From Nitrospirota bacterium (lineage in GTDB: Bacteria > Nitrospirota > Thermodesulfovibrionia > Thermodesulfovibrionales > Dissulfurispiraceae): a DNA stretch of 64,000 nucleotides. A program made the translations under genes and the position numbers. Where the stretch lies: the NCBI GenBank assembly GCA_040752355.1, contig JBFMHE010000018.1:1-64000 (forward strand). The letters run 5' to 3'. Below the pieces are notes generated by a model that was given only the letters and a program-made list of their open reading frames with translations, was not told where the DNA came from and made no database searches. Below are positions 1 to 64,000 of the stretch, piece by piece (position 1 is the stretch's first letter; every line of letters starts with the position of its first letter).

Positions 1-50
1 TTTTATTTGTGCCCTTCTGAAAGTTCAACTAACAAGTAAGGAGGTACACA
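1..50 (+). promoter_or_regulatory. 3' half of structured csp leader
   Basis: This is the downstream end of the 5' leader of the first csp gene. CTTCTGAAA at 14-22 matches the right arm of the outer stem seen in the leaders of the csp genes at 2199 and 6500. The left arm and inner hairpin would lie upstream of the window. An AAGGAGG ribosome binding site at 38-44 precedes the ATG at 51. Confidence 0.6.
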
Positions 51-251
51 ATGGCTAACGGAACAGTAAAGTGGTTCAACGATTCCAAAGGCTTCGGCTT
101 CATCACCAGTGAAGACGGCACCGATGTATTCGTCCACCATACGTCCATCCAGGGCAACGGCTTCAAGTCCCTTGCCGAGGGTGACAGCGTTACGTTCGAT
201 ACCGAGAAAGGCCCTAAAGGTCCCAAGGCAGTCAACGTCGTAAAAAAGTAG
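51..251 (+). CDS. CspA-family cold-shock protein (copy 1)
   Basis: This 66-aa single cold-shock domain protein binds single-stranded nucleic acid and typically acts as an RNA chaperone. RNP1 (KGFGFI, residues about 14-19) and RNP2 (DVFVHH, about 25-30) are intact, and the length is normal for the family. The start has AAGGAGG seven bases upstream. A strong terminator follows, then a 124-aa gene; the same csp-terminator-paralogue order recurs at 2199-2838. It differs slightly from the other two copies (VHHTSIQ where they have VHYSSIQ). Confidence 0.97.
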
Positions 252-263
252 TGCACCGAAGAG

Positions 264-292
264 AACCCCCTGCTCATCGCAGGGGGTTTTTC
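264..292 (+). terminator. Rho-independent terminator after csp copy 1
   Basis: CCCCCTGC (266-273) pairs with GCAGGGGG (279-286) around a 5-base loop, with flanking AA/TT pairs and a T-rich tail. It lies between the csp stop and the ribosome binding site of the next gene, so it may also limit readthrough into that gene. Confidence 0.85.
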
Positions 293-312
293 TTTGCCAA
301 GGAGGGATCGAA

Positions 313-687
313 ATGATGAGCAAGCAAAAGAATGCCGAGCGCCTCGAAAGGAAGCAGCAGCAGATCGATGCGGGTCCGGTATCCGCCCGTTATCCGGGTG
401 TTACCTCGATTGTTATCGCCATGGACTACTACAAGAAAGGGCCCGGCCCCTCGTTCATGCAGCGCACGGTCAACTTCTTCCCCGGCAGCGCCGCCTATTT
501 CCTCATGGAGTGCATGGGGGATAAATGCATCGACGGCGGCTTCGATCTCGAGCCGATTATTCACACTATGGTGAAGGGGCGCCAGGAGTCGGCGAGCGGA
601 GAGCTCGCCTGTCCCGGAAACGATGCCTCGGGCCACCGGCGGATCGGTTACCGGGTTGCTATACGCTATACCGATACTGCCCATTGA
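313..687 (+). CDS. Conserved hypothetical protein, csp-linked paralogue A
   Basis: This 124-aa soluble protein belongs to a family I cannot name. It starts at ATG 313 (a second ATG follows at 316) behind AAGGAGG. It is clearly homologous along its whole length to the protein at 2464-2838. A central block around residues 47-88 (QRTVNFFPGSAAYFLMEC...CIDGGFDLEP.IHTMVKGR) is nearly invariant between the two. Three Cys positions (in MECM, KCIDGG and ELACPGND) are conserved between the paralogues, so metal binding or redox chemistry is possible. No signal peptide or membrane segment is visible. Its repeated position behind a csp gene suggests a cold- or stress-linked role. Confidence 0.8.
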   Translation: MMSKQKNAERLERKQQQIDAGPVSARYPGVTSIVIAMDYYKKGPGPSFMQRTVNFFPGSAAYFLMECMGDKCIDGGFDLEPIIHTMVKGRQESASGELACPGNDASGHRRIGYRVAIRYTDTAH

Positions 688-787
688 GGGAGCGGCGCTG
701 CGATGCGCGAGAGCACGCGGCGACCGCAGAACCTGCCGGTGATGCACCGGGTCCCTTCTCTTCCCCCGAACACAGAAAAGGAGTTTT

Positions 788-2017
788 ATGGAATTCAAAC
801 AGTTTGCTTTACATCCTCACATCGCCGCCGGGATCGAGGCTGCGGGCTATGTCACCCCGACGCCGATTCAGGCGCAGGCGATACCGCCGGTCCTCCAGGG
901 GCGCGATGTCATGGGCCTGGCCCAAACCGGCACCGGCAAGACCGCTGCCTTTGTCCTCCCGCTCCTGCACCGCCTTATGCAGGGAGGCCGCAGGCGTGTG
1001 CGTGCGCTCATCGTCGCCCCGACCCGGGAGCTGACAGAACAGATCAACGAAGCGATCGCCGGCCTCGGAAGGCAGACCGGCCTCAAGAGCGCAACCGTTT
1101 ACGGCGGTGTCGGCTTCGGTCCCCAGGCGGACAAGCTCAGGCGCGGGGCTGAAGTGGTCGTGGCCTGTCCCGGCAGGCTCCTCGATCATATCGACCAGAA
1201 GACGATCGACCTCTCCCGTCTCGAAGTGCTCGTCCTCGACGAGGCCGACCACATGTTCGATATGGGCTTTCTTCCTGATATCAGGCGCATTCTTCAGCAC
1301 CTCCCCCGCCAGCGGCAGACCCTGCTCTTCTCGGCCACCATGCCGGAGGAGATACGGCGGCTGGCCAAGGATGTGCTGACCGACCCGGTCACGCTCCAGG
1401 TGGATGTCGCCGCTCCCGCAGATACGGTCAGCCACGCCCTCTACCCGGTCTCCCAGCACCTGAAGACGCCGCTGCTCATGGAGCTGCTGCGCAGCACCGA
1501 TACCGAATCCGTGCTGGTCTTTACCCGCACCAAGCACCGGGCCAAGCGCCTTGCCGAGCAGCTCGAGAGGACCGGCTACCGCGCGGCATCGCTGCAGGGG
1601 AATCTCTCGCAGGCGCGGCGGCAGGCCGCGATGAACGGCTTCCGGAGCGGTACGTTCCAGATCCTGGTGGCGACGGATATCGCTGCGCGCGGGATCGACG
1701 TGACCAGGGTCTCCCATGTGATCAACTATGATATCCCCGCTACCACCGATGCCTATATCCACCGTATCGGACGGACCGGCCGTGCTGCCCGGAACGGCGA
1801 CGCCTATACCCTGGTGACGGGTGAGGACAAGGATATCGTGCGCGCCATCGAGCAGGTCCTCGGCGGACCGATCGAGCGCCGCACCGTGGACGGCTTCGAT
1901 TACGCCGCCGCCGCGCCGCCGAAAGAGCGTTCCTCCCGCGCATCCCGCAGTCCGCAGCAGCCGGCTCGAAGGGGACCGGGGCGCAGGACCGCTTTCTCTT
2001 CCTGCTCAAGAAGATAG
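788..2017 (+). CDS. DEAD-box ATP-dependent RNA helicase (RhlE/CsdA type)
   Basis: This 409-aa helicase unwinds RNA using ATP. The motif order is complete: F-aromatic/Q motif at residues about 4-30 (PTPIQAQAIP), Walker A AQTGTGKT, PTRELTEQ, GGV, DEAD, SAT, then domain 2 with VLVFTRTKHRAK, ATDIAARGID and HRIGRTGRA. A short basic tail of about 45 residues ends the protein, as is common in the RhlE group. It lies between two csp/paralogue modules, and cold-inducible helicases act with Csp proteins on structured mRNA, so a cold-response role is inferred. The ribosome binding site is AAAAGGAG just before ATG 788. Confidence 0.95.
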   Translation: MEFKQFALHPHIAAGIEAAGYVTPTPIQAQAIPPVLQGRDVMGLAQTGTGKTAAFVLPLLHRLMQGGRRRVRALIVAPTRELTEQINEAIAGLGRQTGLKSATVYGGVGFGPQADKLRRGAEVVVACPGRLLDHIDQKTIDLSRLEVLVLDEADHMFDMGFLPDIRRILQHLPRQRQTLLFSATMPEEIRRLAKDVLTDPVTLQVDVAAPADTVSHALYPVSQHLKTPLLMELLRSTDTESVLVFTRTKHRAKRLAEQLERTGYRAASLQGNLSQARRQAAMNGFRSGTFQILVATDIAARGIDVTRVSHVINYDIPATTDAYIHRIGRTGRAARNGDAYTLVTGEDKDIVRAIEQVLGGPIERRTVDGFDYAAAAPPKERSSRASRSPQQPARRGPGRRTAFSSCSRR

Positions 2018-2052
2018 AGAACCGGAAGGGGCAACCGCCCTGAAACTATTAT

Positions 2053-2082
2053 TTGCTAAATACCTGACGGGTATGCTATTAT
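2053..2082 (+). promoter_or_regulatory. Candidate promoter of csp copy 2
   Basis: TTGCTA (2053-2058) and TATTAT (2077-2082) are separated by 18 bases. The predicted transcription start at about 2089 falls exactly where the leader's outer stem begins, so the mRNA would start with the structured element. Confidence 0.5.
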
Positions 2083-2088
2083 AGGAAT

Positions 2089-2190
2089 GAATTTCAGAAG
2101 TTTTTATGCGCACACGGGGCCACAAAGACTTTTGCTTTGTGGCTCTTTTCATTCTTGTGTACTTCTGAAATTTAATCCACACAAAGGAGG
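2089..2190 (+). promoter_or_regulatory. Structured 5' leader of csp copy 2
   Basis: A perfect 12-bp outer stem forms between 2090-2101 and 2161-2172 (core TTTCAGAAG/CTTCTGAAA). It encloses an 11-bp inner hairpin, GGGCCACAAAG (2117-2127) with CTTTGTGGCTC (2135-2145), containing one G-U pair. The ribosome binding site AAAGGAGG lies just downstream. The same nested architecture occurs before the csp at 6500 with paired base changes, which supports a functional RNA such as a thermosensor. It does not resemble the enterobacterial cspA leader in sequence. Confidence 0.75.
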
Positions 2191-2198
2191 TACACACA

Positions 2199-2399
2199 AT
2201 GGCTGAAGGAACAGTAAAGTGGTTTAATGAGGCCAAAGGCTTCGGCTTTATCACCAGCGAAGACGGCGGCGACGTATTTGTCCACTATTCCTCTATCCAG
2301 GGCAACGGCTTCAAATCCCTTGCCGAAGGCGATAGAGTCAGCTTTGATACCGAAAAGGGCCCCAAGGGTCCCAAGGCAGTCAATGTCGTAAAGCAGTAA
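2199..2399 (+). CDS. CspA-family cold-shock protein (copy 2)
   Basis: This 66-aa cold-shock domain protein has intact RNP1 (KGFGFI) and RNP2 (DVFVHY) and is very similar to the copies at 51 and 6500. It starts at ATG 2199 behind AAAGGAGG. It has its own predicted promoter, a long folded leader and a downstream terminator, so it is probably a monocistronic, post-transcriptionally controlled gene. The paralogue of the 313-687 gene follows 64 bases later. Confidence 0.97.
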
Positions 2400-2420
2400 T
2401 ACGTTACCGATAAACTCAAG

Positions 2421-2449
2421 CCCCCTGCTCCGGCAGGGGGATTCCTTTT
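2421..2449 (+). terminator. Terminator after csp copy 2
   Basis: CCCCCTGC (2421-2428) pairs with GCAGGGGG (2433-2440) around TCCG, followed by ATTCCTTTT. It is equivalent in sequence and position to the terminator at 264-292. Confidence 0.75.
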
Positions 2450-2463
2450 ACCGTGGGGGATCG

Positions 2464-2838
2464 ATGATCAGTAAACAGAAGAATGCGGAACGGAGCGAAA
2501 GAAGACAGCAGAAGATAGATGCAGGACTGATGTCCGCCCGCTACCCGAATGTCGCCTCCATCGTCATCTCGATGAACTATTACCAGAAAGACATCGGCCA
2601 TGCGATCATGCAGCGCACGGTCAACTTCTTCCCCGGCAGCGCCGCCTATTTCCTCATGGAGTGCATGAGGAACGACTGCATCGACGGCGGCTTCGATCTC
2701 GAGCCCGTTATCCACACCATGGTGAAAGGCCGCAAACGGTCGGGAAGAGGAGAGCTCGTCTGCAACGGGAACGACTCCGCCGGCCACGCGAAGATCGATT
2801 ATTCGGTCGCCATAGAGTACTTCGAAAAGTCCCGCTAA
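2464..2838 (+). CDS. Conserved hypothetical protein, csp-linked paralogue B
   Basis: This 124-aa protein is a paralogue of the protein at 313-687, with the same length and the same near-invariant central block (residues about 47-88) including the conserved Cys residues. The ribosome binding site is a weak GGGGGATCG before ATG 2464. No domain I can name, no signal peptide and no membrane segment are visible. Duplication of the csp gene, terminator and this gene as one unit explains the layout. The role is unknown; the genetic linkage to csp is the only functional hint. Confidence 0.8.
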   Translation: MISKQKNAERSERRQQKIDAGLMSARYPNVASIVISMNYYQKDIGHAIMQRTVNFFPGSAAYFLMECMRNDCIDGGFDLEPVIHTMVKGRKRSGRGELVCNGNDSAGHAKIDYSVAIEYFEKSR

Positions 2839-2879
2839 CGCTTTCCCCCTGCTCCCGTACTCCTTTACGGGTATCCGTG

Positions 2880-3305
2880 TCACATTTTCAATCTGCCCGG
2901 CCCGGCCTGCCTGGCCTCGATGCGCCCCTTCATTCCCATTGCGGGGTGGAACGGTTTATCGCAATAGAATTCGTAGTCGCCGGCCTCGGTGAAAGTGACC
3001 TTGGCCCGTTGCGTCGTTCGCCCGGGGAGATCGATATTCAGGAGCAGCGTGCCCGAGGGGTCTTTCAGCGAAAAGTTGTGCGTACTGCCAGAGGTGTTCT
3101 CGATAAGGAACAGGACGGTGTCCCCGCGCTGCACGATGATAGTGTTCGGTTCGAAGCGGAAGCTGCTCGCCTTGATGAGCAGGGAGCTCTCGCCGGCGGC
3201 GGGCGTCACCGTTACCGGTGGCCCGGCAGAGCGGGCGCCGGAGCATCCCGTAAAAAATAACGCTATCATGCAGAGTACAGCGGCAGTGCGCCGGGTGCCG
3301 TTCAT
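2880..3305 (-). CDS. Cupredoxin-domain lipoprotein
   Basis: This 141-aa lipoprotein has a signal peptide with lipobox FTGC (Cys about residue 21), followed by one cupredoxin (blue copper) fold. Type-1 copper ligands are recognisable: His in STHNFSL, then the C-terminal Cys-His-Met cluster in YCDKPFHPAMGM. It probably transfers electrons or binds copper at the periplasmic face of a membrane. The gene is transcribed alone and converges on the 2464-2838 gene. It resembles plastocyanin/azurin-like domains found near cytochrome oxidases, but no oxidase is adjacent. Confidence 0.88.
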   Translation of the reverse strand: MNGTRRTAAVLCMIALFFTGCSGARSAGPPVTVTPAAGESSLLIKASSFRFEPNTIIVQRGDTVLFLIENTSGSTHNFSLKDPSGTLLLNIDLPGRTTQRAKVTFTEAGDYEFYCDKPFHPAMGMKGRIEARQAGPGRLKM

Positions 3306-3408
3306 GGCAATCCTCCTTGCCGGGAGGCTGTTCGGGAATCATTCGAGACCACGTCTCTCCTTCACCCTATAGTCTTTTGGCAGTGCTGTCAAGAGGAGCC
3401 GATCGGGC

Positions 3409-4068
3409 TTACCCTGCGAAGAAGAGCTGTCGCGACGAGCTGATGATGAAGTAGGTTGCGAGCATGAGGAGCAGGATGCCGAAGGCGCGGTTGGCCTGCT
3501 CCAGACGCTTGAGCGGGATGAAACGCTTCGCCCAGAAGAGAAAGAACGCGAGCCCGCCGAGGTACGAGGCGAGCCCCAGGGCGCCGGCGATGAGGATGGC
3601 CCAGGCCAGGTCGGGACGGAGCAGATCGACCAGCCCGATATCCCTGAAGATGCGGACGATCGAGAGCCACCACAGGATCATCACCGGGTTGACGAGCGAG
3701 AGCGAGAGACCGCCCAGAAACGACCACCGCTTCATCCGGAGAAACCTGCTGCCTTTATGTCCGGCAGCGCCCTCTCCGGCGCTGCTGTGGCGTATGCTCA
3801 GAACGCCGAGAGCGATGAGGATCACCCCGCCTGCGAGCCAGAAGATCGCCATCACCCGGGGTACCTCGAGGAACGGCGCTATGCCGAAGAGGGCGATGAC
3901 GCCGTAAAGCATATCGATGCAGAACGCGCCGAGGACGACCATCAGCGCAGGCCGCAGGTGGCCGTTGATCGTTCTCCGGACCACCTCGATCTGGACGGGT
4001 CCGGCAGGGATCGCGGCGATGCAGCCCATGATATAGGCTGCTATGATGATGAGTATGACATTCATCAA
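3409..4068 (-). CDS. LysE-family translocator
   Basis: This 219-aa polytopic inner-membrane protein has about six hydrophobic segments. The N-terminal IPAGPVQIEVVRRTINGHLRPAL matches the signature of the LysE/RhtB amino-acid exporter superfamily. The substrate cannot be read from the sequence. It is probably cotranscribed with the PGPGW-type gene 72 bases upstream. Two adjacent Met codons (4068, 4065) are possible starts. Confidence 0.85.
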   Translation of the reverse strand: MMNVILIIIAAYIMGCIAAIPAGPVQIEVVRRTINGHLRPALMVVLGAFCIDMLYGVIALFGIAPFLEVPRVMAIFWLAGGVILIALGVLSIRHSSAGEGAAGHKGSRFLRMKRWSFLGGLSLSLVNPVMILWWLSIVRIFRDIGLVDLLRPDLAWAILIAGALGLASYLGGLAFFLFWAKRFIPLKRLEQANRAFGILLLMLATYFIISSSRQLFFAG

Positions 4069-4140
4069 AAGGTATCGTCCTCCTGCCTCGCGGCGCGACC
4101 TGCTGCAGATCTGCGACGCTCTCGGGAACTGCTTCCCCGG

Positions 4141-4473
4141 TCAGCGGGGAGCGCCGAACCCGAGGAACGCACGCACCCTGACCAGGAACCTGACGAGGAA
4201 GAGCTCGGCCCGGTCGAAGAAGGCGGCGACGATGCGGAACTGTCCGGCGATGATGGCGAGCCCCGGTATGCCGAGCACGATGCCGGGCAGGCCCGGGACA
4301 AAGCCGAGAGCGGCGCCGGCAAGGACAAGCGCGATGCCCAGGGTAATGAGGAGCGCTCTCCGGACGGGATGGCACTGCCGCTCCTCCCGCCGGTGCCTGT
4401 AATAAGTAATGAACCGCTCTCCGGACTTGCCATGGATAACCATGCTGAAATGCTTCTTGAACTCTCTAAACAT
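4141..4473 (-). CDS. PGPGW-type small transmembrane protein
   Basis: This 110-aa protein has two adjacent hydrophobic segments linked by GFVPGLPGIVLGIPGLAIIA, the hallmark Pro/Gly turn of the putative transmembrane PGPGW family. An N-terminal cytoplasmic basic stretch of about 38 residues precedes them. AGGAG lies just upstream of the ATG at 4473. The function of the family is unknown. It leads into the LysE-type gene, and the palindromic element at 4521-4717 lies directly upstream. Confidence 0.75.
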   Translation of the reverse strand: MFREFKKHFSMVIHGKSGERFITYYRHRREERQCHPVRRALLITLGIALVLAGAALGFVPGLPGIVLGIPGLAIIAGQFRIVAAFFDRAELFLVRFLVRVRAFLGFGAPR

Positions 4474-4520
4474 AGTCTCCTAGTCTACCATGTTCAGACA
4501 CCCGGGTTCTGCATACGGAG

Positions 4521-4717
4521 CCTAATGGCGTCTAACGGAATGAGCAGAGGCTAGTCAGACAAGGCATAGTACATTCGCTCATTCTCGCAAGGCATCCACG
4601 CCTTGTTCCGAGGCGGGGCAGCCCGCTCCGCCATCCTGGCTCCGCTCGGGCTGCCCATGCCGCTCATGTACTATGCCTTGTCTGACTCTAAGTCCTTTCA
4701 TTTTGTTAGGAGCTCTA
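4521..4717. repeat. Palindromic element, copy A (full length)
   Basis: A perfect 21-bp inverted repeat (4554-4574 with 4666-4686, core GTCAGACAAGGCATAGTACA) is flanked by imperfect outer arms: TCTAACGGAATGA at 4531 and TCATTTTGTTAGGA at 4698. It encloses two further hairpins: CAAGGC/GCCTTG (4588-4605) and GGGCAGCCCG/CGGGCTGCCC (4616-4656). The right end supplies the stop codon of the cytochrome gene (4715-4717). The sequence between the two flanking genes is almost entirely this element. Confidence 0.85.
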
Positions 4718-6265
4718 AGGCTGTATGCCGTTGTGGCATTCGTAGCAGGCGCCGCTTTTCCAGACATCGCCGATGTCTGCCGGATGCCGGAAGGGAATGC
4801 CGCTCTCGAGGTCGATCTCGACCGCGCCGCCGGCTCTCCCCTGCGAGAGGATGAGGTGGCAGGCGGTGCAGCTGCCGGTTATTGCCACACCGGACTCGTT
4901 CTTGTGGTTGCCGTCGTGGCAGCGCATGCAGCCGCGGAAATAGAAGTGGCCGATATGGTTCGGGTAGACCGACCACCGTGCGTTCATATGGGGGAAGATA
5001 GTGTCGCGGTAGAGGGCCTGCGTGCTCTCTACGGCTTCGGCGATGATCCCCGCATTTTTCTCGGAGAAGCCGGGATGGACGGTGCGGTAGGTATCCGTAA
5101 GCGTCCGTGCGATGCCCTCCATTGCTTCGGCTTCGGACCGGTACCTGAGCGCCATCGCGTTCACCGCATTCCGCTTGATCTCGGGAATGGACGGGTCGAT
5201 CCTGCCCGACGCGAGCGCGAGATCGACGGCATAGTCGGGAGGGAGAAAGCGGTGGCTCGGACGGTTGTGGCAGTCGATGCAGTCCATCACGCGCGGCTTC
5301 GCTGCGGCAACGGCTTCCTTCGAGAGCGGGCTGCCAGCATCCTCGTAGACCGTGACCGCTCCGGTCCTCTTGTTGACGACGCGCACCCAGGGGATATCCT
5401 GGCGCTGCCGGTCGCGGGCGATGTACTCGATGCGTATGTCCTCGTTCACGTGCCAGTGAATGCCGGTAGGCTGGAGCGTGCCGGGCAGGCCGCCCCCCAC
5501 TTTGATCAGCATGGTAATCGGCCAGTGCGTGTTATCCCGGTTATAGAGATAGTGGTCGAAACGCCGCTGCCGGGCGCCGAAGAAGTGGCTCGGCCAGTGG
5601 CACTCCTCGCAGGTCTCCCGGGCGGGCCGGAGGTCTTCGAGGGGCGTAGGAATAGGCCGGGGATAGACGTCCGCGAGCACGGCGTAGACCTGGTAGAGGC
5701 CCTGCAGCTTCGAGCGGGCGTACCAGCCGGCGCCCGGGCCGATATGGCAGGAGACGCACTTCACCCGTGCATGGGGCGAATGCTGGTACGCCGTGTACTC
5801 GGGCTTCATCACCCGGTGGCAGGTCTCGCCGCAGAATACTACCGAGTCGGTGTAGTGATAGGCCTGGTACGTAACGACCATGCTGATGAGCACGAAGACG
5901 AGCGTCCCGAAGAAGAAGACGAGTGCGGCGTTCCGGTGGCGGGGCTTGTTGAGGTCCACCGAGGGCCACTTGAAATAGGGCATCTCGCCGGTCTTCTGCC
6001 AGGTGCGCCACTTCCTGTACATCCCGAGGGGGATCAGCAGCAGTCCTCCTGCCAGGAAAAAGGGCAGGAAGAGGTAGAGGACGATGCCGAGATAGGGGCT
6101 GGCAATGGGACGGAAGAAATTGACGGTGAGCAGGAATACGATAGCGACAATCGAGACGACCGCGGCAAGGGCTCCGACAGCGCTTATCCAGTTCGAGGCG
6201 AGTTGCGGCAGTCTCTCTTTCATAAGTGCAGCGGCATCCTCCGGAACAATGGTCCTTAAGGCCAT
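4715..6265 (-). CDS. Seven-heme membrane-anchored c-type cytochrome (NapC/NirT-like)
   Basis: This 516-aa protein has three N-terminal membrane segments (about 25-50, 58-82, 112-135) and then a periplasmic domain with seven heme-attachment motifs. One is CX3CH (CGETCH, 145-150) and six are CXXCH (at about 170, 219, 329, 446, 466 and 507). The first, FCGETCHRVM, is typical of the quinol-facing heme of NapC/NrfH-related proteins. Its likely role is electron transfer between the quinone pool and periplasmic or outer acceptors; the partner is not encoded nearby. An alternative start at ATG 6223 (MKERL) has GGAGG 11 bases upstream. The stop codon lies in the palindromic element. Confidence 0.92.
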   Translation of the reverse strand: MALRTIVPEDAAALMKERLPQLASNWISAVGALAAVVSIVAIVFLLTVNFFRPIASPYLGIVLYLFLPFFLAGGLLLIPLGMYRKWRTWQKTGEMPYFKWPSVDLNKPRHRNAALVFFFGTLVFVLISMVVTYQAYHYTDSVVFCGETCHRVMKPEYTAYQHSPHARVKCVSCHIGPGAGWYARSKLQGLYQVYAVLADVYPRPIPTPLEDLRPARETCEECHWPSHFFGARQRRFDHYLYNRDNTHWPITMLIKVGGGLPGTLQPTGIHWHVNEDIRIEYIARDRQRQDIPWVRVVNKRTGAVTVYEDAGSPLSKEAVAAAKPRVMDCIDCHNRPSHRFLPPDYAVDLALASGRIDPSIPEIKRNAVNAMALRYRSEAEAMEGIARTLTDTYRTVHPGFSEKNAGIIAEAVESTQALYRDTIFPHMNARWSVYPNHIGHFYFRGCMRCHDGNHKNESGVAITGSCTACHLILSQGRAGGAVEIDLESGIPFRHPADIGDVWKSGACYECHNGIQP

Positions 6266-6386
6266 TATAGCAGTGTTCGGGCGTACGGGGAAGCGATAAG
6301 GCCATCAGACACCCGAACCGCGCTATGCCGCAGCATCACGGGCATATTGCCTAATCATCTATGGTTGTGGTAGCCTTAGTAATGCT

Positions 6387-6490
6387 GAAAGTTTCAGAAG
6401 TTTTTGCGTAGAGAGGGCCACAAAGGAGACACCTTTGTGGCCCTTTTCAGTACGGACCTTCTGGGCTTTGAATCTAACGAAGTAAGGAGG
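6387..6490 (+). promoter_or_regulatory. Structured 5' leader of csp copy 3
   Basis: The inner hairpin GGGCCACAAAGG (6415-6426) pairs perfectly over 12 bp with CCTTTGTGGCCC (6432-6443) and can extend by four A-U/G-U pairs. The outer stem is CAGAAG (6395-6400) with CTTCTG (6458-6463), extended by U-G pairs and AAAG/CTTT. Relative to the leader at 2089 the arms differ but pairing is retained. AAGGAGG at 6484-6490 follows. Confidence 0.75.
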
Positions 6491-6499
6491 TGCACAAGC

Positions 6500-6700
6500 G
6501 TGGCAAAAGGAACAGTAAAGTGGTTCAACGAGGCCAAAGGTTACGGCTTCATTACCGCTGAAGACGGCAAAGATATCTTTGTCCACTATTCCTCTATCCA
6601 GGGCAACGGCTTCAAATCCCTTGCCGAAGGCGATAGAGTCACCTTTGACATCGAAAGCAGCCCGAAAGGTCCTAAAGCAATCAATGTCGTGAAAGAGTAA
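6500..6700 (+). CDS. CspA-family cold-shock protein (copy 3)
   Basis: This 66-aa cold-shock domain protein has RNP1 (KGYGFI) and RNP2 (DIFVHY). The start is taken as GTG 6500, because AAGGAGG at 6484-6490 is correctly spaced and the protein then aligns end to end with the other two copies. An in-frame upstream ATG at 6404 would add 32 residues encoded by the structured leader and is rejected. A terminator follows at 6714. Confidence 0.96.
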
Positions 6701-6713
6701 CCGTAACCACCCG

Positions 6714-6747
6714 CCCTCCTGCCCCTCACGGCAGGAGGGTTTCATTT
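6714..6747 (+). terminator. Terminator after csp copy 3
   Basis: CCCTCCTGCC (6714-6723) pairs perfectly with GGCAGGAGGG (6730-6739) around a 6-base loop and is followed by TTTCATTTT. Confidence 0.88.
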
Positions 6748-6866
6748 TCCGCTCCCCTTCTCAGCAGAGATCAAGTCTGAACCCGGGACCGGCTTGAAAA
6801 AAACGGACGACATGCTATCATGGAAATAAAGCCACGATATCCTGCGAGGTTGTTTCCGGAGATAGT

Positions 6867-7970
6867 ATGGGAGCAGACGGCGCACGGGCGCTCATAGAGG
6901 AGATCCTGAGCTCCGCAGGCATCGGCATCAACGGCGCCAGTCCGCATGACCTTCGCATACGCGACGACCGTTTTTTCGAGCGAATCCTCCGCGACGGAAG
7001 CATAGGGCTCGGCGAGGCGTATATGGACGGATGGTGGGAGTGCGCATGCCTCGACGAGCTCTTCTGCAGGCTCATGCCCCTCGAGCCCGAGCTGCGGCTC
7101 CGGAAGAGCCTGAAGCTCGCCACGCATCTGCTCAAGGCGGCGGTGCTCAATGTGGGGAGCAGGTCGCGGGCCTATGCTGTCGGCAAAAAGCATTATGATA
7201 GGGGAAATGAATTGTACCGGTATATGCTCGACCGGAGAATGATCTACAGTTGCGCCTACTGGAAGAATGCGCAGGAGGCGAAGCTCGACCTGATCTGCAG
7301 GAAGCTTCGCCTCAAGCCAGGTGACAGGGTCCTCGACATCGGGTGCGGGTGGGGCGGTTTTGCGCAGTATGCCGCTGAGCGGTACGGGACGCGCGTCACC
7401 GGCATTACTATCTCCCGAGAGCAGGTCGCGCTCGGGAGGAAGCGCTGCAGCGGGCTGCCGGTGGAGATACGCCTGCAGGACTACCGCGACCTGCGCGAGC
7501 GGTTCGACCACATCGTCTCGGTAGGGATGTTCGAGCATGTGGGGCACAAGAATTATCGCACCTATATGGAGACGGTGCACCGCTGCCTCGAAGACCGCGG
7601 CCTCTTCCTGCTCCACACCATCGGCAGCAATGTTTCGAACATCGCTACCGATCCCTGGATCGACAAATATATCTTCCCCAATTCGCTCATCCCTTCGATG
7701 CGGCAGATAAGCGCGGCAGCCGAACGCCTCTTCGTCGTAGAGGACTGGCATAACTTCGGCCACGACTACGATCCGACCCTGATGGCGTGGTTCAGGAATT
7801 TCGACCGCCACTGGGAAAAGCTCCGCGCCTGGTATGATGACCGATTCTATCGCATGTGGAAGTTCTATCTCCTGAGCTGCGCCGGCGCCTTCAGGTCCCG
7901 GTATCTCCAGGTGTGGCAGCTCGTCTTCTCGAAGAACGGGCTCTCCGGCGGCTACGAGCCCGTCCGGTAA
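6867..7970 (+). CDS. cfa: Cyclopropane-fatty-acyl-phospholipid synthase
   Basis: This 367-aa S-adenosylmethionine-dependent enzyme would methylenate cis double bonds of membrane phospholipid acyl chains. The N-terminal lipid-binding part (LGEAYMDGWWEC) is followed by the methyltransferase core: VLDIGCGWGGFA (SAM site, about residue 155), GITISREQ, SVGMFEHVGHKNY and the C-terminal FRNFDRHWEKLR and YDDRFYRMWKFYLLSCAGAFR blocks typical of Cfa. The length matches the E. coli enzyme (about 380). It lies just after a csp gene, which fits a membrane-adaptation theme but is not proof of co-regulation. Confidence 0.95.
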   Translation: MGADGARALIEEILSSAGIGINGASPHDLRIRDDRFFERILRDGSIGLGEAYMDGWWECACLDELFCRLMPLEPELRLRKSLKLATHLLKAAVLNVGSRSRAYAVGKKHYDRGNELYRYMLDRRMIYSCAYWKNAQEAKLDLICRKLRLKPGDRVLDIGCGWGGFAQYAAERYGTRVTGITISREQVALGRKRCSGLPVEIRLQDYRDLRERFDHIVSVGMFEHVGHKNYRTYMETVHRCLEDRGLFLLHTIGSNVSNIATDPWIDKYIFPNSLIPSMRQISAAAERLFVVEDWHNFGHDYDPTLMAWFRNFDRHWEKLRAWYDDRFYRMWKFYLLSCAGAFRSRYLQVWQLVFSKNGLSGGYEPVR

Positions 7971-7979
7971 ACAGACTTA

Positions 7980-8076
7980 GAGAGTCTAACGGAATGAGCA
8001 AAGAGAAGCCAGACAAGCGGTATCCGCCGCCCTCCGGAGCCCGACTTGTTTTTTATCACTCCTTCGTTTTAGGGTA
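7980..8076. repeat. Palindromic element, copy C (degenerate)
   Basis: AGTCTAACGGAATGAGC at 7983 matches the left end of the element at 4521. CTCCTTCGTTTTAGGG at 8059 resembles its right end. The internal long stem is missing, leaving about 95 bases. It starts about 10 bases after the cfa stop codon. Confidence 0.6.
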
Positions 8077-8083
8077 ACTGCAT

Positions 8084-9154
8084 ATGGATATCGAGAATCT
8101 TGCAGCGCAAATAAGACGCAACTGCGCCATCTCCGATGCGCAGTTCTGGGGGTACTATTCGCTCTGCGGCCTGCTGATGCGCTATCGCGACCTCTACCGG
8201 AGCGAACACGGCCTCAAGCCCTGGGAGAGCATCCCGGGCGATGCGATCGCAGTATGGATCGATGAGCGGGAACGACTCTGGCAGCGGCTCGAGCACGAGC
8301 CGCTACAGCCCCTTACTATCGGCGACGAATCCTTCGACCCCTTCGATGTAAACGGCCTGAACACCAGGATCAGCGGTTACGGCCTCGTCTACGGGGGCGG
8401 CTACGGCCTCTACCTCAAGCCGGTATTCTTTCTCGGCAGGCTCAACGCCTGCCGAGAGCATTACGATTACCGGGTATTCTCGGTCGGCAGGGAGCTCTGC
8501 AGGGACCTCTCCACCTCTCCCGCGATGCTCCAGGGCAGGTGCATCTATGTACGCACCGATATGGTGCGGGACCTGCTCTGGGATAAGGTGCAGCAGCTCT
8601 GCTCGCGCACCTACGGAGGACTGCTCGAGCCGCTGCTCGCGCAGTATGGCGTGACACGCGACAGCGGCGCCCCCCGCACCATTACCGGGGCGCTGGAGCG
8701 TATGGTAACGGATGCTGCCGAAACGCTTATGCTCCATGAGACCGGAGAGGCCTATGAGGACGGCCACGGTGAAGAGTGGCGCGCAGTGGTCACCCATGGC
8801 GACGACCGGACAGCGGAGTTTTACCTGCGGGGCATCAAGGACCTCGCTGCGGACACGTCGGTCATGGGACCGCTCGCCGCAGCGGTCGAGCGGCAGGACG
8901 CGCGCCTCCTCTCGTTTTATATGGTCTTCCTCGACGGGGTGCGCAGAGAGCTCTTCCCCGAGATCAGGAGCGCCTTCCAGCTCTTTGCCGAGACCGGAGA
9001 CTGGGCGCGCATCGAGGCGGCCCGGAGGACCGGCTACGAGCGGGCGCGGCAGCTCACCGCGCTCGTCCTCGCGCGGTGGCGGGCCGGGCAGACTACCGCG
9101 GGGCTGAGGAAGGAAGTACAGCGGTATATGGAGAAGATACTCGCCCTCCCCTGA
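8084..9154 (+). CDS. Conserved hypothetical protein, possibly Sfum_1244 family
   Basis: This 356-aa, mostly alpha-helical soluble protein has an N-terminus (NCAISDAQFWGYYSLCGLLMRYRDLYRSEHGLKPWE) resembling a family I know as Sfum_1244 from delta-proteobacterial and Nitrospirota genomes; that assignment is from memory. No catalytic motif, signal peptide or membrane helix is visible. It starts at ATG 8084 about 10 bases past the degenerate palindromic element, with AGGG upstream. The function is unknown and the neighbours give no clear hint. Confidence 0.7.
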   Translation: MDIENLAAQIRRNCAISDAQFWGYYSLCGLLMRYRDLYRSEHGLKPWESIPGDAIAVWIDERERLWQRLEHEPLQPLTIGDESFDPFDVNGLNTRISGYGLVYGGGYGLYLKPVFFLGRLNACREHYDYRVFSVGRELCRDLSTSPAMLQGRCIYVRTDMVRDLLWDKVQQLCSRTYGGLLEPLLAQYGVTRDSGAPRTITGALERMVTDAAETLMLHETGEAYEDGHGEEWRAVVTHGDDRTAEFYLRGIKDLAADTSVMGPLAAAVERQDARLLSFYMVFLDGVRRELFPEIRSAFQLFAETGDWARIEAARRTGYERARQLTALVLARWRAGQTTAGLRKEVQRYMEKILALP

Positions 9155-9165
9155 TCGTAACGCCG

Positions 9166-9369
9166 TCACGACGCACGGCTGCCGTGCTCCTGGCCGCGCG
9201 TGCGTCGCGCCTCATCGCTTTCCGGAGGCTCCTTCTCCTCGGGCCGGGGTCTGCATACCGGGCAGTACGGTTCCCCTATGTCCAGGAGACAGACATGCCC
9301 TCATTCGGGACAGCAGACGCATTGTTCGATAGGGTGCCCGCATACGGGGCAGCGCTTTGCTTCTTCCAT
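9166..9369 (-). CDS. Small zinc-ribbon protein with in-frame TGA (selenoprotein or broken gene)
   Basis: Reading the minus strand from ATG 9369 (an in-frame ATG at 9405 could add 12 residues) gives a Cys-rich frame: RCPVCGHPIEQCVCCPE, a TGA at 9303-9301, then GHVCLLDIGEPYCPVCRP and an acidic/basic tail to a stop at 9166-9168. With the TGA read as Cys or Sec the protein has paired CPxC knuckles on both sides, as in a double zinc ribbon. The TGA replaces the expected Cys of CPEC-GH. AAGGAG lies nine bases before ATG 9369. I see no convincing SECIS hairpin at standard spacing, so a nonsense mutation is equally possible. The convergent gene at 8084-9154 ends just beyond it. Confidence 0.45.
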
Positions 9370-9489
9370 AGAAGACTTCTCCTTACGATTTCTGTGTCTC
9401 GGCATCTCTCCTTAAATTGTAGGACATTTTGCGAAAAGAAGCAGCGGCGGGCAATTGTCATCGCTGAAAAAATGGGGTAGAGTTAAGGT

Positions 9490-9957
9490 ATGAGCGTCCT
9501 GCGGTTTATTCTATCTCTCGCCCTCGCTATCGCAGCAGCAGGCCACACGGCAGTATCTGCCGCAGCTCCGCCGCCCTGCACGCCTACCGAGCCCGACATG
9601 CTCGGGCCGTTCTACAAGCCCAATGCACCGGTGCGATCAAAAGTGGGCGAGGGGTACGTGCTGAGCGGCGTGGCGCGGTCGGCGGCGACCTGCAAGCCGA
9701 TCAAGGGGGCGCAGATCGAGTTCTGGCTCGCCGGACCCGATGGGGACTACGACGACCGCTATCGGGCCAGGATGTTCACGGATGCTGCCGGGACCTATCG
9801 TTTCGAGAGCCCCTTTCCCGAGCCTTACGGGGGACGCCCGCCCCATATCCATATCCGGGTTTCAGCCGAAGGCTATCGGCCCCTCGTGACACAGCACTAT
9901 CCCGTCGAACACCAGAAACAAGGGAAGATGGACCTCGTCCTCATCCCGGAGCGGTAG
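9490..9957 (+). CDS. Secreted intradiol ring-cleavage dioxygenase-like protein
   Basis: This 155-aa protein has a cleavable signal peptide (to about residue 25, SAAAP) and a compact dioxygenase_C beta-sandwich. EPDMLGPFYKP, GYVLSGVARSAATCKPIKGAQIEFW, TDAAGTYRFESPFPEPYGGRPPHIHIRVSAEGY and LVTQHY match the intradiol dioxygenase superfamily. The HIH motif supplies iron ligands; two Tyr ligands are plausible in GPFY and further on. It is shorter than catechol 1,2-dioxygenases, as in secreted stand-alone members whose substrates are poorly known. Confidence 0.85.
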   Translation: MSVLRFILSLALAIAAAGHTAVSAAAPPPCTPTEPDMLGPFYKPNAPVRSKVGEGYVLSGVARSAATCKPIKGAQIEFWLAGPDGDYDDRYRARMFTDAAGTYRFESPFPEPYGGRPPHIHIRVSAEGYRPLVTQHYPVEHQKQGKMDLVLIPER

Positions 9958-9992
9958 CCCCTGGGCAGCATCCGTACGCAGCTGCCCCGTGC

Positions 9993-11726
9993 TCAGTGAA
10001 TCACCCACTCGCTCTTCCTCACGAGCTCGGGCTCGGGCCCTCCTGACAACTGCACGATATAGCAGCCCTTCGACGCATAGCGCTGGCCGGGGCCGAAGCT
10101 CACCCGCGGATAGGTGACGATGGCATAGGTCTGGTCCTTGGCCATATCGATGACATCGAGAAAGTAGTCGCGATAGAAGTCGCTCTGCATCATCATGAGC
10201 GCCTCCGAGAGCATCCAGCCGACGAAGTACATCTTGGACTGAATAGCGAAATCGGTTACCGGGATATTCCTCACCTTGAGCCAGTTCTCGACCACGAGCT
10301 TGTTCCGGTGCTTCTCCTGCGGCAGACGATAAGGGTAGGCGATATACGTAAAGGGGCGGATCTGCTCCGGCAGCGTATACAGCGACGCATCGAGGAGGCT
10401 TGCTGCCATGAAGAGCATCGCCGGCCTTTTGGCCCCTTCCGAGAGCGCCGCCGCGTCGGCGAGGTCCTTCGGCGGGAGCCAGAGCGCCACCACGGCTGAA
10501 GGATACGCGTCTGCCAGCGCTCTCCAGAAGGCCGGGGTAAGAGGCTCATCCGAGAGCATCCTCTCTTCGGGCGGGCCGAGACCGAGCTTTCTCCGCGTCT
10601 CCCTGAACGCCTCTGCAAGCACGCGCCCCTCCCGGGTGTTGCGGAAGACCTGAACGACGGGAACCGTTTCCGGTATCTCCTCGGAACGCAGGTACCGCGC
10701 CGCAGCCTCCCCTTCCTGATAAAGACCTTTGGAGAAGTAGAGCGTGTACCAGTCCGAATCCGCAATCACCGGATAGTCGGTGACCGGGAAGATGCAGGGG
10801 ATCTTCCGCTCCTCGCAGAACCGGTGTATCGGCTCCCAGCTCCGGGTGGTGATACCGCCGGCAAGGGCGAAGACAGGCTCCTTCCCGTAGTACTCCTCCA
10901 CCTGGCCTCGCCATGTCTCGGGGGCTCCCTTCAACTCCCAGCGGGAGAGCACTATCTTGCGGTAGGAGCTGTACATCTCCTCGCGGAAGGGTCCTCCATG
11001 CCGCGCCCGTTTTTCCTGATGCCGCGACTGGGAGGTCCTGTCACGGAAATACGCCTCCAGGGGAGCGATCATCGCATCCCGGTCCTTTGGGGGGACCTCT
11101 TCGGTGATAACCGTAGCGAAGCGCAGCGTCGTGTCGGTCACGCCAGGAGAAATAGCCGCGGAGAGATTCTTGAGATAGAAGACCATGATCTCCGCATCCC
11201 GGTCCGAAAGCATATACCGCGGCATGACATAGTCGAACTTTCTGCCTGCCGGGTCCACTCCCGCCATGAGCGCCGCGGCGAGCGTCTTGTCCGTGTAGGC
11301 GGGCCGCACATCGCCGCCCGCATATTCTTTGGGAAGCTTCGCTTCGGGAGAGCCGATGACCCCCTGCCCGTGCGGCAGGGGCTTGTAAAGCTTCGCTCCA
11401 TTGGTCGGCGGGGTAAAGACCGTACCCTCGTTCGACCCCAGGCCGCTCCTCAGGTGGCAGCTGATACAGGTGAACATCGTTCCCTCTACCGTGATGTCTC
11501 CCTCGACCACCGCCATCATCGGCTCACCCGACGGAAGGATGCCGTCGCGATACATCCGCTCCCCGAGCCGAAGGGCCTCCCCGGGCGGCAGGCCTGCCAC
11601 TGTCGACGGCTGCGCCTCTGCAGCCTGGAGCGAGACCGCCAATGCAGGGAGCAGAAGCGCGCTCAGGAGTACGGCACAAAAGGATCGCGCTACCATAAGG
11701 GAAGAGCGTCGAGAGGACATGCTCAT
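9993..11726 (-). CDS. Cytochrome c / periplasmic-binding-protein fusion
   Basis: This 577-aa exported protein has a signal peptide (residues 1-36). A c-type heme domain comes next (residues about 45-195, one CISCH with a later MPRYM likely axial Met). The remaining about 370 residues resemble the type-1 periplasmic-binding fold of branched-chain amino-acid/urea receptors (FALAGGITTRSWEPIHRFCEERKIPCIFPVTDYPV, and later YIAYPYRLPQ). The ATG overlaps the stop of the SCO-like gene (ATGA), so the two are translationally coupled. A combined ligand sensing and redox function is inferred; no transporter partner for the binding domain is adjacent. Confidence 0.8.
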   Translation of the reverse strand: MSMSSRRSSLMVARSFCAVLLSALLLPALAVSLQAAEAQPSTVAGLPPGEALRLGERMYRDGILPSGEPMMAVVEGDITVEGTMFTCISCHLRSGLGSNEGTVFTPPTNGAKLYKPLPHGQGVIGSPEAKLPKEYAGGDVRPAYTDKTLAAALMAGVDPAGRKFDYVMPRYMLSDRDAEIMVFYLKNLSAAISPGVTDTTLRFATVITEEVPPKDRDAMIAPLEAYFRDRTSQSRHQEKRARHGGPFREEMYSSYRKIVLSRWELKGAPETWRGQVEEYYGKEPVFALAGGITTRSWEPIHRFCEERKIPCIFPVTDYPVIADSDWYTLYFSKGLYQEGEAAARYLRSEEIPETVPVVQVFRNTREGRVLAEAFRETRRKLGLGPPEERMLSDEPLTPAFWRALADAYPSAVVALWLPPKDLADAAALSEGAKRPAMLFMAASLLDASLYTLPEQIRPFTYIAYPYRLPQEKHRNKLVVENWLKVRNIPVTDFAIQSKMYFVGWMLSEALMMMQSDFYRDYFLDVIDMAKDQTYAIVTYPRVSFGPGQRYASKGCYIVQLSGGPEPELVRKSEWVIH

Positions 11727-12346
11727 TGCTTGATTCCTTTCCGGTACTCCTCCATAAGCTCCGCGGTACCGATGAGTCCGTAGATGCGCACCCAGGCGTT
11801 TTCTCCGGGAAACTTAAGAAGCGTGAGCGGATAATGGGCCATCTTGTTCGGCACATAAGCATCGAAGGCCCGCATGACCTTGTCGATATTCTCCCGCGAA
11901 CCGGTGAGAAAGTCCCATCCCGGCTTTGCGCGGTACCGCTTCAGATACTCTCTCATCACCTCGGGAGTATCGTACTCGGGGTCTATCGAGACCGAAACGA
12001 GCTGCACCTTCGACGCATCGGGACCGAGCTTCCTCTGGAGGCTGGAGTACCCTGCGGAGAGGACGGGACAGATGGTAGTGCAGGTGCCGTAAATAAAGTC
12101 GAGCATCACCGGCTTATCGGCATTCAGCAGCGCCGCGAGCCGCACTTTCTTGCCGTCCTGGTTGACGAGGGTGACATCGGGTACGGCGTACCGCTCTGTC
12201 GTCCGCTTGTAGCGCTGGGGGGCATCCGCCGCCTCCACGGATGCCGAAAGGGCCAGCAGCGCGACAGTGGAGAGCACGAGAGAGCGTATTCTCTGCATTC
12301 GCATCGGGGTCCTCCTGAACATACGGGCAATAAACGATCTGCTCAC
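11723..12346 (-). CDS. SCO1/SenC/PrrC-family copper/redox protein
   Basis: This 207-aa thioredoxin-fold protein has an N-terminal signal or anchor (VLSTVALLALSASVEA). FIYGTCTTICPVLSAGYSSLQ holds the CX3C copper-binding pair, and a later MAHYPLT supplies a plausible His ligand. It also has LVSVSIDPEYDTPEVMREYL. SCO proteins deliver copper to, or reduce, the CuA site of cytochrome oxidases or act as periplasmic thiol reductases. Its stop overlaps the start of the cytochrome-binding-protein fusion. It is the fifth gene of a minus-strand operon starting near 15600. Confidence 0.9.
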   Translation of the reverse strand: MSRSFIARMFRRTPMRMQRIRSLVLSTVALLALSASVEAADAPQRYKRTTERYAVPDVTLVNQDGKKVRLAALLNADKPVMLDFIYGTCTTICPVLSAGYSSLQRKLGPDASKVQLVSVSIDPEYDTPEVMREYLKRYRAKPGWDFLTGSRENIDKVMRAFDAYVPNKMAHYPLTLLKFPGENAWVRIYGLIGTAELMEEYRKGIKQ

Positions 12347-12402
12347 TACAGTATACTCCTTTGCCGGGAACTATGCCAGGGAGAGAGGAACAGAGGGAAT
12401 CA

Positions 12403-13401
12403 TCAGAGCGTGAGATTGCCGAAGACGACCGGCCAGGTGGCGAGCGCCAGAAAGGAGAGTATGAGCAGGATGCTCAGGATGAGCCACTTCCGCTCCAGCC
12501 GCTCGATGACAGGGGCGAGCGAGGCGCGCTTCTTGAGCGGCTGGGAGAGCCCCGGCAGCAACCCGAAGAGGACCCCGCCGAAGAGGCCGAGGTAGAGGGG
12601 ATAGCCGACGAAATTATAGTTCTTCTGGAATATATCGAACGGGCAATGGTGAGAAGGCAGCTCGTAAATATAGAGCGATATAAAGGAGACGACAGCGGCA
12701 AGGGATACCGGAAAGAAGAGAGCGGCGAAGAGCGAGACCGCATAGGAGACAGAGGCGTTCCGGTAGAAGAGGCCGGCGAGAGCGGTGCAGAGGAAGAGAC
12801 CGGCGCTCCCGTAGAATGCCCACATCATGCTCTTTGCGGGAAGCGCCGCCAGGTCTCCGGCAACGCCGGTGTCGGCAGAGCTGAAGAGCGAGCCGCAGCA
12901 CGACGTGATCACCTCGGGCTCGAGGCCGAGAAAGTAGCGCGCCGTCAGCACGAGATCCGCTGCGACGAGCAGGGTCACTACCATCAGTGCGGTATATTTC
13001 GGTTTCACCAGAGGGAAGTCCTCTGCCCGCTGGTCGATCGCATTCAGGGCTATCCAGAGCGCGGCCCCGAAAAAGACGGCGATCTTCGTCATGAGCGCCG
13101 CCCATCCCACGGGGTTGGCGTTCAGCGAGCCGGTGGCGCACATGGCGCCGACGAAGGCGTTGTGGATATCGTCGACCGTATATATGAAGAGCAGCCCGGC
13201 GAGCAGCTCGAACCCGAGGGCGTATTTGACGATCGAGGCGATGAGGTAGGTCTTTCGTTCGAGGAGCAGCTGCTCTTCGGAGCTGCTCCCGAAATCCCAC
13301 CGCCGCATCACCGCAAAACCCACGCCGGTCGCTGCGAGCATCATCGCGAGGACGATCCCCGAGCCTGCAAGGAGCGCAAGGATGCCGGGATGGAGGATCA
13401 T
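12403..13401 (-). CDS. Polytopic inner-membrane protein of unknown family
   Basis: This 332-aa protein has about nine hydrophobic segments spread along its length. Notable polar motifs are CATGSLNANPVGW, ITSCCGSLFSS and ELPSHHCPFDIFQKNYNFVGYPLY; the His-His-Cys and Cys-Cys clusters face loops and could bind metal. It starts 6 bases after the ATPase gene and ends 56 bases before the SCO gene, so it very likely belongs to the same operon. I do not recognise the family; a quinone- or copper-linked membrane role would fit the context. Confidence 0.7.
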   Translation of the reverse strand: MILHPGILALLAGSGIVLAMMLAATGVGFAVMRRWDFGSSSEEQLLLERKTYLIASIVKYALGFELLAGLLFIYTVDDIHNAFVGAMCATGSLNANPVGWAALMTKIAVFFGAALWIALNAIDQRAEDFPLVKPKYTALMVVTLLVAADLVLTARYFLGLEPEVITSCCGSLFSSADTGVAGDLAALPAKSMMWAFYGSAGLFLCTALAGLFYRNASVSYAVSLFAALFFPVSLAAVVSFISLYIYELPSHHCPFDIFQKNYNFVGYPLYLGLFGGVLFGLLPGLSQPLKKRASLAPVIERLERKWLILSILLILSFLALATWPVVFGNLTL

Positions 13402-13407
13402 CGCTTC

Positions 13408-14100
13408 CTATGCCCCGCTGATGCTCTCGATGCGACCGTCCTGCATCTCGACCACCGTATCGACAAAGGAGTGCTCGTAGACAAAGGCGTCGTGAGTCGC
13501 GATGACGATGGTCTTTCCTTCGTCCCTGAGCCGGCCGAGAACAGCGAGGAGCTCGGACGACAGCGTACGGTCGAGATGCGCCGTGGGCTCGTCCGCGATG
13601 ATGATCTCGGGGTCATTGATCAGCGCCCTGGCGATGGCGACGCGCTGCTGCTCTCCCCCGGAAAGCTGCCTGACCTTGAGCCGCTGTCGTGCCTCGAGGC
13701 CGAACCGCGCGAGCAGCGCCGCCGCCCGTCCTTTCATCTCGGAGAAGCCGGCGTCGAGCGGGTAGAGAGGAAGGAGCACGTTCTCGATGACGCTGACATC
13801 CCGCATCAGGTTGAACTGCTGAAAGATGAAGCCGAAGGTCTTCCGGCGGATTTCGGTGAGAAAGCGCTCGGGCAGTTTTGCGACATCCCTCCCGGCAACG
13901 AGGACCCTCCCGGAAGTGGGTCTGCCCATGCAGCCCATCAGGCTGAGGAGCGTCGTCTTCCCCGAGCCGCTCGGCCCTTTGAGGATAGCCACCTCCCCTG
14001 CCCTGATCGAGACCGAGGCATCGGCGACCGCCCTGATCTCGTCGGGCCGGTGGCGGTTGTAGATCTTCGTGACCTCTTCTGCCCTGATGATCGGTTCCAT
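13408..14100 (-). CDS. ABC transporter ATPase (LolD/MacB type)
   Basis: This 230-aa nucleotide-binding subunit has Walker A GPSGSGKTTL, Q-loop FIFQQFNLM, signature LSGGEQQRVAIARAL, Walker B IIIADEPTAHLD and a switch His in IVIATHD. Size and motifs match the MacB/LolD/FtsE group that pairs with FtsX-type permeases, here the gene 6 bases upstream at 14107-15279. This group commonly powers periplasmic mechanotransmission or lipoprotein/metabolite handling rather than ordinary import. Confidence 0.93.
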   Translation of the reverse strand: MEPIIRAEEVTKIYNRHRPDEIRAVADASVSIRAGEVAILKGPSGSGKTTLLSLMGCMGRPTSGRVLVAGRDVAKLPERFLTEIRRKTFGFIFQQFNLMRDVSVIENVLLPLYPLDAGFSEMKGRAAALLARFGLEARQRLKVRQLSGGEQQRVAIARALINDPEIIIADEPTAHLDRTLSSELLAVLGRLRDEGKTIVIATHDAFVYEHSFVDTVVEMQDGRIESISGA

Positions 14101-14106
14101 GAATAC

Positions 14107-15279
14107 TCACATCCTCATGACACTTTCGGGATCGGTGACCGCCGCTTTCCACGACGGGATGATGGTGCTCGCCACATAGGGCGCGATCGTGAGAAAGGCC
14201 ATGACGAAGATCTGGTAGAGGTCGAGGGACGGGGTGAGGCGGAACGGCGGGAAGAGGACGGACCAGCCTTTGATCACCGGCGCCAGCACCGCGGCGCCGA
14301 AGACGAAGACATGGAGATAGGCGATGATGATGCCGAGGAGGAAGGAGGTGAGCGAGAGCGCGATGCCCTCCCAGAACTTGAGCGCGAGCACGTCGGCCGT
14401 ATCCCAGCCGATCGCCTTGAGAATCCCGATCTCCCGCTTCTCTTCAGCGCTGATCCCGGTCGCCTTGTCCCAGGCGAGAATGCAGAAAGCGATCAGCGCA
14501 GAGGAGAAGATCGTCAGCATCATCCCGCTCCGCCAGTTGAACACCGCATCGTAGGTCCTGACGATCTCGCCTTTCGTTATCGGCCGGGTGTCGGGCAGGG
14601 CCTGCTTGATCTTCGCGGCAACGGTCGGGACCTCCCGCTCATTGTATACCTCGACCGCGATATCGGTGGCGCTGCCCGAGGGAAAATTGAAGAACTGGAC
14701 CAGATCTTCCTTCGTAAAGACGATCAGGTCATGAGTGATGAGACTCGAAGGGGCGGTGAAGAGGCCGGTGATCTCGAAGACGGTGCCGGTATTGGCGCTG
14801 TCGATCAGGATGAGCTCCTTCCCGGTATCGACATTGCGCGCCTCGGCAACGCCGGCGCCGACAGCGGACTGTCCGCTCGCCGAGGGGAGGCTCCCCTCTA
14901 TAAGATGCAGGCCGGGGAGGAGCGCACCCGCGTCGCTCCCGTCGACCCCGAGCAGCGTGTAATTGGCATGGGTGAGCGCATCGTAGTAGTACCCCCAGTA
15001 GCGCGGCGTCACCTCTTTGACCCCGCGTATCTTCTCGATGGTCTCGCCATAGGCGGACGGTATGAGCTCGTGCCTCCCTGCAGCCATCTTCTGCACCACC
15101 AGGTCGGGAGCGGTGCTCAGAACGCGCGATGCCTCGTACTTCAGGGCATGCGTAAGAAAGAGGATCGAGGCGAGGACCGCGATGGTCAGGGTGTAGACGA
15201 CAACGAGCGATATATTCTTGTACTTCCTGCGCAGGAGCGAGGAGAGCGCGTATTCCAGTATCTTCAGGTGCCGTTGCAC
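14107..15279 (-). CDS. FtsX/MacB-like ABC transporter permease
   Basis: This 390-aa protein has one N-terminal membrane segment (about 20-42), a large periplasmic domain (about 45-265) and three C-terminal segments, the classic MacB-PCD plus FtsX topology. The C-terminal region contains EKREIGILKAIGWDTADVLALKFWEG, the coupling-helix motif of this family. It works with the ATPase at 13408-14100. The starting codon follows the small membrane gene by 9 bases. Confidence 0.9.
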   Translation of the reverse strand: MQRHLKILEYALSSLLRRKYKNISLVVVYTLTIAVLASILFLTHALKYEASRVLSTAPDLVVQKMAAGRHELIPSAYGETIEKIRGVKEVTPRYWGYYYDALTHANYTLLGVDGSDAGALLPGLHLIEGSLPSASGQSAVGAGVAEARNVDTGKELILIDSANTGTVFEITGLFTAPSSLITHDLIVFTKEDLVQFFNFPSGSATDIAVEVYNEREVPTVAAKIKQALPDTRPITKGEIVRTYDAVFNWRSGMMLTIFSSALIAFCILAWDKATGISAEEKREIGILKAIGWDTADVLALKFWEGIALSLTSFLLGIIIAYLHVFVFGAAVLAPVIKGWSVLFPPFRLTPSLDLYQIFVMAFLTIAPYVASTIIPSWKAAVTDPESVMRM

Positions 15280-15288
15280 GGGATGCCT

Positions 15289-15600
15289 CTACCGGAAGCG
15301 CAGCGTCGTCGAGGGCATCGCAGCCCCCGGCGCGATGATCGACCCTGCCGGGAAATGCTCGAGCGACACGGGAAAGTCCTGGAAGGGGGTGAAGAGGTCG
15401 GCCTGCGAAGGATGCCGCGTATAGCGCGCCTCGGTCCAGAGCGAGAGATCGGAGAGCCGGAGGACGCGCACCAGCTCCTGCTTGGGCCGGATCGTTTCTT
15501 CCTCATGCCTCCGGACAGTGGCGGCGCTGTGGACCAGGAGAAGCAGCACCACAGCGATCTCGACCACCGTGAACCCTATAAAAAGCCTGTGCTTCATCAT
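15289..15600 (-). CDS. Small membrane-anchored periplasmic protein, operon leader
   Basis: This protein of about 103 aa starts at the tandem ATGs 15600/15597 (MMKHRLF), followed by one hydrophobic segment (FTVVEIAVVLLLLVHSAA) and a periplasmic tail with no motif I recognise. The upstream extension of the frame is rejected because it lacks coding character. It is the first gene of the six-gene operon that continues with the ABC permease. It may be an accessory subunit of that transporter; the function is unknown. Confidence 0.6.
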   Translation of the reverse strand: MMKHRLFIGFTVVEIAVVLLLLVHSAATVRRHEEETIRPKQELVRVLRLSDLSLWTEARYTRHPSQADLFTPFQDFPVSLEHFPAGSIIAPGAAMPSTTLRFR

Positions 15601-15784
15601 ACTATGACAGTACCGTCGGGAACGACTTCCCCCTTGTCGCAGCCTCCGGCAGAGAGCCTTTCGCACCTTCGCAATAAAGTACATTATACAGCATATCCGG
15701 CGATGTTGTGCGAACGGTCCCGGTTGCAAGAAAGCGACAGCTTTGTCGATTGACTAAAAACTTCTTCAAACGGTACAATTTTCC

Positions 15785-18700
15785 ATGCTGCACGCTGATT
15801 TCGTTCCCCTCCATCTGCATACTGAATACAGCCTCCTGGACGGTGCAATCAAGATCGATGAGCTCGTGGCGCAGGCAGCGGCATTCAAAATGCCCGCGGT
15901 CGCGATCACCGACCACGGCAGCCTCTTCGGTGCGGTCGAATTTTACAAGAAGGCGAGAAAGGCGGGCATCAAGCCCATTATAGGATGTGAAATGTATGTC
16001 GCGCCGCAGAGCCGCCTCGACCGCGCCAAGACGAGCATCGAGAGCACCCTCAGCGAAGAGGCGGCGTTCCACCTCATCCTCCTCGCGCGGGATGCCACCG
16101 GCTACCGCAACCTCACGACGCTGGTATCCAAGGCCTTCCTCGAGGGATTTTATTATAAGCCGAGGATAGACAAGGAGCTCCTCGAGCAGTACAGCGGCGG
16201 GCTCATAGGCCTCAGCGCCTGCCTCAAGGGTGAAGTGCCGTACTATCTCAGGAGCGGCAATCTCGACAAGGCGCGGGAGGTCGCCCTCCAGTACAAGCAT
16301 ATCCTCGGTCCCGAAAATTTCTATTTCGAGCTCCAGCACAACGGCCTGCCGGAACAGGAAGAGGTGAACAGGCTGCTCATCGAGCTCGCCGGGGAGCTCC
16401 ACATCCCCCTCGTCGCCACGAACGACTGCCACTACCTGAGAAAAGAGGACGCCAAGGCGCACGACATCCTCCTCTGCATCCAGACCGGAAAGATCGTGAA
16501 GGACGAGAAACGGCTCAAGATGGCGACGGAGGAGTTTTATTTCAAGTCGCCGGAGGAGATGAAGCGGGTCTTTGCCGATCAGCCGGAGGCGATCCGGAAT
16601 ACGCTCAAGATCGCCGAGCGGTGCAACTTCGATTTTACGCTCGGCAAATACCTGCTGCCCATGTATGAGCTGCCCGAGGGCATGTCGCCGGAGAGCTCTC
16701 TCGAGAAGCTCGCCTCCGAGGGGCTGGAGCAGCGTTCCAAAGGCGCTCCTCCCGCGGAATACCGGGAACGGCTCACCCGGGAGCTCAAGATGATCAAGAA
16801 GATGGGCTTCGCCTCCTACTTCCTGATCGTCTGGGATTTTATCAGCTACGCCAAGAAGAAAGGGATCCCGGTAGGTCCCGGCAGGGGCTCGGCAGCGGGG
16901 AGCCTCGTGGCCTACTGCCTCGGCATCACCGATATCGATCCCATCAGGTACAATCTCCTCTTCGAACGCTTCCTGAACCCCGAGCGCGTCAGCATGCCCG
17001 ATATCGATGTCGACTTCTGCAAGGACCGGAGGGGCGAGGTTATCGAGTATGTTGCGGAGAAGTACGGGGACGACCATGTCGCCCAGATCATCACCTTCGG
17101 GACCATGGCGGCGAAGGCAGCGATCCGCGACGTCGGCAGGGTGCTCGACATCCCCTACGCCGATGTGGACCGTATCGCGAAGCTCGTCCCCAACAACGCG
17201 AGCATCGAGGAGGCGATCAAGCTCGAGCCCCAGCTCAAGGAGCTTTATGAAACGAATGAGACGGTCAAGGAGCTCCTGGACATCGCGCAGCGGCTCGAGG
17301 GCCTCTCGCGCCATGCCTCGACCCACGCCGCGGGCGTGGTCATAGCCCCGAAGCCCCTTACCGACTTCACCGCGCTCTACAAGAACCCGGCGGAAGAGAC
17401 GGTCACCACCCAGTTCGATATGGGCTCGGTCGAGAGCGTCGGCCTGCTCAAGTTCGACTTTCTCGGGCTCAAGACGCTCACGGTGCTCGAAAAGACGGTC
17501 GATTACATCCGGCAGCAGGGAAAGGAGATCGTGCTCGCGGATATCCCGATCGATGACGAGGCCACCTACAAGCTGCTCAGCGCCGGCGAGACGACCGGCA
17601 TCTTCCAGCTCGAAAGCGACGGCATGCGCGACATCCTGGTGAAGATGCAGCCGAACCGCTTCGAAGACCTCATCGCCCTCGTCGCGCTCTACCGTCCCGG
17701 GCCTATCGGCAGCGGCATGATCGACGACTTCATAAAACGGAAGAAGGGCGAGACCGAAGTCGTCTACGACCTCCCGCAGCTCAGCGAGATCCTCGACGAG
17801 ACCTACGGCGTCATCCTCTATCAGGAACAGGTCATGCGCATCGCCAACAAGATCGCGAACTTCTCGCTGGGACAGGCGGACCTCCTCAGGAGGGCGATGG
17901 GCAAGAAGAAGCCCGAGGAGATGGCGAAGCAGAAAGAGGTCTTCCTCAGCGGCGCTGCCGCGAACCACATCCCGGAGAAGAAGGCGGAGCGGCTCTTCGA
18001 GCTCATGGCGTTCTTCGCAGAGTACGGGTTCAACAAATCCCATTCAGCAGCCTATGCGTATCTCTCCTACCAGACGGCCTATCTGAAGGCGCACTACCCC
18101 GTCGAATTCATGACCGCCAACCTCAGCGCCGATATGGGCGATACGGACAAGATCGTCAAGCTCATCAATGAATGCAGGAGCATGGCTATCGAGATCCTGC
18201 CCCCCGATATCAACGAGAGCGAGCGGGAGTTCAAGATCGCCGGCAACTCGGTCCGCTTCGGCCTCGAGGCGGTGAAAGGGGTGGGTACCGCGGCGATAGA
18301 GATCCTCATCCTCAACCGGCAGAACGGGGCGTTCGCCTCCTTCGACGAGTTCCTGAGGAGGATGGACAACAAGAAGGTCAACAAGAAGGTGATCGAAAGC
18401 CTCATTAAGGCGGGCGCCTTCGATTCCCTCTACAGGGACCGCGATGCATCACCGGAGAAGACGGGAGCTGAACGTACACCACGTGCCGCGCAGTACGTGC
18501 CGCCCCAGAGGGCGCGGGCGAGGGCCATGGCAGCGCTCGCCGCTCCTTCCCGGGCGAACGGGCTCGGTCCCGGGCTCTTCGGCGAGATGGACCCTGCCGG
18601 CGAGGAGGTCCAGCCCTGGGACGAAAAGACGCTGCTCGCGTACGAGAAGGAGGCGCTCGGCTTCTATATCTCGGGGCATCCGCTGGCGCGGTACCGCCGC

Positions 18701-19246
18701 ACCCTGGCATCGATGGAGGTCGCCCCGATCGCCGCAATGGCGGAAAAGGACGACCGGGCGGAGGTCTGCATCGCGGGCATCGTGAGCGAGATGAAGAGCA
18801 AGGCGAAGGAGAAGGGCGTGACCGCGTTCCTCACCCTCGAGGACGAGACCGGCGCGAGCGACGTGCTCGTCTTCCCGGCGCTCTACCGCGAGCATGCCGA
18901 TTTCCTGCGGAAAGGGAATCTCGTGATGGTGCGGGGCCTGGTCTCGAAGGCCGAGAAGGGGATCAAGGTCATGGCGCGGGAGCTCCGGGACCTCTCCGGC
19001 CTCGAGATCAGTATGAAGTACGAGGTGGCGCTGCGGTGCGAGGACAGGGACGACGCCTCCCGGAAGTTCGCCTGCATCAGGAGCCTGCTCCGGGACGTTG
19101 CCTCGAACGGCGGCGACAGGGTATCATTATCCTTCAGGGTGTACCTGCCCGACTGCTGCGTGCTCATCGCGTCGCAGCTGAAGCCGGCGCACAACTTCAT
19201 TCCCGAGGTCGAGAGGATCACGGGAGGGACGGTAAAGGTATACTGA
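15785..19246 (+). CDS. dnaE: DNA polymerase III alpha subunit
   Basis: This 1153-aa replicative polymerase has an N-terminal PHP domain (VPLHLHTEYSLLDGA, residues 6-20, and later DHGSLFG), a polymerase core with the catalytic acidic motif MPDIDVDF (about residue 405) and GPGRGSAAGSLVAYCL, a helix-hairpin-helix/tandem region (VKGVGTAAIE) and an OB-fold (AGIVSEMKSKAKEKG) near the C-terminus. The length fits bacterial DnaE1. No good ribosome binding site precedes ATG 15785, but the homologous N-terminus leaves no room for a later start. accA follows 69 bases downstream, probably cotranscribed. Confidence 0.97.
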   Translation: MLHADFVPLHLHTEYSLLDGAIKIDELVAQAAAFKMPAVAITDHGSLFGAVEFYKKARKAGIKPIIGCEMYVAPQSRLDRAKTSIESTLSEEAAFHLILLARDATGYRNLTTLVSKAFLEGFYYKPRIDKELLEQYSGGLIGLSACLKGEVPYYLRSGNLDKAREVALQYKHILGPENFYFELQHNGLPEQEEVNRLLIELAGELHIPLVATNDCHYLRKEDAKAHDILLCIQTGKIVKDEKRLKMATEEFYFKSPEEMKRVFADQPEAIRNTLKIAERCNFDFTLGKYLLPMYELPEGMSPESSLEKLASEGLEQRSKGAPPAEYRERLTRELKMIKKMGFASYFLIVWDFISYAKKKGIPVGPGRGSAAGSLVAYCLGITDIDPIRYNLLFERFLNPERVSMPDIDVDFCKDRRGEVIEYVAEKYGDDHVAQIITFGTMAAKAAIRDVGRVLDIPYADVDRIAKLVPNNASIEEAIKLEPQLKELYETNETVKELLDIAQRLEGLSRHASTHAAGVVIAPKPLTDFTALYKNPAEETVTTQFDMGSVESVGLLKFDFLGLKTLTVLEKTVDYIRQQGKEIVLADIPIDDEATYKLLSAGETTGIFQLESDGMRDILVKMQPNRFEDLIALVALYRPGPIGSGMIDDFIKRKKGETEVVYDLPQLSEILDETYGVILYQEQVMRIANKIANFSLGQADLLRRAMGKKKPEEMAKQKEVFLSGAAANHIPEKKAERLFELMAFFAEYGFNKSHSAAYAYLSYQTAYLKAHYPVEFMTANLSADMGDTDKIVKLINECRSMAIEILPPDINESEREFKIAGNSVRFGLEAVKGVGTAAIEILILNRQNGAFASFDEFLRRMDNKKVNKKVIESLIKAGAFDSLYRDRDASPEKTGAERTPRAAQYVPPQRARARAMAALAAPSRANGLGPGLFGEMDPAGEEVQPWDEKTLLAYEKEALGFYISGHPLARYRRTLASMEVAPIAAMAEKDDRAEVCIAGIVSEMKSKAKEKGVTAFLTLEDETGASDVLVFPALYREHADFLRKGNLVMVRGLVSKAEKGIKVMARELRDLSGLEISMKYEVALRCEDRDDASRKFACIRSLLRDVASNGGDRVSLSFRVYLPDCCVLIASQLKPAHNFIPEVERITGGTVKVY

Positions 19247-19315
19247 GGGAATGCGAAGAGAACAATTCAAAGATAAGGAATCGGTTACCGTGGATCTACG
19301 TGGAGCAGCGCAACG

Positions 19316-20311
19316 ATGAGTTATTACCTCGATTTTGAAAAACCGCTGGAAGAGCTCGAGACCAAGATCGAAGAGCTGAAGCGGCTCTCCGACGGCAAAG
19401 AGCTGGATATCGCCTCCGAGATCAAGCGGCTCGAGAAAAAGGCGAAGGAGCTGCGGTCCGAGATCTTCGCCGGCCTCACTCCCTGGCAGAAGAGCATGAT
19501 CGCCCGCCACCCCGAGCGCCCGTACACGCTCGACTATATAACGATGGTGGTCGAGGATTTCGTCGAGCTCCATGGCGACCGCCGGTTCGGCGACGACTCC
19601 GCGATCGTCGGCGGCGTCGGCAAGATCGGGGGCGTTCCCATGGTCGTTATCGGCCACCAGAAGGGCCGGGGAACGAAGGAGCGGATCTCCCGGAACTTCG
19701 GCCAGCCCAACCCCGAGGGGTACCGCAAGGCGCTGCGGCTGATGAAGCTGGCGGAGCGCTTCAAGAGGCCGGTCGTGACCTTCGTCGATACGCCCGGAGC
19801 CTTCCCCGGCATCGGGGCCGAAGAACGGGGGCAGGCGGAAGCGATCGCGACCAATCTCATGGAGATGTCCAAGCTGAAGACGCCGATCGTCTCGGTGGTC
19901 ATCGGCGAGGGCGGCAGCGGCGGCGCGCTCGCCCTGAGCGTTGCCGACCGGCTCGCCATGCTCGAGCTCTCGGTCTACTCCGTCATCTCTCCCGAGGGGT
20001 GCGCCGCTATCCTCTGGAAGAAGAACGGCGAGCTCTCGGCAGAGGATTTCTCGCGGGCAGCGGCAGCCCTCAAGCTCACTGCCCAGGATCTGAAGGCCTT
20101 CAAGATCATCGACGATATCATCCCCGAACCGCTCGGCGGCGCGCACCGCGACCCCGAGATGACCGCGAAGCGGATCGCCGATTACGTGGTGAGGGCGGTC
20201 GAGGGCCTCAGATCAAAGAACCCTGCACGACTGATCGAGGAGCGCTACAAGAGGATCCGGAGGATAGGGGCAGTTACTCAAACAGCGCCTTCACAAAGTC
20301 ATCGGGAGTGA
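19316..20311 (+). CDS. accA: Acetyl-CoA carboxylase carboxyltransferase subunit alpha
   Basis: This 331-aa subunit carries out the carboxyl-transfer half reaction of malonyl-CoA synthesis together with AccD (not in the window). Family motifs include [32 protein letters not shown] [47 protein letters not shown] and [11 protein letters not shown]. The length is close to the E. coli protein (319). The last 38 bases overlap the 3' end of convergent ftsY. Confidence 0.97.
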
Positions 20312-21179
20312 AGTCTTTCAGGTCGTCCACGCCCTCGCCGATGCCGATGAGCCGGACCGGGATGCCGAGCTCCCGCTTGATGGCGAAGATGATCCCGCCT
20401 TTTGCCGTTCCGTCGAGCTTCGTCAACGCTATACCCGTAACGCCGACCGCCTCGTTGAAGAGGTGCGCCTGCCTCAGCGCGTTCTGACCGGTCGTTGCGT
20501 CGACCACGAGGAGTATCTCCTGGGGGGCATCGGGCATCGCCTTCTTTATGACCCGGTTTATCTTCTTGAGCTCGTCCATGAGCGAGCTCTTCGTGTGGAG
20601 CCTTCCGGCGGTGTCGATGATGACGACGTCGGTGCCCCGCGCCTTTGCCGCTTCCACTGCGTCGAACGCGACGGCAGCGGGATCGGAACCGCTCTGGTGC
20701 TTGAGAAGCGAGGCGCCGGTCCGCTCCGCCCATATCTCGAGCTGCTCGATCGCCGCAGCCCTGAAGGTGTCTCCCGCAGCGATCATGACCGAATTGCCCT
20801 CCGCGATGAAGCGCGCCGCCAGCTTGCCGATGGTCGTGGTCTTGCCCACGCCGTTCACGCCGACGGTGAGGATGACGAAGGGTTTCTCGCCGAAGGTGAC
20901 GAGGGGCTGGGAGGCGCCGAGCATCGAGGCCATCTTCGTCCTGAGATACTGCTTCACCTGATCGGAGGTCTTTATCCGGCCCGACCGCACGTCCTCCCTC
21001 AGGGCGTCGCTGATCTCCGCTGCGGACTCCGCGCCGATATCGGCGGTGATGAGGATCTCCTCGATCTCGTCGATGACGCTCTCGTCGATCGTCGTGACCG
21101 CGAGCGCGGATTCGACCCGGTCGACGAGGTTCCGTTTTGTCTTGGCAAGACCTGCCTTTAATTTGTCGAGAAAGCCCAT
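20274..21179 (-). CDS. ftsY: Signal recognition particle receptor FtsY
   Basis: This 301-aa SRP-receptor GTPase targets ribosome-nascent chains to the membrane. The N domain (residues about 1-85) precedes the G domain: [15 protein letters not shown] (P-loop), the DTFRAAA and DTAGR motifs, [10 protein letters not shown] and [12 protein letters not shown] at the C-terminus. The acidic A domain of E. coli FtsY is absent, as in many bacteria. The 3' end overlaps accA by 38 bases on the opposite strand. Confidence 0.97.
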
Positions 21180-21265
21180 CGTTCAATTCTAGAATAGAAA
21201 GCGGGTACCGTCAATGATTCGCCGCTGCTCAGGGAGACGGCGGCGTTCGGAACGTCTGCGGCGTG

Positions 21266-23083
21266 CTACTCCAGGCGGAGGGTAACGGCGAGAGCGTTCT
21301 TCTCTTTCGTCACGTGGTACTTTGCCGGCTTCAGCATCTCGATCCTCACCACGGTCGTCCCTTTCTCCTTAGCATCCCCGTCTATGCTGATATCGCCGAT
21401 GAAGGCCGAGTTGAACTTGAAGTTCTTCTCCACCCTGCTCGCCGCGGGGTGCGCCCTGAGAACGACCCACCGCTTGCCCTCGGCCGTTTCGGTTGCGGCG
21501 GAATAGCGCAACGAATTGTCGAGGTTGGGAATGTGCATGGTAACGGTCGACTTCTTCTTCGACTCCACCAGAGAGATGTTGGTGATCTCGAGCCCCCTGG
21601 CTTTGGCTTTCACCTTGCGCTCGGTCTTCTTCGCGTCTCTGGCCCCCTCTTTGGTCCTCTTCTCCTTCTTGGCCTGCGATGCGGCAGGGGAGACTGCGGC
21701 GGCCTTCGCCTGGTGCCTGTCCGCTGCCGCAGGAGCGGGCCTCCTCACCTCGGGCTGCGCTGCCGCGGTGGCAGAGGGCGTCGAGGTCTTCGCCGGGGCG
21801 GCGATGATCGAGAAGGCCTCCGACTTGTTGTACTGCACTTCGACGACGGTCGTGCCGTTGATGAACTCCGACGCCGGGATCTTGTTCGGCACCAGCGTCC
21901 CTGTCCCGGTGGTCGAGAGGGCCACATCGGGCCCGACGAGGTTATAGTTCTTTATGACATGCCCGAGCTGGTTATAGACGGTTATCTTGATCTTGAACTT
22001 CTGTCCTGCCACGGCAGATTCGGGGACCGTCACTTCATACCGCTCCGGCACCGGCGAGACGACGCGGATGGTGTCCGTGGCGCCTTTCTGCGCCTTGCCG
22101 CTCTCGGTAACGACGAGGGCGATATCTTCAGCCACATCATAGCGGAGATCCGCCTTCGCCTGTCCGTTCACGAACTCATAGGCGGAGATGGTCGAAGGAA
22201 AGGGCCGCAGCTTGCCTGTAGCGGTGATCGTGACCCCGCTCCCGGTGGTCGCGTAGTTCGTGACGACGTTATTGAACCGGTCGACCGCCACGATCGAGAG
22301 CTCGAACGGCTCGCCGGCGATCACCTCTTTCGGCGCGAAGATCTTGAAGGCATTCACCGGCCCGCTCGTGATCTCGATCTTCTCGCTCATCCCGGAGCTC
22401 CCGGTGATGAGGTCCTTCACTTCTATCTGGGTGATGCCCGCCTTCTGCGACACGAGGGTCACGACACTGACGCCGCTCTTGAAGTCCGGGATCGCCGGCA
22501 TGTCGATCTTCGGGTCGGCATCGCCCTTGAAGATGAGATTGATGTTCTTCCCGGGTATCGGCTCGAAGACCGTATTCCCGTAAGCGTCCTTGGCGACGAT
22601 GCGGATATCGAAGGGGTCTCCGGCCTGGGCCCTGCGCGGCTCCCTGATCGCAAAGGAGGTCATCTTGTTCGGAAAGACCATGAGCTCTTTCGAGACGATG
22701 GGGATGGGGCTTCCGGTCTCGCGGATCGAGAGGGTAACGGCCTCGGCGACTTTATCGACGAGCGATATGGCGAGCGCCCCGTTGGTAAAGGCCGATGCCT
22801 TGAGCGTGGTCGGTTTTACCACGGCCGAGCCGGAAGCCGCGAGCTGGAACTCCCGCCCGGACTCGTTGAAATTGGCGATGACGTTGTTGAACGCATCCAC
22901 CGCCAGCAGCCGTATGGTCGTCTCTTCTCCTGCGACGACCCGCTCGGGCATCGTGATATTGAAGTGGTCGAATTTTCCGGGCTTGATAACGATCTCAGCA
23001 GCCTTTGCCAGCGAGGGGACGGCGATGAGCACTGCTATAAGCAATGGCAGCCACAGTACCGATCTCTGCTCTCTCTGCATCAT
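21266..23083 (-). CDS. Secreted Ig-repeat protein with C-terminal AMIN domain
   Basis: This 605-aa exported protein has a signal peptide (residues 1-29, SLAKAAE). Four bacterial Ig/filamin-like repeats follow (about 30-430), each carrying an A-G-E/D-P-F-x-I-x-I-V-A-x-D-x-x-x-N-x-V pattern. A Pro/Ala/Lys-rich linker (about 430-500) leads to a C-terminal AMIN-type domain (about 500-605) as found in secretin PilQ and amidase AmiC. AMIN binds peptidoglycan, so a wall-anchored surface or pilus-related role is plausible. It is divergent from the RDD/mre cluster. Confidence 0.8.
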   Translation of the reverse strand: MMQREQRSVLWLPLLIAVLIAVPSLAKAAEIVIKPGKFDHFNITMPERVVAGEETTIRLLAVDAFNNVIANFNESGREFQLAASGSAVVKPTTLKASAFTNGALAISLVDKVAEAVTLSIRETGSPIPIVSKELMVFPNKMTSFAIREPRRAQAGDPFDIRIVAKDAYGNTVFEPIPGKNINLIFKGDADPKIDMPAIPDFKSGVSVVTLVSQKAGITQIEVKDLITGSSGMSEKIEITSGPVNAFKIFAPKEVIAGEPFELSIVAVDRFNNVVTNYATTGSGVTITATGKLRPFPSTISAYEFVNGQAKADLRYDVAEDIALVVTESGKAQKGATDTIRVVSPVPERYEVTVPESAVAGQKFKIKITVYNQLGHVIKNYNLVGPDVALSTTGTGTLVPNKIPASEFINGTTVVEVQYNKSEAFSIIAAPAKTSTPSATAAAQPEVRRPAPAAADRHQAKAAAVSPAASQAKKEKRTKEGARDAKKTERKVKAKARGLEITNISLVESKKKSTVTMHIPNLDNSLRYSAATETAEGKRWVVLRAHPAASRVEKNFKFNSAFIGDISIDGDAKEKGTTVVRIEMLKPAKYHVTKEKNALAVTLRLE

Positions 23084-23339
23084 ACTGGAAAACCCCCTAT
23101 GAAAATTAAATATATATTTTTACGTGTGCATGCCCGTTTTTGCCACAAAAGTATATCATAAAGCATACTCAAATACCTACACTCCTTATATACTTTTCTT
23201 GTAATGAGCAGTATAGTAGCACAACAAGGTAAAATTTACCACTCATCGTCCTGGCCGCCGGCGGCTCCGGACTGTTTATATTTCGTGGTTTTCCCACTGC
23301 GCTTTAAGCTGTTGTGCCCCTGCACGAGAGGAGACGGTC

Positions 23340-23834
23340 ATGAACGGCTGCGCGCAGCCGGGGAAATCGGGAGGCGCGGCGCTCCTCGTGCTCCTTGAAA
23401 AAGAGGCAAACCTTTTGATAGTATTAATGATGCCTGAGGACAGGGGAAAGGCCAGCCTACTGCTGCGGGGCATCGCAAAGCTGGTGGACTTCATACTGAT
23501 CGCAGCGGCGGTCAAGATGCTCCCTCAGGTGGGACACCTGGCCGGGCTGGTCTACCTTCTGATCAGCGACGGCCTGTTTGATGGGAGGAGTCTCGGAAAG
23601 AAGATCATACGACTGCGGGTCGTGTCGCTGCCGACGGGAAATACCGGAAGTTTCAAGGATTCAATTATCCGAAACCTCACTCTTTTTTTTCCCCTCCTGT
23701 TGTATAATATACCGCTGTTTGGATGGATTCTCATGGTGCTGGTCTGCGCGCTCGAATTCTTGCTGATGCTCGGCAACGAGGACGGCATGCGTCTCGGCGA
23801 CGAGCTTGCCCGGACGACCGTTAAAGAAGGGTAA
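23340..23834 (+). CDS. RDD-family membrane protein
   Basis: This 164-aa protein has three to four hydrophobic segments. The RDD domain is recognisable from LLRGIAKLVDFILIAAA (the RxxD region), then YLLISDGLFDGRSLGKKIIRLRVV and the C-terminal LEFLLMLGNEDGMRLGDELARTTV. AGGAG seven bases before ATG 23340 supports this start over the internal Met pair at 23427/23430. The function of RDD proteins is mostly unknown. It stands about 110 bases upstream of mreB. Confidence 0.82.
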   Translation: MNGCAQPGKSGGAALLVLLEKEANLLIVLMMPEDRGKASLLLRGIAKLVDFILIAAAVKMLPQVGHLAGLVYLLISDGLFDGRSLGKKIIRLRVVSLPTGNTGSFKDSIIRNLTLFFPLLLYNIPLFGWILMVLVCALEFLLMLGNEDGMRLGDELARTTVKEG

Positions 23835-23881
23835 TGATTCACCGATCACAGGTGATAATGCAGCGGAAGCCGGCGCGGTGA

Positions 23882-24978
<1,097 letters not shown>

Positions 24979-24979
<1 letters not shown>

Positions 24980-25773
24980 TGTCGAAGGCGAAGAAGCGAT
25001 TCATCATTTTCCTCGCTCTTTTTTCCTTTGCACTGGCAGTAATGAGTTATCAGCACGGGAGAAGGCCTTCCTCCTTTCTTCAGGCAGTATCCTATCCCTT
25101 CGATCTGCTCAACCGGCTCGCCGCTGACGTCTCGACAACGGCCCGGCAGGCGCGGGCTGCGTTCGAGGAGAACAAGCGGCTCAGGAGCGAGCTGGCTCAG
25201 TTGCTGCTCGAGCGCCAGCAGTACCGCGAGATCATGCAGGAAAACAGGCGGCTGAAAGAGCTCCTCGCGCTCAAGGAGAGCGAGCACCGTGCCGTTACCG
25301 CGGCAAGGGTCGTCGCCCGGGGGTACGACCGGCTGCTGAACACCGCGGTCATCGACAAGGGGAAGGCGGACGGCGTGGAGAAGGGCATGGCGGTCATCAC
25401 CACCAAGGGGCTCATCGGCAAGGTCTATTCCGTGCGCGACGCGTTCTCGGAGGTGCTGCTCCTGAACGACTCGAACTTCTCGGTCGCCGTGAGGCTCCAG
25501 AACAGCCGGCGCGAGGGCATCGTCTCCGGCACGGGGTACGGCTACTGCCTCCTCAAGTACGTAGCGCCGGAAGAGACGGTGGAGCGCGGCGAGGTGGTGG
25601 TCACCTCGGGCTTCGACGGGCTCTTTCCCGAAGGGATACCCGTAGGCGTGGTGAGCAGGGTGAAGAAAGAGGGCGTAGAGTTCTTCCAGTATGTCGAAGT
25701 TGTTCCCTTCCAGCCCAGCGATACGACGGAAGAGGTGATCCTGTTGAAGCGGGCAGAGAGCCCCGGTCTCTGA
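24979..25773 (+). CDS. mreC: Rod shape-determining protein MreC
   Basis: This 264-aa bitopic protein has one N-terminal membrane segment (about 9-25), a coiled coil (about 50-95, ENKRLRSELAQLLLERQQYREIMQENRRLKELL) and a periplasmic double beta-barrel with the family motif GLIGKVYSV and later TSGFDGLFPEGIPVGVV. It scaffolds the elongasome in the periplasm. ATG 24979 overlaps the mreB stop, so translation is coupled. Confidence 0.96.
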
Positions 25774-25865
25774 CCCATGCCGCCGTTACGGCATAACCGT
25801 GAATGCACGGTGCCCTGCTGCCGGAGAGCGCGGGCTCATCAGCAGGAGAGGACAGGAGGGCATGC

Positions 25866-26366
25866 GTGAAGGCGCTTAAGTGGGTGCTGCTCGCAGCCGC
25901 CGTCTTTCTGATCCAGACGCAGTTCTCTTCGCTCAAGGGGCTCGTGAACGGCACGGTCATCCTGGTCTATCTCTTCGGGCTCAAGAGCAGGCAGGAGATC
26001 GCGACCCACGGCTATACCAGCACCAGGGCCGAGCTCGAGAGCACGCTCTTCGGTATGGCCGTCGGGCTCGTCGAGGACCTCCTCTCGGGGTCGATCATCG
26101 GTCCGGGAGTACTGAGCAAGGGGCTGCTCGGGCTCACCGCCTCGATCGTCTTCACCGATCTCGTCTTCCGGTGGACCCCGCTCTGGGGCGGGGTGATCCT
26201 CGCGGTCTTCACCTCCCTCGACGGCGGCATGCTCATCGGCACGAGAGTCTTTTTTACCGGCGTAGAAGTAGGCAGCGTCACCGCCCTCCAGGTGCTGCTG
26301 ATTCAACCCCTGATGAACATCCCCTTTGGTATAATAATTAAGCCCCTGGAGCAGTCGAGACTATGA
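25866..26366 (+). CDS. mreD: Rod shape-determining protein MreD
   Basis: This 166-aa polytopic protein has five to six membrane segments (VLLAAAVFLIQTQF, VILVYLFGL, GMAVGLVEDLLSGSIIGPG, WGGVILAVFTS and LQVLLIQPLMNIPFG). GTG 25866 is chosen because GGAGGG precedes it and it removes a non-coding N-terminal extension. MreD links MreC to the PBP2/RodA synthase. Position within the cluster and hydropathy support the call more than motif identity, as MreD diverges quickly. Confidence 0.88.
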   Translation: MKALKWVLLAAAVFLIQTQFSSLKGLVNGTVILVYLFGLKSRQEIATHGYTSTRAELESTLFGMAVGLVEDLLSGSIIGPGVLSKGLLGLTASIVFTDLVFRWTPLWGGVILAVFTSLDGGMLIGTRVFFTGVEVGSVTALQVLLIQPLMNIPFGIIIKPLEQSRL

Positions 26367-26409
26367 TCCCCGACGCCGGTGACCGGGGCGGAGAGATCGC
26401 GGAGCACGC

Positions 26410-28260
26410 ATGATGATTTCAAAGCGCATACAACTGAGCTCTTATCTGGTCATCCTCGTCTTCATCTTCTTCGCCTTCAAGCTCTGGCAGCTCCAGATCC
26501 TCGAGGGCGAACGGTACCGTAATCTCTCGGAGGGCAACCGGCTCCGCATCGTGAAGACCCCGGCCCCGCGCGGCATTATCTATGACCGGAACGGAAAGGC
26601 GCTGGTCAAGAACGTGCCCTTCTTCAGCGTCTCTATCCTTCCCGAAAACCTCAAGAGCGCCGATGTCGGCGCCCTCGCCGCGTTCCTCGGCGTGGAGGCG
26701 GCGGAGATCGGGGCACTGCGGGACAGGAAAGACAACAGCCCCTTCATCCCGGTGAAGCTCAAGCAGGGGCTGCACTTCGAGGAGATCGCCCGGATCGAGG
26801 CGGGCAAGTCGGACTTCCCGGGCCTCTTCGTCGAGACCGAGGTCGGCAGGGAGTATTTATACGGAAAGACCGGCGGCCATGTCATCGGCTATCTCGGCAA
26901 GATGACGCCTGCCCAGTTCGCGACCCCCGAGCTCAAGAACTTCCCGCCCGACGGGCTCATAGGACAATGGGGCATCGAGGGGCTGTACGACAATGTCTTG
27001 AGGGGAATCCCCGGGGAAAAGCTGATCGAGGTCGACGCCCTCGGCAGGGAATTGCGCATGGTGCAGCAGAAGCCCGCGGTCAAGGGCGATGACGTGACGC
27101 TCAGCATCGATATCGATATCCAGCAGGCGGTGGAGGACGCCTTCGGTGAAAAGGCAGGGGCGCTGGTCGCGATAAAGCCCGACACGGGAGAGATCCTCGC
27201 GCTCGAGAGCCTCCCCTCCTTCGATCCCAACATCTTTTCACGGGGCATAAAGTACCAGGACTGGGTAGCGCTCATGGAAGACAAGAAGAAGCCGATGCTG
27301 AACCGGGCGATCCAGAGTCAGTATCCGCCGGGCTCGACCTTCAAGATCATCACCGGCGCTGCCGCGCTCGAGGAGAATAGCATCGACCCCCAGCAGCGGA
27401 TCACCTGCACCGGGGGAGTCGGGTACGGGCGATGGACCTTCGGCTGCTGGAAGAAAGGCGGGCACGGGAGCGTCGATTTCCACCGGGCGCTCGTCGAGTC
27501 CTGCGACACCTACTTTTATGAAGTCGGCAGACGGCTCGGCATCGACAAGATTCACCAGTACGCGACGGCGCTGGGTCTCGGCAAAGAGACCGGCCTCAAT
27601 CTCTCGATAAAGGAGCGGAAGGGCATCATTCCGAGCACGCAGTGGAAGCAGGAACGGTTCAAGCAGCCCTGGTATCTCGGGGAGACCTATATTGCGGCTA
27701 TCGGCCAGGGATATGTGACGACGACCCCTATTCAGATGGCCAATATGATGTCGATCTTCATCAACGGCGGCGATATCCATCCCCTCACCTTCGAGAAGGG
27801 CGGGACCCAACCCGTAGGCAGGGTCGCGCTCAAGCCGGAGACCATAAGCATGGTAAAGGACGCGCTGTCGGGTGTGGTGAACGAGCCCGGCGGCACGGCC
27901 CACGGCTCGATGTCGCAGGTGGTCCTGATCGGCGGCAAGACGGGGACTGCGCAGGTGGTCGGGAAGAAGAAGGAGACAAAGGCGGAGCACCATATGGACC
28001 ATGCGTGGTTCGTCGCCTTCGCCCCTGTCGAGACGCCCGAGATAGCCCTTGCCGTATTCGTCGAGCACGGCGGCCACGGCGGCTCCGCAGCAGCCCCTGT
28101 GGCGAAGAAAGCGATCGAAGCGTATTTCGTGAAACAGAAGCCGGAGACGGAAGCAGGCGCCCCTCCCGGGAATAAGGAGCCGGGTGCGCCAGGTCCGAAG
28201 ATGCTGCAGACCGCAGCTCCCGCAGCCCCGGCCCCGGGAGTGCGAGACTCCCATGATTAA
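26410..28260 (+). CDS. mrdA: Penicillin-binding protein 2 (elongasome transpeptidase)
   Basis: This 616-aa class B PBP has an N-terminal membrane anchor (about 11-28), a dimerisation/pedestal domain (RGIIYDRNGKALVKNVPFF) and a transpeptidase domain with SXXK (PPGSTFK), SXD (ESCDTYFYEVG) and KTGTAQ. An unusual Pro/Ala/Gly-rich tail of about 40 residues follows the catalytic domain. It crosslinks lateral-wall peptidoglycan made by RodA, whose gene overlaps its 3' end by 8 bases. Confidence 0.97.
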   Translation: MMISKRIQLSSYLVILVFIFFAFKLWQLQILEGERYRNLSEGNRLRIVKTPAPRGIIYDRNGKALVKNVPFFSVSILPENLKSADVGALAAFLGVEAAEIGALRDRKDNSPFIPVKLKQGLHFEEIARIEAGKSDFPGLFVETEVGREYLYGKTGGHVIGYLGKMTPAQFATPELKNFPPDGLIGQWGIEGLYDNVLRGIPGEKLIEVDALGRELRMVQQKPAVKGDDVTLSIDIDIQQAVEDAFGEKAGALVAIKPDTGEILALESLPSFDPNIFSRGIKYQDWVALMEDKKKPMLNRAIQSQYPPGSTFKIITGAAALEENSIDPQQRITCTGGVGYGRWTFGCWKKGGHGSVDFHRALVESCDTYFYEVGRRLGIDKIHQYATALGLGKETGLNLSIKERKGIIPSTQWKQERFKQPWYLGETYIAAIGQGYVTTTPIQMANMMSIFINGGDIHPLTFEKGGTQPVGRVALKPETISMVKDALSGVVNEPGGTAHGSMSQVVLIGGKTGTAQVVGKKKETKAEHHMDHAWFVAFAPVETPEIALAVFVEHGGHGGSAAAPVAKKAIEAYFVKQKPETEAGAPPGNKEPGAPGPKMLQTAAPAAPAPGVRDSHD

Positions 28261-29380
28261 GGTTGACCGCCGGCTGGGCAAGAATTTCGACTGGCTCACC
28301 TTTGCGCTCATCGTCAGCCTCGCCCTCATCGGCATCATGACCATTTATAGCGCCACGCGGCCTCCCCTGGGCGTGGGAGAGCATTCGGACTTCTATATGC
28401 GGCAGGTCCTGTGGCTGCTCATAAGCGTGGCAGCGCTTTTCACCATCGTATTTTTCGATTACAAGTGGCTCTCCCGGGTCGCCTACCCTCTTTACGCTAT
28501 CGGCCTGCTGCTCCTCGTGGCGGTCCTCGTTGCAGGGCGCTCGAGCCTGGGCGCCCAGCGCTGGCTCAGCCTCGGCTTTTTCTCGTTCCAGCCCTCGGAG
28601 TTTTTCAGAATGATCTTCATCGCCGCCTTCTCCGCCTACCTGACCGGTTCGGGAGACCAGCTGCAGAGGAAGCTCTCCGCAAAGAGCATCATCATCTTCG
28701 CCATCCTTCCGTTGGCCCTGCTGATCAAGCAGCCCGACCTCGGCACCGCCATTCTCCTTTCGTCGATCTTCGTCGCCCTGTCCCTCGCAAAAGGGATCAG
28801 CAGGAAGATCATCACGATCGTGCTCGTCATCGGCATCATCTCGATTCCCTTCCTCGGCCATATCTTCTGGGAGGGGCTCAAGGATTACCAGAAGAACCGC
28901 ATCATCGCGTTCATGGACCCCGAGGTCGATCCGGCAGGCATCGGCTATCACATAAACCAGTCGAAGATATCGATCGGCTCGGGAGGGTTCACGGGCAAGG
29001 GCTATATGCAGGGGACCCAGGGGCCGCTCCGGTTCCTCCCCGAGAAACATACCGACTTCATCTTCGCGGTCTTTGCCGAAGAGTGGGGGTTTGTCGGGAG
29101 CCTGCTGCTGCTGTGCATCTATTTCGCGCTCTTCCTGCGCGGGCTCGATACCGCCTACAAGGCAAAGGACGAATTCGGCAAGCTCATGGCGATCGGCATC
29201 ACCGCGATGTTCTTCGTCTACTTCTCGGTCAACATCGGCATGACCATGGGAATGGCCCCGGTCGTCGGCGTGCCGCTGCCCTTCGTGAGCTACGGCGGCA
29301 CGGCGCTGCTGAGCAACTTCATCGCCGCCGGGGTGCTCATCAATATCAGGACCCGCCGCTTCGAACTCTTCTATCCATAG
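28253..29380 (+). CDS. rodA: Peptidoglycan glycosyltransferase RodA
   Basis: This 375-aa SEDS-family polymerase has about ten membrane segments. Family motifs are ARRWLxLG-like AQRWLSLGFFSFQPSEFFR, KQPDLGTAI, GFTGKGYMQGTQGPLRFLPEKHTDFIFAVFAEEWGFVG and PLPFVSYGGTALLSNFIAAGVLINI. ATG 28253 lies inside the end of mrdA, which couples polymerase and transpeptidase. The last gene of the shape operon, its stop codon lies in a short tandem repeat. Confidence 0.97.
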   Translation: MIKVDRRLGKNFDWLTFALIVSLALIGIMTIYSATRPPLGVGEHSDFYMRQVLWLLISVAALFTIVFFDYKWLSRVAYPLYAIGLLLLVAVLVAGRSSLGAQRWLSLGFFSFQPSEFFRMIFIAAFSAYLTGSGDQLQRKLSAKSIIIFAILPLALLIKQPDLGTAILLSSIFVALSLAKGISRKIITIVLVIGIISIPFLGHIFWEGLKDYQKNRIIAFMDPEVDPAGIGYHINQSKISIGSGGFTGKGYMQGTQGPLRFLPEKHTDFIFAVFAEEWGFVGSLLLLCIYFALFLRGLDTAYKAKDEFGKLMAIGITAMFFVYFSVNIGMTMGMAPVVGVPLPFVSYGGTALLSNFIAAGVLINIRTRRFELFYP

Positions 29381-29417
29381 ACTGCAGGCCATAGACTGCA
29401 GGCCATAAGCCGTAGGC
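29376..29417. repeat. 14-bp tandem repeat at the rodA stop
   Basis: CATAGACTGCAGGC occurs twice perfectly (29376-29389, 29390-29403), followed by a diverged third copy CATAAGCCGTAGGC (29404-29417). The first copy contains the rodA stop codon. Confidence 0.8.
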
Positions 29418-29427
29418 AGGGAACAGT

Positions 29428-29667
29428 TTACGCGAAGATATCGACGCTGCCTTTTATCTTTTTCTTCTGCCCGCTCTCCGGAGCATACGCCTCGCTCGCC
29501 TTCTGAAAATAGAGCCCCTCGAACGGAGCGCTCTCCCTTTCGTTAAGGCTCACGTAATAGGCGCTGTCTCCATACCGGTTCACCTCTCCGGCTCCTCCCG
29601 CGGCGCGAGGCTGCGGCTGAAGGCGCCGCACCCTCAGCTCGTACGACAGAGTCACCCCGTTTACCAT
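29428..29667 (-). CDS. Small hypothetical protein (79 aa)
   Basis: This 79-aa protein starts at ATG 29667 with AGGAGG five bases upstream. The sequence MVNGVTLSYELRVRRLQPQP, then EVNRYGDSAYYVSLNERESAPFEGLYFQKASEAY, has no membrane segment or motif I recognise. Its coding look (good ribosome binding site, mixed composition) supports it as a gene. It converges on rodA. The role is unknown. Confidence 0.6.
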   Translation of the reverse strand: MVNGVTLSYELRVRRLQPQPRAAGGAGEVNRYGDSAYYVSLNERESAPFEGLYFQKASEAYAPESGQKKKIKGSVDIFA

Positions 29668-29844
29668 ACCGCCTCCTGCTCCCCTTTGTGGGGCGAAAAG
29701 GTTTCGCTCCCTTCCCCGTCCTGCAAAGGAGCAAGCGCCGTACCACATCGGGAGGTCATCCAAAGCAGGGAGTTGCGCGCAGGGGTGAAGCGAAGAGCAT
29801 ACAAACAACGCTTCCGGGAATGCAGGATATTCCCTTCATGTCGG

Positions 29845-29964
29845 GAGGTTGACGCTCCCGGAGCAGCTTCGAAATTCCTCGATGCATTCGACGCCGCGAT
29901 ACTCAGGCTGGAACGGTTTCCCCTCTCGGGCCACGTACCGAAACATGTCTTAGGGAAAAGGTAG
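29845..29964 (+). pseudogene. C-terminal remnant of a RelE/ParE-type toxin gene
   Basis: About 40 codons read DAPGAASKFLDAFDAAILRL, then ERFPLSGHVPKHVLGKR and a stop. This closely resembles the central helix and beta-turn of ParE-family toxins (pattern AA.RFLDAF..AI..LE.FPLSGHVP). The usual N-terminal 30 residues and the C-terminal strand (YREL...YRVIY) are missing. The frame ends where the transposase-flanking tandem repeats begin at 29958, so the insertion probably truncated it. Confidence 0.5.
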
Positions 29965-30006
29965 GGAAAAGGGTCAAAGGTAGGGAAAAGGGTCAGGTCT
30001 ACACTC

Positions 30007-30035
30007 TTGACAGATGCTGGTTGTTTCTGTAGTAT
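30007..30035 (+). promoter_or_regulatory. Candidate transposase promoter
   Basis: A consensus TTGACA at 30007-30012 stands 17 bases from TAGTAT (30030-30035). The predicted transcript would start only a few bases before the ATG at 30047. Confidence 0.45.
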
Positions 30036-30046
30036 GTATGGCACCT

Positions 30047-30991
30047 ATGGCACGGCCGCTGAGAATAGAGTTCAAAGGTGCATTCTATCATATTACGGCT
30101 CGGGGAAACGAGCGGAAAGACATCTTCAGGGATAACGCCGATAGGGAGAAGTTGCTGTGTTATTTTGAATCTGCTGTTGAGCGGTACCAAGCGGTTATCC
30201 ACGCCTTCTGTCTGATGGACAACCATTACCATCTTCTCATCGAAACCCCTGCGGGGAACCTCTCACAGACCATGCGACATATCAATGGAGCATTTACTGC
30301 TTATTTCAATAGGCGGCACCAGAGAGCAGGGCATCTGTTTCAAGGAAGGTATAAAGCGATTCTTGTGGAGGCCGATGAGTATGCAGGAGCGCTGTCCCGA
30401 TACATTCATCTGAATCCAGTCAGGGCAGGGCTTGTCGACAGACCGGAAAAGTACCCATGGTCAAGCTATCGGTACTATGCCGGTGCTCAGAAGGCTCCCT
30501 GGTGGTGTACTATCGAATGGCTGCTTCAGTATTTTGGAAAAGGAGGGGCCGATGCGCAGCGAGCGTACCGTGGTTTCGTGAAGTCAGAAACAGATGCTGC
30601 CGTGAATGATCCGTTAAAAGAGACGGTAGCAGCGGTAATACTGGGGAGCGCTGAATTTATCGGTAAAGTAAAAGAGCTATATCTCAGCGGGAGAAAGGGA
30701 GGGCGTGATATTCCTGCGCTGAAAGCATTGACCAGAAGGTCGATTGAGGAGATCATTAATGTTGCGGATCAGGAGTTTGGAGCGGAAACAGAGCTTTCGA
30801 GGAAAGCGGCGCTCTATCTGAGCCATCGACACAGTGGGCTGTCCCTCAGGGAGATCGGGAGATATTTCGGCATCGGAGAGTCAGCCGTATCGCAGGCAAG
30901 CCGTCGGTTCGGATTTGTTCTTGAGAAGGATGTACGATTGCAGAAGAAATTAAAACAGATGAAGAGAACGCTCCAATGGTCAAATGTGTAG
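30047..30991 (+). CDS. REP-associated tyrosine transposase (Y1/IS200-like)
   Basis: This protein of about 314 aa has an N-terminal HUH single-strand transposase domain. It opens with MARPLRIEFKGAFYHITARGNERKDIF, has the metal-binding HxH in MDNHYHLLIE and the helix with the catalytic Tyr around YIHLNPVRAGLV and PWSSYRYY. The C-terminal about 110 residues are a DnaA/helix-turn-helix-like DNA-binding domain (LRREIGRYFGIGESAVSQ type). The start at ATG 30047 is the family-typical MARPLR; ATG 30038 is possible. Its stop overlaps the right inverted repeat. Confidence 0.92.
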   Translation: MARPLRIEFKGAFYHITARGNERKDIFRDNADREKLLCYFESAVERYQAVIHAFCLMDNHYHLLIETPAGNLSQTMRHINGAFTAYFNRRHQRAGHLFQGRYKAILVEADEYAGALSRYIHLNPVRAGLVDRPEKYPWSSYRYYAGAQKAPWWCTIEWLLQYFGKGGADAQRAYRGFVKSETDAAVNDPLKETVAAVILGSAEFIGKVKELYLSGRKGGRDIPALKALTRRSIEEIINVADQEFGAETELSRKAALYLSHRHSGLSLREIGRYFGIGESAVSQASRRFGFVLEKDVRLQKKLKQMKRTLQWSNV

Positions 30992-31041
30992 ACCTGACCC
31001 TATAGACGACACATGACCCTATAGACGACACAATTCACGTT

Positions 31042-31203
31042 TCACGTCCTTTTTAGCGCCGCTTCGATTTCCCGCAGGTCATCGGCAATCTCGCCGGGAA
31101 TGAGAAAGAGCCCTTCCGGGCTGCAATCGTCCTTGCTTTTTGAAAAGCCGGAGGACAGGAAGTCGAGCTTCGGGCGGCATAGCTTACCTTCTGTGCTGTT
31201 CAT
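31042..31203 (-). CDS. Possible 53-aa protein
   Basis: A short frame from ATG 31203 (MNSTEGKLCRPKLDFL, then ...EGLFLIPGEIADDLREIEAALKRT) ends with an amphipathic helix. The ribosome binding site is weak and no family is recognised. It is divergent from the brnT promoter. It may be a real small protein or the decayed end of a longer gene. Confidence 0.3.
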   Translation of the reverse strand: MNSTEGKLCRPKLDFLSSGFSKSKDDCSPEGLFLIPGEIADDLREIEAALKRT

Positions 31204-31236
31204 TTTTGCACTGATCTCACTTCTTGAAGCTATCTG

Positions 31237-31264
31237 TACAAAATTTGCCCATATTTTGTATAAT
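31237..31264 (+). promoter_or_regulatory. brnTA promoter with palindromic operator
   Basis: TGTACA (31235-31240) and TATAAT (31259-31264) form a promoter with an 18-base spacer. TACAAAAT (31237-31244) and ATTTTGTA (31253-31260) are perfect inverted repeats 8 bases apart within the spacer. This fits an autoregulatory site for the BrnA antitoxin. The predicted transcription start coincides with ATG 31270, so the toxin mRNA may be leaderless. Confidence 0.6.
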
Positions 31265-31269
31265 TTGTC

Positions 31270-31542
31270 ATGAAATTCGAATGGGACCCTATAAAAAGTG
31301 CCACGAATAAAGAGAAACACGATATCGATTTCGAGACAGCGCAGGAACTCTGGCTTGACGAAAGCCGCATACAGATTGACGCACCGCACCCGGTAGAGGA
31401 GCGGAGCATTATCATAGGGAAGCTTCACGACAAATTGTGGACGGCTGTATATACCATGCGGAGCGAGGTAATCCGCATCATCTCGGTCAGGCGTTCCAGA
31501 GAAAAGGAGGCTGCATTATATGAAAAAGAAAGCTCTCGCTAA
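31270..31542 (+). CDS. brnT: BrnT-family type II toxin
   Basis: This 90-aa toxin opens with KFEWDPIKSATNKEKHDIDFETAQELW, the BrnT signature (F.WD..K...N..KH.I.F..A), and later has ERSIIIGKL and IRIISVRRSREKEAALYE. BrnT is an RNase-like fold that halts translation and is neutralised by BrnA. The downstream antitoxin overlaps by 23 bases. The toxin-first order is usual for this family. Confidence 0.9.
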   Translation: MKFEWDPIKSATNKEKHDIDFETAQELWLDESRIQIDAPHPVEERSIIIGKLHDKLWTAVYTMRSEVIRIISVRRSREKEAALYEKESSR

Positions 31543-31783
31543 AAGCGCAAAAGAGTTTGATCGTCGATTCGACTCAGGTGAGGACATCCACGATCTACTC
31601 GATATGTCCAAGGCTGCCATTACCCGTCCAGGCAAAAAAGTACGCATCACCCTGGACGTTGCCGAGTCACTCGTTAATGACATAGATACTATCCGTGAAC
31701 GAATAGGCGTCGACAGAGGTGCACTAATAAAGGTATGGCTCCACGAGCGGGTAAAGCAGGAAAAGGCAACCAGCAAAACTTAG
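31520..31783 (+). CDS. brnA: BrnA-type ribbon-helix-helix antitoxin
   Basis: This 87-aa protein has an N-terminal toxin-binding segment (AKSAKEFDRRFDSGEDIHDLLDMSKA) and a C-terminal ribbon-helix-helix DNA-binding region (KKVRITLDVAESLVNDIDTIRERIGVDRGALIKVWLHERV). It overlaps brnT. It probably binds the palindrome at 31237-31260 to repress the pair. Confidence 0.88.
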   Translation: MKKKALAKSAKEFDRRFDSGEDIHDLLDMSKAAITRPGKKVRITLDVAESLVNDIDTIRERIGVDRGALIKVWLHERVKQEKATSKT

Positions 31784-31877
31784 TAAGCTTCATATCAGAG
31801 GTGGACCCCGCAAGCAGGGCTGGGACCGGGTCTTTCATCGTACATAACAGCACTGAGGGGTAAGGAGCTTTCCCCTG

Positions 31878-32426
31878 TCACTTCCCCCCCTTCGTCACCT
31901 TGAAGCTGGCGAGCACCTTCTCGAAGGTGGCGATGTCCTTGTCGAAGTAGTAGCGCTGGGCAGCAGTGTAGCGTATGCCGTAGAACCATTCGCCGAGCAT
32001 GAATCCGTAGTAGACGCTCTTTTTCTTCAGTCCGTCCTTTGTCTTGTACGTGAACACGGCTTTGAAGCCGGGATATCCTCCGATTTTAGCAGGCACGTTT
32101 TCCGTTACGGCGAGGTTCACGACATCCTGGTTCGAGCTGATGTTATCGAGCGCGACTTCGGCGCTCTCCTGGGGGAGCATGCCTTTTGCAAATTTCTTTT
32201 TCGTATGCTCCAGCTTTTTATCGTTACCGATCTTTTCTACAATAATGTTCTGCAGCAGCACGCCGTCGCGCGTGATGAGCAGATGCTCGCTGGTGTTCAA
32301 TCGCATCCACCCTTCGGGGAGCTCGACGGAAAAGTTGTGCTCTCCTGACTCGTAGAGGCCCCCGACCTGCAGCCACGGCGCGCAGCCGGTCAGAAAGACC
32401 AGGCACAGCAGAATGTATTTCCTCAC
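31878..32426 (-). CDS. Lipoprotein, third gene of M48 operon
   Basis: This 182-aa lipoprotein starts at GTG 32426, which overlaps the stop of the M48 gene (GTGA). It has a signal peptide with lipobox LTGC, then a single domain (YESGEHNFSVELPEGWMRLNT, later VYYGFMLGEWFYGIRYTAAQRYYFDKDIATFEKVLASFKV) that resembles PsbP/DcrB-like lipoproteins in style. The function is unknown; tight coupling to the protease suggests a shared envelope task. Confidence 0.75.
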   Translation of the reverse strand: MRKYILLCLVFLTGCAPWLQVGGLYESGEHNFSVELPEGWMRLNTSEHLLITRDGVLLQNIIVEKIGNDKKLEHTKKKFAKGMLPQESAEVALDNISSNQDVVNLAVTENVPAKIGGYPGFKAVFTYKTKDGLKKKSVYYGFMLGEWFYGIRYTAAQRYYFDKDIATFEKVLASFKVTKGGK

Positions 32427-33574
32427 TTCCTGTCTCCTCCTTCGCACTGTCGTATGTATTCCTCGATATATGCTCTATCCGGAGCAGCGGGAGCGAGGGC
32501 GAGATAGCTCTTCAGGTGCTTTTGGGCGAGCGCTCTCTCGCCGCTCTTGTAATGCACCAGCCCCAGCCCCTTGTACGGGTCTGAATACGTTGGATCAGCG
32601 GAGATCGCCTTTGCGTAGCAGGCTCGCGCTTTTTCCGCATCGTCCTTTTCGCCCCTCTGCCTGAACACTTCTCCCAGAAGGTAGTGCGCCTTCGCATCGT
32701 TCGGCCGCACGGCCAGATACCGTTCTATGCCCCTTTGCGCGCTCTTGAAGCGGCCTGCTTTCAGGTCGAGCAGGGCGTTGTCGAGGATGACGCCGCCGGT
32801 CTTGGCGAAGAAGATCTCGGCGTTCTTCACGCCCGTCTTCCGGCCGTATTCCTGAAGGAATGTCTCATAATTCTCTATGCGCTCCTTGAGGCGCGGGTGG
32901 CTTCCGAAGAAGAACGGTTCTTTTATCTCTTCTTCCTCTACCTCCTGCTTGAGATGGATGAAGAGCTTGGGCGCTTCGGTGGGGTCGTAGCCGGCGCGGA
33001 CCATTGCCTGCAGGCCCTCCATATCCGCCTCTGTTTCGAGCTCCCGCGAATAGCCGGTTACCGCAGCCAGCGTGCCGATGGCCGCGAGTCCGCCGAACCC
33101 GCCGAAGGTGACCTGGAAGGCAGCCAGGAAGGCGGTCTTGTTTTTGATGTCCCTGAACGCTTTCACGGTATGGCGGTGGGTGGCGTGCGTCATCTCGTGG
33201 GCGAGGAGGGTGGCGAGCTGCGCCTCGTTCTCCATCCTGGCGAGGATGCCCGTATGGATGTATAGTGCGCCGTTGGGGAAGGCGAAGGCATTGAGGTGGT
33301 AGTTGTTGATGACCTTCACGGTGAAGGGTATCGCTTTGACGACATCGGGCGGCTGGAGTCTCCGGGCGATCTCGTTCAGGTAGCGCTCGATCTCCTCATT
33401 GCTATAAATGATGCCGCTCTTCTCGAGGGCTGCCTGCTCCTTCTCCACCCGTGCCCAGAGCCGCTGCTCATCCTCTTCCATGGCAAAGGAGCCGGTCGTT
33501 ACCGGAGCGAGGTTGGTCGTTGCGCAGCCTGCGAGAACGAGGACGAGCAGGCAGAGCGCGGCTGCAGCGCTCAT
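32423..33574 (-). CDS. M48-family metalloprotease lipoprotein with TPR tail
   Basis: This 383-aa protein starts at ATG 33574, overlapping the previous stop (ATGA). A signal peptide with lipobox LAGC is followed by a zinc protease domain with HEMTH (LATLLAHEMTHATHRH) and a downstream ETEAD third-ligand motif. The C-terminal tetratricopeptide repeats (about 260-380) cover GRFKSAQRGIERYLAVRPNDAKAHYLLGEVF onward. The architecture matches BepA/YfgC-like periplasmic proteases that police outer-membrane protein assembly. Confidence 0.93.
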   Translation of the reverse strand: MSAAAALCLLVLVLAGCATTNLAPVTTGSFAMEEDEQRLWARVEKEQAALEKSGIIYSNEEIERYLNEIARRLQPPDVVKAIPFTVKVINNYHLNAFAFPNGALYIHTGILARMENEAQLATLLAHEMTHATHRHTVKAFRDIKNKTAFLAAFQVTFGGFGGLAAIGTLAAVTGYSRELETEADMEGLQAMVRAGYDPTEAPKLFIHLKQEVEEEEIKEPFFFGSHPRLKERIENYETFLQEYGRKTGVKNAEIFFAKTGGVILDNALLDLKAGRFKSAQRGIERYLAVRPNDAKAHYLLGEVFRQRGEKDDAEKARACYAKAISADPTYSDPYKGLGLVHYKSGERALAQKHLKSYLALAPAAPDRAYIEEYIRQCEGGDRK

Positions 33575-34287
33575 CGGCCGGAGCCGGCTTTCGGCAGGTC
33601 GGCGAGCAGCGAGTCGACGAGCCGGCATACGCTATCGTAGTTCCGGAGATCGTGCTGCGCCTGGCTGCCTTTCACGTTGTACCATAGTATTTTCCCCTCT
33701 GTATCGACCACGGCGGAGCTCATGGCGGTCACGCCGGACCTGGGGACAATGCCCGTTAAAAGGCCGACGACGATCAGCGCCTTCCTGCCGCCGGTCGAGA
33801 TCTCGTCGAAACCGTCGATGAAGAGCAGGGTATCGGCGCCGTTCTTCTGGAGCAGGTGTTTAACGGGGCCGAGCGAATAGTCGAAGTTCTTCTGTTTCTC
33901 GGGGAACAAAAAGGGGCCATAGGTGTGCCACTGGATGCTCAGGCTGACCGCCCGGTAGAGCGCCTGGATCTCTTCCAGCTCCGTCTCGATCTCCTTGTCC
34001 ACGGGAATCGCCTTGACCCCCATGGACCGCTCCTTGAGCTCCTCCGCGACCGCTTTCGCCGTATTCTGCCGGCCGATATCACACCAGTCGTCCCGCAACT
34101 CGTGAACGCCTCCTGCGGTGAATTCGTACACCTTGATATCGGGAGGCACCAGGCCGTGTGTCTTGATATCTTTCAGATGCAGCGCAAGATCGGGGTGCGC
34201 CCGGTAAGACTTGGGCACGCACCCGGCCGCGGTAAGGAATGCGGAGAGGAGCAGCAGCAGGACCAAACCCTCTTTTCCGAAACGCAT
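33571..34287 (-). CDS. Conserved lipoprotein, first gene of M48 operon
   Basis: This 238-aa protein starts at ATG 34287 with AGGAGG five bases upstream. A signal peptide with lipobox AAGC is followed by a mixed alpha/beta domain (GLVPPDIKVYEFTAGGVHELRDDWCDIGRQNTAKAVAEEL, later ADTLLFIDGFDEISTGGRKALIVVGLL and AVVDTEGKILWYNV). The pattern resembles lipoproteins with GNA1162/curli-assembly-like folds. The role is unknown. It is coupled to the M48 protease gene by a 4-base overlap. Confidence 0.72.
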   Translation of the reverse strand: MRFGKEGLVLLLLLSAFLTAAGCVPKSYRAHPDLALHLKDIKTHGLVPPDIKVYEFTAGGVHELRDDWCDIGRQNTAKAVAEELKERSMGVKAIPVDKEIETELEEIQALYRAVSLSIQWHTYGPFLFPEKQKNFDYSLGPVKHLLQKNGADTLLFIDGFDEISTGGRKALIVVGLLTGIVPRSGVTAMSSAVVDTEGKILWYNVKGSQAQHDLRNYDSVCRLVDSLLADLPKAGSGR

Positions 34288-34450
34288 CGTCGCCTCCTGT
34301 GCAGCCTGCCACAAATGAAGGGTATCTTACCATCCTCAAGTCCTTTTTGACCAGAGGTGCGAGTAGCAGGATCAGGTCTCGGGCTTTGAACTCCCTTGGC
34401 TTTATTGTTGCTCGAACAGTTTCACGTCTTGCAACGTTGCATTATACGAT

Positions 34451-34467
34451 GAGCTCTAACGGAATTA
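34451..34467. repeat. Palindromic element, left-end fragment
   Basis: GAGCTCTAACGGAATTA is the outer-arm sequence of the 4521-4717 element family. It runs into the stop codon (TTA at 34465-34467) of the minus-strand oxidoreductase gene. No partner arm is visible. Confidence 0.55.
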
Positions 34468-35079
34468 CCCCTCGGTGTTGCCTGCCTGCGGAAAGCTGTC
34501 GAGGTGCGGTTTGATCGCTCTGCCGAGCCAGGCGATGGTTTCGCCGAGATTGCGCATGTTCTTCAGCCCCTCCCCGTCGTTGAGGACAGCGCCCTTATCG
34601 AGCCCGAAGCCGAGATTCCAGTACGTGGAGCCCGGGATGATCATTCCCGACATAAGGAACAGGTGATTGATGCTGTCGAAGACATGCGTGCCGCCGCCCC
34701 GCCTGACTGCAACGACCGCGGCGCCGATCTTGCCGCGGAAGGCCCTGCCGTTCGCCAGCGCGACGAGCCCGGAGCGGTCGATCAGCGCCTTGAGCTCGGC
34801 GCTGACATCGGTGAAATAGGTGGGTGACCCGAGGATAAGGGCATCGGCGGCGACCATCTTCTCCATGCAATCGTTAACTATATCGTTTCTCCCCGCGCAG
34901 CGAAGGTCCTTATTCTCGAAACATTTGTAGCAGGCGATACAGCCGCGGATGTCTCTGCCGCCGACCTGAATGAGCTCCGTTTCCCATCCGGCAGCCGCAA
35001 GCGGCTCGAGCACTTTTTGCAGCAGGATCTCGGTGTTTCCTCCCTTTCGCGGACTTCCATTGACGGCAATAGCTTTCAT
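34465..35079 (-). CDS. NADPH-dependent FMN reductase / flavodoxin-fold oxidoreductase
   Basis: This 204-aa flavoprotein starts at ATG 35079 behind GAGGAGGAG. The N-terminal MKAIAVNGSPRKGGNTEILL is the FMN-phosphate loop of the NADPH-dependent FMN reductase family. CIACYKCFENKDLRCAGRND is the Cys-rich loop seen in iron-sulfur flavoproteins, and SPTYFTDVSAELKALIDRSG completes the flavin pocket. It probably shuttles electrons in the cytoplasm. The stop codon touches a fragment of the palindromic element. Confidence 0.9.
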   Translation of the reverse strand: MKAIAVNGSPRKGGNTEILLQKVLEPLAAAGWETELIQVGGRDIRGCIACYKCFENKDLRCAGRNDIVNDCMEKMVAADALILGSPTYFTDVSAELKALIDRSGLVALANGRAFRGKIGAAVVAVRRGGGTHVFDSINHLFLMSGMIIPGSTYWNLGFGLDKGAVLNDGEGLKNMRNLGETIAWLGRAIKPHLDSFPQAGNTEG

Positions 35080-35249
35080 GGTCTCCTCCTCGATGCTCAC
35101 GGCATATGCTCCTAGAACTATACTGCTCAGCCGCATTTTAGGCAAGTGCGCAGAGGCGCCCACGCTCCCTTGAAGAAGAGCAGCGCCATACTATACAATC
35201 ACAGCGAACGATTTCATTGTTCGGTGAATGGGGGGACCAGGAATGATCG

Positions 35250-35822
35250 ATGGTCTCTACACGGAAGAGCAGGATCGCGGTCTGTCTTTCTATACTGCTT
35301 GTCCTCGCTCCCCTGTTCATACAGGCAGCGGACGTACCGCTCAACACTACCGCCCGGGTCTACTTCAGCCCCCGCGGCGGCGCAACCGATGCGCTCGTCA
35401 AGGCGATCCGCAGCGCCCGCACCGAGGTCCTCGTACAGGCGTACAGCTTCACCTCTGAGCCCATAGTTAAAGCCCTCGCCGATGCGCACAAGCGGGGGGT
35501 CCGCACCGAGATCGTCCTGGACAAGTCCAACCGGACTGCGAAATACAGTTCCGCCGGCTTTGCGCATACTATGGGCATCCCCACCTACATCGACGCCGAG
35601 CACGCCATCGCCCACAGCAAGATCATGATCATCGACCGGGAGACGGTCGTCACCGGCAGCTTCAACTTCTCGAAAGCCGCCGAGGAAAAGAACGCCGAAA
35701 ACCTGCTCATCATCACGTCGAAGGAGCTCGCGAAGGTCTACCTCGAAAACTGGCAGCTGCACAGGAAGCATTCCGAGCGGTACCGCCCGCCTCCTTCCCG
35801 CACCGCTCGATCACCTTCCTGA
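35250..35822 (+). CDS. Secreted phospholipase D-family nuclease-like protein
   Basis: This 190-aa protein has a signal peptide (to about AADVPL, residue 27). A single HKD motif is present (HSKIMIIDRETVVTGSFNFSKAAEEKNAEN), as in Nuc-type endonucleases that dimerise to form one active site. The conserved TEVLVQAYSFTSEPIVKAL block is also present. It probably acts in the periplasm on DNA or phosphodiesters. Its last 110 bases overlap the 3' end of the convergent membrane-protein gene. Confidence 0.9.
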   Translation: MVSTRKSRIAVCLSILLVLAPLFIQAADVPLNTTARVYFSPRGGATDALVKAIRSARTEVLVQAYSFTSEPIVKALADAHKRGVRTEIVLDKSNRTAKYSSAGFAHTMGIPTYIDAEHAIAHSKIMIIDRETVVTGSFNFSKAAEEKNAENLLIITSKELAKVYLENWQLHRKHSERYRPPPSRTARSPS

Positions 35823-36237
35823 TGAAGAGCTGCCGCTCCGCATCCTCGAAATCCCTGAGCGATGTCATGGCCTTCTCATAGCGCCGTGCGATGAACGCTT
35901 CGAACGAGACGACGGAGAGTACCGAAAGCGCGATGCCGCCGATTCCAGTGATGACGAAACGGCCGATGTTGAGCACGGTGCCTATGGTGAAGAGGCAGAA
36001 GATGCAGGCCAGGGCGAAGATCGCCCTGGAGCAGAGGCGGTTGAGCCGGGCGAGCTGCCGGCCCTTCCTGAGCAGCTCGAACTCGCGCTCGCGGCTGAAG
36101 AGCTCCGCCGCATGCTCCTGTGCCAGGCCGAGCTCCTGCCGCTGGAGCCTGCATTCGATGAGGTTCAGCAGCCGCTCCCGCTCGAACGCCATCTCCCGGT
36201 CGGAGATATCCCGTTGCGGCGAATAGTTGTATTGCAT
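35713..36237 (-). CDS. Hypothetical membrane protein with N-terminal coiled coil
   Basis: This 174-aa protein has an N-terminal charged helix (residues about 10-65, ERERLLNLIECRLQRQELGLAQEHAAELFSRE region) followed by two membrane segments (AIFALACIFCLFTIGTVLNI; VITGIGGIALSVLSVVSF) and a basic tail. No family is recognised. The start at 36237 has AGGGAGG upstream. The 3' 110 bases are antisense to the PLD gene, so the last about 35 residues are less certain. Confidence 0.6.
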   Translation of the reverse strand: MQYNYSPQRDISDREMAFERERLLNLIECRLQRQELGLAQEHAAELFSREREFELLRKGRQLARLNRLCSRAIFALACIFCLFTIGTVLNIGRFVITGIGGIALSVLSVVSFEAFIARRYEKAMTSLRDFEDAERQLFIRKVIERCGKEAGGTARNASCAAASFRGRPSRAPST

Positions 36238-36253
36238 AGGGCAGACCTCCCTC

Positions 36254-36444
36254 TAAGGGCGTCTAACAGAATGAGGAGGGGAGTCAGACGAGGCACAGTA
36301 TGTTCGCTCATTCTCGGCAAACATCCTGTTTGCCTCCGAGGTACCAGCCCGCTCCATCATCCATGATTCCACTCGGGCTGCTAATACCGCTCACATACTA
36401 TACCTCGTCCGACTCCAAGCTCCTTCATTTCGTTAGGGGCTCTA
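36254..36444. repeat. Palindromic element, copy B (full length)
   Basis: It has the same architecture as 4521-4717. Arms 36283-36303 and 36393-36413 pair at 18 of 21 positions. Hairpin GGCAAAC/GTTTGCC (36316-36334) replaces CAAGGC/GCCTTG, and CAGCCCG/CGGGCTG (36345-36380) is kept. Outer arms are GTCTAACAGAATGA and TCATTTCGTTAGGG. The right end supplies the stop codon (36442-36444) of the HipA-like gene. Confidence 0.85.
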
Positions 36445-37305
36445 GATCCCGGGGATGCGTTTTCCTTTGGGGTAGTGCGCCTCGCACCAGGCGTTCACCG
36501 CGCTGCGGAGCTTTTCCTTCCTGGCGAGCAGGAACTCGATGTAGGCGGCGTTGATCCTCGCGGTGGTGCCGAAGCGGTAGAAATTCAGCCCCTTGAACGC
36601 GTCCTTTATCGTATCGGCGTCCAGGCCCTCTATTACGGAGATCAAGGGATGGAAAAAGTCCACGGTATATCTCTTGTGCTTTATCTCATCCAGCAGTACA
36701 TCCGCTATTGCCCAGCCCGTATCGGTCACGTTATCGAAATCATAGGTCTGGAAGTAGGCGCCGATCGAGAGACTGTAGTCATCCACGAACCCGGGCCCGG
36801 TGAGGCTGTAGTCTATCGAATGGCAGATCAGATCGTTGTTGACGACGTAATCGTGCTCCTTCGAGTCATAGTTGCCGATCCATACGTTGAAGACGAGGTT
36901 GTGCAGGACCTGCTCCAGGTTCCTTATCTTCGACAGCTTCGCGATCTTCAGGAAGTTCTCGAGCGCAAGGCCCCCGAACTCCTCGAGCAGCAGCTTGCGT
37001 TGCATGATGGTGTCTTCGGCGTACCTCGTCAGAAAGGTGTCGAAGGCAGGAGAGAACGCGACCTGTGAGGCGTCGATCAGTCTCACCTCGGGCACGCAGG
37101 TCCCTGTCTTCATCGCCAGCCGGTGCGCCAGCACGGCCCTGTCGTTCAGGTCGGCATGGTCCTTCGCGAAGCTTTTGGAGTTTTTGAAGATCTTGCACGC
37201 CCATACGGCGGAGGTCGCTCTCTCCCTGATGATGAAATTAAGGTTCGTGCCGCCGGCAAGCTCTTCGACGAATTCATAGGTGCTCGACTCTTTCGATGCC
37301 GCCAT
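36442..37305 (-). CDS. HipA-like kinase-fold protein
   Basis: This 287-aa soluble protein has features that suggest a HipA/PI3K-like kinase fold. It has a Gly loop (ELAGGTNLNFII), a Lys in WACKIFKNS, LVFNVWIGNYDSKEHDYVV (HipA-type catalytic N/D region) and HSIDYSLTGPG (metal-binding Asp). No N-terminal HipA domain and no HipB partner are adjacent, so it is not a classical persistence toxin. The assignment is by motif pattern only. Confidence 0.5.
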   Translation of the reverse strand: MAASKESSTYEFVEELAGGTNLNFIIRERATSAVWACKIFKNSKSFAKDHADLNDRAVLAHRLAMKTGTCVPEVRLIDASQVAFSPAFDTFLTRYAEDTIMQRKLLLEEFGGLALENFLKIAKLSKIRNLEQVLHNLVFNVWIGNYDSKEHDYVVNNDLICHSIDYSLTGPGFVDDYSLSIGAYFQTYDFDNVTDTGWAIADVLLDEIKHKRYTVDFFHPLISVIEGLDADTIKDAFKGLNFYRFGTTARINAAYIEFLLARKEKLRSAVNAWCEAHYPKGKRIPGI

Positions 37306-37686
37306 GAAAGCGCTCCTGTCGCACGCCCGATACCACCGGGCCGTTTACCATGTAAAAGAGAGCATGAGCCTCTAAAGAATATCGGAAAGAGGAAGAAAGC
37401 TCCTGTATAAAAGTGTATCACCAAAAACGAGGGCATACAAACAGAAGAGCACTCTTCCTCCTTGACTCCACATTCCTTTCCTGAAAGAATTTAAGCAGGA
37501 ACGGGTCACAGAGCTTCCTCGATCCTGTATGCGCCGCTCTCGCTTCACGATCATCCTGCCAAGGATAGCAGCCCGCACCCGTAGCAGCCGCAGTACGCAT
37601 TCAGCGGCGCTCTCATAATCCATACCTCTACCGCCGGATCACTGTATTCGGTCCGCAATGAAACAAAGGAGGCGTAAGGATAGGCT
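37306..37686. other. Intergenic region without a supported gene
   Basis: Short frames occur on the minus strand (for example from ATG 37623) but none has a good ribosome binding site or recognisable motif. GGAGGCGTAAGGAT just before 37687 belongs to the next gene. I see no element or clear hairpin here. Confidence 0.5.
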
Positions 37687-38742
37687 ATGGAAAAGGAGAA
37701 GAGGATAAAGCAGTTCGCCACGCAGCGCGCGGTCTACCTGATCCTGGTGCTCCCCTTTCTACTCGTTCCTTTTGTGATGCTGATGGTGGAGCAGCAATCA
37801 AGAGGTGCGGCATCGGCTACGGAATTCGACGTGATGACCCCGGAAGAGATGTATCCTCCCTGGATCGATGAAAAAAGCGGGGCACTGAACCGGGGCGTCG
37901 AGTTCACGGTCCCCGAGGTCGAGAACATGCCCGACTTCCACGGCAATCCCTTCGAGGCCAGGCTCGTCATATTCGCCGGGGGGAACTACTTCTTCGCCAT
38001 GAACCGCCTGGTGCAGGCCTTCCAGGAGCAGTATCCGGCGTTGAAGGGAAAGGTCTTCTACGAGACGCTCCCTCCCGGCATCATCGAGCGGCAGCTCAAG
38101 CAGGGCAATGCGATCACGGTGGGCAACCTGACCCTCGCCGTGCAGCCCGACGTGGTGCAGGCAGGACCGCAGCGGCTCAGGGATCTGGTGAAAGCGGGGA
38201 TACTCAGGGAGCCGGTGGCGCCCTTTATCAGGAACACGCTCGCGATCATGGTGCCGAAGGAGAACCGCAAGGGCATCGCCTCGCTCAAGGACCTCGCCCG
38301 TCCCGGCGTGCGGGTGGCCCTTCCGAACCCCGAGACCGAAGGCGTGGCGCGCACGATCATGGATGCCCTCCGCGCGGCAGGCGGGGATGACCTCGTGCAT
38401 GAGGTCTACGAAGAGAAGGTGAAGCGCGGGGAAGCGATCATCACCGACATCCACCACCGCCAGACACCGCTCTGGATCATGCAGGGCAAGGTGGACGCAG
38501 GGCCGGTCTGGATCAGCGAGGCCATTTTCCAGGAGTCGATCGGCATGCCGATAACGCATACCGCTATCGAGGAAGAGTACAACCAGGAGGGGCTCCAGGC
38601 CGCTGCTGTCGCGCGCGATGCACGCAATCCCGGTGCCGCCCGCGCCTGGATAGACTTCCTCCGGTCGCCGGAGGCCGCGAGGATACTCGCGCTCTACGGC
38701 ATGGAGCAGGTGACGGCAGAGGAACGCGCTGCCGGGAAATAG
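37687..38742 (+). CDS. Membrane-anchored extracellular solute-binding protein
   Basis: This 351-aa protein has an N-terminal signal-anchor (VYLILVLPFLLVPFVMLMV) and a type-2 periplasmic-binding fold of the molybdate/sulfate-binding group: LVIFAGGNYFFAMNRLVQAF, VFYETLPPGIIERQL, LAIMVPKENRKGIASLKDLARPGVRVALPNPETEGVA and YGMEQV at the end. No permease or ATPase genes are adjacent, so it is an orphan binding protein. The ligand is unknown; an oxyanion or small anion is plausible. Confidence 0.85.
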   Translation: MEKEKRIKQFATQRAVYLILVLPFLLVPFVMLMVEQQSRGAASATEFDVMTPEEMYPPWIDEKSGALNRGVEFTVPEVENMPDFHGNPFEARLVIFAGGNYFFAMNRLVQAFQEQYPALKGKVFYETLPPGIIERQLKQGNAITVGNLTLAVQPDVVQAGPQRLRDLVKAGILREPVAPFIRNTLAIMVPKENRKGIASLKDLARPGVRVALPNPETEGVARTIMDALRAAGGDDLVHEVYEEKVKRGEAIITDIHHRQTPLWIMQGKVDAGPVWISEAIFQESIGMPITHTAIEEEYNQEGLQAAAVARDARNPGAARAWIDFLRSPEAARILALYGMEQVTAEERAAGK

Positions 38743-38760
38743 GCGCTCCGGGCTGAAAAT

Positions 38761-38792
38761 GAAAGGGAGAGGGCTGAAGCCCTCTCCCTTTC
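38761..38792 (+). terminator. Strong terminator hairpin
   Basis: A perfect stem of 14-15 bp (GAAAGGGAGAGGGC with its complement) closes on TGAA. It follows the solute-binding-protein gene and is bracketed by an A-rich upstream and a modest T content downstream, so it may act for both strands. Confidence 0.8.
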
Positions 38793-38821
38793 AGGTAATT
38801 ACCCGCGAAGATTCTCTGCGG

Positions 38822-38905
38822 TTATTTCTTCTTCACTACGCGCTTCTTTGCTGTGGCCTTCTTGGCGCCACAGGTCTTCTTCTTACTTCCGGTCTTGCAC
38901 GCCAT
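38822..38905 (-). CDS. 27-aa Lys-rich micropeptide with two Cys
   Basis: ATG 38905 lies six bases after AAGGAGG. The frame encodes MACKTGSKKKTCGAKKATAK, then KRVVKKK and a TAA. The peptide is 12 of 27 Lys with Cys at 3 and 12, so it resembles the tails of histone H1-like/AAKK-repeat proteins such as the one at 49156. The strong ribosome binding site makes it a credible gene. The function is unknown; nucleic-acid or metal binding is a guess. Confidence 0.55.
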   Translation of the reverse strand: MACKTGSKKKTCGAKKATAKKRVVKKK

Positions 38906-39083
38906 ACGCTTCCTCCTTGTCTCGGAATACCGTAGCACTCCTCAGCAGTGCTATCGTACGACCAGCAGCACTTTATCTATCGGGGGAAACGTACGGAAGT
39001 TTAACGGTTTTCATGCTGCGCTGCCGTGGCAGGCGCAAAAAAGGGGCCCCGGATGCCGCATTCCCGGGGCCTGAAGGCTTCAG

Positions 39084-39416
39084 CTATTTTGCGAAGGCGT
39101 CGGATATCGGCTGAAGGGACGCGGCGAGCCCCAGCAGATCGAGGACGATCGTCACCCTGAATATCTTCCAGAAGTCCTTTTGCTTGTACTGCCACCGGAA
39201 GTGGAGAACAGCCCAGGAGATAGCCCAGAGCGCGAGCGAGAGGAGCGCCTTTCCGCCCAGGAGACTGGTGCGGTCGTACAGCGTCATCATCTGCTTCAGC
39301 GGCGCAACGGCAGCGACTACTATGCTGGAGATGCCGAGCGCTGCGCTCCCGATCCCCGACGCCAGCAGCGCCGCTGCCAGAACCCCGTCCGTATCAACTG
39401 CCTTGGGCTGTTTCAC
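39084..39416 (-). CDS. Small integral membrane protein (110 aa)
   Basis: Three hydrophobic segments (VLAAALLASGIGSAALGISSIVVAAVAPL, ALLSLALWAISWAVLHF and FRVTIVLDLLGLAASLQ) surround a short polar loop with WQYKQKDFWK. No named family is recognised, though similar three-helix proteins occur in Nitrospirota and delta-proteobacteria. No operon partner is visible. The role is unknown. Confidence 0.6.
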   Translation of the reverse strand: MKQPKAVDTDGVLAAALLASGIGSAALGISSIVVAAVAPLKQMMTLYDRTSLLGGKALLSLALWAISWAVLHFRWQYKQKDFWKIFRVTIVLDLLGLAASLQPISDAFAK

Positions 39417-39637
39417 GATCCCCTAAGTGCAAGTGCGATACCAGCTTCTGAAATGTGTAAAAGCAGGTACTTAGCACGGGACGTGAAGGGAAAAGCCTAC
39501 ATTCCTCCGGCTGCGCCTGTAGGGGAAAGCCTACTTAGAACCGCTCGTCATTGTGCTATACTTTCTGTTTGTATGTGTTTCAGCGGAGCGGAAGACAGCA
39601 GCCTCTGCCCATCTTCAAAGAAAGGACCTGAACAATA

Positions 39638-41323
<1,686 letters not shown>

Positions 41324-41329
41324 AAGAAA

Positions 41330-41432
41330 CAAGAGCACTGGAGAGGGGGCGGGGAATGGTATGCGAGCGGTAATGAGTCGAGCGTACTATACCCCGCCCC
41401 CTCTCCCCGTTCATTGTGTCCGCGGCTCTAAA
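41330..41432. repeat. Palindromic element, copy D (divergent)
   Basis: AGAGGGGGCGGGG (41342-41354) pairs with CCCCGCCCCCTCT (about 41392-41404), extended inwards imperfectly through ATGGTATGC/GCGTACTAT. The right end TTCATTGTGTCCGCGGCTCTAA resembles the outer arm of the 36254 copy (TTCATTTCGTTAGGGGCTCTAG). It begins 7 bases after the ettA stop and can also act as its terminator. Confidence 0.6.
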
Positions 41433-41646
41433 TAAATTTGAATAATAGGCCTATTAAAATGTACAATATTCTTTGTAACAAGAGACATTTCGATGGGCTG
41501 TATTCCCTGATCGTCCATGCCGGCGCGCTCGCCGTACGATCTGCGCTTCTCCTGCTCCCCTTTGTCCGGGACGGTCGGCGCCCCATCGACGGTATTAACG
41601 CTTACTTTTTCCGTGCTCACGCGGAGAAATAACCATCGAGGGAGAT
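41433..41646. other. AT-rich intergenic region with 12-bp palindrome
   Basis: A stretch much richer in A/T than its surroundings contains the perfect palindrome AATAGGCCTATT at 41444-41455, a possible operator or transcription signal upstream of the acetyltransferase gene. No gene is supported. Confidence 0.4.
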
Positions 41647-42195
41647 ATGCCTGCAGTGAACGGCTCACCCAGAAACCAGCCCGAGTCCGAGCCCGGCGCG
41701 CTCATGAAGTTCACCATCCGCCGGGTGCGTGAATCGGACGGCATGAAGATCATCGGTATCTTCAACCACTACGTAGAGCACAGCTTCTCCGCCTACCCCG
41801 TAGAATCGACCACCCTCCGCTTCTTCGACAGGCTCAGGAACATGACCTGCGGACAGGCCTTTTACGTAATCGAAGGGGATACCGCCGAAGTCGTCGGCTT
41901 CGGCCTGCTGAAAGAGCATCACCATGCGTCGGCCTTCTCCAAGACCGCCGAGATGGCGTACTTCATTGCCCCCGCCTATCTGCACCGGGGGCTCGGGACC
42001 ATGCTCATGGACGCCCTCATAGAGGAAGCGCGGAAGATGGGGATCACGACCCTGCTCGCGAGCTTCTCTTCCCAGGACGAGGGTATCATCGCCTTCCATC
42101 GGCGGCGGGGTTTCGCCGAGTGCGGCCGGTTCGAGAGGATCGGCAGGAAGTTCGGGAAAGAGTTCGACGTCGTCTGGATGCAGAAGTTCATCTGA
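41647..42195 (+). CDS. GNAT-family N-acetyltransferase
   Basis: This protein of 182 aa (or 163 if ATG 41704 is used) has the GNAT fold visible from MKFTIRRVRESDGMKIIGIFNHY, the strand AEMAYFIAPAYLHRGLGTMLMDALIEEARKMG with the acetyl-CoA loop (HRGLGT), and FSSQDEGIIAFHRRRGFAECGRFERIGRKFG. It resembles phosphinothricin/methionine-sulfoximine acetyltransferases (PAT/MddA group). The substrate is not known. GGGAG stands only a few bases before ATG 41647. Confidence 0.9.
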   Translation: MPAVNGSPRNQPESEPGALMKFTIRRVRESDGMKIIGIFNHYVEHSFSAYPVESTTLRFFDRLRNMTCGQAFYVIEGDTAEVVGFGLLKEHHHASAFSKTAEMAYFIAPAYLHRGLGTMLMDALIEEARKMGITTLLASFSSQDEGIIAFHRRRGFAECGRFERIGRKFGKEFDVVWMQKFI

Positions 42196-42241
42196 GGCGC
42201 TGCATACGCAACGCTCCCTGCCGCCTCTTGTGCGGTATCCA

Positions 42242-43081
42242 CTATTTCCAGGTCATGCTCTCGTTCACCTTCAGCGCCTGCATCTTCGCCTTCACCTTCT
42301 CTCGTTTCATCTCCTGCCCGAACTGCTCGGGCGTGCCCGTGAGGAGCGGGAACGTGCCGTAATGCATGGGAATGACGACTGCCGGACCCACGAGCCTCAC
42401 GGCATGAGCGGCCCGCTTCGGCCCCATGGTGAAGCGGTCGCCGATGCAGGCGAGCATGATATCGACCGTGGCGAACTTCCCGACAAGCGCCATGTCCGAG
42501 AAGAGGTCGGTATCCCCTGTGTGATAGATGACCGGTCCGTTCTTGATGGCGATGATGAAGCCGCCCGGATTGCCGGCATACACGCTCTTTTTCGCGAGCG
42601 CGCTGTCTTCGACCGCTTCGAGGCCCGAGCCGTGGAGGGCGGGCACGAAGGTAACCTTCACCTCGCCGTCGAGGAGCGCAATCTCGCCCCCGAAGTGTCC
42701 CCCGGTCTCCACTCCCCACTGCTGGCTGGGAAAGCCGCCGAACTGCACCATGGCGCGGCCCAGGTCGAAGGTGGCGACGAGCTTCGCCCCGGTCTTCTTC
42801 GCGATCTCGACGCTGTTGCCCACATGGTCGCCGTGCCCATGAGTGAGCAGGATGAGATCGGTCCTGTCCATAGCGGCTACAAGGTCACTCCCCTTTTTAT
42901 TCACCGGGTTGTCGATCCAGGGATCGACGAGCAGCACCTTGCCCGTGGGCGTGGTGATCCTGAAGGCGGCATGGCCGAGCCAGGTGATCTCGGTCTTTCC
43001 TTCGGCTGACGCGATCAGCGGCATGGTGAACAGGCAGGCAGTCGAGGAGATGACCATGATGAACATCGCTCCGAGTCTCAT
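42242..43081 (-). CDS. Exported metallo-beta-lactamase-fold hydrolase (UPF0173-like)
   Basis: This 279-aa protein has a signal peptide (SSTACLFTMPLIASAEG, residues about 12-27) followed by an MBL fold. It has ITWLGHAAFRI, VDPWIDNP, the zinc motif THGHGDHVG (HxHxDH), VPALHGSG, HTGDTDLFSDM and IPMHYGTFPLL. The domain matches the UPF0173/YtkL metal-dependent hydrolases, which are usually cytoplasmic; export is the unusual point. The substrate is unknown. Confidence 0.9.
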   Translation of the reverse strand: MRLGAMFIMVISSTACLFTMPLIASAEGKTEITWLGHAAFRITTPTGKVLLVDPWIDNPVNKKGSDLVAAMDRTDLILLTHGHGDHVGNSVEIAKKTGAKLVATFDLGRAMVQFGGFPSQQWGVETGGHFGGEIALLDGEVKVTFVPALHGSGLEAVEDSALAKKSVYAGNPGGFIIAIKNGPVIYHTGDTDLFSDMALVGKFATVDIMLACIGDRFTMGPKRAAHAVRLVGPAVVIPMHYGTFPLLTGTPEQFGQEMKREKVKAKMQALKVNESMTWK

Positions 43082-43199
43082 ATGAATCCTCCTTCCAGGG
43101 TATGATGGCTGTCTCTCGATTATAGAACATTTTCCCGCCGCGGGCTAAGACACCGCACACAGCGGCAGGGCAGCAGCAGAAACACTGTGCCTTTAGAGC

Positions 43200-44159
43200 C
43201 TAAAACGCCCAGCCCACCCCGAAGACGAGCCGGTAATCGAGCTCGTTCTGCTCGCCGTTAAGGTCCTGGAGCACCGGGATGCCGAGCGAGACATACGTCG
43301 AGAAGTGCCGGTCGAACGTGAGCCGGGCGCCCGGAGAGAGCAGGAGGGTATTCCCGCCGCTGTTTTCATCCTTGCGACCTGCCACCTCCTCTTTTTGCAG
43401 CCAGACACCGTTCCCCTCGATGATGAGATCGAGCTCAACCGGCCGTGCCAGTGCCCGGTACGAGAGGGCGAGATTGTACGAGAAGGTGTCGCCCAGGTCG
43501 GTCTCCTGCGCGCCTTCGGTCACGAGTGTATAGAGCAGGCTGGTATCGAGGGTGAAGCTGCCAAGCCTCTTCGTTGCCGCGATGCCGATCGAAGGGTCCC
43601 ACGACCCTGAGCCGGGCTGGAATTCCGTTTCGAAGGGTTCGCCGTGGTCATCCTTGTCCGTCGTCCTGCCGGTGGGGAGCTTGAGCCCGACGAGGAGCGT
43701 AGCCTCCAGGTCCTTTGCCGCGCTGCGGTAGAAACGGTGGTGGAGGTAGAGCGCGAGGTCGCCGAAGCCGTGCGCGTCGCCGTGGCGATGCGCCTCGTCA
43801 GGGGGCTCGCTCTCCTCTATGTTTTCCCGGCGGATATAGGGAATACGCGCGTGAATGGTCGTGGCGTCCGTTATGCCGTAGCCGATGCCGATGATATACC
43901 GCATAACGGATTCCATGTTATGGACTTCGGTGTCCTGCTCCGCGAAGCGGATGAGCTCGGCTTCGGAAAAGGTATCGAACCGGAGGTACTCCGCCTGGGC
44001 CTCGATGCTGAACTGATGCTTCTCGAGCACCGCAGCGGAAACGGTAGTGATCGGCCCCGCATGCCCTGTTCCCGGAGTGACCGCAATATGCGTCGCCCGG
44101 GCGCTGCCGGCAGAAAGCATGAGAAGAAGAACGGCCAGAACAACTCTCCTGCGCATCAT
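43200..44159 (-). CDS. Outer-membrane beta-barrel, phenol-degradation transporter (MetA-pathway) type
   Basis: This 319-aa protein starts at ATG 44159 (second Met 44156) with GAGGAGG five bases upstream. The signal peptide ends near ARATH. The rest is a barrel with alternating hydrophobic strands: QFSIEAQAEYLRFDTF, RYIIGIGYGITDATTIHARIPYIRRENIEE, ALYLHHRFY, LEATLLVGLKLPTGRTTDKD and a terminal aromatic strand LDYRLVFGVGWAF. This pattern matches the transporter/MetA-pathway family of outer-membrane proteins. The substrate is unknown. Confidence 0.8.
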   Translation of the reverse strand: MMRRRVVLAVLLLMLSAGSARATHIAVTPGTGHAGPITTVSAAVLEKHQFSIEAQAEYLRFDTFSEAELIRFAEQDTEVHNMESVMRYIIGIGYGITDATTIHARIPYIRRENIEESEPPDEAHRHGDAHGFGDLALYLHHRFYRSAAKDLEATLLVGLKLPTGRTTDKDDHGEPFETEFQPGSGSWDPSIGIAATKRLGSFTLDTSLLYTLVTEGAQETDLGDTFSYNLALSYRALARPVELDLIIEGNGVWLQKEEVAGRKDENSGGNTLLLSPGARLTFDRHFSTYVSLGIPVLQDLNGEQNELDYRLVFGVGWAF

Positions 44160-44287
44160 GATCGCCTCCTCGTGACATCTCTTTCGGTCCATGCTATCAC
44201 AAAGGAGACGGAAAGGTAACCCGGCACCGCAAAATCCGGGAGCGGATCTGAGGTACAATAGTCTCATCTCTCGTGAAAGGAAAAGCT

Positions 44288-44725
44288 ATGAATACCGTCT
44301 TCCTCTTCATCGCGATGTTCTTTGCCGGCGTGACTGTCGCCGTACAGCCGTCGATCAATGCCCGCCTCGCCCAGAAGGTAGGGGTCGTGGAGAGCTCCTT
44401 CTTCTCGTTTCTCGTGGGGACCCTGGCGATGCTCGTTGTCGTGCTCGTCAGCGGCCGCGGCTCGCTCAAGGCAGTTACCGGGGCATCATGGTGGGAGTTG
44501 ACCGGGGGGCTCCTGGGCGCCTTCTTCGTCTCGATGACCATCGTCGCGGTCCCCAGGATAGGGACGGCATCGACAATGGCGGCGGTAATCACCGCTCAGC
44601 TAATCACCGGCCTCGCTCTCGACAGGTCGGGGCTCTTCGGCCTGAGGATCATTCCTCTCGATGCGCCGCGCATCCTCGGCGCCGCACTCCTCCTGACCGG
44701 CGCCTTCCTCATCTTCAAGAGATAG
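44288..44725 (+). CDS. DMT-superfamily (YdcZ/DUF606-type) transporter
   Basis: This 145-aa protein starts at ATG 44288 behind AAAGGAAAAG and has five hydrophobic segments. MFFAGVTVAVQPSINARLAQKVGVVESSFFSFLVGTLAML and LTGGLLGAFFVSMTIVAVPRIGTASTMAAVITAQLITGL are typical of the DUF606/YdcZ half-size drug/metabolite transporters. No partner half-transporter is adjacent, so homodimerisation is likely. Confidence 0.85.
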   Translation: MNTVFLFIAMFFAGVTVAVQPSINARLAQKVGVVESSFFSFLVGTLAMLVVVLVSGRGSLKAVTGASWWELTGGLLGAFFVSMTIVAVPRIGTASTMAAVITAQLITGLALDRSGLFGLRIIPLDAPRILGAALLLTGAFLIFKR

Positions 44726-44833
44726 CGCGCTCTCCAAAATGAATCCGGCTGCGCGAGCAGCCGGATGAACGTTGCGATATCGTATGGAGAAGGAGGACAG
44801 GACCGGGTTCACGCAACCCAGCAGCTCCACCTA

Positions 44834-45103
44834 TCAGGTCCTGCGGGATGCAGCTGTCGGCGCGGCCTCGGGATGCCGGATGAGCTTGAGCGAGTGTGCC
44901 AGGATATACAGCGCCCCGACCCCCACCAGCGTATAGATGATCCTGGAGAAGGCCGACATATCGCCGAATATGGCTGCCACAAGGTCGAACCCGAAGAGCC
45001 CGATGAGGCCCCAGTTGATCCCGCCGATGATCACGAGGATCAGCGAAATCCAGTCAAAGGTATTGAGCTTTCTTACACCGTTACTTTCGTACACTTCAGC
45101 CAT
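44834..45103 (-). CDS. DUF378 family small membrane protein
   Basis: This 89-aa protein has two hydrophobic segments (LNTFDWISLILVIIGGINWGLIGLFGFDLVAAIFG and SRIIYTLVGVGALYILAHSL). The GGINWGLIGLFGFDLV motif is the DUF378 signature. The function is unknown. AGGGGAGGATACT stands before the start. The following 296 bases to 45400 hold no supported gene. Confidence 0.88.
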   Translation of the reverse strand: MAEVYESNGVRKLNTFDWISLILVIIGGINWGLIGLFGFDLVAAIFGDMSAFSRIIYTLVGVGALYILAHSLKLIRHPEAAPTAASRRT

Positions 45104-45399
45104 AGTATCCTCCCCTTTTTTGTCCGCCAGGGCAATCGCCGCTCCCGCAGGAGGCGGGAGGGATCCCCTGTTTTATGTGTCCTGTCCTCCCTCTATAGAT
45201 GCGAGGGCGTCATCTCCTCTGCCCGAGCTCTGCCGGGACTGTCCAGAGGGACCCTTCCCTCCGGGGGAGCTGCTGAATCTCCTCTTCCTAAAAGTCTACC
45301 GCAGTCGTATAAAAATTCAACATGGGCGCACAAGGGATCGAAAGGAATGAATTTTCCAGGGAGCTTTTCTGGTTGGAAGCCCCCCGGCGGTCCACGCGG

Positions 45400-46254
45400 T
45401 CAGCGGAGCATCAGGAAGTCGGTATCTTTTTCAGTTACCCCGCCCTGCTCCGCTGTTCCGGGCACCTCAGGGAGGACCACCGAGACGACATTCCCGCTGC
45501 CCTGCCTCCTGATCTGCTCGGGAATCGCCCGCTTCCAGGCATGCACCGTCCCGGCGAGGACTACCATCGTACGGTCGGGATTGTTCTGCAGGAACTCGAG
45601 CGCGTTCAGCGCCATCGCATTGTCCCATATCATCTGGGCCTCGCAGAAATTTACGAACTCTTTCCCGTGCGCGTGTGCCGAATGCATACTCCTGATGAAC
45701 TCCATGTAGGCCTCATCGATAGTGCAGCTGATACCGGAAGGCAGCTGCCGGCGCTCCTCTTCCGTCAGGGAGTCGAACCCCTCTTTCGCCACCTTCGTCG
45801 TGATCGAGCGCGGTACATTGAGGCCGACGAGCGGGATGTCGTGCTCGCGTGCATAGAGCAAGATATCGCTATAGAGAGGCCATGGCAGGTTCCAGTTCTC
45901 GTAATAGATGGGGAGGAACTGCTCCAGGCTCAGCTTCCCTTCTATCCATTTGTTGAGGGCACCCTGGCTGCCGGCGGTGAACATCTCGAGCCCGATCGCG
46001 AGGGGAACACCCTTTTCATGCAGCGTCCTGATCACCTTGAGCTGGAGCTCGTGATGCCGGGGATCGGTATGGCTCTCGCCGACGACGATGATGTCGGCAT
46101 CCTGCTTGTCCCGCATCATCTGGTCAAAGGTGATGACCCGCTTGTCCTGCATCCGGAGCACCCTCTCATAGGAGAATACATTGATCGCAAAAATGAGCAT
46201 GCCGGCTAGTGCGGCCGTAAGTATCAGGATGAAAAACCTGCGCTTTGGATTCAT
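45400..46254 (-). CDS. ChaN-type (Tiki/TraB-like) membrane-anchored protein
   Basis: This 284-aa protein starts at ATG 46254 (AGGAGG seven bases upstream; an upstream extension to 46410 is rejected). An N-terminal anchor (FFILILTAALAGMLIFAINVFS) is followed by a ChaN/DUF399 domain: DADIIVVGESHTDPRHHELQLKVIRTL, IGLEMFTAG, WNLPWPLYSDILLYAREHDIPLVGLN and VVLAGTVHAWKRAIPEQI. ChaN binds heme-like iron and belongs to the Tiki/EreA superfamily with conserved GE..H and H motifs. The exact reaction is unknown. It is divergent from the selenobiotic locus. Confidence 0.88.
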   Translation of the reverse strand: MNPKRRFFILILTAALAGMLIFAINVFSYERVLRMQDKRVITFDQMMRDKQDADIIVVGESHTDPRHHELQLKVIRTLHEKGVPLAIGLEMFTAGSQGALNKWIEGKLSLEQFLPIYYENWNLPWPLYSDILLYAREHDIPLVGLNVPRSITTKVAKEGFDSLTEEERRQLPSGISCTIDEAYMEFIRSMHSAHAHGKEFVNFCEAQMIWDNAMALNALEFLQNNPDRTMVVLAGTVHAWKRAIPEQIRRQGSGNVVSVVLPEVPGTAEQGGVTEKDTDFLMLR

Positions 46255-46520
46255 GCTGCGCCTCCTCTCGAAAGAGCCTGCTGCTGCGCGGGGCTCTTCC
46301 TGCATTCTATACGATACGCGGCTCCCGGGGAAGGGAGTGGCTGGCGGGTGTCTGCGCTGCTGGCGGTCATCGTATACCACAATACTAGCAACAGGGCGGT
46401 ACAGGGTCAAGAAGGACGAGGGAATGCTTCTGGCAGAGGGCCGGCATTGACAGGAGCTCTTTTTTGACTTAGGCTCAGAAGATAAAGAGGAGTATACTTT
46501 AACGGAAAGGAGGGCAGGAC

Positions 46521-46838
46521 ATGGATCAGAAAGAGCTCAAGAGACTTCTGGCAGGATTGGGCCTGGCAGGGCTGATCGCCGGCGCCGGTCTGGCAATCGG
46601 CCCCGGCAGCGCACGGGGCAGCAGCGGTTGAGGCCAGAGCGGCTGAAGCAGCTCATCCAGTGCCGGCGGCACTGAGAAAAAGGCAGCAGACCGGAAGAAA
46701 GCGGGACAGAGCGACGGCAGCACGGCAGGCCAGGCAGCCCCTGCGGAAAAGCCCGCTGACGAGCCGGGAAAAGAAGAACAGAAGGCCGATGACCAGAAAA
46801 AAGCGGGACAGAGCGGCTGCAGCGGCAGCAAGCAGTAG
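46521..46838 (+). CDS. Selenobiotic (SbtA-like) RiPP precursor with two in-frame TGA (Sec) codons
   Basis: ATG 46521 follows AAAGGAGG by seven bases. The leader MDQKELKRLLAGLGLAGLIA and the following Gly/Ala stretch (to residue 34) match the hydrophobic leader of SbtA-type precursors. TGA codons at 46629-46631 and 46644-46646 encode residues 37 and 42, giving SSGUGQSGUSS where U is Sec. The frame then stays open for 63 more codons to TAG 46836-46838 and ends in KKAGQSGCSGSKQ, where TGC (46818) occupies the third equivalent core position. An intermediate KKAGQSDG also occurs. The open, Lys/Ala/Gln-rich continuation and the radical SAM maturase starting 1 base after the stop argue strongly for readthrough. 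Family knowledge: SbtA/SbtM pairs were described as radical SAM systems with selenocysteine-containing targets. The modified product and its use are unknown. Confidence 0.9.
46658..46674 (+). promoter_or_regulatory. Candidate bacterial SECIS hairpin
   Basis: CAGTGCC (46658-46664) pairs with GGCACTG (46668-46674) around GGC, within the precursor frame. The loop begins 18 bases after the second TGA and 33 bases after the first, both inside the 16-37 window usually given for bacterial SECIS elements, and its first bases are G as the model expects. Confidence 0.6.
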
Positions 46839-46839
46839 G

Positions 46840-48342
46840 GTGCAGGAAGCGGGAGGGGACCATGTCCTCTCCCGTAACCGCAGGAGAGCGCTGATCGGCG
46901 CCCCGGGCCTCCCTGCGTATCGTTCTGATCTCGCCCGTATCGAGCAGACCCTTTCGAGGCTGAGGACAGCCGATCTCCCGAAGGAGGTCACCTGCCGCAT
47001 GGTCAACCCGACCGTCTCGGTCATCAGGTGCTCCTGGAAGAACCTGCTGCCGCTCCTGGAACGGAATGCAAACGGTGAAGAGCGGGCGCCCGAAGAGGGC
47101 GAAGAGATTCTGCTGCTCTGGAAGATGCCCGGCGCAGGCGATGTCCGGTACAAAGTCGCCTCATCCGAAGATCTCCTTGCGCTCAAGATGGTCTTCGAGG
47201 ACCGGGCTGCATCGGCGGTCGCTGCCGAGGCAGCCCTGCCGGTCGGCGCGGTCGATGCAGCCCTGGACCGTGCGGCAGAACAGGGTATCCTGCTCGCCCC
47301 TCCCTCCCTGCTCAGGCGGGACCCTGCGCTCTTCCACAGAGGGCAGCGGGACGACCGCTTTCTCAGCACCTCGGTCTTTACCCTTCAATGGCACATCACC
47401 CAGGCCTGCGATCTTCACTGCAAGCACTGCTATGACCGCAGCGCGCGGAGCACGGTTCCCCTGGAGCAGGCCTTCGGCGTGCTCGACGATCTGCGGAGCT
47501 TCTGCCGCAGCAGGGGCGTGAGCGGACAGGTCTCGTTTACCGGGGGAAACCCGCTCCTCCATCCCCATTTTACCGAGCTGTACCGTGCCGCAGTCGAGCG
47601 GGGCCTCACCGTCGCCATTCTCGGGAATCCCTCCACCCGCAAAGCGCTCGAAGAGCTCGCCGCCATACAGCGCCCCGCTTTTTTCCAGGTGAGCCTCGAA
47701 GGGCTCCTCGAGCACAACGACGCAATCCGCGGTCCGGGACACTTCGACCGCGTCATCGATTTTCTCCGCCTGCTCCGGGAGCTCGATATCTACTCCATGG
47801 TGATGCTCACCCTGACGAGGAACAACATGGAGCAGGTGCTGCCGCTCGCCGACCTCCTCCGCGGCATAACCGACACCTTCACCTTCAACCGCCTCTCCGC
47901 AGTAGGCGAAGGGGCGCGCCTGCAGCCGGTTCCGGTCGAGATCTACCCCGCCTTTCTCGAGCGCTACGCCGAGGCAGCCGAGGAGAACCCCATCATGGGG
48001 CTCAAGGACAGCCTCATCAATATCCTGCACCAGCGCAAGGGGCTCGAGCTCTTCGGCGGCTGTGCGGGCTTCGGCTGCGGGGCTGCCTTCAATTTCGCTG
48101 CGCTCCTGCCGGACGGCGAGGTGCACGCCTGCAGAAAGTTCCCCTCCCCTATCGGCACGATCAACACCCGGGGCCTTGCCGAAATCTACGACTCAGCCGA
48201 GGCCCGGCGATACCGGGAGGGATGCAGCGCCTGCGCTCCCTGCCCCCTCCGGCCGGTCTGCGGCGGCTGCCTCGCCGTTGCTCACAGTGCGGGAAAGAAT
48301 ATATTCAAAGAGCGTGACCCGTATTGTTTTGTCGAACCCTAA
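46840..48342 (+). CDS. Selenobiotic-type radical SAM/SPASM peptide maturase (SbtM-like)
   Basis: About 500 aa long, starting at GTG 46840 just after the precursor stop (start uncertain: no clear ribosome binding site, and reinitiation is likely; the frame is open upstream to 46660). The N-terminal domain (GAPGLPAYRSDLARIEQTL) is a precursor-recognition-type region. The radical SAM core has CDLHCKHC (CX3CX2C) and SFTGGNPLLHP. The C-terminal SPASM region has CAGFGCGAAFNFAALLPDGEVHACRKFPSPIGTI and CSACAPCPLRPVCGGC...YCF for auxiliary iron-sulfur clusters. It should modify the adjacent precursor at Sec/Cys. It is the last gene of the locus. Confidence 0.9.
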   Translation: MQEAGGDHVLSRNRRRALIGAPGLPAYRSDLARIEQTLSRLRTADLPKEVTCRMVNPTVSVIRCSWKNLLPLLERNANGEERAPEEGEEILLLWKMPGAGDVRYKVASSEDLLALKMVFEDRAASAVAAEAALPVGAVDAALDRAAEQGILLAPPSLLRRDPALFHRGQRDDRFLSTSVFTLQWHITQACDLHCKHCYDRSARSTVPLEQAFGVLDDLRSFCRSRGVSGQVSFTGGNPLLHPHFTELYRAAVERGLTVAILGNPSTRKALEELAAIQRPAFFQVSLEGLLEHNDAIRGPGHFDRVIDFLRLLRELDIYSMVMLTLTRNNMEQVLPLADLLRGITDTFTFNRLSAVGEGARLQPVPVEIYPAFLERYAEAAEENPIMGLKDSLINILHQRKGLELFGGCAGFGCGAAFNFAALLPDGEVHACRKFPSPIGTINTRGLAEIYDSAEARRYREGCSACAPCPLRPVCGGCLAVAHSAGKNIFKERDPYCFVEP

Positions 48343-48350
48343 GAGCAGGC

Positions 48351-48665
48351 TTACGGCTTCAGCACCGCTATCGTCGCTCCCCAGCTGCCGGCGTCCCCTC
48401 CGGCGAGCCTGAAGGAGCGCACCTCGGGCATACGCCTGAGCAGAGAATGCACGGTCTCGCGGAGCGTGCCGCTGCCTTTGCCGTGAATAATGCGGATTTC
48501 GAGTATGCCCCGTTCCCGGCAGGCCTCTATGTAGGCCGGGAGCAGGGTCTTCAGATCTTTCGGGCTGAAGGTGTGGAGATCGAGCACGCCGTCGATGGGA
48601 AGATCGAGAGGCGGCTGATCTTCCGGATGGAGATCAGGCGGAGGGAGATCGGGGTCATGCGCCAC
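48351..48665 (-). CDS. Smr-domain protein
   Basis: This 104-aa protein has an acidic/Pro-rich N-terminus and a single Smr domain: VLDLHTFSPKDLKTLLPAYIEACRERGILEIRIIHGKGSGTLRETVHSLL. The LDLH and HGKGSG motifs of Smr nucleic-acid binding/nuclease domains are intact. Stand-alone Smr proteins may act on RNA or branched DNA. It starts 2 bases after the Lrp-like gene stop, so the two form an operon. It converges on the maturase gene. Confidence 0.88.
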   Translation of the reverse strand: MAHDPDLPPPDLHPEDQPPLDLPIDGVLDLHTFSPKDLKTLLPAYIEACRERGILEIRIIHGKGSGTLRETVHSLLRRMPEVRSFRLAGGDAGSWGATIAVLKP

Positions 48666-48667
48666 GG

Positions 48668-48946
48668 TTATGCGAGCCCGATATGGAACATGGACTCAAG
48701 GTCGTGGCGGGAGTAGACGCGGTAGGCCATGAGGGTCTGGGACTTCACGATACCCTCCACCTTGAGCAGGTGGTTGGTCACGAGCTCGGCGAGTTCTTCA
48801 TTCTCGGCAACGCGGATAACGGCGACGAGATCGTAGATGCCCGCCACCGAGTAGACTTCCGTAACTCCCTTCATATCCGCGAGCTGCTCGGCAACCTGAT
48901 TAATCTTGTCCCGCTCCACGTTCAGGAGCGCAAGCGCCGTGATCAT
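48668..48946 (-). CDS. Lrp/AsnC ligand-binding (RAM) domain protein without DNA-binding domain
   Basis: This 92-aa protein consists only of the C-terminal effector/oligomerisation domain of Lrp/AsnC regulators: ITALALLNVERDKINQVAEQLADMKGVTEVYSVAGIYDLVAVIRVAENEELAELVTNHLLKVEGIVKSQTLMAYRVYSR. The helix-turn-helix is absent, so it probably binds an amino acid or modulates another protein. Stand-alone RAM proteins are common. It starts the two-gene operon with the Smr gene. Confidence 0.92.
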   Translation of the reverse strand: MITALALLNVERDKINQVAEQLADMKGVTEVYSVAGIYDLVAVIRVAENEELAELVTNHLLKVEGIVKSQTLMAYRVYSRHDLESMFHIGLA

Positions 48947-49089
48947 AGGAACCCTCCTTCATGCCGGATTAATACAGATGGAATGCAGCCTAGAGCAATT
49001 ATGGCATCGGCCCCCATGGATTGCAATAAGCGCGGCGTGAACGCAGGGGAAACGAGCGAGAGAGGAAGAGGGCGGAAGGGGGAGCCGAA

Positions 49090-49136
49090 GACCAAAAAAG
49101 GCAATGCAGGTGACCCTGCGACTGCCTTTTTTGGTC
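49090..49136 (-). terminator. Terminator of the SWIB/H1-like gene
   Basis: GACCAAAAAAGGCA (49090-49103) pairs with TGCCTTTTTTGGTC (49123-49136). An additional internal GCAGG/CCTGC hairpin extends the structure. It lies just downstream of the minus-strand gene at 49156. Confidence 0.85.
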
Positions 49137-49155
49137 TACGCTATCGGCGCAGTAA

Positions 49156-49602
49156 CTAGCTCAGGTGCTTGTTGACCAGCTTGGTCATCTCGAACATCGA
49201 GACCTGGCCCTTGCCGCCGAATACCGCCTTGAGGTTCTCATCGGCATTGATGTTCCTCTTGTTCACCTTGTCCTGCAGGCCGTTCTTCCTGATGTACTCC
49301 CACAGCTTCTTGGTCACTTCCGTTCTCGGGATCGGCTTGCTGCCGACAACCCTGGCGAGGACGGGGCTGATGTTGACCGGCTTCATGAATTCAGGATTCG
49401 GTTTCCTCTTGGTCTTCACCTTTTTTGCAGCCGGCTTCTTGGCGGGTTTCTTTGCTGCTTTCTTTACAGCGGGTTTCTTTGCTGCCTTCTTCGCGGCGGG
49501 TTTCTTTGCTGCTTTCTTGGCGGGCTTCTTTGCGGCTTTCTTTGCAGCGGGTTTCTTTGCTGCCTTCTTCGCAGGCTTCTTTGCTGCTTTCTTTGTTGCC
49601 AT
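49156..49602 (-). CDS. SWIB-domain protein with histone H1-like AAKKPA repeats
   Basis: This 148-aa protein starts at ATG 49602 behind GAGGAGGT. Residues 2-70 are a Lys/Ala/Pro-rich tail of AAKKP(A) repeats like eukaryotic H1 and bacterial HctB/AlgP. Residues 75-148 form a SWIB/MDM2 domain (KPVNISPVLARVVGSKPIPRTEVTKKLWEYIRKNGLQDKVNKRNINADENLKAVFG). Such SWIB-plus-basic-tail proteins occur in chlamydiae and several Gram-negative phyla and probably compact or organise DNA. It is monocistronic with its own terminator. Confidence 0.93.
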   Translation of the reverse strand: MATKKAAKKPAKKAAKKPAAKKAAKKPAKKAAKKPAAKKAAKKPAVKKAAKKPAKKPAAKKVKTKRKPNPEFMKPVNISPVLARVVGSKPIPRTEVTKKLWEYIRKNGLQDKVNKRNINADENLKAVFGGKGQVSMFEMTKLVNKHLS

Positions 49603-49804
49603 TCTTACCTCCTCGGTTTTTAAAAAATATCGAAGCAATGAGGCCAACCGTTAATCACGAACATACTACCAATATCTGCGACCAGCGTCAAGAGAAAAAT
49701 TGAAAGGATTACAGAGGGGAACGCGCCCCCGACAGAGGCGGCCTGCGCAGGGAGGGCGAAGTGCTATAATGAGGATAGATATTCATCGTTTCCGGGAGGA
49801 GCAT

Positions 49805-50545
49805 ATGAGAAGCATCAGGCAGTTCGTCACCATGGCGGTTCTCCTTGTTTTCGTCGTTTCCTGCGGCACTGCCTATAAGGCGCAGCCGCTCCCCTTCAAG
49901 CCGCCTGCAGCCTACCCGAATGCCCAGGAGGTTGCCGGCACGCTGGTCGGCGCAAAGGCGTATGCGGACCGCGCCGAAGCGCAGGAGGCCTTCGGGTTCG
50001 ATGTGCTCGGTGCGGGAATGCTGCCGGTGCAGGTGGTGTTCGACAACCAGGGGAGCCACCCGCTGGTCGTGAATTCCGAGCAGACCTTTCTCGAGGACAG
50101 GGAGGGGAACCTCTGGCCGATCCTTTCGAGCGAGCTCGCGCATGAGCGCGCGACGAAGTACGCCACGACCAAAGAGGTCTTCAAGAAGGGCGCCTACAAG
50201 GGGTTCCTCGGCGCCACCGCCGGCGCGCTCATCGGGGCGGCGATCGGCATTGTCGGCGGGGGCAATGTAGGAGAGGCGGCCGGGAAGGGCGCGGCGATCG
50301 GCGCTGCAGGCGGCGGCGTTATCGGCGGCGCGCAGGCGTATGAACGCGACGCCCGCGAGGCGCGCCGGAATATCATGGAAGACCTCAGGCAGAAGTCGCT
50401 CCAGAACAAGACGGTCGATCCCAAGAATCTCGCTTACGGCATCATCTTCTTCCCGGGAGAGGCGCCGTCGGCACGGCAGCTCAGGCTCCAGCTCGTCGAA
50501 AAGGATACCGGGAGGTCCCATGTCCTTCTCCTGGATTTGCGGTGA
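49805..50545 (+). CDS. Lipoprotein with glycine-zipper segment
   Basis: This 246-aa protein starts at ATG 49805 behind GGGAGGAG; an upstream extension is rejected. The signal peptide ends in lipobox VVSC. The domain (residues 40-120) carries PVQVVFDNQGSHPLVVNSEQTFLEDREGNLWPI. A Gly-rich zipper (GATAGALIGAAIGIVGGGNVGEAAGKGAAIGAAGGGVIGG) then suggests membrane insertion or oligomerisation, followed by a C-terminal strand-rich tail. The function is unknown. The arfB start overlaps its stop (GTGA). Confidence 0.8.
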   Translation: MRSIRQFVTMAVLLVFVVSCGTAYKAQPLPFKPPAAYPNAQEVAGTLVGAKAYADRAEAQEAFGFDVLGAGMLPVQVVFDNQGSHPLVVNSEQTFLEDREGNLWPILSSELAHERATKYATTKEVFKKGAYKGFLGATAGALIGAAIGIVGGGNVGEAAGKGAAIGAAGGGVIGGAQAYERDAREARRNIMEDLRQKSLQNKTVDPKNLAYGIIFFPGEAPSARQLRLQLVEKDTGRSHVLLLDLR

Positions 50546-50967
50546 TCCCGGTTACCGATACGTTGGCCCTCGACGACCGCGATATAGAGCTCCGCTTCAT
50601 CCGCTCCTCGGGGCCGGGCGGGCAGCATGTCAATAAGGCGGCTACGGCGGTGCAGCTCCGCTTCGATGCAGCGCACAGCGCCTCCCTTTCCGAAGAGGTG
50701 CGCCAGCGCCTGATGAGGCTGGCGGGGAAGCGTTTGACGGGAGAGGGGGTGCTGGTGATCGAGGCGAGCCGGTACCGCACGCAGGAACAGAACCGGCAGG
50801 ACGCCCTGGCCCGTCTCGTCATGCTCCTGCGCAAGGCGATGACGCCGCCGAAGCAGCGCAGGAAGACCGCGCCGTCCAGGGCGTCGCGGGAGCAGCGGCT
50901 CGTAGAGAAACGCCGTCGCAGCGCAGTCAAAGGGCTGCGCGGGGCGCCCCGGGCTGACGAGCAGTGA
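50542..50967 (+). CDS. arfB: Alternative ribosome-rescue factor ArfB (peptidyl-tRNA hydrolase)
   Basis: This 141-aa protein begins at GTG 50542 overlapping the previous stop. The RF-1-type domain has the catalytic GGQ in RSSGPGGQHVNKAATAVQLRF, and the basic C-terminal tail (KQRRKTAPSRASREQRLVEKRRRSAVKG) enters the mRNA channel of stalled ribosomes. It releases peptides from nonstop complexes. The length matches E. coli ArfB (140). Confidence 0.95.
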   Translation: MIPVTDTLALDDRDIELRFIRSSGPGGQHVNKAATAVQLRFDAAHSASLSEEVRQRLMRLAGKRLTGEGVLVIEASRYRTQEQNRQDALARLVMLLRKAMTPPKQRRKTAPSRASREQRLVEKRRRSAVKGLRGAPRADEQ

Positions 50968-50998
50968 GCCCGATGCAGCCGCGAACGAGAGGATATTC

Positions 50999-52633
50999 AT
51001 GAGTGACCGCTTCGATGGCAATCTGCCGGTGAAGGTCTACAAGAGGGTATCGCCGGAGCCCGGCGCACCGCTGCTCACCGATGAGCTCATGGCGAAGTAC
51101 TGCGTCTATCTCCCGGACTCCCCCGGCTCCCTTGCAGGCTTCGCCTCGGCCATTGCCGGAACAGGGAGCAACATATCGTTTTTCCACTACGACCGCTCGA
51201 TCGACAGCAACCGCGTTGCCGTGGAGGTGCAGCTCGACCACGCAAAGCTCGCTGCGCTCCTCCGCTCCCTGAGCCGCCACCGGTACGTGTTCGAGAGGGC
51301 CGGGATGGCCCAGGACGAGGTCCAGATCACCGCTGTCGAGAGCGTGCTCGAGATCAAGGTCCGGCTCGTCAACACCCCCGGCGCCCTTGCCGCGTTTGCG
51401 AATCTCCTGAAAGAGCACAACGCCAACGTCATCTACATGCTCTACGACGAGGACATCGAGCCCGAGGCAGCGGATATCGCCCTGGCGACGAGGAGCCCCG
51501 AAGAGATCGAGGAGTTGCTCAATGCGATCAACCGGAAGGGGTACTACTACCGCGTCATCTATCGCGGGGCCGATGCGCAGGAGGCCTCGCATATCATCGG
51601 CCTGAAGATGGCCGAGAAGTTCTTTCTCCGGCTCAAGAGGGTGCTCGGCAGCAGCGACCTGGAGGAGATCAAGTCCCTGGTCGCCTCCTCGAAAGACCTG
51701 CATTCGGACCTTGTGCACTTTTATGCCGAGGCGGGAAACGATCTCGAGGCCGGCGATGTCTTCGAGAAGGTGCTCGCCCTCGCCTCGCGCTCGCGGAGCC
51801 GCGTCGGCGACCGCTTTGCCGCGGTCGAGATGCCGCCGCTCGCCTTCGAGGGGGGCGTCACGCTCTACGGGTTCAGAGTGCCGACGAGCGAAAACTTCTA
51901 TCTCTTCCGCCATGCCGATGGGGAGCATGACGAGCTGACCATGATCGACGCCGCCCACGGCGTCTACTTCGAGGATATCAAGCGGCTGCTCCGCAGCCGG
52001 TCGCTCGACCCGGCAGCGGTGCGGCGCATCCTCGTCACCCATCCCGATACGGACCATATCGGCACCGCCGGCTATTTCGAGCGGGAGTTCGGCGCCGAGG
52101 TATTCGTGCATCCCGGCAGCATCGATGTCATACAGCATATGAACAGGGCGTACGGCACGTCGGGCAGACTCGCCAACCTGAACAAGTACTACACCCGCCT
52201 TTCGAACGCCTTCACCGCATGCAGGTTTCCGGAGCATCCCCGCTACTTCGAAACGGACCCGCTCGGCCGGATCGGCAGCTTCGACGTGATCGCCCGCATC
52301 GGGATCGGCCCGCTGACGTTCGAGGTCCTCGAAAGCCACGGCGGCCATGCCCCCGGCCAGGTCTTCTATCTCAACAGGGCGTACGGCCTTCTCTTCACCT
52401 CCGATTTTCTCATCAATGTCCCGAGCCTTTCCCCTGACGAGCGGGAGCATCTGAGCCTCTACCGCTACCTGCTCACCAATCCCAACAGCAATACGCAGGT
52501 GTACAAAGAGGAGCTCGCCGCGCTGAAAGAGATTATCGCCTCCCTCGACGCGGAGCTGAAACAGTCGGGAAGGCCGGTCCTCATCTTCCCCGGCCACGGC
52601 GACTACTATCGCGCCGAGGAGCTGGCAAAATAG
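50999..52633 (+). CDS. ACT-ACT-metallo-beta-lactamase fusion protein
   Basis: This 544-aa protein has two N-terminal ACT domains (residues about 30-105, YCVYLPDSPGSLAGFASAIAGTGSNISFFHY; and about 115-190, IKVRLVNTPGALAAFANLLKEHNANVIYML). A helical linker (about 195-270) leads to a C-terminal MBL fold with HPDTDHIG in place of the usual HxHxDH, then SHGGHAPGQVFYL and FPGHGDYY. ACT domains bind amino acids, so an allosterically controlled hydrolase is inferred. No partner gene indicates the pathway. The Asp in the first zinc motif may alter metal use. Confidence 0.85.
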   Translation: MSDRFDGNLPVKVYKRVSPEPGAPLLTDELMAKYCVYLPDSPGSLAGFASAIAGTGSNISFFHYDRSIDSNRVAVEVQLDHAKLAALLRSLSRHRYVFERAGMAQDEVQITAVESVLEIKVRLVNTPGALAAFANLLKEHNANVIYMLYDEDIEPEAADIALATRSPEEIEELLNAINRKGYYYRVIYRGADAQEASHIIGLKMAEKFFLRLKRVLGSSDLEEIKSLVASSKDLHSDLVHFYAEAGNDLEAGDVFEKVLALASRSRSRVGDRFAAVEMPPLAFEGGVTLYGFRVPTSENFYLFRHADGEHDELTMIDAAHGVYFEDIKRLLRSRSLDPAAVRRILVTHPDTDHIGTAGYFEREFGAEVFVHPGSIDVIQHMNRAYGTSGRLANLNKYYTRLSNAFTACRFPEHPRYFETDPLGRIGSFDVIARIGIGPLTFEVLESHGGHAPGQVFYLNRAYGLLFTSDFLINVPSLSPDEREHLSLYRYLLTNPNSNTQVYKEELAALKEIIASLDAELKQSGRPVLIFPGHGDYYRAEELAK

Positions 52634-52699
52634 CATTGTCTTTCTCTTTATTCTCGGATAGAATTCAAGCAGGAAAACTTTTCCCCTCGAGGAGGCGAT

Positions 52700-53137
52700 A
52701 TGAAATTACCCGAATACATAACCGCGGATGAGGTGAGGCGCGTCTGCAGGGAGCTCAATCTCGAGGACTGGACCGCCCTGCAGGAGCCCGCAGTCTCCGC
52801 GGAAGAGGCCCGCACTATCCTTGCCGAGGTCAATACCGACGGCATGGACATCCCGCTCGAAGATTTCCGGCGGGGCCTCGAGGTCGAGCTCGAGCACGGC
52901 ACCATGTTCAAGGATGCGAACGTGACCAACAACCACCCGGTGCTGACCGGCAAGATCGTGCTCGCCCATCTCAAGGAGAGCATGGATTACTACAAGCGCC
53001 TCGAAGTGGCCGAGCTGGAAGGGGATCTTCTCAAGGCGACGATCGCGCGCGATCCTGAAAAAGTCGCCCGCTACCACCGGCGGCTCGCTGCCGCCCGCAG
53101 GGAGCTCAGCGAGGCCGAGGCCGAACAGCTCCGCTAG
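52700..53137 (+). CDS. DUF5661-family protein
   Basis: This 145-aa soluble helical protein starts at ATG 52700 behind CGAGGAGG. IPLEDFRRGLEVELEHGTMFKDANVTNNHPVLTGKIVLAHLKESMDYYKRLE is the DUF5661 signature block (FR.GL.VELEHG...VT...P..TGKI.LAHL.E..DYY.RL). A charged C-terminal helix follows. The biochemical function of the family is unknown to me. Confidence 0.85.
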   Translation: MKLPEYITADEVRRVCRELNLEDWTALQEPAVSAEEARTILAEVNTDGMDIPLEDFRRGLEVELEHGTMFKDANVTNNHPVLTGKIVLAHLKESMDYYKRLEVAELEGDLLKATIARDPEKVARYHRRLAAARRELSEAEAEQLR

Positions 53138-53262
53138 CCAGGCGCCAGAGATGGTGGTATACGGGAAGGGTCGTCAGCCGCACATCCTCGAGCGGCGCCC
53201 CTCGCTCCGTGGGCCTCCGCCTCTAAGTAGAGCACCTGCTGCGCCGTATCATTAGGGTCCAC
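53134..53262 (-). CDS. Possible 42-aa peptide
   Basis: GTG 53262 lies four bases after AAAGGAGG and about 35 bases after a TATAAT (53306-53301). The first about 16 codons look coding (VDPNDTAQQVLYLEAEA) and the rest is less so; the stop is at 53134-53136. No homology is recognised. It converges on the DUF5661 gene. The rest of 53263-53430 holds only the promoter and ribosome-binding region of sodC. Confidence 0.35.
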   Translation of the reverse strand: MDPNDTAQQVLYLEAEAHGARGAARGCAADDPSRIPPSLAPG

Positions 53263-53430
53263 ACCGCCTCCTTTGTCTCTTGCTCCTGCCCTCTCCCTAA
53301 ATTATACGACTTCCGGTCGCTGCGTACTTTTGCATCCGCCTTTACCCTGATATAATTATCACAAGGTCTCCGCATCTCCCGAGGACAATGCATCCTGAAC
53401 ACGTAACCTTTAGCTGAAGGAGGACACTGT

Positions 53431-53940
53431 ATGCGCTACCTGTTGCTTATCGCAGTCTCGGTCATCGCCCTCGCCGCCCCTGCGCCTGCTCCTGCCGAAG
53501 GGGCCCCGCAGACAGCCAGGGCGACCTTCATCAACACCAAAGGCGAGGAGGCAGGGACAGCTCTGCTCACCGACACCCCTCACGGTCTCCTTATAAAGGC
53601 TGAGTTTACGAAGCTGCCAGCCGGTCCGCACGGATTCCACCTGCATGCAGTGGGCAAGTGCGAGCCCCCCTTCAAGACAGCCGGCGGCCACTACAACCCG
53701 ACCAACAAGAAGCATGGATTCCTGAATCCCCAGGGAATACACGCCGGCGATCTTCCGAATATACATGTCGGAGCCGACGGAAAGCTCACGGTCGAAGCCT
53801 TCGCCCCCCAGGTGACCCTCGCCGGGCTCCTCGACCAGGACGGTTCCGCGCTCCTCGTCCATGATAAGGCGGACGATTACAAAACCGACCCTGCCGGCGA
53901 CTCGAGCGACCGCATCGCCTGCGGCGTCATCAGCCGCTGA
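53431..53940 (+). CDS. sodC: Periplasmic Cu-Zn superoxide dismutase
   Basis: This 169-aa protein has a signal peptide (to APAPAEG, residues 1-24) followed by the SodC fold. Metal ligands are visible: GFHLHAVGKC (two Cu His), GGHYNP and KKHG (bridging/Zn His), LVHDKADDY (His). The structural disulfide uses KCEPPF and DRIACGVI. It converts periplasmic superoxide to H2O2 and O2. AAGGAGGA precedes ATG 53431. Presence of SodC implies at least intermittent oxygen exposure. Confidence 0.95.
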   Translation: MRYLLLIAVSVIALAAPAPAPAEGAPQTARATFINTKGEEAGTALLTDTPHGLLIKAEFTKLPAGPHGFHLHAVGKCEPPFKTAGGHYNPTNKKHGFLNPQGIHAGDLPNIHVGADGKLTVEAFAPQVTLAGLLDQDGSALLVHDKADDYKTDPAGDSSDRIACGVISR

Positions 53941-54027
53941 CCGCTGCTTCACCGGCACGCCTCTTTTGGAGCGGCCGCATCATAGAGCGGAGGGGAAGGG
54001 AGCAGGGGCGTGTGATATAATGCCTCT

Positions 54028-54243
54028 ATGGAACAGCTCCTTGCGCGGCTCCCCTGGGGCCTTCTCATTATCCTCTGCCTGACGCTCGGGCTCGCGCCCT
54101 TCGCTCCGCCGCATATTGTGGAGAAGCTTTCGATGCTCTTCAAAGGCCGCCTGGTGCGTCCCCTGGACTGGTTCGATCTGTTCTTCCATGCCACCCCCTG
54201 GGTGTTGCTGGCACTTAAAGGCTTTTACTCACTGCGACATTAA
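54028..54243 (+). CDS. Small inner-membrane protein (71 aa)
   Basis: Two hydrophobic segments (LPWGLLIILCLTLGLAPFAPPHIV and FDLFFHATPWVLLALKGFY) flank the conserved-looking LGLAPFAPPHIVEKLSMLFKGRL and PLDWFDLFFH. Related small proteins are often labelled RND-transporter-associated without evidence. The function is unknown. It is probably cotranscribed with the rubredoxin-tailed gene downstream (31 bases). Confidence 0.7.
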   Translation: MEQLLARLPWGLLIILCLTLGLAPFAPPHIVEKLSMLFKGRLVRPLDWFDLFFHATPWVLLALKGFYSLRH

Positions 54244-54274
54244 GCATTCACGATACTGTGAAGGAGAGATATCC

Positions 54275-54757
54275 ATGACGGTTGCGATCCAGAAGATCCC
54301 GGGCGGCTTCAGCCTCGACGGCCTCGAGCTGAAGAGCGGCAAATGCGGCTGCACCTCCATATCGACCTGCTGCTATTCCTGGTCGAAGATAAAGAAGAGA
54401 GACGACCGCACCTTCGAGTTCGTCGCAAAGACCACAACGCCCGAGACTTCCGACTTCTTCACCTGGGGATATACGGCGACCAGGGAAGGGGTTACGGTGA
54501 CCGTGCTGGTGGAGGACGCCCGGGATAAAAAGATTTACTCGGGCTATCTCCCTCCGGCAGCAGGGGCCTGGGAGGCCCGGGGATGGACAATAGCGGAAAA
54601 GAACGGGGAGAGGGAGGACGGCGCGGTCTGGCGGTGCGCGAGCTGCCGCTGGCTCTACAAGGAGGACCGGGAAGGAGCTCCTTTCGCCTCCCTGCCCGAC
54701 GACTGGAAATGTCCGGTCTGCAACGTGGGCAAAGAGGCTTTCGAGAGTATAGGATAA
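54275..54757 (+). CDS. Protein with C-terminal rubredoxin-like domain
   Basis: This 160-aa protein starts at ATG 54275 behind AAGGAGAG. The N-terminal about 105 residues form a beta-rich domain of unknown family (SGKCGCTSISTCCYSWSKIKKRD, TPETSDFFTWGYTATREGVTVTV). The C-terminal about 45 residues are rubredoxin-like: WRCASCRWLYKEDREGAPFASLPDDWKCPVC gives two CxxC knuckles and the spaced aromatic pattern. Two further Cys-rich patches near residue 25 could bind metal. An electron-transfer or sensing role is likely. Confidence 0.8.
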   Translation: MTVAIQKIPGGFSLDGLELKSGKCGCTSISTCCYSWSKIKKRDDRTFEFVAKTTTPETSDFFTWGYTATREGVTVTVLVEDARDKKIYSGYLPPAAGAWEARGWTIAEKNGEREDGAVWRCASCRWLYKEDREGAPFASLPDDWKCPVCNVGKEAFESIG

Positions 54758-54960
54758 AGGCCTGCCGCAGCGCTACTATCGAAGGCCCCCGCTCTCCCTC
54801 TTGCTCCCTGCCCCCTCGAAAGGGCTCTCCTGGCCGGCCTTCTTCATTTGCACGTGCTCTGCGTGAATAGTTACTTGAAAAGAATACGGCCGCTCTTATA
54901 CACTGCCTCTACGGCATGAAGCAACGGCGGCGTGCGCACCGCTCGAGAAGGAGGATTTGT

Positions 54961-55647
54961 ATGAGAGTAACGGCGTTCGTTGTCGCCCTCGGCCTGGTTG
55001 TGATCTTCGGCATGGCCGGCCGGGCAGAGGCGCAGGTCGATGTCGGCATATCGATCGGCGAGGAGGGGCTTCGGGGGTTTCATCTCGCTGTCGGAGAGTA
55101 TTATCATGTCCCGCAGAGGGAAGTCATCATCATCATCAAAGAAAAGAGGATACGGGACGAAGAGCTCCCGGTGGTGCTCTTCCTCGCGCAGAGGGCGCGG
55201 GTTCCGTACACCCGCATCGTCGAGCTGAGGCAGAGAGGGATGTCCTGGATCGATATCACCCTCCATTTCGGCCTCAGCCCGGAGATCTACTATGTGCCGG
55301 TGAAGGTGGTGTCAGGCCCGCCCTACGGGAAAGCCTACGGCTACTATAAAAAGAAGCCGAAGAAGGAGTGGAAGGCGATACGGCTCGATGACGACGATGT
55401 CGTCAACTTCGTGAACCTGAAATTCATCTCGGGGTATCACGGCTATTCGCCCGAACGGGTTATCGAACTCCGGTCCAGGGGAAGGGACTTTGTCGCTATT
55501 AACGACGAGGTGAAAAGGGAAAAAGGAAGAGGCAGAGACAGGAACAAAGAAAGAGATAAAGATAGAGAGCACGGCAAGCTGGAAAAAGAGCACGGGAAGA
55601 AGGAGAAGAACAAGGATAAAGGAAAAGGACACGGGAAATTCGAGTAG
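54961..55647 (+). CDS. Secreted hypothetical protein with Lys/Glu-rich tail
   Basis: This 228-aa protein starts at ATG 54961 behind GAAGGAGGA. The signal peptide ends at AEAQVDV (residue about 24). Two similar helical blocks follow: VVLFLAQRARVPYTRIVELRQRGMSWIDITLHFGLSP and VNLKFISGYHGYSPERVIELRSRGRDFVAIN; both share RI/RV-x-E-L-R-x-R-G-x-x-(W/F)-x-x-I, so the domain is an internal repeat. A highly charged tail from about residue 175 (KREKGRGRDRNKERDKDREH region) ends the protein. No family is known to me. Confidence 0.7.
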   Translation: MRVTAFVVALGLVVIFGMAGRAEAQVDVGISIGEEGLRGFHLAVGEYYHVPQREVIIIIKEKRIRDEELPVVLFLAQRARVPYTRIVELRQRGMSWIDITLHFGLSPEIYYVPVKVVSGPPYGKAYGYYKKKPKKEWKAIRLDDDDVVNFVNLKFISGYHGYSPERVIELRSRGRDFVAINDEVKREKGRGRDRNKERDKDREHGKLEKEHGKKEKNKDKGKGHGKFE

Positions 55648-55659
55648 AAGGGGTAGTGC

Positions 55660-55880
55660 TCTCCTATGAGGAAAGACGAGGAAGTTATGCGCTTTTGAGC
55701 GGAATTATTCTTCGTTTGCTCCAGAGCAAAGGGTGTTAAACTCGATTCTCGTAAATGCACCCGCACTGGTGGTTCGCCCCAAAGGCTCCGCCTTTATGGG
55801 CTGCACCAGAGCCAGGAATTCCCCTCAAAACCGCATAACCTCCTCGTCTTTTAGACCACTAGAATTTTCGGTTAGGGTTT
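55660..55880. repeat. Large palindromic element at 55.7 kb
   Basis: 35-base arms at 55672-55706 and 55817-55851 pair at 32 of 35 positions (outer part AAAGACGAGG / CCTCGTCTTT). Internal hairpins include GCCCCAAAGGC/GCCTTTATGGGC and TTGCTC/GAGCAA. The flank TTTTCGGTTAGGG at about 55864 resembles the outer arm of the 36254 element. It fills the space between two convergent genes. Confidence 0.75.
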
Positions 55881-55887
55881 CGTGCGG

Positions 55888-57048
55888 TCAGAAATAGAAA
55901 TGCGCGCCGAGGCCCATATACTTGATGGTGCGGTTGTAGAACTGTCCGTTCGGCGAGCTGCCGTTGAAGTACTCGAGCATTATCTGAAACCTCCGGCTGA
56001 CGGTGGTAGGCCTTTCGAACTCCAGGCCGAGACGGACCGAGACATCGGTGTTCCAGTCGTTTTCCTCCCAGTTCTTGAAGTCTGCGGCGAAGAGCGGCCG
56101 CGTGGTCCGGCTGAGAAAGGTCCGGGGGCTCCGCAGCTCGACGCCGTACTGCACGGACCAGGGCTTCAGATCAGGGGGCTCCTTGCGGAAGATATACCCT
56201 CCTCCCGCGTAAAGGCGCAGGTCATCGCTGATGTCGTAGGACAGCTTCAGGTCCGTTCCCTCATAGCTGAGATTCACCCTGTTCAATCTGTTCCTGAGGA
56301 GGAACTCGTCGCCGAGGTGGGAGCTCTGGTGAAAGAGGCGGAGGAGGGCCGAAAAGTCCTTGTAGCGATAGCTCAGGGGTATCCCCACCCAGTAATCTGC
56401 ATTGATGAGGTCCTTGGACTCGGCATCGAGGTCGAAGATCGCAAAGACCCCTGCCTGGATACCGATCTCCCAGAGCCCGCCAACAGGGGACTCGTCCCTG
56501 TAGAAGACGAGTGTCTCTCCGAAGCTCGTCGCTCCCACGTTATCGAGCTCGTCGTCATCGATATAGTAATGGTAGGCAGCGGAAAAGCGGGGCCAGCGCG
56601 GATCGGCGATGAGCGGCGCAAAGAGGCGCCCCCGGGGGAAGAGCTCGCCCATCTCCGCTGCTTCATCTCCGGGCTGGGCTTCCGCCTGCTGCGGTTCGGA
56701 GAGGCTGACCGCTGCGGGCGCCTGCGCGCCGGGCTCTATGATCTCGATCCTTACTACCCCCTGGATGCCCGAGAGCGCCTTGAGCACCTGGTCCCTTTTT
56801 ACACTCCCCAGTTCGTCGCCCCTCACGGTCATGATGCCGTTGCTCACGGTGACACGAGGAGCTTTTAACGAGAACTCCCTCTCGAGAATAGCCGTTGCAT
56901 AGCCGGCGGCAAAGCGGTCGTCTGCCGCAGCGAGCGGGGCAGGCGCGAGGCAGAATACCGCAGCGAGCCAGGCGCAGAGGAGCGCAAAGAGGCACGCCAC
57001 CCTGCAGTGGTATTTTGGCGCGATATCTGACCGGGAAAGCAGGTACAT
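55888..57048 (-). CDS. DUF1207 outer-membrane protein with N-terminal BON-like domain
   Basis: This 386-aa exported protein has a signal peptide (to about LAAADD, residue 44), then a BON-like domain (TVSNGIMTVRGDELGSVKRDQVLKALSGIQGVVRIEIIEP). After an acidic linker comes the DUF1207 region: ELFPRGRLFAPLIADPRWPRFSAAYHYYIDDDELDNVGATSFGETLVFYRD, many amphipathic strands and the terminal GLGAHFYF barrel strand. It is probably an outer-membrane barrel; no substrate is known. BON domains bind phospholipid or proteins, an unusual N-terminal partner here. Confidence 0.85.
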   Translation of the reverse strand: MYLLSRSDIAPKYHCRVACLFALLCAWLAAVFCLAPAPLAAADDRFAAGYATAILEREFSLKAPRVTVSNGIMTVRGDELGSVKRDQVLKALSGIQGVVRIEIIEPGAQAPAAVSLSEPQQAEAQPGDEAAEMGELFPRGRLFAPLIADPRWPRFSAAYHYYIDDDELDNVGATSFGETLVFYRDESPVGGLWEIGIQAGVFAIFDLDAESKDLINADYWVGIPLSYRYKDFSALLRLFHQSSHLGDEFLLRNRLNRVNLSYEGTDLKLSYDISDDLRLYAGGGYIFRKEPPDLKPWSVQYGVELRSPRTFLSRTTRPLFAADFKNWEENDWNTDVSVRLGLEFERPTTVSRRFQIMLEYFNGSSPNGQFYNRTIKYMGLGAHFYF

Positions 57049-57186
57049 TACTCAATTTATACGACAATAAAAGGGCTCCGTCAATGCCGTAGAGTACCCG
57101 CTGTCTCCCTCGCTGCCCAGGAGTTGATCGCGGCGAGCGTGGTATGCTTAAGTAATAATCATTTCTTGTCTGAGGAGAGAGATGTT

Positions 57187-57975
57187 ATGAATGAGATGCG
57201 GGTCAACAGCTGGAACGAGCTCCAGGAGCAGCTCTATGAGGATTCGTGGAACCCCGATCTGGGGCGCTTCCGCTCCCGTTACGCCTTCCGCGGCCTCTCG
57301 GATGCAGGGTATCCGCTCGCAACCACGCTGATCAGGCTGGGAGGCCCTTATGCCGAGCTCGAACGCCATCTCCTCAGAAATTTCAGAAAGTACGCACACC
57401 GCAACGTGGTGCAGCACGACTCCATTTGGCACTGGCTCTCGGTGGCGCAGCACTACGGGCTGCCGTCGCGGCTCCTCGACTGGACCTACTCGCCGCTCAT
57501 CGCCCTGCACTTCGCCACCGCCAATATCGACAAGTTCGCTGCCGACGGGGTTATCTGGGCGGTCAATTATGTCAAGGCTCACCAGCTGCTCCCGCAGAAG
57601 CTGCGGGCCCAGTTGGAGCTCGAAGGGGCCAACGTGTTTACCGTCGGCATGCTCGCTGAATCGCTCACCTCGCTCGAGGAGTTTTCGAACCTCTGCAAGA
57701 ACGATTTCGTGCTCTTCTTCGAGCCGCCGTCGATGGACGACCGGATCGTCAACCAGTTCGCCCTCTTCTCGGTCATGTCCGATGCTCATGCGGTCCTCGA
57801 CGAGTGGCTCAAAGAGTATCCCGACCTCTGGCGGAAGATCGTCATCCCCGCCCAGCTGAAGTGGGAGATCCGGGATAAGCTCGACCAGGCGAATATCACC
57901 GAGCGGGTCCTCTTCCCCGGCCTCGACGGCCTCAGCCGCTGGCTGAAACGGCAGTACAGCCCGAAGATGCAGTAA
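57187..57975 (+). CDS. FRG-domain protein
   Basis: This 262-aa soluble protein starts at ATG 57187 behind GAGGAGAG. The FRG domain is visible: YAFRGLSDAGYPLATTLIRLGG...ERHLLRNFRKYAH, then IWHWLSVAQHYGLPSRLLDWTYSPLIALHFATAN. FRG domains resemble ADP-ribosyl/phage-defence-associated folds, but the biochemical role is not established. The family often occurs as stand-alone genes with patchy distribution, consistent with an accessory role. Confidence 0.9.
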   Translation: MNEMRVNSWNELQEQLYEDSWNPDLGRFRSRYAFRGLSDAGYPLATTLIRLGGPYAELERHLLRNFRKYAHRNVVQHDSIWHWLSVAQHYGLPSRLLDWTYSPLIALHFATANIDKFAADGVIWAVNYVKAHQLLPQKLRAQLELEGANVFTVGMLAESLTSLEEFSNLCKNDFVLFFEPPSMDDRIVNQFALFSVMSDAHAVLDEWLKEYPDLWRKIVIPAQLKWEIRDKLDQANITERVLFPGLDGLSRWLKRQYSPKMQ

Positions 57976-57980
57976 GGCGG

Positions 57981-58083
57981 TCATCAGCTTTCAGCTCTCG
58001 GCAGTCAGCACAGAGAAAAAGGAAGGGTGCTCTTTACGCTCAAGGCTGAGAGCTGATTGCTGAAAGCTGACGGCTGATAGCTG
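57981..58083. repeat. AGCTGA-type inverted repeat element
   Basis: Arms rich in CAGCTTTCAGCTCTC (57984-58009) and GAGAGCTGATTGCTGAAAGCTGACGGCTG (58048-58076) form an imperfect inverted repeat with internally repeating AGCTGA units. It sits between two same-strand genes. Similar sequences are dispersed in many genomes; no further copy is seen here. Confidence 0.6.
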
Positions 58084-58105
58084 CCTTTTCGTGTATACTT
58101 TACCC

Positions 58106-58642
58106 ATGAGCGGACTCGTCATCTGGATAACCGGCCTGCCGGGAAGCGGCAAGAGCACCGTTGCAGAAGGGATCAAGCGCCGCTTCCCTCACTTCGTTAT
58201 CCTCCGCATGGACGAGCTCAGAAAAGTGGTCACGCCTACGCCTACGTATTCCGAGGCGGAGCGGGATACGGTCTATCGCTCTATCGTTTATATGGCGAAG
58301 ACGCTTGCCGACCTCGGCCATAATGTCCTTATCGATGCCACGGGAAATATGAGGAAGTGGCGCGACCTCGCCCGGCAGATGATCCCGCGCTATGCGGAGA
58401 TATACCTCAAGTGCCGTATCGAAGTCTGTACCGACCGGGAGAGAGCACGCGGTGATGCCCACAGCGCCCCGAGGGATATTTACCGGAAAGGGGAGGCGGG
58501 CTGGCCGGTGCCGGGCCTCCAGGCGCCCTATGAAGAGCCGCTCAGCCCGGAGGTGACCATCGAGACGGACAGACTCTCCTTCGAACAGGGCATCGCCCTC
58601 GCCGAATCGTTCATCGCAGAGCGCTTCTCTCCGAATGAATGA
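58106..58642 (+). CDS. Adenylylsulfate-kinase-like protein
   Basis: This 178-aa P-loop kinase has GLPGSGKST (Walker A, residue about 9), DATGNMRKWRDLARQMIPRYAEIYLKC and a C-terminal region PYEEPLSPEVTIETD, all CysC-like. It starts at ATG 58106; a short upstream extension is rejected. No other sulfate-assimilation gene is near, so the substrate could be APS or a related nucleotide or sugar. MRMDELRKV replaces the usual LDGDxxR motif (here RMDELR), which argues for caution. Confidence 0.75.
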   Translation: MSGLVIWITGLPGSGKSTVAEGIKRRFPHFVILRMDELRKVVTPTPTYSEAERDTVYRSIVYMAKTLADLGHNVLIDATGNMRKWRDLARQMIPRYAEIYLKCRIEVCTDRERARGDAHSAPRDIYRKGEAGWPVPGLQAPYEEPLSPEVTIETDRLSFEQGIALAESFIAERFSPNE

Positions 58643-58692
58643 AGGGCAATGATCCTATTAAAAATTTAAATCAGCCCCGCTGTTTCCCGAAT

Positions 58693-58698
58693 GCTATA
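58693..58698 (+). promoter_or_regulatory. TATAAT-type -10 element
   Basis: A perfect TATAAT about 35 bases before the ATG of the isochorismatase-family gene; no convincing -35 hexamer is seen. Confidence 0.4.
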
Positions 58699-58733
58699 AT
58701 CAGAGTTCATACAACGTGCTGCCGGAGGGGGCA

Positions 58734-59291
58734 ATGGAGAAGTTTTCACTCGTCAAGGAAGATACGGCGCTCCTGATCGTCGATATCCAGGAGAGGCTCG
58801 CAGGCGCGATGAAGGAGAAGATCAAGGAGGAGACGATAAAGAACAACCTCCACCTCGTCGAGCTCGCGAAGATGCTGAGCATCCCAGTCGCGGTCACCGA
58901 GCAGTACCCGAAGGGCCTCGGCCCGACCGTGAAAGAGATCCAGGAGGCGCTGCCCTCGTACCAGCCGGTCGAAAAGCTCACCTTCAGCTGCTGCGGCGAG
59001 CCGGATTTCCTCGCTGCCGTGAAAGCGCTCAACAAGAAAACGATTCTCCTTACCGGCATGGAGACCCACATCTGCGTGCTCCAGACCTGCATCGATCTTC
59101 TAAAGAGCGGCTATACGGTCCACCTGGTCCGCGACGGGGTCTGCTCGCGGGCCAAGGAGAACTGGATAACGGGAACGGAATTCATGCGCGATGCCGGCGC
59201 AGTAGTCACCTGCACCGAGACCGTGCTCTTCCAGCTGCTGAAGGTGGCGGGCACGGAAGAGTTCAAGGCGATTTCGAAGAGGATACGGTAG
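58734..59291 (+). CDS. Isochorismatase-family cysteine hydrolase
   Basis: This 185-aa protein starts at ATG 58734 behind CGGAGGGGG. The catalytic triad is recognisable: Asp in TALLIVDIQERLAG, Lys in TEQYPKGLGPT, and Cys in GMETHICVLQTCIDLL. This is the nicotinamidase/isochorismatase fold, here of the YcaC-like type. The substrate is unknown. It ends 1 base before the uvrB stop on the opposite strand. Confidence 0.9.
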   Translation: MEKFSLVKEDTALLIVDIQERLAGAMKEKIKEETIKNNLHLVELAKMLSIPVAVTEQYPKGLGPTVKEIQEALPSYQPVEKLTFSCCGEPDFLAAVKALNKKTILLTGMETHICVLQTCIDLLKSGYTVHLVRDGVCSRAKENWITGTEFMRDAGAVVTCTETVLFQLLKVAGTEEFKAISKRIR

Positions 59292-59292
59292 C

Positions 59293-61359
59293 TCATCTGC
59301 CTTTCGCCCTTGCGATCCTGCCCTTTTTCGCGGGCCGTCCGGCTGCGGCGGCGCCCGTACTGCCGACGGCCAGCATCGCGTCCCGCAACGTTTTGACCCG
59401 GTCGCGGAGCTCGGCTGCTTTCTCGAAATCGAGCTTCTTTGCAGCCTCTTTCATCTCCGCCTCGAGCTGCTTGATCGTCTCTTCGCTCACTTCGTACTCG
59501 ACCTTTTCCTCGGCAACGGCAGGAACGGTATAGTAATCCGCCTCGTAGATCGAGCTCAGGATATCCTTGATCTGGCTCTTGATGCTCTCGGGCGTGATCT
59601 TCATGCGCTTGTTGTAGTCCTCCTGGAGCGTGCGCCGCCGCTCGGTCTCGCCGATCGCCTTCTGCATCGAGCGCGTCATGGTGTCGGCATAGAGGATGAC
59701 CTGTCCGTTGATATTCCGCGCTGCCCTTCCCGCGGTCTGGATCAATGACCGCTCTGAGCGGAGAAAGCCCTCCTTGTCCGCATCGAAGATCGCCACGAGC
59801 GAGACCTCGGGAAGGTCGAGCCCCTCCCTGAGCAGGTTCACGCCGATCAGCACATCGAAGACCCCGAGCCGCAGGTCCCTCAGGATCTCGATCCTCTCGA
59901 GGGTGTCGATGTCGGAATGGAGATACCGCGCCTTGATCCCCAACTGCGTATAGTAATCGGTGAGGTCTTCGGCCATCTTCTTGGTCAGCGTCGTCACGAG
60001 TATGCGTTCTCCCCGTTCCGCCCGCGCGCGGATCTCGCCGAGGAGGTCGTCCACCTGCCCGCTGATGGGCCGCACCACCATGGGGGGGTCCATCAGCCCC
60101 GTAGGCCGTATCACCTGCTCCACGATCCTCCCCCCGGACTTCTCGATCTCGTAGGCTGCCGGGGTCGCCGAGACATAGATCACCTGCCCGGCGCGGCCTT
60201 CGAACTCCTCGAACCTGAGCGGCCGGTTGTCGAGCGCCGACGGCAGTCTGAAGCCGTACTCGACGAGGGTATTCTTCCGCGACCGGTCTCCTTCGTACAT
60301 GCCCCCGATCTGCGGGACCGTTGCATGGGACTCGTCGATGATCATGAGATAGTCGCCGTTCGAAGGACCGCTTCGTATGTAATCGAGGAGCGTATGGGGC
60401 GGGTCTCCGGCACGGCGGCCGCTCAGGTGGCGCGAGTAGTTCTCGATGCCGTGGCAGTAGCCGAACTCCTTGAGCATCTCGAGGTCGAAGCGCGTCCGCT
60501 GCTCGATGCGCTGGGCAAACGCGATCTCTCCCCTGTTGCGGAACTCCCGCGTCCGGTTCTCGAGCTCTTTCTCGATGCCGGACAAGGCCTTTTTCAGTTT
60601 CGCTTCGGGGGTGATCCAGTGGCTGTTCGGATAGAGGGCCATGCGGTGTATTCTCCGCAGCTTCGCCCCGGTAAGCGGGTCGAACTCGTGCAGGGCGTCG
60701 ATATCGTCGCCGAAGAATTCGATGCGGACCGCCATGTCTCGCGAGAAGGCGGGGTAGACCTCGATCACATCGCCCCTGACCCTGAAATTCCCCCTTTTGA
60801 ACTCGATATCGGTACGGGCGTAGAGGATCTCGACGAGCTTCTCGATCAGCTCGTCCCGCCTGACCCTCATCCCCTCCTCGATGAAGAGGTGCATGCCGAG
60901 GTAATCCTCGGGCGAGCCGATACCGTAGATGCACGAGACCGAGGCGACCACGATCACGTCGTTCCGCTCGAGGATCGACATGGTCGCCGAATGCCTGAGC
61001 CGGTCGATGTCGTCGTTGACCATCGAGTCTTTTTCTATATAGGTATCGGTAGAGGGGATGTAGGCTTCGGGCTGGTAGTAGTCGTAGTAGCTGACGAAGA
61101 ACTCGACCGCGTTATCGGGAAAGAGCTCCTTGAACTCGCCGTAGAGCTGCGCTGCCAGCGCCTTGTTGTGGGCGATGATGATCGCCGGCTTATGGACCGT
61201 GGCGATGACATTGGCGATGGTGAAGGTCTTGCCCGACCCGGTGACCCCCAGGAGCACCTGGTGTTTGCGGTCCCCCCGGATTCCTTCGGTAAGATCCCTT
61301 ATCGCCTTCGGCTGGTCGCCCTTGGGGGTAAGCTCTGTTTTTAATTTAAATTCCGACAC
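59293..61359 (-). CDS. uvrB: Excinuclease ABC subunit B
   Basis: This 688-aa nucleotide-excision-repair helicase is slightly longer than E. coli UvrB (673). [16 protein letters not shown] is Walker [22 protein letters not shown] the beta-hairpin region, [22 protein letters not shown] the DEXH-related block, [47 protein letters not shown] the motif V/VI region, and the C-terminal UVR domain ([25 protein letters not shown]) binds UvrC. UvrB hands damaged DNA from UvrA to UvrC. Confidence 0.98.
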
Positions 61360-61556
61360 TCGTTTGTGGTAATATACTACGTAAAGGGTTGCTGCTTGGT
61401 CGTTAGTGCTCCGTTACATGCATTACTCTCTATTATAAAAGAAGACGGTGCTTTTTCTCTAACCGTTGCGAGAGGGGCATCCCCCGGCAGTATCGATCCG
61501 AGCATACAGAACGATAAAAATACCCGGCCAAAGTATTGAAGTATATGGAGAAGAGA

Positions 61557-62978
61557 ATGTGTCGGCGACGGATACCGCCTTTTCATGACATCCATGAAGA
61601 GTGCGGGGTCTTTGGTGTCTACAACCACCCCGAGGCTGCCAACCTCACCTACCTCGGCCTCTACGCCCTCCAGCACCGCGGACAGGAGGGAGCGGGCATC
61701 TGTTCTTCCGACGGCAAGACGCTCCACGTCGAAAAGGCGATCGGTCTCGTTGCGGATATCTTCAGCGAGAAGCGGCTCAGGCGGCTCCCGGGTACCAGCG
61801 CAATAGGGCATAACCGATACTCGACCGCCGGCGGCGGCGGCCTGAAGAACGTGCAGCCCCTCATGGCGAATTATGCCCTCGGCTCGATCGCCGTCGCGCA
61901 TAACGGCAACCTCGTGAATGTGGACCAGCTCAGGGAAAGGCTCGAGGCCGAGGGCGCCATCTTCCAATCCACCTCCGACAGCGAGACGGTACTCCATCTC
62001 ATCGCTCGTTCGAAGAGCGACGATCCGTATGAGCGCATCCTCGGGGCGCTGCGGAACGTCAAAGGCGCCTTCAGCCTCCTCTTCCTGCGCGAGGACGAGA
62101 TGATCGCGGTCAGGGACCCGTTCGGCGTCCGGCCGCTCGCCATAGGCAGGGTGGATGACGCCTACGTCGTTGCCTCCGAGACCTGCGCCTTCGATCTCAT
62201 CGGCGGCGAGTATGTGCGGGATGTCGAGCCCGGCGAGATGGTGATCATCAACCGGAAAGGGCTCCGTTCCCTCAAGGCGCTGTACAGCCCGAGAAAGGCC
62301 CACTGCATATTCGAATTCATCTATTTCGCCCGTCCGGACAGCTATATCTTCAACCACCTCTGCGTCAATACGGTCAGGAAGAACATGGGCCGGCAGCTCG
62401 CCCGGGAGTCGGGGATCGATGCCGATATCGTCATTCCCGTGCCCGATTCAGGCGTCCCCGCTGCGCTCGGCTTTGCCGAAGAGAGCCGGATACCTTTCGA
62501 CTTCGGCCTGATCAGGAACCACTACGTCGGCAGGACCTTCATCGAGCCCAAGCAGAGCATCCGCCACTTCGGGGTGAAGATAAAGCTCAATCCCGTGCGG
62601 GACCTCCTCCAGGGAAAGAAGGTCGTCGTCGTCGACGATTCGATCGTCAGGGGCACCACGAGCAAAAAGATCGTGAAGATGATCAGGGAGCTGGGCGGCG
62701 CAAAAGAGGTGCATATGCGGATCTGCTCTCCTCCGACCATCGGTCCCTGCTTCTACGGCATCGATACGCCGACGCGGCAGGAGCTCATCGCGTCGAGCCA
62801 CCTGATCGAAGAGATCCGGAAATACATCACCGCCGACAGCCTCGCCTATATCAGCCTCCCGGGCCTCAAGAGCATCATCCCCAATCCCGAAGACTACTGC
62901 TCGGCCTGCTTCGACAATAACTACCCCATCACGTTCCCCAAAGAGAGCCTGGAGCAGATGGCGCTCTCTTTCGCGTAA
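61557..62978 (+). CDS. purF: Amidophosphoribosyltransferase
   Basis: This enzyme makes phosphoribosylamine from PRPP and glutamine, the first step of purine synthesis. The nucleophilic Cys lies in [15 protein letters not shown] near the N-terminus and should become the mature terminus after propeptide removal. The PRPP-binding loop [22 protein letters not shown] and the glutaminase part [11 protein letters not shown] are intact. ATG 61557 (GGAG seven bases upstream) is chosen; 61545 is an alternative. The 480-aa frame fits family length. Confidence 0.97.
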
Positions 62979-63038
62979 AGGCACAGTTTCTTCTCCTCTC
63001 AGGGTGAAGTTTTCCCGCACCACCAGGTATTCTGCTGC

Positions 63039-63044
63039 TATAAT
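63039..63044 (+). promoter_or_regulatory. TATAAT-type -10 element upstream of M29 gene
   Basis: A perfect TATAAT stands 12 bases before ATG 63056, so the transcript would have a very short leader. The -35 region is weak. Confidence 0.4.
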
Positions 63045-63055
63045 AGAGTAACCCC

Positions 63056-64000
63056 ATGATCACACAAGCTATTCGTTCCATCTATAAAATCAATCTCGGC
63101 ATACGGCCGCAGGAGCGGGTGCTCGTCTTTACCGATCGCCCTTCCCCTCCCGAAGTTCTGCAGAACAACGAATGCTGCAGGCGCGAGCGGCTCAGGGATC
63201 TCGCCCTCCTCTTCGCAGAGGTCGGCAGGTCCTTCACCAAGAAGATCCTCTACCATGAATACGCCGCCACCGGCGCGCACGGAGCCGAGCCGCCCGAAGA
63301 GGTCTGGCGCCTCGCGTTCGGCGAGCGGGCGGTCGCCGCGTTGAAGACAGCAAAACTTCTGAAGCTGCTCCTCGGAAAGAAGCTCTCCCCTGAAGGGATC
63401 GAAAAGGCGGGAGTCATCATCGCCCGTTACCGGAGGTCCGCAGCCCACGTTGTCATCGCCCTGGCCAACTACTCGACGAGCCATACGAAGTTCAGAGAGC
63501 TTCTGACCGGCCGCTGCGGCGCGCGCTATGCGAGCATGCCGCTCTTCGAGATCGGCATGCTCGAGGGCTCGATGAATGTGGACTGGAAGGCGCTGGCAAA
63601 AAGGACAAAGACGGTGGCAGCGATGCTGAACAGCGCCGATTCCGTCGAAATCACTGCTCCGAACGGAACAGCGCTGGCCCTCTCGAAAAAGGGCAGGCAG
63701 GCGTTGGCCGATACCGGCATGCTCACCATGCCCGGCGCATTCGGCAACCTCCCCGCAGGCGAGGCCTTCCTCGCCCCGCTGGAAGGCACTGCAGAGGGGA
63801 AGCTGGTGCTCGACTGGGCGCCGACCCACGAGCTCTCTTCACCCGTAACGCTTGTAATAAAGAACGGCATGGTGCAGGACATCACCGGCGACGACCCCTT
63901 TGCCGAAACCCTCCGGATCAGGCTGAACGAACGGGAGGAAAACCGCACCATCGCCGAGCTCGGCATCGGCACCAACGGCCGCGCGCGCAGGCCCGACAAT
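63056..64000 (+). CDS. Aminopeptidase, M29 (thermophilic metalloprotease) family, partial at window end
   Basis: At least 315 aa are seen; the gene runs off the window. The N-terminal MITQAIRSIYKINLGIRPQERVLVFTDRP matches the leucyl-aminopeptidase M29 group. GNLPAGEAFLAPLEGTAEGKLVLDW and the metal-site region RTIAELGIGTN are visible; the catalytic C-terminal part is cut off. These two-metal exopeptidases trim N-terminal residues in the cytoplasm. purF ends 78 bases upstream. Confidence 0.85.
   Translation, partial: MITQAIRSIYKINLGIRPQERVLVFTDRPSPPEVLQNNECCRRERLRDLALLFAEVGRSFTKKILYHEYAATGAHGAEPPEEVWRLAFGERAVAALKTAKLLKLLLGKKLSPEGIEKAGVIIARYRRSAAHVVIALANYSTSHTKFRELLTGRCGARYASMPLFEIGMLEGSMNVDWKALAKRTKTVAAMLNSADSVEITAPNGTALALSKKGRQALADTGMLTMPGAFGNLPAGEAFLAPLEGTAEGKLVLDWAPTHELSSPVTLVIKNGMVQDITGDDPFAETLRIRLNEREENRTIAELGIGTNGRARRPDN

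What the first reader, a model, noticed from the sequence alone, without database searches (positions are those of the whole stretch)
46521..46838. Selenobiotic-type precursor with two Sec (TGA) codons and a Cys-coded third core position
Seen: the frame from ATG 46521 reads through TGA at residues 37 and 42 and stays open for 63 more codons. The terminal KKAGQSGCS core repeats the GQSG-U-S pattern with TGC instead of TGA. The leader is SbtA-like and a radical SAM/SPASM maturase follows. Known: selenobiotic SbtA/SbtM pairs are defined as radical SAM systems with selenocysteine-containing targets. Inferred: this precursor gives a peptide with two Sec and one Cys, so a single molecule could test whether the maturase acts on Sec, Cys or both.
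Basis: partly seen in the sequence, partly recalled or inferred. Interest (0 to 1): 0.93.

Follow-up and report, generated by a model that had tools for sequence, protein, structure and literature searches.

The report
Tandem-selenocysteine peptide and its maturase
This bacterial gene pair encodes a small peptide with two in-frame UGA codons, both likely read as selenocysteine with the help of one shared RNA hairpin, and one cysteine at a site that was likely once selenocysteine, next to an enzyme predicted to turn such residues into rings; it is a variant of a known system whose relatives suggest how selenium sites are gained and lost.

Summary
The frame 46521-46838 reads through TGA at residues 37 and 42, ends in GQSGCSGSKQ, matches the SbtA precursor model above its cut-off, and is followed by an SbtM maturase at twice its cut-off; the genome has SelA, SelB, SelD and a UCA tRNA-Sec. 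Mixed Sec/Cys precursors recur (13 of 118 examined). What I add is at the RNA level. A covariant SECIS-type hairpin stands 16-24 nt after 88 of 113 internal SbtA UGAs, far above synonymous shuffles. In the window one hairpin lies 17 nt after the second UGA and 32 nt after the first, which has none of its own; 9 of 20 close UGA pairs show this. In one sister pair the shared 15-nt hairpin is missing where both TGAs are TGC. The window's Cys codon is followed by what looks like half of a decayed hairpin. That one hairpin decodes two Sec codons is inferred, not shown; export and metal binding are weaker proposals.

The parts
46521..46838 (+). sbtA precursor, 105 aa with two predicted Sec; stop TAG at 46836-46838
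46521..46598 (+). SbtA leader (TIGR04081 positions 1-26), hydrophobic and signal-peptide-like, without a lipobox
46629..46631 (+). TGA codon 37, predicted Sec, no hairpin of its own at 16-24 nt
46644..46646 (+). TGA codon 42, predicted Sec
46658..46674 (+). predicted bacterial SECIS hairpin CAGTGC-CGGCG-GCACTG; the 5-base loop starts 17 nt after TGA 42 and 32 nt after TGA 37 (18 and 33 if the loop is taken as GGC)
   Evidence: family covariation
46695..46721 (+). degenerate core unit KKAGQSDGS (residues 59-67), chalcogen residue absent
   Evidence: sequence; no unusual fold in 46710-46770
46797..46823 (+). C-terminal core unit KKAGQSGCS with TGC codon 100 at 46818-46820
46839..46852 (+). apparent remnant of a C-terminal SECIS: GGTGCAGGAAGCGG just after the stop codon, 5' arm and loop start kept, 3' arm lost
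46840..48342 (+). sbtM radical SAM/SPASM maturase (start GTG 46840 proposed; the protein database holds the window's own protein as 517 aa, which would start 17 codons further up)
46849..46875 (+). strong 12-bp hairpin between the two genes; role unknown

Best explanation
This is an sbtA-sbtM pair in which both UGA codons of the precursor are likely decoded as selenocysteine by SelB with one shared SECIS hairpin, the C-terminal cysteine is likely a converted selenocysteine site whose own hairpin has decayed, and SbtM is predicted to oxidise these residues to selenooxazoles and a thiooxazole. Shown by sequence: the frame, both family matches, the Sec machinery genes, the hairpin 17 and 32 nt behind the two UGAs, and the recurrence of these features in relatives. 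Inferred: that Sec is inserted at both UGAs, that one hairpin serves both, that residue 100 was once Sec. Reported for a relative only: that SbtM treatment takes four hydrogens from Cys and Sec peptides. Proposed, weakly: the leader doubles as an export signal, and the finished peptide binds soft metals such as copper outside the cytoplasm, as thiooxazole bufferins do.
For: Family. Sec machinery. Co-occurrence in the phylum sample: SelA in 26 of 27 genomes with SbtM over the cut-off against 151 of 368 others, Fisher p 5e-9. Hairpin: 88 of 113 internal UGAs (63 precursors; 7 with long read-through tails left out) have a hairpin of -7.5 kcal/mol or better at 16-24 nt, against a mean of 25.9 and at most 32 in 60 synonymous-codon shuffles and 123 of 1961 other codons; in a second set 52 of 55. 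Covariation: the five inner pairs form in 99% of cells over 78 sites chosen by loop motif without looking at pairing and without the window, against 23-47% when slid. Sharing: the first UGA of a close pair has no hairpin reaching -7.5 kcal/mol at 16-24 nt in the window, L028, L071, L079, L103, L138, L145 and L158, and only one overlapping the second's in L144. L103 against its sister L042 (support 99): the 15-nt hairpin is absent from L042 and both codons are TGC. Remnant: stop codon then GTGCAGG, as behind C-terminal UGAs of relatives.
Against: No protein or RNA data. Of 20 close TGA pairs listed (14, 6), 7 have a hairpin for each TGA (L078, L082, L084, L108, L112, L139, L152), 3 look like Sec followed by a true TGA stop (L032, L076, L095; the second TGA of L076 has a weaker overlapping hairpin) and 1 has none (L115), so sharing is not a rule, and the nine sharing cases are not all independent lineages (L138 and L158 are alike). 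25 of 113 internal UGAs fail the hairpin test. A hairpin does not prove Sec: the TGC of L147 has a full one, and 9 of 48 Cys codons pass the looser 16-37 nt test, among them the window's own Cys 100, through the intergenic hairpin at 37 nt. The direction of change between L103 and L042 is open: their next relative L046 is all-Cys. The window's SbtM lacks about 40 N-terminal residues that most relatives show, so the pair could be decaying. G140 has SbtM and UGA precursors but no SelA match. The export idea rests on lipoboxes that the window's precursor lacks; AxA sites were not beyond shuffles.
Confidence: 0.72

Rival explanations
1. Only the second UGA is a SECIS-directed Sec codon; the first is passed by ordinary near-cognate read-through or takes another residue, so the peptide has one Sec and one Cys.
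For: UGA 37 has no hairpin of its own at 16-24 nt. That UGA-hairpin spacing is fairly strict in E. coli is recalled, not from a call.
Against: The arrangement recurs in nine precursors with an S/T/G-S/G-U context, and in L042 both codons are TGC where the one hairpin is missing. The published model allows 16-37 nt between UGA and loop; 32 nt lies inside it.
Confidence: 0.2
2. The pair is decaying: the core has lost one chalcogen site, turned one to Cys and lost its hairpin, and the maturase has lost its N-terminus, so little or no product is made.
For: Degenerate unit at residues 59-67, remnant hairpin, missing N-terminal segment and a 1-base gap before the proposed SbtM start.
Against: SbtM still scores twice the family cut-off over profile positions 40-516, the remaining hairpin is strong, and some other SbtM also appear to lack that segment (L033/L075, L099, L105, L109).
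Confidence: 0.15
3. Both TGAs are true stops and the product is a 36-residue leader-like peptide; the downstream frame is noise.
For: No expression data exclude it; TGA is the ordinary stop codon of table 11.
Against: Sec-type cores in 111 of 118 precursors (98 all-Sec, 13 mixed), covariant hairpins at a fixed distance, Sec machinery.
Confidence: 0.04

Closest known systems
Thio(seleno)oxazole (selenobiotic) RiPPs, SbtA TIGR04081 with SbtM TIGR04082
   Same: Leader, maturase, in-frame TGAs in S-G-U-G/S motifs, Sec machinery in the genome
   Different: One hairpin for two UGAs (seen in 9 precursors in all), a Cys-coded C-terminal core with a remnant hairpin, and an SbtM without the usual N-terminal segment
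Bacterial SECIS elements (model in PMC13188914) and bacterial selenoproteins with close Sec pairs (UxxU entries in the same review)
   Same: Small apical loop with G in the first two places, stem, energy and spacing within the model; close Sec pairs are listed in other bacterial proteins
   Different: Here one element is seen behind two UGAs 5 codons apart, with a sister gene in which hairpin and both UGAs are gone together; the review passages seen do not say whether UxxU proteins share a hairpin
Bufferins (MNIO-modified, copper-binding thiooxazole peptides; PMC12452194)
   Same: Cys-derived thiooxazole reported for both; many SbtA leaders carry a lipobox, and bufferins have Sec-pathway or lipoprotein signal peptides
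   Different: Radical SAM instead of MNIO enzyme, selenocysteine instead of cysteine at most sites, metal binding and export untested

Membership tests
SbtA precursor (TIGR04081) | Leader scores above the curated cut-off | tested here: met
   43.6 bits against 30.5; only match in the genome
SbtA precursor (TIGR04081) | Sec or Cys core motifs after the leader | tested here: met
   SSGUG, QSGUS, QSGCS; family comparison
SbtM maturase (TIGR04082) | Radical SAM/SPASM protein above the curated cut-off, next to sbtA | tested here: met
   697 bits against 350; Pfam
SbtM maturase (TIGR04082) | Full length including the N-terminal segment | tested here: not met
   Match starts at profile position 40 of 516; segment absent. 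The curated score, which decides membership, is still passed
Selenocysteine-decoding host | SelA, SelB, SelC, SelD present | tested here: met
Bacterial SECIS model | Loop 3-9 nt, G in the first two places, 16-37 nt from UGA, -7.5 kcal/mol or better | tested here: met
   -12.0 kcal/mol at 18 and 33 nt with the 3-base loop; model
Thio(seleno)oxazole RiPP product | Four-hydrogen loss and oxazole ring on Sec or Cys | not testable with these tools
   Reported for a relative only (passage)
Bufferin | Modified by an MNIO enzyme encoded alongside | tested here: not met
   The gene alongside is a radical SAM/SPASM protein; the genome was not searched for MNIO genes

The most novel reading that the evidence does not exclude
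One bacterial SECIS hairpin recodes two UGA codons at once: SbtA genes use a 15-nt hairpin cassette that turns one or two neighbouring codons into selenocysteine, and its loss or decay goes with the switch of those codons to cysteine, while the maturase keeps working on either chalcogen.
Probability: 0.5. Interest if true: 0.66.

Novelty: new variant of a known kind. Interest (0 to 1): 0.52.

Why it matters
Bacterial Sec insertion is usually described (recalled) as one hairpin just behind one UGA. If one hairpin serves two UGAs, SelB must deliver twice on one element, which would also bear on other close Sec pairs. SbtA precursors are also natural mutants: sister genes differ in hairpin and codon together, so Sec-to-Cys switching can be followed on a substrate whose enzyme is reported, for a relative, to accept both.

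Tried and rejected
Rfam scan of 44000-50000 with a loose threshold gave one far sub-threshold hit and no SECIS; I used the published bacterial model instead. A search for conserved neighbour genes in the flanks of the 75 named loci and the window gave SbtA itself and its antisense as the largest clusters; the rest, in 6 loci or fewer, were mostly synteny of close relatives or scattered, and I did not annotate them, so no partner gene supports a function. Expected and not found: all-Cys precursors only in genomes without SelA; of 15 genomes tested, 14 have SelA, including those of all-Cys L046 and L113; only that of L115 has none. Signal-peptide idea: lipobox in 54 of 118 leaders against a shuffled mean of 20.3 and maximum of 32, but strict AxA in 30 of 64 others against a shuffled mean of 22.4 and maximum of 35, not significant; my first, looser AxA rule (37 of 86) is uninformative in such Gly/Ala-rich leaders; Pfam's lipoprotein model LPAM_1 gave one hit below its cut-off among four leaders. 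A genome-wide alternative code for TGA was not tested. No covariance model and no structure prediction were made.

Rows left out: 16 of 103 sequences searched (102 loci and the window) gave no precursor; 9 short SbtM pieces were left out of the tree; 7 precursors with long read-through tails were left out of the shuffle test; of 37 hits in the second set 4 were known and one was a fragment. Terminal TGAs shortly after a core Sec were treated as possible stops.

Papers: PMC11002830, PMC12538549, PMC13188914, PMC1088965 and PMC12452194 were seen as passages only. Lewis et al. 2021 was seen only as a reference entry and through the passage in PMC11002830; it is not held. That one hairpin for two UGAs in bacteria is not in print rests on two searches of open-licence papers, so it is weak.

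Full report
What is there. The frame from ATG 46521 reads MDQKELKRLLAGLGLAGLIAGAGLAIGPGSARGSSGUGQSGUSSSSSAGGTEKKAADRKKAGQSDGSTAGQ...DDQKKAGQSGCSGSKQ-stop, with TGA at codons 37 and 42 and TGC at codon 100. The leader matches the SbtA model at 43.6 bits (cut-off 30.5) and the next gene the SbtM model at 697 bits (cut-off 350); Pfam sees Radical_SAM and SPASM. It is the only SbtA match in a 3.57-Mb, 44-contig genome listed as 100% complete. The genome holds SelA, SelB (356 bits), two SelD genes each with one in-frame TGA and a tRNA-Sec with anticodon TCA.

How common. SbtM passes its cut-off in 27 of 395 genomes drawn from the phylum. SelA is found in 26 of those 27, all but G140, and in 151 of the other 368 (Fisher p 5e-9). 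A protein search found 3129 relatives at E 1e-100 or better among the 7998 candidates scored; apart from the window's own entry the nearest is 65% identical. 75 loci came from a genome-contig scan. From 103 sequences (102 SbtM loci and the window) I extracted 86 distinct precursors, and from an SbtA search of 395 genomes of another phylum (39 with a match, 30 loci fetched) 32 more, after dropping 4 repeats and one fragment.

Sec and Cys. Of 118 precursors, 98 have only Sec cores, 13 mix Sec and Cys, 6 have only Cys by my motif rule (two of these, in L136 and L150, are doubtful) and 1 has neither. The window's pattern, two Sec then a C-terminal Cys, recurs in L147. L097 and L154 are the reverse: many Cys and one C-terminal Sec. 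So mixed precursors are a minority habit of the family, not a singularity. A review passage states that an SbtM was assayed with Cys and SeCys substrates and that both lost four hydrogens, with a thiooxazole seen by NMR for Cys (PMC11002830).

The hairpin. Scanning downstream of 230 in-frame TGAs of the 86 precursors (probable terminal stops included), hairpins with a G in the first two loop positions peak at 17-21 nt, with 80 of 230 at exactly 20 nt; 183 of 230 pass the 16-37 nt model, against 9 of 48 Cys codons. One of those 9 is the window's own Cys 100, through the intergenic hairpin 37 nt away. For internal UGAs alone 88 of 113 pass at 16-24 nt, against a mean of 25.9 and a maximum of 32 over 60 synonymous-codon shuffles and against 123 of 1961 other codons. 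In the second set 52 of 55 pass. At 78 sites chosen by loop motif alone and without the window, the five inner pairs form in 99% of cells, and in 23-47% when slid; stems such as GGTGC/GCACC, GGAGC/GCTCC, GGCGC/GCGCC and GACAC/GTGTC all occur. Several of these double changes alter the protein, so the GAGST-type peptide behind many Sec residues is likely dictated by the RNA hairpin (inference).

One hairpin, two UGAs. In the window the hairpin CAGTGC-CGGCG-GCACTG (46658-46674; -12.0 kcal/mol) begins its loop 17 nt behind TGA 42 and 32 nt behind TGA 37, and TGA 37 has no hairpin at 16-24 nt. In L028 and L079 the first TGA likewise has none, and in L071 and L103 only weak ones of -3.0 and -4.7 kcal/mol. 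L138, L145 and L158 have none for the first TGA, and in L144 the only one overlaps the second's. That is nine of 20 close TGA pairs listed. The other eleven are seven with a hairpin each, three that look like Sec followed by a true stop, and L115 with none. The second UGA and its hairpin could hardly be kept in nine genes if ribosomes stopped at the first UGA (inference). In L103 one hairpin follows TGA 40 and TGA 46; in its sister L042 (support 99) a 15-nt gap removes GGTGCAGGTAGCACC and both codons are TGC, while the two other TGAs keep their hairpins. Which state is older is open, since L046 next to them is all-Cys.

The cysteine. Behind the C-terminal UGA of relatives the hairpin often straddles or follows the stop codon, for example TAGTGCAGGTTGCACTAT; 43 of 60 such sites have GTGC within 42 nt. 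In the window the stop after QSGCSGSKQ is followed by GGTGCAGGAAGCGGG: 5' arm and loop start are kept, the 3' arm is gone. GTGCAGG occurs 17 times in the window on both strands, about 1.3e-4 per position, so meeting it by chance in the nine positions (12-20 nt behind the codon) that most matching relatives use is about 0.1% (my arithmetic, after the fact). L098 offers a parallel: its Cys 35 aligns with Sec 36 of sister L066 and keeps a weakened hairpin of -6.1 against -10.9 kcal/mol. L147 keeps a full hairpin behind its TGC, as expected of a recent switch, but this also shows that a hairpin alone does not prove Sec.

The maturase. Most SbtM proteins listed begin with a segment like IYPxCRSLLxxxxW; the window's match begins at profile position 40, and SbtA ends one base before the proposed GTG start. 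Where SbtA lies upstream, most others have 127-468 nt between its end and the start of the matching part; in the window the corresponding stretch is about 67 nt. In a few loci SbtA lies downstream of SbtM (for example L024, L097). A deletion taking the 3' half of the last hairpin together with the start of the maturase is possible but untested. A strong hairpin (46849-46875) sits at the join.

Function. Lipobox-like motifs occur in 54 of 118 leaders (shuffled mean 20.3, maximum 32), but AxA sites are not enriched and the window's leader has no lipobox. Bufferins are described as exported, Cys-derived thiooxazole peptides that sequester copper in the periplasm, some with predicted lipoprotein signals (PMC12452194 passages). 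I therefore propose, at about 0.3, that SbtA products are exported selenooxazole metal binders; nothing here tests it.

Verdict. A real member of a known system, in a variant form.

Noticed in passing
window 46840-46906: SbtM lacks an N-terminal segment of about 40 residues that most relatives show, and the genes are one base apart; a purine-rich, ribosome-binding-like stretch precedes an ATG at 46862 in another frame.
   Followed up: partly
window 46849-46875: A 12-bp hairpin with loop CAU lies between sbtA and the body of sbtM and would cover that ATG.
   Followed up: no
G000 C1:32143-33066 and C7:140007-140921: Two selD genes, each with one in-frame TGA, in the same genome.
   Followed up: no
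L115: An all-Cys SbtA with SbtM in a Planctomycetota MAG in which no SelA matched; its in-frame TGAs have no hairpin and are likely stops.
   Followed up: partly
L152: Two SbtA precursors in one locus, one with four UGAs at core-like positions and one all-Cys with four SGCGG cores.
   Followed up: no
L078, L082, L084, L108, L112, L139: Precursors ending UEG..SU with TGA directly before TAA; both TGAs have hairpins, suggesting Sec as the very last residue.
   Followed up: no
window, both strands: GTGCAGG occurs 17 times against 7.2 expected from shuffles.
   Followed up: no
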